Origin: Eublepharis macularius
Lineage: Eukaryota > Chordata > Lepidosauria > Squamata > Eublepharidae
Length of the DNA stretch: 64,000 nucleotides
Direction of reading: 5' to 3'
Assembly: GCF_028583425.1 (NCBI RefSeq)
Contig: NC_072805.1
Location: 13,278,001-13,342,000 of the forward strand
Within the stretch, counting starts at the first letter, position 1; every line of letters begins with the position of its first letter. Under the pieces are notes generated by a model. That model saw only the letters and a program-made list of their open reading frames with translations, searched no databases and had not been told where the DNA came from. The position numbers and the translations under genes are program-made. Shown here in pieces: positions 1-64,000 of this stretch.

Positions 1-644
1 TGCCCCCTAGCCCTTTCCAGCAACACTGAAAAAGCCCCATCGTCCTCCTGAGTACGACTGGAGAAGGGGATCAGCACTGCATGCCCAAGGCACTCCAAGC
101 ACCTGTGAATAACTAAGGACAAGCTCTTCTCTTTAGGCACAGAGATGAATGATCATCCCGTATCCTTTTATTAAAGCATCCTCCTGAATGGCTACAGCTC
201 TACTACAACCCAAAGTCAGGGGCCAGACATATCCCTTTCCCCTTTGGGTGGGAGGCAACATCCTGCCAACCATAAATTTGGGGCTGACTGTCAAGTCCGT
301 CCTTACTTTGTAGACCCTTGGGATTACACTCACACCCCGACCTCAGTATCTGGTCTGAAGCAAGTCATATGCAGACCACCAGGAATTTTAAAACCTACAG
401 GGAACCCAGGTTTCCAGCAGCTGCCCCAGCTCTTCCACTAGCTACTCATCCCCTCATTTCCCCCATGACAGGATGCAGGAATGCAGGGCTTCCTTCTCTT
501 ACTCTTCCACTTCCCCCACACTAACAATCACCAGATTTGAAGGAGGGGAGTCCTAAGGGCAGCTAAGGGTGTACGTATGCTTGCAGAATGCCAAACTGGA
601 ACATTCGACACAGCCAGATAAGGAAATTAAGAGATTTTCCTTAC
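1..644. other. SF3B3 intron, left window edge
   Basis: This stretch lies downstream, in SF3B3 orientation, of the exon ending at 645. I looked on the minus strand for the next expected SF3B3 exon (the acidic segment following the GNHYLYQ region of the protein) and did not find it, so it must lie beyond the left edge. No other gene, RNA or clear repeat is visible. Confidence 0.6.
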
Positions 645-3600
645 TGGTTGCCAAACTCAGAAGCGACAAAGAGGAAGCCCGTTTTCAAGACACACATGGC
701 AGCAGCAACAGGAACGGTGTCAAAGTACTTCAGTCGAATCTCTGTGACCTGCAACAACCACCACCGCCAAGATGTTATTGTGTGAGTCAAATAGGATTGG
801 CTCAGTCAAGCGATCTAGATTCTCTCCCACTCAAACCCCAGCAAAAGGCTTGTCCAGACTCACCATGTCCTCATCAGTCTCCAAAGTGATTTTGAAGATA
901 TCACCTTGCTCTGTCTGAGCCAGGAAAAAGAACATGGACTTGGTCTTGTGTGTAGCAGAGCAGACAAAGATCATGCCTCTTTCAGGGTCGTCCAGGTCAT
1001 TCTGTCACAGGGAACATGGCATCAGGCACCAAAAGGCAAAAAGCAGCCTGACTGTATCGTTGCTCAAAGCTGCCTGCCACGCTAACACTTTGGGTGAGGG
1101 ACTTATTCTCACCACCTCCCCATCCTTCTTCCTGGCAGAATCCAGCTCTTACTGCAGTCGCCAAACACTTTCTCCAGGACGACTTTACTCTTATTTAATT
1201 TTTCTACCAAGCTCCTTTCCCTCCAGTACTTTTCTTTAGCATTACTGGGAGATCAACCACTGCCCAATCATCTTTGAGGTACTTGGTTTCCTCTTAACTA
1301 ATTCTCCTTATATCAACCAAGCAAGTCACTGAATCCTACTATGTATTCCTTTTGAACATCTCCAAAATTTCTCTCTCTCTGTACCATTTTGCTGGCTTCT
1401 TTCTTTCTTCCCATTAGATGCAAGACTCCTCTGGCAACCTCATCTTTCACCCACCACGGCCAATGTTTTCACTCTTTGTACTAGCTCTGCACATACTCCA
1501 CATCAAGATCAAGCATCTAGTCCTTTCACTTTATAAAAACTGTCCATCCGTCACCAGTACCTCCCCACTCTCCTCACATCCCCCTTCCTCACTCCACTTG
1601 TGCCACAAAAACTCATCTCCTGCTGCTTACCCCCCCCCTTTTGACTTCTCTTACTCTAATTTGTGTACCTCTCTGGCATGAAACTATCCTCACTTCTGCA
1701 AGACTCTCATGCAAGCGTTCAGGAACACTTCTCAGTAAACTTTCGCTTCCAATGCAACTGTTTTATGGCAGCTCGATCAGAAGGGAATGTCATCTCCACG
1801 GCAAACTTCAGAGAAGAGACATAACCTCATCACATCAGGCTGCTGCCTATTCCCAAAGATGCAAACTCATCTGTGCTGCAGATGTGAGCAGCTCCTCCAT
1901 CCTTATGGGAGCTAAAGCCACTGTCATAAGACCTTCTGCTTAAACCTCAGATGTGGCTGCTTTCCCAGGGGAGAACGTGAGCCAGGATTAAGCAAGATCA
2001 GCTACTCAGATGCACCCTCCCCTTTACCCACAGCTCTTTAAGAACTTCTACCTGCAGAAAGGATTGAGACCTGCCCAAGCCCTTTTATTATTAAGGGCCA
2101 GCTGAGTTGTGCAATGACAGACTGGAATTTATTGCACATGCCATATTGAGGAAGACTGGGTACATGTATTTTAATAAAGTATTAAAGACCTCTCTTCAAC
2201 TAACTAGACATCAGCAAATGGAAGCTTTAGATACATTTTCAATGCAGTTTCAGATTCCAGAGAGGTTTTTTTTATTAAGAGCATAATGATCAGAGGAGGA
2301 CATCATGGACACTCCACACTCTGAGTCAACTTGTCGTGTCTGTCTGTCTACATACATGCCATGATTGTGTTGCTGACACTTGTCATTGACTACTGTTGCC
2401 ATTATGATAAAGCCAGGCTGCTGTGTATTAATTTATATGCACTCTGTCTCTCTCTCTTCCTGCATAACTGTAGTGCAGATGTTACTGAGGACCTAAGCAA
2501 GGGCCTCTCCCTTATCTTAGAGAAATATGCACGTCTTGGCTAGCCGTAACCTTGAAGTGTCTAAACGCCAGTTTCAGCTACTCTCCCCAGATGCTGGGAA
2601 TCGTTGTTGTCTGATTCATAGTCATAACTAAGTTGGTTCTCGCAGAACTTATGTAAGCTTGCGCGCCAAAACTCTAACAGTTGTTTGAAGCACGGGAAAA
2701 TGAAGTATAATAGAGATTGCCTGATCCGAATTGTCACTTCTGTCAAACTCCATGATGGAGTGCAGACCTGAACTGTATGGATTCTAATAAAGCTAGTACT
2801 TATGGAACCAACATGTGTTCACTACAGAGGGACTTGAGGGATCCACCTGCCAGGGACTGACACAACTCACAAACCAGTGAAGAAAGTGAAGGATTGGTAA
2901 GATGAGGTGCAGACAGAGGCATACAGGAGACACGAACCCCCAATGCCGCAACTAAGGGTTCCAAGGTATATTTGTGAGCAAAAACTGAATCTATTACTTT
3001 AGGCTTTCTGCACTTTTCGGTTCATGTGTGTGTCAGAATGCATAGCATACAAATTTCCCAATTTCTTTCTTCCAACTGCCTAGAGATTGTCTAAGAGATT
3101 CTTACCCTTCTCCTAGGAATAGGACATCGAATATCTGGTTGGTCACCAAAGTTTTTGTAGGTGATGTAATTTTCAGAACAAATGAGCACCCCGCTGGGAC
3201 CATCAGAACCTCCAGGGACTAAAAAACATTTAACGTTTTATGAGAAATCAACTGAAAGCTCCTGTTGATCACTCACAGAATTAGAAAAAGTTTTTTTTAT
3301 ACTAGAAAGGGGAGGGGGAAAACATAAAGGAGCGAGGGTTTAACAGAAAATATTTTCTCTTCAGCCACATTTAAACAGCTAGGTAAGCCAGCCTGAGGAC
3401 CACCCCCCCCCTCCTTCCAAACTCTGCTCGTGTCCCAGACTCATAAGCAGCTTTTCTTCCCCTCATGGAAAAATATGGAAATCTGGGAGACCACTGAAGA
3501 AATATTTTTGTGTATACTTCAATTCTTCCCCAAATGTCCATTTTTCCAGGGGGAGAAAAAAAATTTCATCACTGTTCCAAACATTTCCTAAAATTTTACA

Positions 3601-6600
3601 TCTCTACTCCAATATCAAATCAAGTATGATCAAAGCATGAAATTATCACCAGCAATTTTGGCTTATTGGAAAAGGTGGTACCTGTTATAAGGAAGTTGCC
3701 ATGTTCCTCCAAGGGTTCACTGTATTTCCTGACCACGTGGTTCAATCCCAGATCTAACTCATAAAATGTCAATGTCTGCTGGGTATTGGCTGCTGCTTCT
3801 CCTGTGGGATCATTGTCAGCTTCCTAGAGAATTTTAAAAATCAGCTAGAAATCAATTTCACCGTTTGACTAAGAGACAGGAACACTTGAAATCTACATAA
3901 ACTTAAAAACATACATATGTAACAAACACACACACAACAGATAAGCCTGAATAAGAGATCTCCTCCAATGTAACACTCACCCCTTCACCCAATGAAAGCA
4001 CCAGCTGCCTTCATACAAGCACACCTAGGCTCCCATCATTCCCAAAGCTGCCTACCTGTTAATGCCCTTCGTGGCCAAGAATGGCAGCTCCCAAAATAAT
4101 GCACTGAGCTTCTGCTAAGACCCTCAAAAGCATTATGGAGATGTTCTCCTCTCCTATGACACATGCTTCAGAGCTCTGCTGTTTCCTCAGGGGCTGCTGT
4201 CACTTGATGCTCTTCTGGTCAAGAAAAGAATGGAGCAGAGACAGAGCAGAGAGGAGGAGGAGGAGGAGAGGGGGACTCCCCCCAACACACACCTTATTTT
4301 GAAGGCTGTACTAAACTTCCTGGCATCTGTTGCTACTGAACTTGGTGGTGTAGCAAGGCTCTGTGTTCAGGTATGCAATCTGATTCCCCCCTCCCTATCT
4401 AGCTTCAACTTGCAGTTAGCAACTAGAGAATCCTACAGCTCTCAACTTTGCAAGCCATACACATCCTTCTCTCCTCCTCACCTCAAAAAGGCCATGTTGA
4501 ATTCTTAACCTCTCTAAACGTTGCCAGAAATATAATATATAACACACGTTAAGAACTCTTGTGTGAGATGATTCTCTGCCCCACAGATGTTTAGTCACGT
4601 AACGTGAGTATCACAAAAACAAGCATCCCAAGGAAAATCCCTTGATCTCAAGGTTCATAAAATGTCTATCAATCTCACTTCTATCCTGCTCTTCCTAAAA
4701 GCTCAGGCATGCACATGGTTCTCCACACTGCCATTTCACAGTGCCGCACAACAACCCTGCACAGAGGGTTAGGCTGACAAAGGAGCACCTGGCCAAAGGT
4801 CATCCAGTAAGCTTCATGGCAGAAGAGGGATTGGAACCCTGGTCTCTCTGGTCCGACACACTAATGGCTTTTTCCACTGTAACACCTCTCTTCACGAAGA
4901 CCTACCACAAGCCTTAAGGTCAAGCTGCTACTGCAAACTCAAGCTGTGTGCTCACTTAATAAAAGGGTATTTTGCTATTAGAAGGGCAATCATCAGAAAG
5001 TCAAGTTTACCGATACCTATTTTACAGGATTAAAGAAACATTATTAACAACAACTAGCATACAAAAAGATGCATGAGTAGTCTAATAATGAAAATCTTGG
5101 ACAATTAACATGCAAAGATGGAACAAAGTTTTTCTAAGTAATAGTTGCACGTAAGACAAGACGAACAGAGCAGACAAACATTTGGCTAAGTTGTACTAAT
5201 TGAGAGACCATCTTCTTAGTACCTCGTAATCCATTTCCAGGCAAGCAAACATGGGATTTTCAAACCCAACATCTACTCCAACTACATGGTAAACTAAGGT
5301 GTTCGCCTTGTGGGCTTCTAATGGAGAAGAAATGGTGAGTCGAGCCGCGGCATCTCTGTTCAGGATATAAACTAATTTCTGTTTCTCAATGGCACCTACA
5401 GTCAAAAAAAAAAGGAAACATTACCTTCCACACCAGGAGTTCTGCATGCCCGAGTGGCAAACTAGCTATGCAAATAAGCACGGCCCCAAACTAACAGTAA
5501 GAAGGGCAGCCTGCAAGCCCTGCAACCCTCTGCAGAATGACACAGCACCACCATTTCTCTAAGGCTAGACAGAATGAGCGCTATTCACATGCAGTCACCA
5601 GAGGGCAACCCTGTGTAAAGGAAGGGCAGTGTTCTGTTGCTCACATACGTACCCCCGTTCTCATGGCAAGCAGGTACTTCCTTAGCCTAATTATTATACC
5701 ATCACAAGAGGCTCATTATAAACTTAAGCTAAAGGGACAGCTTTTATAAGCCACTTTTATTGTTAACACTTAATTGCACGCTCCCATTCATTCATTTTAT
5801 TTGATTCCTTCTTTGCATCTACCACTCGGCTTTTCTGCTAAGTATTGTCTTTTTGGCAGATGCATACAAATGGAAAACCTGTACTTACAATGTGAACCTG
5901 ATCAGAAATGGATCCAATGTCTTCACGGAGTATTTCAGAGAAGAGACATGAATACCTAATCATCATTTCAGGCCAAGGGAAACTGACTGCACCAAATGGA
6001 TGGAACTCAATTGCCTCTCTTCCAACTGGAGCCAGGCTGTCTTTTTTACTTTTAAGCCACTGGATCTAGCTCAGTTTACACAACCCAAGCTAAGACTACA
6101 ATTGCAGAAGCATGCACCGTAAGGAAATAAGGAAGTATTCAGAATTACAACTGGCTTCAAAGTTCTTCGTCACACTGGCTGGTTGAGAACACGTCCAGTT
6201 TGCATTGCACAGTAGCTAACAGCAAGTTAGGAAACCAGTGATTAAAACATCACTGCAGCCACCAGCAGATTAATTGGGTTCGGAAAAGCCAATCTTCCCA
6301 AGCCCCATCCTGGTGCAATATGGGTAAAATACTTCCTCAATAGCTCCTTGACCATGTTTTCAGCCTTCCGCTCATTAATTTTGTGCCTACTTACTGATCA
6401 TGACAGCTCGTCCCTTAGGATCCACAGCCAAGTACTGGCCAGGGACAATTCTGCGACAGCCACTCTTGCCAAAGGTTTCCTGGTGAATCTTCTCAAACAC
6501 ATTTTTAGAGGGCTGGTATTCCAGGATAACAATGCGTCCTGAATCACTGCCCACCACAATATAGTCTTTGGTTCCTCCAGTTAACCTGAAGGCCATAAGG

Positions 6601-7681
6601 GAACGGATGATTCCAAACACTTCTACCGTCAGCAAGGTATGAACCTTTCCAGTGTTTGGATCAGGGCGAAGTAATTCCAAGATCTTCCCTCGAGAAACGA
6701 CAATCTCTTGCTGTTTGGTACCTACAGGGAACAAAGAAAAGCTAATTAGTAACTAAAGACAAAGAGGACTGCCATGAGGAAGGAGCATCAGAAGGCATCA
6801 GTGCTTGACATCTAAGGACCTCACTGTTCACACTGCACATGAGTTCCAAGGCACCCAACAGACTGGGAGCCTCTCTGCACGAGACATCTTACACGAGAAT
6901 GCTCAAGCGTGGGGAGATGCAATGCTAGCCACATAGTTTAAAAAGACAGAGCCAAAGGCTCGATCAATTTCACCTCTCTACAGAGTTGCAAAGATAGCTC
7001 CTCAGAGGGTTTGTTAATTTCCCCTTTGCCTCCCCAAAGGCCCTGTCGATTTCACCTCCCCATCAGGGAAGAGAAGAGGAAATTAACAAACATTCTGAAG
7101 AGCCATCTTTGCAGCCTCTGTAGAGAAGTGAAATTGACAGAGCCTCAGACTTTATTTTTAAACTATACTTCCTGGCTAATACTGCATCTCTCTACACTCG
7201 AGCGTTCTCGTGTAAGACGTTTTCATTACTGCAAGAGACAAAACAGAGAACATAAGAACAGCTGTTCTCTAATTACAAGGCAGGCCTGAGCAGACCAGAA
7301 ATCAGGACGTCACATTCCTGAACTTGTGGCTGGTGGTCCTCTAAACAACCACATGACTTTTGAAGAGCATTTTGCTCCAGCATCCTAATGCATCAAATAC
7401 TCTCAATCTCCTATTCCACAAGCCAGCAAACCCCCGTGTGGTGCCGATGTGTTCCCTGGCATCCATTTCTTGTCCCCTTCCGCTCTCCTCCTTTTGACAT
7501 CACTGCTGCTTTAAGAATAATGACAATATACAGCTTTAGAAAACACAAACACTGTAACATTAAGCCCAGTACCTGAAAAGTTGCCATGGATAGCATAGCT
7601 GATACCAGTGGCTCGCTGCAAAGTCAGATTGTAAAGGAACATGGTGGCGACAGATTATGGATTCACCTGACCTCAGTCCAC
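645..7681 (-). CDS. SF3B3: SF3B3 (SAP130), 5' part of gene
   Basis: Splicing factor 3b subunit 3 is a nuclear, DDB1-like beta-propeller protein of the SF3b complex in U2 snRNP, which helps recognise the branch site; it is also known in SAGA-type complexes. Exons read on the minus strand: 7681-7573 (5'UTR to 7643, ATG at 7642-7640 in the context GCCACCATG), 6721-6395, 5395-5223, 3823-3682, 3218-3106, 1001-864 and 748-645. All boundaries are GT-AG and phases run continuously for 1067 coding bases, about 355 of roughly 1217 residues. The translation begins [15 protein letters not shown], includes [31 protein letters not shown] and [17 protein letters not shown], and ends SEFGNH; it is nearly identical to the mammalian protein as I remember it. 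No disabling change is seen. Remaining exons lie left of the window. A non-coding first exon is expected near 9.5-10 kb but could not be placed. Confidence 0.96.
1002..3105. other. SF3B3 intron without recognised elements
   Basis: A 2.1 kb intron between the SF3B3 exons ending at 3106 and starting at 1001. It is AT-rich with short pyrimidine-rich stretches. I see no conserved coding block, RNA gene or clearly classifiable repeat. Confidence 0.5.
4740..4891 (-). repeat. tRNA-derived SINE, minus orientation
   Basis: Read on the minus strand, this begins with a tRNA-like head (a B-box-like GGTTCCAATCCC around 4830-4841) and runs into a body meaning 'aaggtcatccagtaagcttcatggcagaag' on the plus strand in shorthand, the hallmark of a very common reptile SINE family also present at 28,415-28,870, 32,310-32,585 and 34,060-34,258. 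It lies within an SF3B3 intron. Confidence 0.6.
6884..7219. mobile_element. Foldback (palindromic) non-autonomous DNA element
   Basis: The left arm (about 6884-7025) and right arm (about 7076-7219) are imperfect reverse complements over roughly 140 bases. The outer end ACATCTTACACGAGAA on the left matches the reverse complement of GTTCTCGTGTAAGACGT on the right, and inner segments such as TTTGTTAATTTCC pair with GGAAATTAACAAA. There is a short central spacer and no coding capacity. This resembles a foldback MITE within an SF3B3 intron. I could not fix a target-site duplication. Confidence 0.7.
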
Positions 7682-8514
7682 CTGGTAGAAACAAAAACAT
7701 CGAACAGTTCTACATATTTTATGCGAAAAGTACTCACAATCTTAGATAAATGCACATTAGCTCAAAAATATTTCAGGGTTTGGCTCACAGGAATGTTTCC
7801 AAGTCTAAAAAGTCAAAATAAGATGCTCTTTCCCAGTCCTGCGCAGTAAAATGGTTATGCAAGGTTAGCCCGTTGTTAAAAGTAGAAATGATCATATCAA
7901 AGGAAGCAAAGTTTTCCTGAAAGGGCTGAGCAGGACTCCAAATAGCTTTAGGAGCTCAATGATCAGAAAAACTGGAAGAGTCCTGCTTCTGAGCTTACAA
8001 CAAAAACCAAGCTTTAAAAAACCTTACAGAAACACTTGACCTCTGCTAACATTAGTTTTTATGACCATCTCCCACCAGTCTTTTGCAGCTCTTAAGATTT
8101 ATTTGCTATTGATTTTGTTTTATTTATTTTCACTTACGGTCTACCTTTCTCACTGAGGCACACGGCAGATTGATTACACATATGATAAAACTATTCAGTT
8201 AATCAATAACCAGGCCACAACATCTGAATGATAACAATATTTGAATCTAACAGCAAAGACAGGAAAGCAAAACAAAACTATTCAATCAGCAAATGGGTTA
8301 CAAAATATAACAAGAGAATTTGGGTCTAACAGCAAAGATTCGTAGTAAAACAAAATGCAGTGAAGCTGGGATTCACGAACTGGAAGGAAAAAAACAGCAT
8401 CCATAATAGGAGTCACCGCCTAAATAAATCCATGAAAAACAGTCTCAACAACATTACGTTTTAAGCAAAAATAATTCTCTTAGGACCATTTGAAAAATCA
8501 TCAGGTACGTGTGG

Positions 8515-8730
8515 ATGAACTAGGCTCTGGAAAGATCTAGGTTCAAATTCCCATTCATTCTTGCACCTTGTTGGGGGAACTTGGAAAGACCCTCTTGTTC
8601 ATCAGTCTAAACTATCTCACAGGGTCATCACCAGAATAAAATGGAGGAAACAATCTGCATACTGCCCTGAGCTTCGGAGGGAAAGCAGAATGAAAGTGTA
8701 ATTAAACACAGTGCTATTTTTTAAAAAAAA
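8515..8730 (+). repeat. Degenerate tRNA-derived SINE
   Basis: A B-box-like GGTTCAAATTCCC near 8550 is followed by the body segment around 8615-8690 (tctcacagggtcatcaccag, then 'aaaatggaggaa') typical of the reptile tRNA-SINE family. A related copy is seen at 12,716-12,912. Confidence 0.55.
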
Positions 8731-8744
8731 TACCACTGTGCCCT

Positions 8745-8965
8745 CCTGATTTAGTTTGTCATCAGGTGGATGGTCACCCTGCCCCACAGGCCCTGATATT
8801 TAGAAAAGGGGGATGCACTGTGTGTGCTCAGCTGATGTTGAATGTAACTGTAACTGCTACCATTGTTTTAGTCTTATGTTATACTATTATGTTGTGCTCC
8901 ACTCTGAGTCTGCTTGCAGAGACAGCATACTAAAAGTTTAATAAATTAATAAATAAAATAAAAAG
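8745..8965 (+). repeat. LINE 3' end with AATA-rich tail
   Basis: The segment ends in a run of AATAAA-like repeats (8938-8964) preceded by a short conserved 3' motif like those seen at the ends of L2/CR1-type elements. No open reading frame remains. Family assignment is uncertain. Confidence 0.4.
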
Positions 8966-9479
8966 TGTTAGTATTCCGATATAAAGTTACACCAATTTCC
9001 ACCTGCAGGACTTAGCTCCCCCCTAAAAGGTGCCAGTCATACCCCCATACTCCAGAAAGTCCGGCTTAAACAAGTATTTAAAAATACATTCTAATTTCAT
9101 TCTACACCAGAGCAGATTGTGAACCTGGAAGGGGCGGGGGCAAAAAAATATTGGGCAGGAGTGCTCACAGCCCAGGGGCAGCCACTCGAAGGGGGGAGTG
9201 GGGATGCATTCAAAGCATTCTCCAAGGCATCCACTGCCGGGAGCAGCAACTACAAGGGCAATCTTAAGAAGAGCGATTCCAGCCTAAGCCAAATGAAACC
9301 AATGAGCTTAGACTGGAGTAACAATCAATAGCGCAGTAGGGTTGCCAACTCCGGTCTGGGGAATTCATACGGATTTGGGGACGGAGTCTGCAGCGGGAGA
9401 AATCCGGTGAGCTCTGTGACCGAATTCCCCTGGAGGCTGCCAGGCCCTTCAGGCACGCGTTTGGGGAAGAAGCCGCAGT

Positions 9480-10049
9480 GAACTCCGCGAGGTTTACTTT
9501 CCAGCAATGGGCTCGGGCGCCGCGGCCAGCAATACAGACCCTCTTTCTCTGCACGGAGGCGCAGGCCGCACGTGGGCCCGCAGCAGGGCCTCGCTTCTTC
9601 CCGCTCTGGCGTCGCTCAGTAACGGCCGCCAGCGCTGATCTCTCTGCAAGCCGCGGGCCTTGCCGCCCCCTTCGGCCCTGCCGGAGATCCCGACTCCGCC
9701 GGCGGGGACTCTGGCGGCGTTCCCCGCAAGAGCGGCGCGGATGGCAGCGGATCCTGTTCCCCGAGACCTCGCCGCCGCCACAGCCCGCGCTCAGACGCCC
9801 GCCATCGCCTCAGCCAGCTCCGGGTCCTTCCACACACCGCGCGCGCAACGCAGGCTGCCCGTCGCGATGCCTGAGCGCCCACAGCGCCCGCGCTCAAACG
9901 CGCCGGCTCGCCTGCCTCAGCACGGAGTAGCTCTAGGAATTTCCTCTCTATCGCCTCGGCATGAAACGCGACGTCGCCTCCTCGAGGCTCTGCTTAGGGC
10001 ACCGCCTCTTTTGCCTTCAAATCCAAGGGCCCGGATGTGATGTGCTAAG

Positions 10050-10060
<11 letters not shown>
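9480..10060. promoter_or_regulatory. CpG-rich bidirectional SF3B3/COG4 promoter
   Basis: A GC-rich, CpG-dense block separates the 5' side of SF3B3 (minus) from the COG4 start codon at 10,050 (plus). No TATA box is evident. The sequence AAGATGGCGGC at 10,047-10,057 overlaps the COG4 ATG and matches the YY1 consensus often found just downstream of TATA-less starts. A GACGTC core lies near 9970. The two genes are also divergent neighbours in mammals. Transcription start sites are not determined from sequence alone. Several open frames of 90-150 codons here are what GC-rich DNA gives by chance. Confidence 0.8.
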
Positions 10061-37451
<27,391 letters not shown>

Positions 37452-37641
37452 GCACCTGAACTCTCTCTGCAGGGCCTGAAGCCTCTTTGTGTCGTACCTG
37501 CTACTGGGAAGGTTAAAGAGGGTGAGCAGCTGAAGTGGTCATTGGGAGGCCCAGTGGATTCCCTGTTCCTTAAGAGAAATTGAGGACTTCTGCTTTTGGA
37601 CATTTTCATACTGTGAAGCTCAGATATTCTCTAGAGAATAC

Positions 37642-37647
37642 ATTAAA
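37642..37647 (+). terminator. Candidate COG4 poly(A) signal ATTAAA
   Basis: ATTAAA lies about 190 bases after the COG4 stop codon and is followed by T/GT-richer sequence at 37,660-37,720. It is the first reasonable poly(A) hexamer after the stop. A longer 3'UTR cannot be excluded. Confidence 0.5.
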
Positions 37648-38159
37648 GAACCATTCTGTTGGATTTCTGCCTGGGTCAGCTGTCTGTTAACATGCATGCT
37701 ACTGTGTCCATGCTGTGGCTGCCATACCAGCTGCACAGAAGCGCCTTGGCCTGCTTCTCTGCGTTTGCATTTTAGGGTTGGTGAGCTAACAGCCACCATT
37801 TGCATGAGGGAAAGGGCTCATGTTTGGGCACAGAGGCCACATGGGTTGCACTAACAGCATCTTTGAGATGGCGCCTTCATGTGAGATACCCTCATTTTCT
37901 GCAGGGATTTTAATTGGTCAAGCCAGCCATGATTTTCTGCCCTCTCACCAATATCATCCCTCCATCTTTCACTGGCTGCTGATTGGCTCTACCTCAGCTG
38001 GCTTATTTCTTTATAAAAATACACACCTGCCACCAGGGGGTTCTTCATTTGCAAAGTAGCAATTGGCAGTAGGAATGTAGTTTCCCTTCAGACTCATTTT
38101 TCAGTACCAAAGGGCTCAGGCAAGTTCGATTGGGAGTAGAGGAAACTATTAGGGTTTCT

Positions 38160-38330
38160 CTGAATCTGGGCCATGGCTCAATGACTGAGCATCTGTTTTG
38201 AATGTGCAAAGTCCCCAGTTCCGTCCCCAAAAGGGTTTTGGGTAGCCAGACTACTAAAAAGGCTTTCTCTGCCTGAAATCCTAGAGAGCCACTTGCACTC
38301 AGATTACACTGTCCTGGCCTACACAGAGCA
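38160..38330 (+). repeat. tRNA-derived SINE
   Basis: It has an A-box-like stretch (TGGCTCAATGACTGAGCATC), a B-box-like stretch (CCAGTTCCGTCCCC) and the body motif 'gaaatcctagagagccactt'. Same family as 62,640-62,860. Confidence 0.7.
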
Positions 38331-38630
38331 ATGACCTCCCTGGATTACAGGTATCTGCAGATGTTCCAGAGCATCCTGATGTATAAACTGCATGTCAGTT
38401 TCTCCCACAGTAGCAAATGGGTGACAAAGCCCATCTACAGAGACATGGGAAGGGCAGAGAACTGTTCACCCACCTCTTCCTCAGATCGGGGCCTTAAGAA
38501 CAATTCTTTCTCCGCTCTCATGAAGAGGTGATGAAGGGAATTTGTGCCTGGCCACCTTCTTTTCGCTCCTATACACACTAAGCTCACTTGGCTGTCATTA
38601 TCATGTGTGGTTAGGGAGACCAGCCAATAG

Positions 38631-38652
38631 TGTGTGTGTGTGTGTGTGTGTG
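38631..38652 (+). repeat. (TG)n microsatellite
   Basis: Eleven TG dinucleotides in the region downstream of COG4. Confidence 0.9.
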
Positions 38653-39483
38653 AATATGATCCACTTTTTATTTCTACCTGAAACCACATTAAAATTGCCT
38701 GAACGTAAGGAAAAAAACCCTTCTCCTGTCATGGCAGAGGAGGTGCTGGCTTTGGTTCCACCCTTTGCTTAAATGAATGCTGCCCCATCTGAGCAGTAAC
38801 CCAATGCAACAGTTCTAAGGCAGCTCTCTACATTGAAGAACTACTGTGAAGTAGGGTAGAGTGAAATCAGAACAAAGTTAATTGAGTGCAATACAAATCT
38901 CTAGATTGGGGAACTAGCCGCCTCAAGCAGTCAAAATAATACTGACCATTCAACAAGTCTCTAACAATCATGAGTCAGATATTCCAAAGTATTCACACTC
39001 TGTGCACTGTACTCCACTCAAGAAGGGGAAGTGAGAGGCCAAAGAGGGCAGAGTAAGCTACCTTTCTGTGCAGGTTCAGGCAAGGGTTCCACATCCCAAA
39101 GCAGGGGTCAGAACTTCCAGGCAGCAGACAATCCAAAGGGGAAGAGGAAACATGGGTCCAGAACAGGAAGCATTTGACAAAGCCAAAAGATGAATGTATG
39201 GCTGGGCACAGCAAGAGCACCACACCGCAGGGTATGTAGCAAGGCAGAGTGGAAGTAGGCTTGAAAGGTGCTGGCCCAATGAGAGGTCAAGTGGCTTGGT
39301 GTATAGAGCTAGAAGCCCCCCCACTCTAGCCCAACTACTGAAACCAGTCAGCTCAAGACCTCCAAGAGTACCTGGGGGACTCTAGTCCATAACATAAGAA
39401 GCCACCTGGTCCCTATGACTGTGTGCACACCTTTGACAAATAAACCAAAAGACAATAAACTAGAAGTAATCACCCTTCATCAA
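38653..39483. other. Intergenic stretch downstream of COG4
   Basis: No conserved coding block or RNA gene is visible. Short open frames on both strands lack family motifs. The 39,000-39,400 part resembles decayed repeat sequence but I cannot classify it. Confidence 0.4.
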
Positions 39484-39625
39484 CATTTATTTATTGCATT
39501 TCTAGGCCGCCTCCCTGTTAGACGGGCTCAGGGCGGTGTAACAACATACAATTTATAACACAGTTTAAAAACAATAAAAATATTATAAATAAACATTAAA
39601 ACACTATTCCACATGCAATAAAATT
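39484..39625 (-). repeat. LINE/SINE 3' tail, minus orientation
   Basis: Plus-strand text 'tttattgcatttctaggccg' and 'gacgggctcagggcggtgta' is the reverse complement of the squamate L2/CR1-type terminus also seen at 24,780-24,840. The element body probably continues to the right, but is too decayed to delimit; 39,626-40,258 shows no gene. Confidence 0.6.
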
Positions 39626-40258
39626 TCTCGATTAGTGGAATAAACATTCTGGCAAGGTCCAAAACACATAGGGCGTTACTGTTCAAACTAAAACCTAACT
39701 AACTAAAATACTACAAATGTATCTCTCTAGTACCCACTAAATCAACTCCAAATTAATAGCTCTCACTAAAGGTACATTAAAAGTCTATTCTTGCCAGTCC
39801 AGGCCAGAGTTTCCATCTGAGAGGCAGACAGAAAAAGAAAATAGGTCTTTCTTGCCAGGCAAGGAGTTCCTCCGTCCTTCAAAAGGCTCACGCCCGCTTG
39901 CCAACAGATGGAAGCAGCAGCCATTTTCAATCCTCAAGAACCAATCAAAATGCTAACCTCAGCCTCAGGTCCACTCTGCATGTATACCTTTGGCAAGTAA
40001 CTCTGGAGACAGGCAGATAAAATTTATAATTGTAGTTTATTAAAGAACATAGGAGAGTATGCAAAGCAGGAATCACTCTTGACAGACATTTAGGCAAGGC
40101 ACCCAAACAAATAAAGCTTAGCTATTCTGAATGCAATCTAAATAATGCAAGCTGGCTATCTGACTTGGTTCCAAAGCTGGTTGTTCTTACCAAGGCATTA
40201 GCCAAGAGTCCATCCATGCCAGCCAGCTCTGTTGGCCAGCCAGTTTGGTGTAGTATAG

Positions 40259-40592
40259 TCACTGCTGGTGCCAGAGTTTCTGGCGCCCGCAGCCCCTCCC
40301 CCCATGGGTGGCACACACACCCCCAGACTGCATGATGATGTCATCACGCAGCAAAGCCGGGCCCATTGGCCGGCAGGTGGCTGGGGCGGCGCACAGATTG
40401 CCCATGCTCCGCACGCCGACTATGCTGCCTGCCGTGCGTGGCCCGGAGCTGCTGCACCCAGCCGGGGGGCATGTGATGGCAGCAGCGGCGGTGTGGGGCT
40501 GGTCAGCTGCAGCAGCTGTGGGCCAGCCACACCAGCTCAGCGGCAAGCACCTCCGCCCTGGCACGCCCTCCGGCCTCGCGGCACCTGCCTCA
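40259..40592 (+). mobile_element. GC-rich non-autonomous element
   Basis: A sharply bounded GC-rich block with 'gatgatgtcatcacgcag' and 'ggccggcaggtggctgggg'. The same motifs occur in the opposite orientation at 45,671-45,895. The ends ('gctggtgcc' here, and the reverse complement of 'cagggccggtgcc' in the other copy) suggest a hAT-like family. Long open frames within it are composition artefacts. Confidence 0.5.
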
Positions 40593-40594
40593 AG

Positions 40595-40812
40595 TGTAGT
40601 GGTTAAGAGTACGGGACTCTAATCTAACCAGGTTTGATTCCCCACTCCTCCACTTGAAGTCAGTCACAGCTCTTCTAGAGCTCTCTCAGCCCCACCCATC
40701 TCAAAGGGTGATTATTATTGTGGAGATTATAATAACATACTTTGTAAACTGCTCTGAGTGGCCGTGTCCTGAAGAACGGTATATAAAGCGAATGTTATTA
40801 TTATTATTATGA
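40595..40812 (+). repeat. tRNA-derived SINE with TTA-repeat tail
   Basis: The head is GTGTAGTGGTTAAGAGTACG with B box AGGTTTGATTCCCC. The 3' part is 'gtaaactgctctgagtggcc', 'gaagaacggtatataaagcg', then a TTATTATT tail. It is the plus-strand counterpart of the copy at 32,310-32,585. Confidence 0.85.
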
Positions 40813-41284
40813 CAGAGTGGCACGGAGCTAAGAAGCTCCTCTTCTTACACAGTGGTAGGCAAAAATGGCTGGAAGGTAAAGGTATTGAACTTTGCCGAGA
40901 GACAATGAGATTTCTTGAGTTCTTGGGGTGGTCAGCCCACCAAACCAAGGAATCATTCAGGGATCAGCCATTTAATTGACATTACAGCATGAGAAACTAT
41001 GTGGAGTGCAGATTACAGATGACTTCAGCTACCAGGCTCCAAGCTCCTCAAGGACATCTTCTCAAGAGAACTGAACAACCCACAAGTGTATCCAATTAGC
41101 AGGCTAAGGTATGTTTTTCTCAGAAGAGGCCTAGCACAGGCCTGCAAAGACAAGAGCCTGAACCAAAGTATCAAACTTTTACCTTTAGAAGCCTGTTTGA
41201 GCATTTTCCTTACACCTCGCCCACTCCCCGGCATGATCCCAAAGTCCATGTCTGGGAATCCCAATAACATACTACAACACACGT
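40813..41284. other. Intergenic stretch before the LINE cluster
   Basis: No gene, RNA or classifiable repeat recognised between the SINE at 40.6-40.8 kb and the LINE 3' region that starts near 41,285. Confidence 0.4.
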
Positions 41285-44150
41285 GGATATTCATTCATTT
41301 CTTTATTTACAGTCTTTTGACCAATCATATAACATCATTGTACTAAAAGAGAATTCAAAACATAAAAACAGAACAAATAAAACTATTGGAATTAAAATCA
41401 GTACATTAAAATTTCCAAGACCTGAATATCACCAAACGCTATTTGGCTACTTGATAGGTAAACTTGGCATTCTTATCAGACCGAAGGTAATCAAGTCTAG
41501 CTTTTTCAGTTACCTAATAACGGTATGATCATCTCATTACAAACTTCCCTATAATATGGGCTGCTAAAAAACATATGCTCTATAGTTTCCAACTCTTTTA
41601 ACAGACAGGAGCAAAGTCTTTCCAGATTATATCTGCCTTCCAATATGGCAAAAGGAAGGGCCAGGCACCTCGCCAGAGTAAATGCTCTTCTGAACCTATT
41701 TATTTCTAAGGATGTTAAGTAAACTGCTTGCTTCACAGTATTTTGAAAAATTGACCACACATACTCATTTTGTAAGCTAGCAATATCAGTTTGGTGTTCT
41801 ATATCCTCTGTCCTGTTTTACTAATCTCTTTGCCTGATCATAACTACAGGATAGGAGGACCTGAAGAGATAAGCCAATTCTACTAATATGACTCTGAACA
41901 GACTTAAGCCAAGACTTAGATTAAAAGCGGTCTCTGTTTATAAATGGGAGTAGGCCTTTGGGATTAAAATGTCCCTTCAGCCACATGTATATGGATGATA
42001 TACATACCCATGCTTCAACTTTAATGCTACCTGTCTCCAGTCTTACCCTAACATTAGATACATGCCTGGGGATCTGTAAAATTGTCCTTAAAAAGTTAGA
42101 TTGCACTCTTTCTTGTGGGGCGAAACATCAGGTGGGAGGCCCTACAAATGTCCCATACAATAACTGGGGCACCGCTTTAGCCCTAAATAGCTTAAGGGCT
42201 GCAGGCACACAACGTTGCCCTTGTGATAGGAAGAATTTTGTGATAGTATTTGCTAGTCTTCCTCCTTGATTGGCAGTACATTGATTGGAAGTACATTTAC
42301 TGTGACTGATCCTAGAACCTGATTCTTGTATAACTACTCCAAAATATTTAAAAAATTTAATTTGCTCAATCTGATGACCATCGATTGACCATGATCTATT
42401 TTTTGGTGTATTCACAAAAGCTACTATTTTAGTTTTCTGGTAGTTGATGGTAAGGAATTTACTTTCGCAGTATGAAGAAAGCTTCCTAAGAGCTCTCCTA
42501 AGACCTACCCGAGTTCTTGAAAGTAGCATTGTGTCATCAGCATACAGGAGCATTGATACAGATCACTCCCACGTTTAGGGGGATGGAGTTCAGGAGTATT
42601 AAGCTAGCTAGATAAATTGCTTATATAAAAAAATGAATAAAATCAGAGCTAGTAAGTATCCTTGTCTAAGCTGAATAGGCTCAGTAAGATGCCCTTGTCT
42701 GCTACATCTAACTCTTAAAAGAGTTTGATCATGCAGTTCCCATAAACAATATAGGAGTCTTCTGTCTATGGATGACTTTGACAATTTGTCCCATAGCTGA
42801 ATTCTTAATATGGAATCGAATGCAGATTTAAAATCCACAAAAAATCATATAGTGAAGTTACTCCCTTGGATGAGTATTTCTCAATAAGATGTTGAATAAT
42901 CAGACATTGATCAAGTGTTGATCTCTCTGATCTAAAACCCACCTGCTCTACTACTAAAACATTCTCTTGACCAAGCTAATCTAAAATTCATCTAAGAGAT
43001 GCCTTGCGTACAATTTACTAATAATAATATTTAACAAACTAATCGGACTGTAGTTTGATAGATTCGCTTTTACCCTTTTTATAAAAGGGAAATATTATGG
43101 CCAGACCCCATTGTTTAGGTGCACAGCCTTAGTCATCAATATAAGTAAAAAGAGGGGCCAAAAAAGAGGCCCACTAGTCTTATTTTCTTTCAAAAGTTTT
43201 GGTGAAATACCATCATATCCTGGTGCTTTGGTATTTTTCAATCGCTCTATGTCGGATTTGATCTCATGTGAGATTACAGGGGGCCATTTAGATGTATGGT
43301 CTATAGGTAATGGAAATGAACTCTGCACAGCATCCTCATATAACTCTTTGAAAAAAGAGGTTCACTGGTCAGGCGGTATACAGGAAGATATTAAGGGCTT
43401 GATTCCAGAGAGTGTATCAGTAATTAATTTCCGAAAAATGGATGTATTTTTGACCTTTGCTGCTTGAATCGTCGCCATATTTCTCTAGCATATTCCTTCT
43501 TATTGCATAGTATTTGTATTCTCTTTATTGGGTCAGCAACTGAAGCGGAACTTTTCCGTTTATTCTTTTCTTCAAAAATCAGATACTATTGATATATGTT
43601 AACTCTTTTTTTGCTGGCACATAACTTGAATTAAACCATGTTTTGGAGATGTTATATAATTTCATAGATAGGAGTACTATGGGGATAAAAGAGAAGTGGC
43701 TTTAGTTCTTGTATAAGGTTTTCATAATTGGTTATGGGATCATAAATGACCATCTAATTCGCAGATGGTCAGCAAGATTCAGACAACTTTCCAAGGGTTA
43801 AAATTTCTTTTACCCTTTGGGCTAATTCAGAGGACCATCTTACCCAGCATCCATACCTTTCCAGAGGTGCAATTAAAATAGGATATCTTGACACCAGACA
43901 GAGATCTTCAGGGTCCAGATGAATACATAAAAATAGGGGGAAATGATCCCTTTCCAAATATGGGAGAAAATCTTAATCTATGGGCAAATTGGAACAAACA
44001 GGCTTCCGCATAATCTGAATACTGATTATCTTCTCCTGATTGAATATAGTGCTCTGAGTTTTCTTCCATGGGCATTCCTTTTTTTAGTTTTTTCATGTTG
44101 TTAAATTTCCTTTTTCACAGTGGGTTAGTTGAGAACTACTCTTAACAGCC
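41285..44150 (-). mobile_element. Degraded non-LTR retrotransposon (LINE A)
   Basis: Read on the minus strand, the end of an endonuclease domain (SGVKISYF region, about 43,770-44,100, with DHFPLFL) is followed by reverse transcriptase blocks: LKNTKAPGYDGISPKLLKEN (near 43,240), DFKSAFDSI and LWDKLS (near 42,820), LYADDTMLLSRTRVGLRRAL with the catalytic YADD (near 42,540), NYQKTKIVAFV, then the C-terminal RVQSNFLRTILQIPRHVSN (near 42,090). Several frame breaks separate these blocks. The motif set is that of reptile LINEs with a 'SRTRVGL...NYQKTKI' thumb. I cannot decide between an R4-like and an I/Vingi-like clade. The 3' side lies near 41,285. Confidence 0.8.
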
Positions 44151-45670
44151 AAGAGGGCTTGGGTCAGCCTATTATTAGTTATAAAAGATTGTTTTATTCT
44201 GTTCCTTTCAATTCTTTATTCAGTAATATGATTGTTTATTACTAATGTTTGATGTTGCCAGTCTTGTTGGGTGTTTTTGCAATATTTTTGACCTGTTGGT
44301 CACCTCAACTTTTATGGTTACTTATTCATTAGATTAACCAAATTTTATCTAAAGGTAGTTATTTTACTGTCTTCCTTCCACTATTTATTCCTAATACAAA
44401 AGGTTAGGAATTGGCCATTGATAGAATTGAGAAGTATATTCTATTTTAACAAACGATTTAAATTTTTCCTTCTGTTTTATTTAATCCACTACCGAGCAGA
44501 TATGAGTTCATTAACATTCTTTAACTGGTGACTACTGTCAATCCTATTTGCAAATTAATTTCTTGGAACAGTGTTCTTGCTATCAAATATCCCCAAAGAA
44601 ATCACAACCTCCTTCAACGAATACAGCTGGAGTGGTGCATCCAAATGGTCCTCCCTTACAAATTACAAGTAATTTTAGTGATTTTCCCAAAAATTTCAAC
44701 AGCCAATCAATTTATCAATACGATCATTACTAACATGGTTAAAAATTTTGATTCCTGTTCTTATTAATGAATTTGCCAATGGCTAATAAAGTTAAACTCT
44801 TATCTATGAATTATAAAGGGCTAAACAATAAAATTGTTAAAGGGCTAAAATTATAAAGGGCTAAACAATAAAATTAAACTTAAAAGAATTCAAACTAATC
44901 TAACTAAATTAAGACCAAACATTGTATTCCTTGAAGAATCACATCTTAAGCCTGGTTCTAACCAGATTTTTAAGACTTCATGGTTCGCCCAGTAATTTCA
45001 TGAGGCTGGGTCCACTGAATATGGTGGGGTGGCAATCCTACTTTCCAAAAATTGTAGATTCTCTCTTAAATAAAATGAATTACACCCACAAAGTCATTAT
45101 CTCTTTCTTACGGGTTCTTTGGGGGAAAGACAAATTACTCTTGCATCACTTTATGCCCCAAACTGTAATCAAATTTCCTTTTTGAAGGAAATTAATCGCT
45201 TAAATTAATCACTTTGGGTATGGGTGATTTCTTAATAGGCGGTGACTTTAATCTCATAGTTGATAACAACTGATAGATCCAGGTGAAGAGCATATTTGAC
45301 AAATACTGCTAAAAGTCCTTCTGAACTAAAATCTTTGACAACTTTGGATTGGAAGATATATGGCTAGTTCAACATCCTAAGGAACCAGACTATTTTTTGT
45401 ACACTACGATATTCATACCAGAATAGATTACATCTTAATTTCTAGAAATCTAGTTGATCTAGTTCATTCTACATCCATTGGCCAAAAGATATGATCCGAT
45501 CATCCTTGGTTAGACTGTGTACTAAAAATGGGCAAGGATGATACAAATACTGCAGGGTGGAGATTCAACACTTTATTCTTATATAACAATACTGTAAGTT
45601 TAGAAACTCCTCTATATAGACATATTTTAAAGATAATACTGACTGTGGAGTCATTTCTGCAATAATTTGG

Positions 45671-45895
45671 GAGCAGGGCCGGTGCCACCATTGAGGCCGT
45701 GAGGCGGGGGGCCACAGGTGCCACGGGGCAGGAGGGGGTGCTGGAGGCAGGCCTCCTCGCACGGCTCCAGCCACCCGCCGGTGAATGGCCCCGGCAGCAC
45801 TGCGCGATGATGTCATCACATGCGCAAGGATTGCCTCAGGCGCAGGTAACCTTGGCGCTGGGGCTGTTTTGGAGGCAATGATGGCTGTGACTAGG
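45671..45895 (-). mobile_element. GC-rich insertion in LINE B
   Basis: A 225-base GC-rich island in AT-rich LINE sequence, starting CAGGGCCGGTGCCACC and containing 'gatgatgtcatcacatg'. It is related in reverse orientation to 40,259-40,592. LINE B coding text resumes afterwards, so it is younger than LINE B. Confidence 0.55.
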
Positions 45896-47033
45896 GGAAA
45901 AATTATATCTTTGGCCTCTTCTTATAAAAGGGAAAAGGAAAGGGCAGAGAAGAAATAATCTCCAAAATAACCTATTTGGAACAAATGCATAAATTGACAG
46001 TAAGTAAAAGAATAGCTATACAAACTTGCTAACTGAGAAGAAATTTTTTGGAAACATTGGAAACTTCTAACAGAAGTATTGGCATTCTCATCCCAGGTCT
46101 TTGTACCTTTTAGCCTAGAAAGTCAAGCAAAAGAAATCCTCAAGTTTTACCAACCACATTACTGGCCCTAATTAAAAAATTGTAACAAAATCTTCTCAAA
46201 TTTTGAACGTATTTGTTAATTACTATAAGGTTCTATATGCATCTTCCAATCCAAACTCGCATCAGATTGGGGAGTAATTGATCTTTAAATCAGCCCTTCT
46301 AAAACTTATAAAAGAACACAGAGACCTAATGGAAGTCCCTGTCACAGCTCAAGAACTTCTAACTGCTATCAAATGCTCGAAAAACAACAAATCCCGGGGC
46401 AGAGATGTATTCCCAAGTGAGTTTTACAAGAAATATGCAGATATCCTTATAGATCCCCTAGTCAAGGTTTGCAATGATGTCTTATTCTCTGGCAGGGTTC
46501 CCTAATCATGGCTGCTTTTCAGAATAGTAGTCATACCAAAACCAGATAAGGAGCTAACTAACCCAAGTTCTTACAAACCAATGTCATTAATATATCAAGA
46601 TGCAAAAATATTTACACCCATCATTGCTAATAAGTTAAACTCTTTCATCACACATTATGTTCACCAAGACCAAACAGGGTTCATGCCAAAACGAAATACA
46701 ACAGATAATATCCGTAAATCATTTGACATCATAAATTAAAGCAGGAAAAATAAAATTGAATCTCTTATACTATCAATTGGTATAGAAAAGGCCTTTTGAC
46801 AAACTAGAGCCTAAATACCTAATTTCACTCCAGAGTCTCATGGAATATGGGGGATGTGTTTTACGCACCATTCAAGACCCCTATTTCTCTCCAGTAGCCC
46901 AAATCTGAATAAACAACCTATCTTCAAAAGACTTCCTGCTGTCATGGGACACCAGACAAGGCTGTTCACTCTCACCATTGCTTTTTAGACTTTCTATTAA
47001 ATTCCTAGCCATAGCTATCCGCAAGAACCCCCA

Positions 47034-47139
47034 AATCCTTGGTATCAAAGTATAAGATAAGGAGATGAAACTCAGCCTGTTTGCAAAATCCTTGGTATCA
47101 AAGTATAAGATAAGGAGATGAAACTCAGCCTGTTTGCAG
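47034..47139 (+). repeat. 53-bp tandem duplication inside LINE B
   Basis: 'ggtatcaaagtataagataa' and the following 'ggagatgaaactcagcctgt' occur at 47,041 and again at 47,094, a period of 53 bases with almost no divergence. It lies just before the FADD catalytic block and was acquired after the element had begun to decay. Confidence 0.9.
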
Positions 47140-48009
47140 ACGATGTAATATGATACTTATCTAACCCATTACAAACCATTTTGGCTGTTGACACAGAACT
47201 TACTCAATTCTCAGCAATTTCAGGACTTCAAGTTAACCAAAATAAAAGAGAAATATTTCCCACACATCTTTCCCAAGCGACTACCTTCTAAATCAAGAAG
47301 GCCGACGATTACAAATGGCTCTCCACATTCTAGCATCATTTGGAGATCAAGATCCCCCTTGATTTAAATGATTTGTTTAAACATAATTTCCTGGACATGT
47401 GTCATTTGTATCATCTTTAAGCATTGTAACAATCTACAATTTTCCTGGCTAGAGAACAAATGTAGTTAAATCATTTACTCTACATAAATTTATTTTTTTT
47501 CTTTAGAACTTTCCCAAATCCTCTCCCAAACTCTTTTCTTAAGAAAGTTCAACAATCTTTTAATGACTTTGTATGGAACAACAAAAAACCTAGAATTATT
47601 TTTAACACACTGAGTAAGCCCTAAGTTACTCAGATCTAAAATTATATCGAGATGCACCACTCCCAGCAGGTCTATTAAAAAACCTAAATCCAATTCTGAC
47701 TTTAGATTGGATACACATAGAGCAGCGTTTTGTTTATTCAAAAACCTTGCCTGAAATATTTTGGAATAATCCAAAGGAATGACCAAACTCTGTTGTTGGT
47801 AACACTTTCCTTTTAAATTCACTTCAAAAATGGGATAGTTGGCATGCCAAGCTTGCACCTCCAATTTCTACTTTCATAGGTCAATCATGGCATGAACCAG
47901 GGTTGCAGGTGCAAGCTTTCAGGTTTTGGGGGGAAACTCACCGTCCAAGGTTAATAGAATTAACCAAGAATGCTAAGGTTTTAGATAAGTCTCTTTTAGT
48001 GGCCAAATG

Positions 48010-48372
48010 AGATTCCCAAATAGAGTTCCCAAACTCTTGGGGATTTGCCCCCTTGTCCACTGATCGCTGAGCAATCAGCAGGAGGTAGCAAACCCCTCAG
48101 TGGTTGCTCACCACTGGCAGGCACCCAGGAGATAGGGAAATGCACCTCCCAGGGCATGCTCTTAGGGTGGCATGGCGCACTCCTGTGCACCGCAGACCAA
48201 TTTCAGCCCAAAACAGGCCTGATTAGGCCCACAGCAGAGCACAAGAGCACTCCAGGGGCCATTGCACCACCCCAGCAGTGCTCCCATGCTCCATAGCCAT
48301 TGGATTCGGGCCAAGTCAGGCTGCTGCAGAGCACGGAAGCACTGCCCGGGTACACGCATCCAAGGGATACAG
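48010..48372. mobile_element. GC-rich insertion in LINE B, second
   Basis: A GC-rich, non-coding block (from 'cccaaactcttggggattt' to about 'cacgcatccaagggat') interrupts the C-terminal part of LINE B. Flanking LINE sequence is AT-rich. No clear terminal repeats found. Confidence 0.45.
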
Positions 48373-49200
48373 ATTATATGTTTCTTGCTTCATCTCTTTT
48401 GTTTCTTATCTTGTCTAAGATTCTTTGATGCCCCAGATTATAGCCTATGACACAGATGCAATTATTTCTGATAATGCTCCCAGTTCTAGCCCTTCCATTT
48501 TCATACTGGTTTAGACCTCCTGGCATGTGGTCTTTTAGTGTTTCTCTTCTTAATGCAGAACATTTTAAAACTCAAATGGTGACTGAATTATCAGAATACC
48601 TGAATATCAACCAAGGAACAGCTATTGTACTTGTACTGTTGAATGGGATGCTTCTACTGGTTTCATTACAGGAAGAATTATTGCCCAAGCCTATGGCACA
48701 TGATGACACGGCAATATCAAATTCACCCATTTTTACTTGCTAAATTAACATAACGGCCCAATACAGTTTTAAAAATTAGGAGGAAATCTTTTCTCTGGGA
48801 GGTTGGACCAGATAGGGGGATTTTTACTTTGGACCAATAGATAAATTATGATGATGAGTTTTTGTCATTCTCTCAGCTGAGGTCTAGATATTTGTCAACT
48901 TCTGTTGAACAGCAGTATGTACAATCACAACATTTCCTGATATCCGAATATAACCCTGCCGTACTGAGGATTTCAGAGTCCCTCTCCCCCATTTTTGGAA
49001 ACTATGATTTAATCTATACAAAGAACAAGACCAACAATATTTCTTTATCAATATTTGATGCTAGTTAACAAATATGGAATGGAATAGAGTTAGAGCCCTA
49101 ATTTTTCCAAAGCAATGGGATAAGGCTTAAATGCTACACTGCTTATTTCTATGGATCATAAGATGCAACTTATTCAGCAAAAAACTGTCTTTCGGGTAAA

Positions 49201-49744
49201 TTACAAGCAAGATGATTTGCAAAAGCTGCCACTGCCGCTGGCTTTCTCAGTCTCTTCAGGCAGCGATTCTAACAGAGGGGAAGGAACAGAATGAAAAGTG
49301 GCAGGGGAGAGGGACTTCAGTTCCCAGAAAGACGTGAGAAAACGATCAAGTGTCCTTCATGTGAAAAATGTCACGTGTAGCTTGGCTCTCATTTGTAGAG
49401 ATTCAGAAACAGATGCCTATGTATGGATTTCTCACTATTCTTGTCATGTGTCATTTCTGGCATGACAAGCAAGTCCTCCAGAGCATGTGCACTCTGCACA
49501 TGCACGCAAGCGATCCCCCCTGTGTGTACTCACCCCCCATCCCCTGCTATCAAGCCCCCCAGGCCTGGCCACCCCAGCCTCACTCTCCCGCAGCTTTTCT
49601 TAGCATGCATTGAAAGACAGCCGCAGTCAAGTAGCCTCCATCTTCAAGGGTTCCCCTGCCCCCTCCATGCTCGCTTTTGGGGCATGGACAGGCAGAGGAG
49701 CTGTGGGAAGCCTCTGCCCCACTGGTCTAGGATGAATCCCAAGG
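49201..49744. other. Unclassified sequence between LINE B and the repeat array
   Basis: Moderately GC-rich with 'gagcatgtgcactctgcaca'-like words around 49,480-49,680. It may be another insertion. No gene or RNA recognised. Confidence 0.35.
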
Positions 49745-52700
49745 TCAATTTCTATGTGGGGAAAGCATACGCAAAATAAATATTTGTCCCAAAGAAGAGT
49801 TTCCTAAAATAATCTCAAAGCATTTAAGTGCTTCTCTTCAGGTATGTCCCTGCAGGTAATTTTGGAGGAAGTATTGCAGCATAACTTGTGATGAAGCAGG
49901 CTAGGCCTCAGCTTCGTGAATTGAAGTTGTAGGCAGAAGATCTCAAGAAGTTTGCAGAAATACGTCTGGATGGCTGACAGGAGAGATAGGGAGGCAGAGG
50001 GATGGTAGAGCTTTACTCCTTGCAGGTGATCTTTCCTCATTGTGTCCCATGGTCTTCTTAATTCTCCCCTTTCCAATTTTATGTCCCAACAGAGATGGAG
50101 GACAAGCGAGCCCATGTAGTGGCTCCTGGGCCCCCAACCATCCCCTCCACCACCCTCTTCCCTTCCCTCCTCCGCCACTATCCCCATCCCCCACTCCATT
50201 TCTGACGATTCAGAAATGGAGTGGCTTCTGGGGCCCCAAACCACCCCTCCACCACCCCTTCCTTCCCTCCTCTTCTCTTTTCCCACCCCCGATCCCAATC
50301 CTGAGGAGATGGAGTGGCTCCCCGGCCCCCCAAAATAAAAACCCCGTAGAATTAGTAGGTAGTTTTTAGTTTTAGAAGTAAATTTTATGTCCCAACAGAA
50401 AAGAAGATGGCGGCCCATGGAAGATGAGCCCATGGAGTGGCTTCCGGGTCCCCAACCATCCCCTCCAACACTCTCTTCCCTCCTCCACCTCTATCACCGT
50501 CCCCTACTCTATTTTCAATGATTCGGAAATGGAGTGGCTTCCCGGTCACCAAAGCACCTCTCCACCATCCCCTCCTTCCCTCCTCTTCTCACCATCCCCT
50601 CCACCACCCTCTTCCCTTCCCTCCTCCACCACTATCCCCATCCCCCACTCCATTTCTGACGATTCAGAAATGGAGTGGCTTCCGGGGCCCCAACCATCCC
50701 CTCCACCACCCTCTTCCCTTCCCTCCTCCGCCACTATCCCCATCCCCCACTCCATTTCCGACGATTCAGAAATGGAGTGGCTTCCTGGACCCCAAACCAC
50801 CCCTCCACCACCCCTTCCTTCCCTCCTCTTCTCTTTTCCCACCCCCGATCCCAATCCCGAGGAGATGGAGTGGCTCCCCGGCCCCCCAAAATAAAAACCC
50901 CGTAGAATTAGTAGGTAGTTTTTAGAGTTTTAGTAGTAAATTTTATGTCCCAACAGAAAAGAAGATGGCGGCCCATGGAAGATGAGCCCATGGAGTGGCT
51001 TCCGGGTCCCCAACCATCCCCTCCACCACCCTCTTCCCTTCCCTCCTCCTCCACTATCCCCATCCCCCACTCCATTTCCGATGATTCGGAAATGGAGTGG
51101 CTTCCCAGACCCCAAACCACCCCTCCACCACCCCTTGCCAATTTTATATCCCAACAGAAAAGAAGATGGAGGAAAAGCGAGCCAATGGAGTGGCTTTCGG
51201 GCCCCCAATGATCCCCTTCACCACTCTCTTCCCTTCCCTCCTCCTCCACTATCCCCATCCCCCATTCCATTTCCGATGATTCGGAAATGGAGTGGATTCC
51301 CGGACCCCAAACCACCCCTCCACCACCCCTTCCTTCCCTCCTCTTCTCTTTTCCCACCCCAATCCCAATCCCAGCACCCAACTGTCCACCCTCTCTGCCC
51401 ACATCATCCTCTCCCTTAATACCGAGGAGGAGATGGAGTGGCTTCCCGGACCCCAAACCACCCCTCCACCACCCCTTCCTTCCCTCCTCTTCTCTTTTCC
51501 CACCCCCAATCCCAATCCCAGCACCCAACTGTCCACCCTCTCTGCCCACATCATCCTCTCCCTTAATACCAAGGAGGAGATGGAGTGGCTTCCCGGACCC
51601 CAACCATCCCCTCCAACACTCTCTTCCCTCCTCCACCTCTATCACCGTCCCCTACTCTATTTTCAATGATTCAGAAATGGAGTGGCTTCCCGGTCACCAA
51701 AGCACCTCTCCACCATCCCCTCCTTCCCTCCTCTTCTCTTTTTCCACCCCCAGTCCCAAGCCCAACACCAAAAGTCTGCAGAAATATGTCTGGCGGGCTG
51801 ATGCGAGAGCTACAGAGGCAGAGGGCTGATAGAGCTTTACTCCTTGCAGGTGATCTTTCCTCATTGTGTCCCATGGTCTTCTCAATTCTCTCCTTGCCAA
51901 TTTTATATCCCAACAGAAAAGAAGATGGAGGAAAAGCGAGCCAATGGAGTGGCTTTCGGGCCCCCAATGATCCCCTTCACCACTCTCTTCCCTTCCCTCC
52001 TCCTCCACTATCCCCATCCCCCACTCCATTTCCGATGATTCGGAAATGGAGTGGCTTCCCGGACCCCAAACCACCCCTCCACCACCCCTTCCTTCCCTCC
52101 TCTTCTCTTTTCCCACCCCAATCCCAATCCCAGCACCCAATTGTCCACCCTCTCTGCCCACATCATCCTCTCCCTTAATACCGAGGAGGAGATGGAGTGG
52201 CTTCCCGGACCCCAAACCACCCCTCCACCACCCCTTCCTTCCCTCCTCTTCTCTTTTCCCACCCCCAATCCCAATCCCAGCACCCAACTGTCCACCCTCT
52301 CTGCCCACATCATCCTCTCCCTTAATACCAAGGAGGAGATGGAGTGGCTTCCCAGACCCCAAACCACCCCTCCACCACCCCTTCCTTCCTTCCTCTTCTC
52401 TTTTCCCACCCCCAATCCCAATCCCAGCACCCAACTGTCCACCCTCTCTGCCCACATCATCCTCTCCCTTAATACCGAGGAGGAGATGGAGTGGCTTCCC
52501 GGACCCCAAACCACCCCTCCACCACCCCTTCCTTCCTCCTCTTCTCTTTTCCCACCCCCAATCCCAATCCCAGCACCCAACTGTCCACCCTCTCTGCCCA
52601 CATCATCCTCTCCCTTAATACCAAGGAGGAGATGGAGTGGCTTCCCAGACCCCAAACCACCCCTCCACCACCCCTTCCTTCCCTCCTCTTCTCTTTTCCC

Positions 52701-52830
52701 ATCCCCAATCCCAATCCCAGCACCCAACTGTCCACCCTCTCTGCCCACATCACCCTCTCCCTTACTGCAGATGACGAAATGGAGTGGCTCCCCAGCCCTC
52801 AAAAATAATGCTCCTGTAGAATTAGGAATA
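49745..52830 (+). repeat. Proline-rich EMEWLPG tandem-repeat element
   Basis: The left part (49,745-50,095) aligns with the copy at 56.7-57.0 kb and retains the peptide LQKYVWMADRRDREAEGW. After a pyrimidine-rich stretch ending 'tttatgtcccaacag' comes a long array around ATGGAGTGGCT, recurring at about 21 places from 50,216 to 52,779. From 51,433 the units are 146-147 bases: 51,433, 51,580, and after a re-inserted leader (51,770-51,945) 52,046, 52,192, 52,339, 52,486, 52,632 and 52,779. A 147-base unit encodes 49 residues of type EMEWLPGPQTTPPPPLPSL followed by Ser/Thr-rich STLSAHIILSLNT. The last unit ends LTADDEMEWLPSPQK and a stop at about 52,808. A higher-order repeat (50,340-50,400 and 50,890-50,960) carries the 3' sequence 'ccccgtagaattagtaggta'. 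I recognise no known family. The complementary strand is also open over long stretches. Confidence 0.75.
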
Positions 52831-52938
52831 ATTGTTGTTGTTTTATAGTAGTTTTTGGTGTTTTGGTAGCAGTTAGTTTTTAGTGGTTTGATTTTAGTAG
52901 TAGTTTTTAGTATTTTTGTAGTAGATTTTAATGTTTTA

Positions 52939-53930
52939 TACTACTGGCCAAAATTGTGGAAACCTTTCGGAAAAAGTGCATTTTTGAGGTTTGATGGCTC
53001 ATAACACCACTTTTTTGGGGAGTAATACCATAAAATTATATAATAATGGAAAGAATTTAATCAAGAATGTAATACAATAAAGGTTGTTCAATTATCTGTA
53101 TTCTATCAAATGTTATAGCCAAATAACCAGGAAAAGGAAGCACAACTTGCTTACGTTGATATGAAGTAGCTTTCCTTCATTTGAATGTAGCCAATGAGCA
53201 TAAGTCTTTAGAGAGCCAATCAGGTGTCATCTTGTTTTGGCAATGAGCCAATCAGGTCACAGTAGGATTCAGCTATTGATGTCATGTATTGGAGCTGAGA
53301 GGAGGTCATTTGTCAGTGTGTCATGTGATTGCTATCAAGTTGGTTGGTTTGTTTTGTGTTCTTTCCTTCAGTGATCTTGTAAAACGTAGTAAAATTAAAG
53401 AAATGGCACAAAGAGTTGACTGGTCACCCAGAAAACGATGTAAAATAGTACTATTAAGTGAACAAGGCTACAGTTATGAAGAAATTAGAAGAAAAATTGG
53501 TGGAAACCAAAGGTGGCATTTCTAAATTTCTGAAGAGGTATAAGGCAACTCAGTCACTACAAAACCAGACTGGTAAAGGAAGGAAAAGGTACACACACAT
53601 GCAAGGGATGATAGAAGAATTGAGAGACTGAGCCTAGGTGACAGAAGAAAATCATCAGGGTGTATACAAAACGAAATGGCGCAATTCAATGTGAAGTTGA
53701 GTGCAAGGACTGTTCAATGCAGACTGGAGGAATTTGGTCTTAATGCTAGAATTCCACGAAAACAAAGGTTGAAAAGATTAAACTGGGCTAAAACCCATGT
53801 TAACTGGACAGCGGAACAATGGGACAGTGTTATTTGGAGTGATGAGACCAAAATCTCCCTGTTTGGTAGTGATGGCATAAAATACATGAGAAGAATGCCG
53901 TAGAAGACTAAAGACAGAATTACATGCAGA
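52939..53930 (+). mobile_element. Tc1-like transposon, 3'-truncated
   Basis: It starts after a TA at 52,939 with the inverted-repeat-like end CTACTGGCCAAAATTGTGGA. The transposase begins near 53,403 (MAQRVDWSPRKRCKIVLLSE, helix-turn-helix with EQGYSYEEIRRKIGG). It shifts frame near 53,500 (SKFLKRYKATQSL), then reads NVKLSARTVQCRLEEFGLNA, KRLNWAKTHVNW and VIWSDETKISLFGSDG, where the Asp of SDETK is the first catalytic residue of the DDE triad. The second Asp and the Glu are missing, as is the right terminal repeat. The break coincides with the start of the Ty3/Gypsy-derived sequence. Confidence 0.85.
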
Positions 53931-56320
53931 AAGGCACACTGCACACCTGTTGACTCAATGCCACCTGCCAGCCGACAGTGAACATGAGTCTTTACAGGAC
54001 TGTGCCTGAGAAGCTGGCTAGTTGCGTGATGTATGGGCATGCAGACTATAAAGCCTCCGGATGAGGCAACGTGTACATTGAGATGCTGACCTGCTGACAC
54101 TACCTGGATTGATTATTGGAAGACCTAAGCTCAGCTTGAATGTCCTGACTTTGGAACTTTCCCTGGCCTTGCTATTAAGAGAGACTGGAAGAGACCCTAT
54201 AACCTGATACTGGAGCCCGGCAACCAGTGCAGTTTGCATCCACTTCAATTAGCAGCAGTAAGGAAAACACAGCTGCCCAGAATCAAGCAGTACAAGGCCG
54301 AATACAGGAACTGACGGATGCTGTAGCTGTGCTTCAAGAACAAGCTGTTGGTACCGGGCCTGCTGCTTCTGTTGCAGCTCCTGCTGCACCCCCCCCCCCA
54401 AGGAAAATACCCCATTAGCCTCCCCAGTGATGTTGGGGGTGGTGTTCAAGAAGACTTTTCTGCTTTCTTGACACAGTGCAAGCTGTGCATTAAGCTTTAG
54501 GAAAGGCATTTTCCTAATGATAAGACCAAGGTCGGCTTCATTCTGAGCTTCTTAAAGAGGAAGGGAGCCGATCAGGCCACTCCGCTGCTGCCATCCCGCT
54601 CCCCATTGCTGACAAGCTTTTCAGACTTTCTAAACCACTTGAGTGCAGACTTTGCCAACCCTCAGAAGGAGGAGTGGACTAATCACTACCTCAGACGTTT
54701 ACATCAGGGGAGAGGCTTGGTGGCAGACTATACCACGGAATTCCAGCTACTGGCCCAAGACTTGGGGTGGAATGAGGCTGCTCTGACTGACCAGTACCTA
54801 GAGGAGGTGTTGGACAAAGTGGCTCAGGTGGACCCTCCCACAACTCTTGCTACTCTGATCTAGATCTGCATGCAAATTGACGGGAGCCTGAAGAACCAGA
54901 CACAGGCCCACCTTGGGACTCACCCTAGACCAGTGGAGCGGAGGCTTCCTTCAGGCCCTCTGCCTGCCCCTGCCCCCAGAGATAGCAGGGGTACCAATGC
55001 AGCTGGGGGCTGCTCCATCGCAGCTGTCAAGGGAGAAGGAGAGGCACTGTTCCTTGAATCTGTGCCTATATCGTGGCAGCAAAGGGCACTGTGCAAGCTG
55101 CTGCTCAAGCCCTGGAAGCAAGTGTTAAACTCCATGCCCCAAGTTGGAACGGGCCTTGCTATGTGGGGCTAGCAGCAGAATCTGGAAAGCCTCCCCACCC
55201 AGTGCAGGTCCTTGACCCCTCCTGTTCCCAGTAAAGCTCCAGTTCCCTGACTGCTGGATACTGACTCAGGCAATGCTGGACTCGCGGGCATCGCATTCTT
55301 ATAAGGATGCTAGTTTTGCCGAACAGCAGCAGGTCCCATTGCACTGGAAAGTGACCCCCCCCCATGCAAGTTGAGGCCACTGACGGGCAGCTTCTGCGAT
55401 CTGGTCCTGTCATGGGCCCTACCCTTGGCTATGTACATTCAAGACCGTTGGCAGCTACTCTGCTTTGACACTGCCTGTGTGCCTTTGTTCCCCCTACTGT
55501 TAGGGATGTCTTGGCTGGAAATGCATAACCCAGAGATCAATTAGGGCAGGCAGGAGATACGGTTCAGGAACCCATGCCCCCACAAAGCCCTGCCAACCAT
55601 GTTGAAGGCCACTATTCTCTCAACCCCATTGACTCTTCCAGCAGTGTATGCTAAATTCCAGAATGTCTTTGAGAAGGGGGCAGATCAGCTCCCCCCACAT
55701 CAGCCCTATGACTGCACAATCAAATTGGTGCCAGAAGCATCCCTGACTGCTGGGTGCTTATATTCCCTGTTTGGGTCAAAATGAGAGACACTGAGGGACT
55801 TCTTGACCAAGAACCAACAGCGGAGTTTTATACACCCATCAACCTCCCCAATGGCGGCACCGGTCTTGTTTGTAAACAGAAGAGTGAAGAGCTGCCCCTG
55901 TGTAACAAATATTGGCCTCTTAATAGGATCATAGTCCATGACCGCTACCCTTGTTTCCAGAGTTGCTGGAGCAACTGAAGGGGGAAGAGTTTAAACCAAA
56001 CTTGATCTCTGTGGGGCATACAACCTGATATGCATACAGACAGGGGACAAGTTGAAGACTCTATTCTGCACCCAGTATGGGGAGTTCGAATACCTGGTGA
56101 TGCCTTTTGGCCTGTCTTTAACACCCCATGGTGTTCCAGAAGTTCATCAATGACAACTTTAAAGCCCTGATGGACCAGTTTGTCATCATTGGGTGCACCA
56201 GGCAGTTTTGTTTGGGGTTGTCTTGCAATCACTGAGGACACTTTTGCAATGTCACCCACATGGTGAAGTTTTCGTGCTGGGCCATCATCACTTTGAGCTA
56301 GTTTGACCATTGCAGGGGGA
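53930..56320 (+). mobile_element. Degraded Ty3/Gypsy LTR retrotransposon (fossil)
   Basis: Gag-like capsid sequence of the Ty3/Gypsy type lies at about 54,230-54,900 (recognisable by LTSFSDFLNHLSADFANP and YLRRLHQGRGLVADYT), followed by pol-related text, with a protease-like stretch near 55,250-55,450 and reverse transcriptase-like text from about 55,600 to 56,180 (including [16 protein letters not shown]). The overall type resembles the Sushi-like chromovirus group from which mammalian domesticated gag genes derive. It is clearly broken, with many interruptions, lacks the 3' part of pol, and shows no intact pair of LTRs. I treat it as an old fossil copy. Confidence 0.8.
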
Positions 56321-56559
56321 GGATGGTGGAATTACAGCTCCCCTGGACATCCCTTGGGTAGGCAGGCTAGCAAAATCTCAGGGGCATGAACACCACCTTG
56401 TGCTAGGAAGTAGAGCAGGGTAGCATGCCTCAGACAGCTCATTAGGTAAGGTACCCACACTAGAGGTAGGTTTATTAGGCCCCATATCAACTTCATTTGA
56501 TTGTATGTGGTGTCTTTACTGGGCACATTGGCAGAGAAATTATTTTTATGCCCCAACAA

Positions 56560-56700
56560 AAGTACAGAATTTCAATTCTGAACTGACAGCTGCTAGAATA
56601 TGGATTACTGAATAATGGGAAACTAAAACTTTACCTAACATTTGAGATTGGTTAAGAAAAGTTTGTTATGAAATGTAAATGGCTCAGTTAACTGTTTATC
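56560..56700 (+). mobile_element. Small LINE ORF2 C-terminal remnant (possible)
   Basis: Conceptual text RIWITE and DWLRKVCYEM followed by MAQLTVYQ resembles the extreme C-terminus of L1/Tx1-type ORF2 proteins. It is short, so the assignment is tentative. It directly precedes the second EMEWLPG-family copy. Confidence 0.35.
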
Positions 56701-57340
56701 AATATCTGTGTAGGGTGGGGGAGCATATGCACAATAAATATTTATCCCAAAGAGGAGTTTTCCAGACATAATCTCAAAAGCATTTAAGGGCTTCTCTTCA
56801 GGTGTGTCCATGCAGATAAGTCTGGAAATAGCTATTGCAGCTTTACTGGAGATGAAGCAGGCTAATGAACAGCTTCCTGACCTGAAGAAGGAAGTTGTAG
56901 GCAGAGGTTTCCAGAAGTATGTCTGGAGGGCTAATAGGAGAGCTAGAGAGGCAGAGGGCTGGTAGAGACTTACTCCTTGCAGGGTGCCCCATGGACTTCT
57001 CAATTCCATGCTTTCCACATTTCATATCCCAACAGAAAAGAAGATGGCATTGGGTGGAACAGATGGAGTGGCTTCCGGGGCCACATCCCATTTCTCTTCC
57101 CTCCTCCACTTCCACCTCTGTCCCCATCCCTTACTCCATTTCCAGTGATGACTCAGAAATGGAATGGCTTCCTGATCCCCAAACCTCCCCTCCACCACCC
57201 CCTCCTTCCCTCCCCTCCTCCTCTTCTGCCCCCAATCCCAGAACCAATGCCCAGACCTCCACCCTCTCTACCCTCATCACCCTCTCTATTACAGCCGATG
57301 AGGAAATGGAGTGGCTCCCTGGCCTGCAAAAATGAGGAGA
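56700..57340 (+). CDS. Compact copy of the EMEWLPG family
   Basis: A single-unit relative of the 49.7-52.8 kb array. The first open block (about 56,811-56,963) reads MQISLEIAIAALLEMKQANE, then KKEVVGRGFQKYVWRANRRA, then REAEGW and a stop; the first half could form an amphipathic helix. The second block (about 57,000-57,333), behind an acceptor-like 'catttcatatcccaacag', has MEWLPGPHPISLPS, EMEWLPDPQTSPPPPPPSL and Ser/Thr-rich STLSTLITLSITADEEMEWL, ending GLQK and a stop. The end matches the end of the array ORF residue for residue in pattern. I do not recognise the protein. Whether it is translated is unknown; it could be a transposon ORF1. Confidence 0.4.
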
Positions 57341-57344
57341 TACC

Positions 57345-57600
57345 ATCTTCCTTCAACTCCTATAGAAGTAGTAGTAGTTTAAAGAGTTATAAACAGTTTT
57401 ATAGTAGTAGTTTAGTAGTTTGTACCCCTTTGAATAGATTTTAGTAGTAATTTTGTAGCTTGTACCCTCTTAAACTGCTTTATAGGAGTTTTGTAGTTTG
57501 TACCATTTTAAACATCAGTATAGTAATAATTTAGTAGTTTGTACCGCTTTTAATAGCTTTTTAGTAGTAGTTTAGTAGTACACAATTGAATTACCAACGA
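57345..57600 (+). repeat. Imperfect TAGTAGTTTGTACC tandem repeat
   Basis: The words 'tagtagtttgtacc' and 'ttttagtagtaa' recur about every 60 bases (near 57,412, 57,461, 57,495 and 57,532). A shorter related tail follows the array at 52,840-52,930 ('tagtttttagtagt'), so it is part of the same element family's 3' end. Confidence 0.65.
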
Positions 57601-58149
57601 AGACACATGTACCTGACTAGGGCTGAAGGTGATTCCAAATGAGGTTTTTAAAGTACATATTGTGTTATTGATGCCTTGAGTTATTGATATTAATTGGAAA
57701 TAAATTATTTTCAATAATTTTTGCAAGAAAAATACATGTTTATGTTATAATAGTAAAAGTAGTAAAAATATTGCACCAAGTTTAATAATCAATAATTTTC
57801 TTCTCCCTGCCCCCCTTTCTAGCATAATTCCAACTTGGTCCTATATTGCTTTTATTTATCAATTCTTGTCATATTATTGCATTGTCTGCAGTTACTGTGT
57901 AATCCTTGACAACTGAAGAAGGCCACATGGCCGAAACACGCTTGGTGAAGGTCACATCAGGTTCTTGATTGAGTTTTTTGTCTCACTTTAATCTGAATTG
58001 AGGTTATATTTGGACCTGTAATACTTTTTACATTATCCTGTAATAAATACATTTATATTTGTATATTGATATATATTTATGTTCTATATTTAGTAATTTT
58101 AATATTTGGGCCATGGATTGGGATTTCTTTAACTTTCTTGGTTCTTAAT
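57601..58149. other. AT-rich spacer with 'aaggccacatggccgaaac' repeat motif
   Basis: AT-rich sequence. The words 'gaagaaggccacatggccga' and 'aacacgc' at about 57,915-57,945 are a palindromic motif often seen in vertebrate repeats. No gene recognised. Confidence 0.4.
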
Positions 58150-59360
58150 TTAGTAGTGGTTGCTCCACTATAGATCAGTGTCTGATTTTACATCATCTGG
58201 TGGAGAAATATACTGCCTGGTCACTTTACACAGCCTTTGTCACCCACAAAATGGCATTTGACAATATCTCACGAGACAGACTACAGTTAAAACTAGAAGC
58301 TTCTTCAATAGATCATAGACTGTTTTCTCTTATACATACACTACATGAAAACAATTATTTTTCAATGAGATGCAACCCATCAGGTTATTTGTCCCATTTG
58401 GTACCTGTCAGGAGAGGCGTGAAGCAAAGATGAATCCTGGCTCCCTTGTAATTTAATTTTTATATACATTCTATGGTGCAAACCTTAACCAATCCAGATT
58501 TCCATCCACCCAATCTGGCAAACAGACCAACTGCCACACTATTACAGGCAGACAATGATCATTCTATCATACTCCAATGCAGGGCTCAGAAGAGCCCTTT
58601 GGACATTTACGCCTTACTAGGAGACGTTAACAATCAATTTCTCCAAGACCAAAATTGTTTTTTCTCCAAAAAATATACTAAGTACAGGTGGCAGATTGAC
58701 AGTCATGAGAATGATCAAGTTAAAACATTCAATTATTTAGGAGTAGTTTTCCGAATCATCTGGCTTATGAAGAGCTCAGCTTTCCTATGTAATTGAGAAT
58801 GCCCAAAGAGTGGTTGCAGCAATTTTAAAATTCTTTCTTTACCAAAGGGGGTTCTCATATACCATATGCAATAAAAGTCTTTCAGGATAAGGTGATTATC
58901 CCATCTCATGTATGGTTCATAGATATGCTTATTCAGAAATTTCCCTAAACTAGAAGCAACCCAATCCAAACTCCTCAGGTCCTTATTTAGGGTGCCTTGT
59001 TGTGCACCTAATATTTAGTTATGTCACACTGCAGCACTATCATCTTGGACCAGCAGATGGGTGTTAGAACTTGAGGACCCTTCTGAAATTGCAACTGAGC
59101 AAGCATGGATTGCGGAGTGTCTTCTCATCACTTGCAGATTAAGAAAACAGAAAAGGGAAAGTTCTAGAAGAGTAACAATTTTGTAATGAATAATCTTTTA
59201 CAATGCTGGGATAAGTTGAATACAAAGTTGTCATGGGGAATAACCCCTTTTGCTTCTGCTGCAAGAAATCTAGATAAACTGCAAGATTTTCACTTGGATT
59301 TGCTAATCAAATGGGAGAAACTAAAGTTGGATACATATACAGCCTTATGAGTTAATAACA
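58150..59360 (+). mobile_element. Degraded non-LTR retrotransposon (LINE C)
   Basis: Plus-strand reverse transcriptase fragments related to LINE A: HKMAFDNISRDRLQLKLEAS, SIDHRLFSLIHTLHENN, SGYLSHLVPVRRGVKQR (58,200-58,430), a thumb region with IDSHENDQVKTFNYLGVVFR (near 58,740), and C-terminal FRNFPKLEATQSKLLRSLFR (near 58,935). The catalytic tetrad region is decayed (LLQADNDHSI in place of the YADD block). It is 5'- and 3'-incomplete and opposite in orientation to LINE A. Confidence 0.75.
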
Positions 59361-59899
59361 AGATTCTTACTAATTGGCCCAACTTGAAAGAAAAGTGGCC
59401 TGCATGGAAAGTGCCTCAGCCAGTACTGCACCCTCAGCTTCTAGGGAGGAATTATACTGTAAACAGTTGAAGATTCCAATGTTCCTTGATTATTTAGATC
59501 TTTCTTATTACATGACTGTTATTTATTACCGAGTGAATGTTGGAAAGAAAATATGTTTTCTAAGCACTGTACGCTGTTTGCCTTACCTAGTTTTTGAAAA
59601 AGATCTTTTTTAAAACCAGAAAACTGTAGTTATTGTGCTTTACTGTAACAAAACCAGTCAAACCACATGGGGAACAAGTTGAATACCTGTTTCTCTACCA
59701 ACAATATTACCAATAGAAAATAGAAAAACAGTTTCTACCTATGCACAGGGCAACCTCCGAACAGCGTGATGCAACCATACTTAACTGGAGGCAACAGACC
59801 TTTACCACCCACAGGAAAGAGATTACTGCTGTTTTCTGTGCCATGTACATTGGCACTCAGAGAAACTTTCCATGGGCAGATGATGCAGGAGGAGGAGTG
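59361..59899. other. Unclassified sequence after LINE C
   Basis: No supported gene. A plus-strand open frame at 59,741-59,923 lacks any recognisable motif. Possibly remnants of an old element. Confidence 0.35.
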
Positions 59900-60100
59900 T
59901 CAGCCTGTGGAGGGTCTCGATGAGGCCTTGTGATGCAGAGGGAGCAGCGTGACACTGTTTTGACGAGAACCCCTGATAACTTCTGATATGATTCTCGATG
60001 GTTCCTCCCCCTCACATTGTGTGATCAATTTCTCTGCCATGTCATGAAGCAACGCAAAGGGTCTGTTCATGTTTCTGGCATCGGCAAGACGAGCTGCTGG
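59900..60100 (-). CDS. Unidentified coding-like block behind an acceptor
   Basis: The minus strand reads ARLADARNMNRPFALLHDMA, then EKLITQCEGEEPSRIISEVI, ending SSRPSTG and a stop at 59,900. Upstream is an acceptor-like 'ctgaactcttccccag' (around 60,100-60,116). The text looks like a real C-terminal exon: a helical amphipathic block, then a Ser/Arg-rich tail. It could belong to the gene of the 60.7-63.3 kb blocks (alternative last exon) or to an old DNA-transposon accessory protein. I do not recognise the family. Confidence 0.3.
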   Translation of the reverse strand, partial: PAARLADARNMNRPFALLHDMAEKLITQCEGEEPSRIISEVIRGSRQNSVTLLPLHHKASSRPSTG

Positions 60101-60119
60101 GGAAGAGTTCAGCATTGGA

Positions 60120-60743
60120 TATCACTAGTACATTGCCCTGCTCTGCAGCTCTGTTTTGCGTGAAATAGCAATAAATTGTTAATATTATGCAAAGCAGTAA
60201 GGGGAGGTCATGTGTGGAGGATTTATACTTGGTAAATTGACTTTGTTAAAATTACAGGGATACAGCGTGTCATGAAATTTGACACTTTTTGCAGGGATAC
60301 AGCATGATTTGCTGACAATCTGAACAACTGCTGAACAATTTGAACAAGCTCTGAAATATTCCATTCATAGAAAATGTTTAAAGAAAAGGGGAGTGGCCAC
60401 TGTGCAGACAAAACCGTAATGAAACGAAGTGACAAGTTTCTCACATTTCAAACTGCCATGCCAGTCATACTCTTGGACTGATGTTTGAAATGTGAAAGGC
60501 ATTTGTTCAGAACAACAAAGAGTTACAACTGGACCTAATTTTCCTTTTGCGCACCAGCAACGAAATAGATGCATGAATATCACAGCACAGTTTTTTATCA
60601 TCTGCACTGAAAGAAATGTGATACAAACACTCCCTTGTACAAAAAGTGTGGCGGGACATGGTTATAGTAGCATCACAGTATCTAATGTGCGTACAGTTGT
60701 CTGATGCCCAGTATCTACACAATAAGGTGTTTGTCAAGTCAAG
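60120..60743. other. Unclassified sequence
   Basis: The phrase 'gggatacagc' occurs twice (60,256 and 60,294) with inverted relatives. Minus-strand open frames (60,223-60,444; 60,365-60,607) show no known motif. Likely old repeat or 3'UTR sequence of the minus-strand gene. Confidence 0.3.
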
Positions 60744-60878
60744 TCAAGAATGAGTGACATACAGGTTAGCCTGAATTGTTTTGAAGTTTCCCAGGATCAT
60801 TGGCAGGTAGATCACCACACCATTTTCATCTCCTGTTATGGAATGAACGAGGTAGGAGTTCACAAAACCAGTGCAATG
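60744..60878 (-). CDS. Putative last exon of an unidentified minus-strand gene
   Basis: After a good acceptor ('ccattgcaaagtcag' on the minus strand, AG at 60,880-60,879) the frame reads HCTGFVNSYLVHSITGDENG, then VVIYLPMILGNFKTIQANLY, VTHS and a stop (44 residues). It starts in phase 0, matching the phase-0 donor of the block at 61,003-61,083. The sequence is beta-strand-like and not recognised. Confidence 0.4.
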   Translation of the reverse strand, partial: HCTGFVNSYLVHSITGDENGVVIYLPMILGNFKTIQANLYVTHS

Positions 60879-61002
60879 CTGACTTTGCAATGGTGAAGAC
60901 AAGGGTGGGGTGCAAAGGTAAAGGTGGGGGGCACCCAAGCAAAAACAGAAATATGGTATTAATTACGTAATACAATACCCAGACTTTCACATTTGTACTT
61001 AC

Positions 61003-61083
61003 CCTGAGAGTCAGGATTAGATTGCTGTACCTCTTGTCCATCTTCCACTCTATCTGTGGATGTATAGGAACCTTCATTATCTG
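61003..61083 (-). CDS. Putative internal exon of the same gene
   Basis: Exactly 27 codons between a minus-strand acceptor ('catgtgatcctcag') and a strong donor (AGG/GTAAGTAC). It begins QIMKVPIHPQIEWKMDKRYS and ends NLILTLR. Both ends are phase 0, compatible with the neighbouring blocks. No homologue recognised. Confidence 0.45.
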
Positions 61084-61639
61084 CTGAGGATCACATGGAG
61101 ACGTGTAACGATTAATCCACTATCAAAAGCAATTCACATGCAGGTAGAGATGTCAATTCTGTTCTACAGGGAAAAGTTAGGGGAGATAATGTACGATTTT
61201 GTATGGTGTTAATAGGCACATTCTGAGAGACAGCCATATTGTACAGTGGCATTCTCAAAGTCCTCACTGTATATTCTGACTAAAAATATCCTGACCCAGA
61301 CATGTAATTCCCCTAAAGATACCTGCAACTTTTGAACTGCCATAGTGGATTCTGATTGCTTTCTCTGTGGAAAGGAGGTGGGGCTGCTTTGAAGTAAAGC
61401 TACACAGTATAGCCTCTGAGAAACTGAAAGCGGTGCTCTCGGAAATGCTGCAAACATGCCCTGCTGGATATGTATTCCCATTTCTAAACCGAGGCCACTT
61501 CTGGTATTATGAAGCCAAACTATTCAGTACAGTAATAGCAACATGCTTGATGTGGGGGAATGCTGAACAGACAGACAGAGCATGCATATCACTCCCATTC
61601 TGCAGTCGCTCCATTAGTTATTAATCAGTTATTGGGCTC

Positions 61640-62255
61640 AATTCAAGCTCATGAATATTACTTCCAAAGCCTTTCATGGCCTTGGCCCTCATTTCTCCCT
61701 ACGTTCCGCCAAGGCAGCTTCACTCATCTGAGCAGGGCCTTCTGCAGATACCACCCTCCAGCTGGGCTAAATCAACAACTCCCCGTACACATGCTTTCTC
61801 TGTCATGGCACCTTGTGGAATGGCATGCTTGTGGGGGTCAGGAAAGCTTCCACTCTCTTGGCTTTCCACAAACTATGCAAGACTGAATTATTCAGGAGAG
61901 CTATAATAAGAAATAGCTCAAAGAGCTACCTTGGTAAGAGACAGGGACTATAGACTAGGCTATTGCGTACTGCCTGCTGATGTAAATGTGCTCCTGCTGC
62001 GTAGTTTGATGCTGATAAAGATGTCATGTTAATTACTTATGTTTTACTTCAGAAAGGTTTAATCCATGTATTTGGCTTTCTGCTAGTTTTCAAATTTGCA
62101 GCTAATATACTCTATTGTATCTGTTTTCATTGAATATCCTAGCTACAGTATTTTTGCTCTATGAATGTCCAAGCTTAGATTACAATATATTATATTGTAT
62201 TCACTTGCATTATGTAATCTGTCTTAGATATCAGTGAGAAAGGTGGACTATAAAT

Positions 62256-62258
<3 letters not shown>
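61640..62258 (+). repeat. Old L2-type LINE 3' fragment
   Basis: Degenerate text such as 'aagcctttcatggccttggc', 'gagcagggccttctgc' and 'accttgtggaatggcatgct' resembles the C-terminal coding part of L2/CR1-type LINEs (compare 22.7-23.3 kb), and it ends 'gaaaggtggactataaataa', a typical tail, followed by an ATC microsatellite. Confidence 0.55.

Positions 62259-62307
<49 letters not shown>
62259..62307 (+). repeat. (ATC)n microsatellite
   Basis: About sixteen uninterrupted ATC units, grown from the tail of the LINE fragment on its left. Confidence 0.95.
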
Positions 62308-62409
62308 GGTATCTTGGCACATAGGCATTGGAAAAGTTCTAAGAGAGAATTCTTCAAAACAGCCTTCACTGCCAACCACATGGACATACACACCTCCATC
62401 TGTACTCAC

Positions 62410-62487
62410 CTGCTGGGTGGACTCATTGGTGGGATGAGGAGGGGGAAACAAACTGGCCAACGTCATCCTGACCCGTGCAGCAGGCTC
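62410..62487 (-). CDS. Putative internal exon of the same minus-strand gene
   Basis: It ends at a strong donor (CAG/GTGAGTAC, exon end 62,410) in phase 0, which fits the phase-0 start of the block at 61,083. It reads MTLASLFPPPHPTNESTQQ at its 3' side. The upstream acceptor is uncertain ('taaacctctgag' or 'gagttatgag'), so the start is approximate. Confidence 0.35.
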
Positions 62488-62639
62488 CTCATAACTCAGA
62501 GGTTTACTTAGCCAATCAGATGTATCTCAGTGCCATCTAACAAAGGATAAACAAGGATGGCTTAGCATTCTCCACCGGGAGGTCCCCACATCAGAGGGCA
62601 AAGGAGGTGGAGGGTAGTCTATCTTCAGCCATTAAACCC

Positions 62640-62860
62640 AGCAAAGAGGAGAGGTTATTGCTCAGTGGTAGAGCATTAGCTTGGAATGCAGAAGATCCCA
62701 GGTTCAATCCCCATCATCTCCAGTTAAAAAGGACTAGGCAACAGGTGATGTGAAAACACTTTTCTGCCTGTTACCCTGGAGACCCACTGCCAGTATCCGT
62801 AAACAATACTTACCTTGAATGATGGTCTGATCCAGTATAAGACAGCTTCATGTTTTCAGA
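62640..62860 (+). repeat. tRNA-derived SINE, well preserved
   Basis: A box TTGCTCAGTGGTAGAGCATT, B box GGTTCAATCCCC, then the body with 'caacaggtgatgtgaaaaca', 'ggagacccactgccagta' and 'ataagacagcttcatgt'. It is the best copy of this SINE family in the window. Not a tRNA gene: it has no acceptor stem and carries a SINE body. Confidence 0.9.
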
Positions 62861-63049
62861 GGCGCAGGGGTAACTCAACTTTTTATACCCCCACCCCACC
62901 TCGAAGCTAGCAAAGGCTTTGTATAGCTTCCCTGTAGGGCATGAACCTATACCTGCCCTACCTCAACTCCTCCCAAGCTGCCAAAGAAGCCATCTGCTAA
63001 GGTACGGGGGGAGGGGGAGAGGCTCTTGGCCAGGCAGCAGGGTACTCAC

Positions 63050-63285
63050 TGCACAGCATCAGGTTTTGTTTGGTTAACTCCCACACAGCCTCCTTATCAG
63101 TTAGGTTCACATACACCAGCTGCTCAATACTCTCCTGGCTGCATGGACAACTTTGCTGTTTCCTCTCACAAGAGAGAGTCTCAGTGTGTTCAGTCCATCT
63201 TTGTGGAGCTGGCTCTCAGGCACATGCTTCAAAGCCTTCAGTACCAACTCCTGATCATCAGAATTCAGGTTCTGGGATAGCAGCA
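63050..63285 (-). CDS. Putative helical-repeat exon of the same minus-strand gene
   Basis: The minus strand has a strong acceptor ('gtcttgtgcctttgtag', exon start 63,285) and a donor GCA/GTGAGTAC (exon end 63,050). The 5' half reads LLSQNLNSDDQELVLKALKH then VPESQLHKDGLNTLRLSLVR and GNSKVVHAARRVL, a HEAT/armadillo-like helical pattern also seen in the helical domain of large lipid-transfer proteins. The 3' half reads in another frame (QESIEQLVYVNLTDKEAVWE, LTKQNLML), so either a one-base frame change or two overlapping possibilities exist. Function not assigned; it may be a decayed gene. Confidence 0.4.
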
Positions 63286-63329
63286 CTACAAAGGCACAAG
63301 ACGGAGACACGATCACAGTACACATCATG

Positions 63330-64000
63330 GTAACTGGTTATGAGAAACCAAATCCAAAGCTGCCTCACTTCCAAAGGAGCATGTGGCACCTTTCAGTCCC
63401 TAAGGATCAAGTCCACATTATAACCCAACATGCAAGCCTTTAGCCATGGCTGCATTTCACACTAACCAAAAGGGCTCCACCGGGCATAACAAAACTGCTA
63501 GCCAAACCAAAGATTCACCAGAAATAAAGTCACATGTATCCTACGAATTTTTTTACTTTTTGTATATAGTAATTCAAAGTACAAAAGTGCTACCAATATT
63601 CTATACACACACACAATGCCATTCCGTCAGCACTAACGTCAGCAGACAGAGCAATGCTATTGTCAGAACTAACCAACATGGTGATGAGCTACTGAATTTC
63701 TAACGATTATCCATTTATTATAAGATTAAAACCTATAAAGAAGTTGAAGGCGAAACGGAAATGTGACTTGAAAATATGCTACCCAAACCTGTTGGCTCTT
63801 CGTTGTAGCATTTGGCTCTGGTGCTCTCCTATCTTGCAGCAGCCCTTGGAGGTCACTTCAATTAACAGCTTACATCAGCATCAATGACCTTCAAAAATAT
63901 ATGAGAGATCCAAGTCAAACAACAGATATTTACCAGTTCTATTTCATGCTTATTCACCAGTTGGACTTTTTTTTCAAATATACATATATATCATACATAT
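63330..64000. other. Right window edge, no recognised feature
   Basis: AT-rich sequence, probably intron of the minus-strand gene if that gene is real. A short CACACA run lies near 63,606. No coding block or RNA recognised. Confidence 0.4.

Follow-up and report, generated by a model that had tools for sequence, protein, structure and literature searches.

Introduction

Coding minisatellites of the ordinary kind (VNTR exons, for example in mucins) have a repeat unit in the exon that is a multiple of three. The PRR20 macrosatellite on human chromosome 13 was described with a unit of 6.6 kb carrying a three-exon gene for 221 residues, which is mainly expressed in testis (PMC3018141). The NPIP (morpheus) genes on human chromosome 16 were described as paralogues in segmental duplications with two kinds of internal repeat in a coding exon, one subgroup having expanded to up to 39 type 1 repeats and the others having few (PMC2812944).

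Here, a tandem array and a separate single copy were analysed in a window of 64,000 nucleotides of Eublepharis macularius DNA (the window being that whole stretch, C16:13,278,001-13,342,000), and their relatives were searched for in its own assembly (2.24 Gb, 72 contigs). The array and the single copy proved to be damaged, outlying members of a tandem multi-copy family with a last exon that is proline-rich and can be expanded in frame, and with a probability of roughly 0.74 this is a gene family under constraint.

The tandem array in the window

Upstream in the window, SF3B3 (minus strand; PDB match with E 2e-67), SNORD111 and COG4 (plus strand) were identified, and both copies lie downstream of the COG4 exon at approximately 37 kb. 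A weak match with the leader on the minus strand at 36,670-36,521 (E 0.014) was not recovered by a nucleotide profile search.

The tandem array was located on the plus strand at 50,093..52,808 and contained 22 ATGGAGTGGCT cores (20 exact and two with one mismatch) between 50,114 and 52,779, close to the approximately 21 reported in the first-pass annotation of this DNA. Apart from these and the three cores of the single copy, the window had no exact core, and the minus strand had none with up to one mismatch. The core spacings in array order were 102, 93, 123, 97, 141, 102, 93, 125, 102, 93, 102, 146, 147, 97, 267, 102, 146, 147, 147, 146 and 147, and TRF gave a score of 1378 for the 147-bp period and 1395 for the doubled period. 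Overall, the array showed a mosaic of A units (~102 bp) with the peptide MEWLPGPQPSPPPPSSLPSSxTIPIPHSISDDSE and B units (~147 bp) with the peptide MEWLPGPQTTPPPPLPSLLFSFPTPNPNPSTQLSTLSAHIILSLNTEEE in the 147-bp form. An array core of about five B units of 146/147 bp with 96% matches (TRF, core spacings) was found at 52,042..52,793 (plus strand), and translation placed the terminal TAA after MEWLPSPQK at 52,806..52,808 (plus strand).

Five exon starts (50,093; 50,399; 50,957; 51,158; 51,917) were identified in the array together with five acceptor-like sequences, three identical to TTTTATGTCCCAACAG and two with one mismatch, as well as internal copies of the stop and the 3' flank; the array did not form one open frame. 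The longest duplication with high identity was 471 bp, from 51,133-51,603 to 51,892-52,362, with four mismatches (segment score 455 with matches at +1 and mismatches at -3). Intron and leader pieces were also duplicated inside the array, where alignment and the locus census showed a second, partial leader with a 67-bp intron at 51,772..51,916 (plus strand) and CTG at the start codon position. Ahead of the array, leader region copy 1 at 49,756..50,025 (plus strand; alignments, locus census) comprised shared 5' sequence and a predicted first exon with a putative ATG at 50,002 (MVELYSLQ) and a donor after 50,025, and the predicted 67-bp intron GTGATC...CCCAACAG followed at 50,026..50,092 (plus strand).

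The 5' limit of the array copy was a gypsy sequence ending at 49,745, an antisense Ty3/gypsy gag fragment at 49,665..49,745 (minus strand) with 81% to 54,910-54,990 inverted. This junction was also present in all 11 of the C16 and C8 copies aligned and was absent from the single copy. A Tc1-like element, read by eye, bounds the array copy on its 3' side from approximately 52,945. The 25 longest of 79 inverted-repeat pairs of the array copy were all internal, and the single copy had two short internal pairs.

The single copy

The first-pass annotation had placed a single-unit copy at 56,700-57,340. Its exon was found to begin at 57,036, with 56,700 lying upstream of the leader, and it was made up of one A unit (96 bp), one B unit and a terminal box, with three ATGGAGTGGCT cores at 57,063, 57,159 and 57,306. 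Exon 2 of this copy (57,036..57,335, plus strand; core positions, translation) has 99 codons and three MEWLP boxes. A leader ORF of 51 codons at 56,810..56,962 (plus strand) was intact, likewise in two C8 relatives. At the start position there is a CTG and the donor is altered. The closest relatives of the single copy, two on C8 with 93-94%, were both frameshifted.

The array and the single copy matched at 73.7% over 49,756-50,297 and 56,715-57,240. The C-terminal end which had been proposed as common to both was confirmed as MEWLP, two residues, QK and a stop (TAA at 52,806; TGA at 57,333), and many family copies end likewise. Remnants of Tc1-like and gypsy elements lie between the array and the single copy.

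The family in the genome and its tandem unit

The DNA of the single copy produced at least 103 matches in the assembly, all on C16 or C8 (40 of the 48 candidates scored). When a hand-made mixture of C16 copies served as protein query, at least 83 matches were obtained, again all on C16 or C8; since 150 of the 1125 candidates were scored, the counts are lower bounds and distant members may be missed. At least 31 of the 83 (from the same 150 of 1125 candidates scored) were stop-free over query residues 1-115, namely 19 on C16 with 96-99% identity, three on C16 with 75-76% and nine on C8 with 92-94%.

The copies were clustered at C16 11.5-12.1, 13.3-13.6 and 16.9-17.2 Mb and at C8 140.2-142.9 Mb with spacings of approximately 20-34 kb, and the window copies were the lowest-coordinate members of the C16 13.3-13.6 Mb cluster. 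Neighbouring units were 24.1 kb apart in one pair on C16 and 26.3 kb apart in one pair on C8, and a C16 unit and a C8 unit showed 93.7% identity over 22,308 bases. An inner 2-kb piece of the unit produced at least 40 matches, 39 on C16 or C8 and one partial match on C4 (40 of the 128 candidates scored). Because the segment of 24-26 kb is itself repeated, the gene would ride on a large tandem segment and not on a mobile element. Two features of a macrosatellite-borne gene family were found, namely a kb-scale unit arranged head-to-tail with a gene inside and an ORF kept across units (30 of the 39 loci examined). The dispersed element with its own ends that had been suggested before was rejected, as the copies among the matches listed were clustered on two contigs in a tandem unit of 24-26 kb.

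Gene model

A census of loci with leader and acceptor comprised 39 loci, the window included, and used a pattern allowing up to six substitutions that leans towards start and donor. It left out the C8 copies at 140.244, 140.277, 142.848 and 142.883 Mb as well as the single copy's two closest relatives, which failed the leader pattern. The donor GT was present in 38 of the 39 loci, an intron of 67 bp in 37 and the ATG in 35. The exon reached a C-terminus of MEWLP or MEWIP type in 30 loci with the single copy counted; the other nine were five array-type loci in which the first exon copy stops early, the two array starts of the window and two loci at 17.13 and 17.16 Mb. Most copies had three MEWLP boxes.

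We infer a gene with two exons separated by the 67-bp intron, with MVKLYSSQ or MVELFSLQ followed by KRRW...MEWLPGPQK and a length of approximately 108-123 residues. The predicted splice junction would join the leader ...CAG to AAAAGAAGATGG across the intron, and QVEPMEWLPGPQPNPPPPLPSLLFSFPTPNPNPSTQLSTLSAHTT is an example of a peptide expected from the predicted protein. A predicted intron of 67 bp is short, which was counted against the gene model. The putative ATG was lost in four of the 39 loci, and since two of these have otherwise intact C8 exons, the true start may lie elsewhere.

The first-pass annotation had also described an acceptor-like sequence and a leader with a conserved KYVW..REAEG peptide in front of the array. 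The acceptor-like sequence recurs five times as given above, but the leader ORF was intact in only three of 40 matches (the single copy and two on C8), the other 37 being partial or having stops. That the amplified family conserves this peptide as a coding exon was therefore rejected, as the peptide is intact only in a three-member subfamily. Leader DNA was found only in the family and at C16:22.495 Mb (40 of the 47 candidates scored), where a relative has leader and acceptor in common with the family and a different 3' part. In a leader tree of the 39 loci, which had 27 distinct sequences, the single copy and the array's inner leader stood apart; with 17 of 24 forks open and the bootstrap unsettled, no further reading was drawn from it.

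Tests for selection on the exon

Copies for the selection test were extracted by an exact acceptor-plus-exon-start pattern, with loci L001-L008 left out; L004-L008 are the five array-type loci with an early stop (L043-L047 in the census) and thus fell outside the test. The frame reached the C-terminal box in all 22 exact-pattern copies outside L001-L008, ending in MEWLPGPQK in 21 and in MEWIPGPPK in one. For the alignment, 21 copies with 95 codons or more were selected for being intact. In these copies pN/pS was 0.24 between C16 and C8 (80 pairs) and 0.36 within C16 (120 pairs), with pairs that are not independent, as the copies are near-identical and probably exchange sequence. Variable columns numbered 10, 15 and 29 at codon positions 1, 2 and 3. 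The main C16-C8 contrast rests on about 20 substitutions. The in-frame conservation with a dN/dS below 1, proposed before as a check, was seen (as pN/pS) between contigs for the intact copies of the family.

As an internal control, frames on either strand that stayed open for 60 codons or more were compared between one C16 and one C8 unit (at least 50 aligned codons and five changes; n=135). The exon ranked first of the 135 for synonymous excess with 13 synonymous and seven nonsynonymous changes (pS 0.154, pN 0.026; z 4.30, median z 0.35), and its binomial p was 1.2e-4, uncorrected for 135 tests. The second rank was taken by the exon's own antisense, with z 4.29 and with frameshifts and stops. 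The third was a frame which resembles a reverse-transcriptase remnant by our own reading and not by a search result.

In two C16-C8 pairs the EMEWLPG frame showed synonymous to nonsynonymous changes of 11:7 and 10:8, and the other two frames 3:15, 4:14, 4:14 and 3:14, which supports, for the family, the earlier claim of an EMEWLPG coding frame. The MEWLP boxes had five synonymous states and one nonsynonymous state in 15 codons, and the linkers 19 and 29, respectively. The C16-C8 length differences of exon 2 were 6 and 51 bases, both multiples of three, compared to 34 of the 126 other indels, among which the 6-base one of the exon may be included. Overall, sequence comparison showed that most loci examined keep the exon in a single reading frame and that it has a synonymous excess. 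The lack of codon-level constraint across the family that would mark a plain minisatellite was not found.

Expanded and decayed copies

A sister locus at C16:17.06 Mb had an open exon of 542 codons ending in MEWLPGPQK and TAA, with spacings of 102 and then ten times 147 and with every core in phase. In-frame expansion, which had been claimed for the window array, thus stood as a trait of the family and not for the array itself, where it is broken. The ten 147-bp units at this locus showed a pN of 0.020 and a lower pS of 0.009 with only seven variable columns, so the expansion looks recent and not visibly constrained. In all five array-type loci, this one included, the first exon copy after the leader reached a stop after five codons. 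With this broken exon copy in front, the 542-codon frame could be used only with splicing directly to the following acceptor. The array-type locus at C16 17.107 Mb had a long exon copy which was frameshifted near its end, and those at 11.91, 11.98 and 12.06 Mb had further exon copies ending in MEWLPGPPK.

In the window array, the EMEWLPG frame ran for 8, 40, 84, 17 and 17 codons from the five exon starts. The frame was lost at three of the seven 146/147 spacings, which were 146, and a duplication of the stop with the beginning of the 3' flank placed further stops inside the array, at 50,336 and 50,892. One long coding frame was ruled out by these stops and frameshifts, and the repeated peptide is not kept up to the terminal stop as had been stated. 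The extra states of the seven array B units were even over codon positions 1, 2 and 3 (6/3/4), and the single copy compared with the array consensus showed a dN/dS of 0.69 (bootstrap 0.39-1.34). These two results had given a view of no coding constraint at all from the window only, which was overturned by the genome copies. An even spread of substitutions over codon positions, by which a plain minisatellite was to be recognised according to the first-pass annotation, was found in the window array but not in the family (10/15/29). No constraint was seen at the codon level in the window array or in the ten units at C16:17.06 Mb.

Between the single copy and the array of the window, the intron-like parts were more alike than the exon-like parts (Fisher p 0.004 for block 1 and 0.035 for the array consensus against the single copy). 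Faster exon evolution in the style of NPIP was dropped as a claim, because the array exon has decayed. Among seven box classes (three from the single copy and four array consensuses), the only variable MEWLP columns were synonymous third positions of E, L and P, a pattern with a chance of 1 in 455 that was picked after the data were seen and that gives a hint of older constraint. As far as can be read from its letters, the window array is a dead or dying copy of the family.

Discussion

The results point to a tandem gene family with a constrained exon, and the readings which compete with it were weighed against the same evidence. A non-coding macrosatellite or minisatellite, with neutral arrays and with frames that are open only because the DNA is C-rich and stop-poor, is unlikely. 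In 6% of trials, random sequence with the dinucleotide make-up of the single copy had a chosen frame free of stops for 99 codons, a share that rose to 28% when any of the six frames was allowed. Most copies translated also had a second frame that was open across the exon, and the differences in the window array were even over codon positions. Against this, the exon came first of 135 for synonymous excess with a frame-specific pattern in two pairs, both of its length differences were multiples of three when 34 of 126 other indels were, and its frame reached the C-terminal box in every exact-pattern copy extracted outside L001-L008. That the array and single copy are themselves functional is quite improbable: the single copy has its 99-codon exon with three boxes intact, but the array has stops and frameshifts, and the single copy has the CTG, the altered donor and two closest C8 relatives that are frameshifted.

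A mobile element encoding its own proline-rich protein is very improbable. The gypsy-fragment junction common to the array copy and the 11 C16 and C8 copies aligned, and the remnants of both element types between the two window copies, would suit it; however, all matches of the protein and DNA searches (with 150 of 1125 and 40 of 48 candidates scored) were clustered on two contigs, the entire 24-kb unit is repeated and not the exon alone, and it is other elements that limit the array copy (gypsy at 49,745 and Tc1-like from about 52,945). A larger gene, of which the exon would be the last and which would have its upstream exons at other places within or beyond the unit, with a MVKLYSSQ start that is not real, is possible while on the doubtful side. 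The two intact C8 copies without the ATG, the leader ORF that is intact in all three members of the single-copy subfamily and the C16:22.495 Mb relative with its different 3' part all speak for such a gene; no other same-strand frame in the unit showed a comparable synonymous excess among frames of at least 60 codons, a length at which short exons would be missed.

For a constrained family on a tandem segment, we propose that unequal exchange multiplies the units both at the scale of the 24-kb segment and at that of the 147-bp unit. As 147 bases are 49 codons, the gain of a whole unit would keep the frame, and one-base losses as in the window array would kill a copy. Extra units would give more EMEWLPG motifs per chain. 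The product would be mostly disordered, and our guess is that each EMEWLPG box is a short docking motif, because the boxes are conserved and the linkers loose. In its widest and rather doubtful form, the proposal is of a lineage-restricted orphan family on a 24-kb macrosatellite of two chromosomes, whose product would be a multivalent EMEWLPG docking string with a dose set by the number of genes and of motifs per gene (three in most, 12 at one locus), and which may be germline-expressed or a selfish (drive-like) amplicon.

In the libraries searched, Pfam produced no match at E up to 5 for pieces of the single copy and two full predicted proteins, and for the single-copy pieces NCBIfam produced no match and PDB chance matches only (best E 0.98). 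The viral and prokaryote collections, where vertebrate relatives would occur only by contamination, gave nothing useful. The letters MEWLP were absent from the literature searched, and none of the titles listed in two squamate literature searches was on this family. An apparent GC-rich minisatellite thus served as entry point to a constrained-looking multi-copy gene family without recognised relatives in these libraries. Plain, exon-duplicated, ten-unit and broken versions in one genome would form a natural series for in-frame expansion of coding repeats, their decay and selection on motif number.

Comparison with known systems

In organisation, the family is similar to PRR20 as described, in that tandem units carry a small multi-exon proline-rich gene in near-identical clustered copies; PRR20 is on one chromosome with a unit of 6.6 kb (PMC3018141), whereas the gecko family has units of 24-26 kb on two contigs and a further expansion within the exon. 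With NPIP it shares, in its way of working, duplicated paralogues and an exon repeat expanded in one subgroup. Morpheus is called positively selected (PMC2812944), whereas the EMEWLPG exon showed a synonymous excess.

DUX4 in the D4Z4 macrosatellite is likewise a gene embedded in a large tandem unit, but it encodes a homeobox transcription factor and the EMEWLPG protein has no recognised domain. Finally, like a VNTR exon, the family has an exonic repeat unit divisible by three; it differs in that the parent gene is itself tandemly amplified, with large expansion at a few loci.

Divergence and sister loci of the proline-rich exon family

When the two copies in the window were compared (49756-50092 against 56715-57035), the intron-like segments were 88% and 84% alike, and the exon-like segments fell below them at 76% and 73%. 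An expanded exon was also present at another array-type locus of the family on C16, L043 (C16:17057500-17063500, minus strand), where an intact 542-codon exon comprised a single A unit and ten B units of exactly 147 bp each, had the C-terminal end MEWLPGPQK and was preceded by a broken exon copy. The neighbouring locus L044 resembled L043 but carried a frameshift close to its end. At C16:11.89-12.09 Mb, pairs of plain copies alternated with exon-duplicated ones at a period of approximately 70-75 kb, which suggests a higher-order repeat of three units.

A distant relative, L050 (C16:22493800-22496800), had the leader and acceptor in common with the family at approximately 73%, despite a different 3' part. 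The leader may therefore predate the proline-rich exon or may have been cut from it.

Other repeats and mobile-element remnants

Directly upstream of the single copy, a frame at 56560-56700 (TAARI...W...) resembled in its pattern the tail of a LINE-1 ORF2; a Pfam search with the corresponding piece of L050 gave no match. A Tc1-like transposase remnant (53377-53903; HTH_Tnp_Tc3_2, E 5e-11) was located between the array and the single copy, and a Ty3/gypsy gag remnant with Retrotrans_gag and DUF4939 was found at 54501-54863. The gypsy piece inside the 24-kb units, the large tandem segments carrying the family exon, was approximately 84% like this remnant. In addition, a reverse transcriptase fragment (RVT_1) was identified on the minus strand at 42131-42562 and two perfect copies of a 53-bp tandem repeat at 47033-47138.

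Hairpins in the A units

Perfect inverted repeats with 15-bp arms (CCACTCCATTTCYGA / TCRGAAATGGAGTGG) and a 4-base loop were identified at four A-to-core borders of the array (50191-50224, 50645-50678, 51067-51100 and 52021-52054). They fell into two versions which differed by one compensating pair, C-G or T-A, and the matching hairpin of the single copy formed 9 of the 15 pairs. For hairpins of such an inverted-repeat type, template switching is described as able to both create and repair them (PMC8794818).
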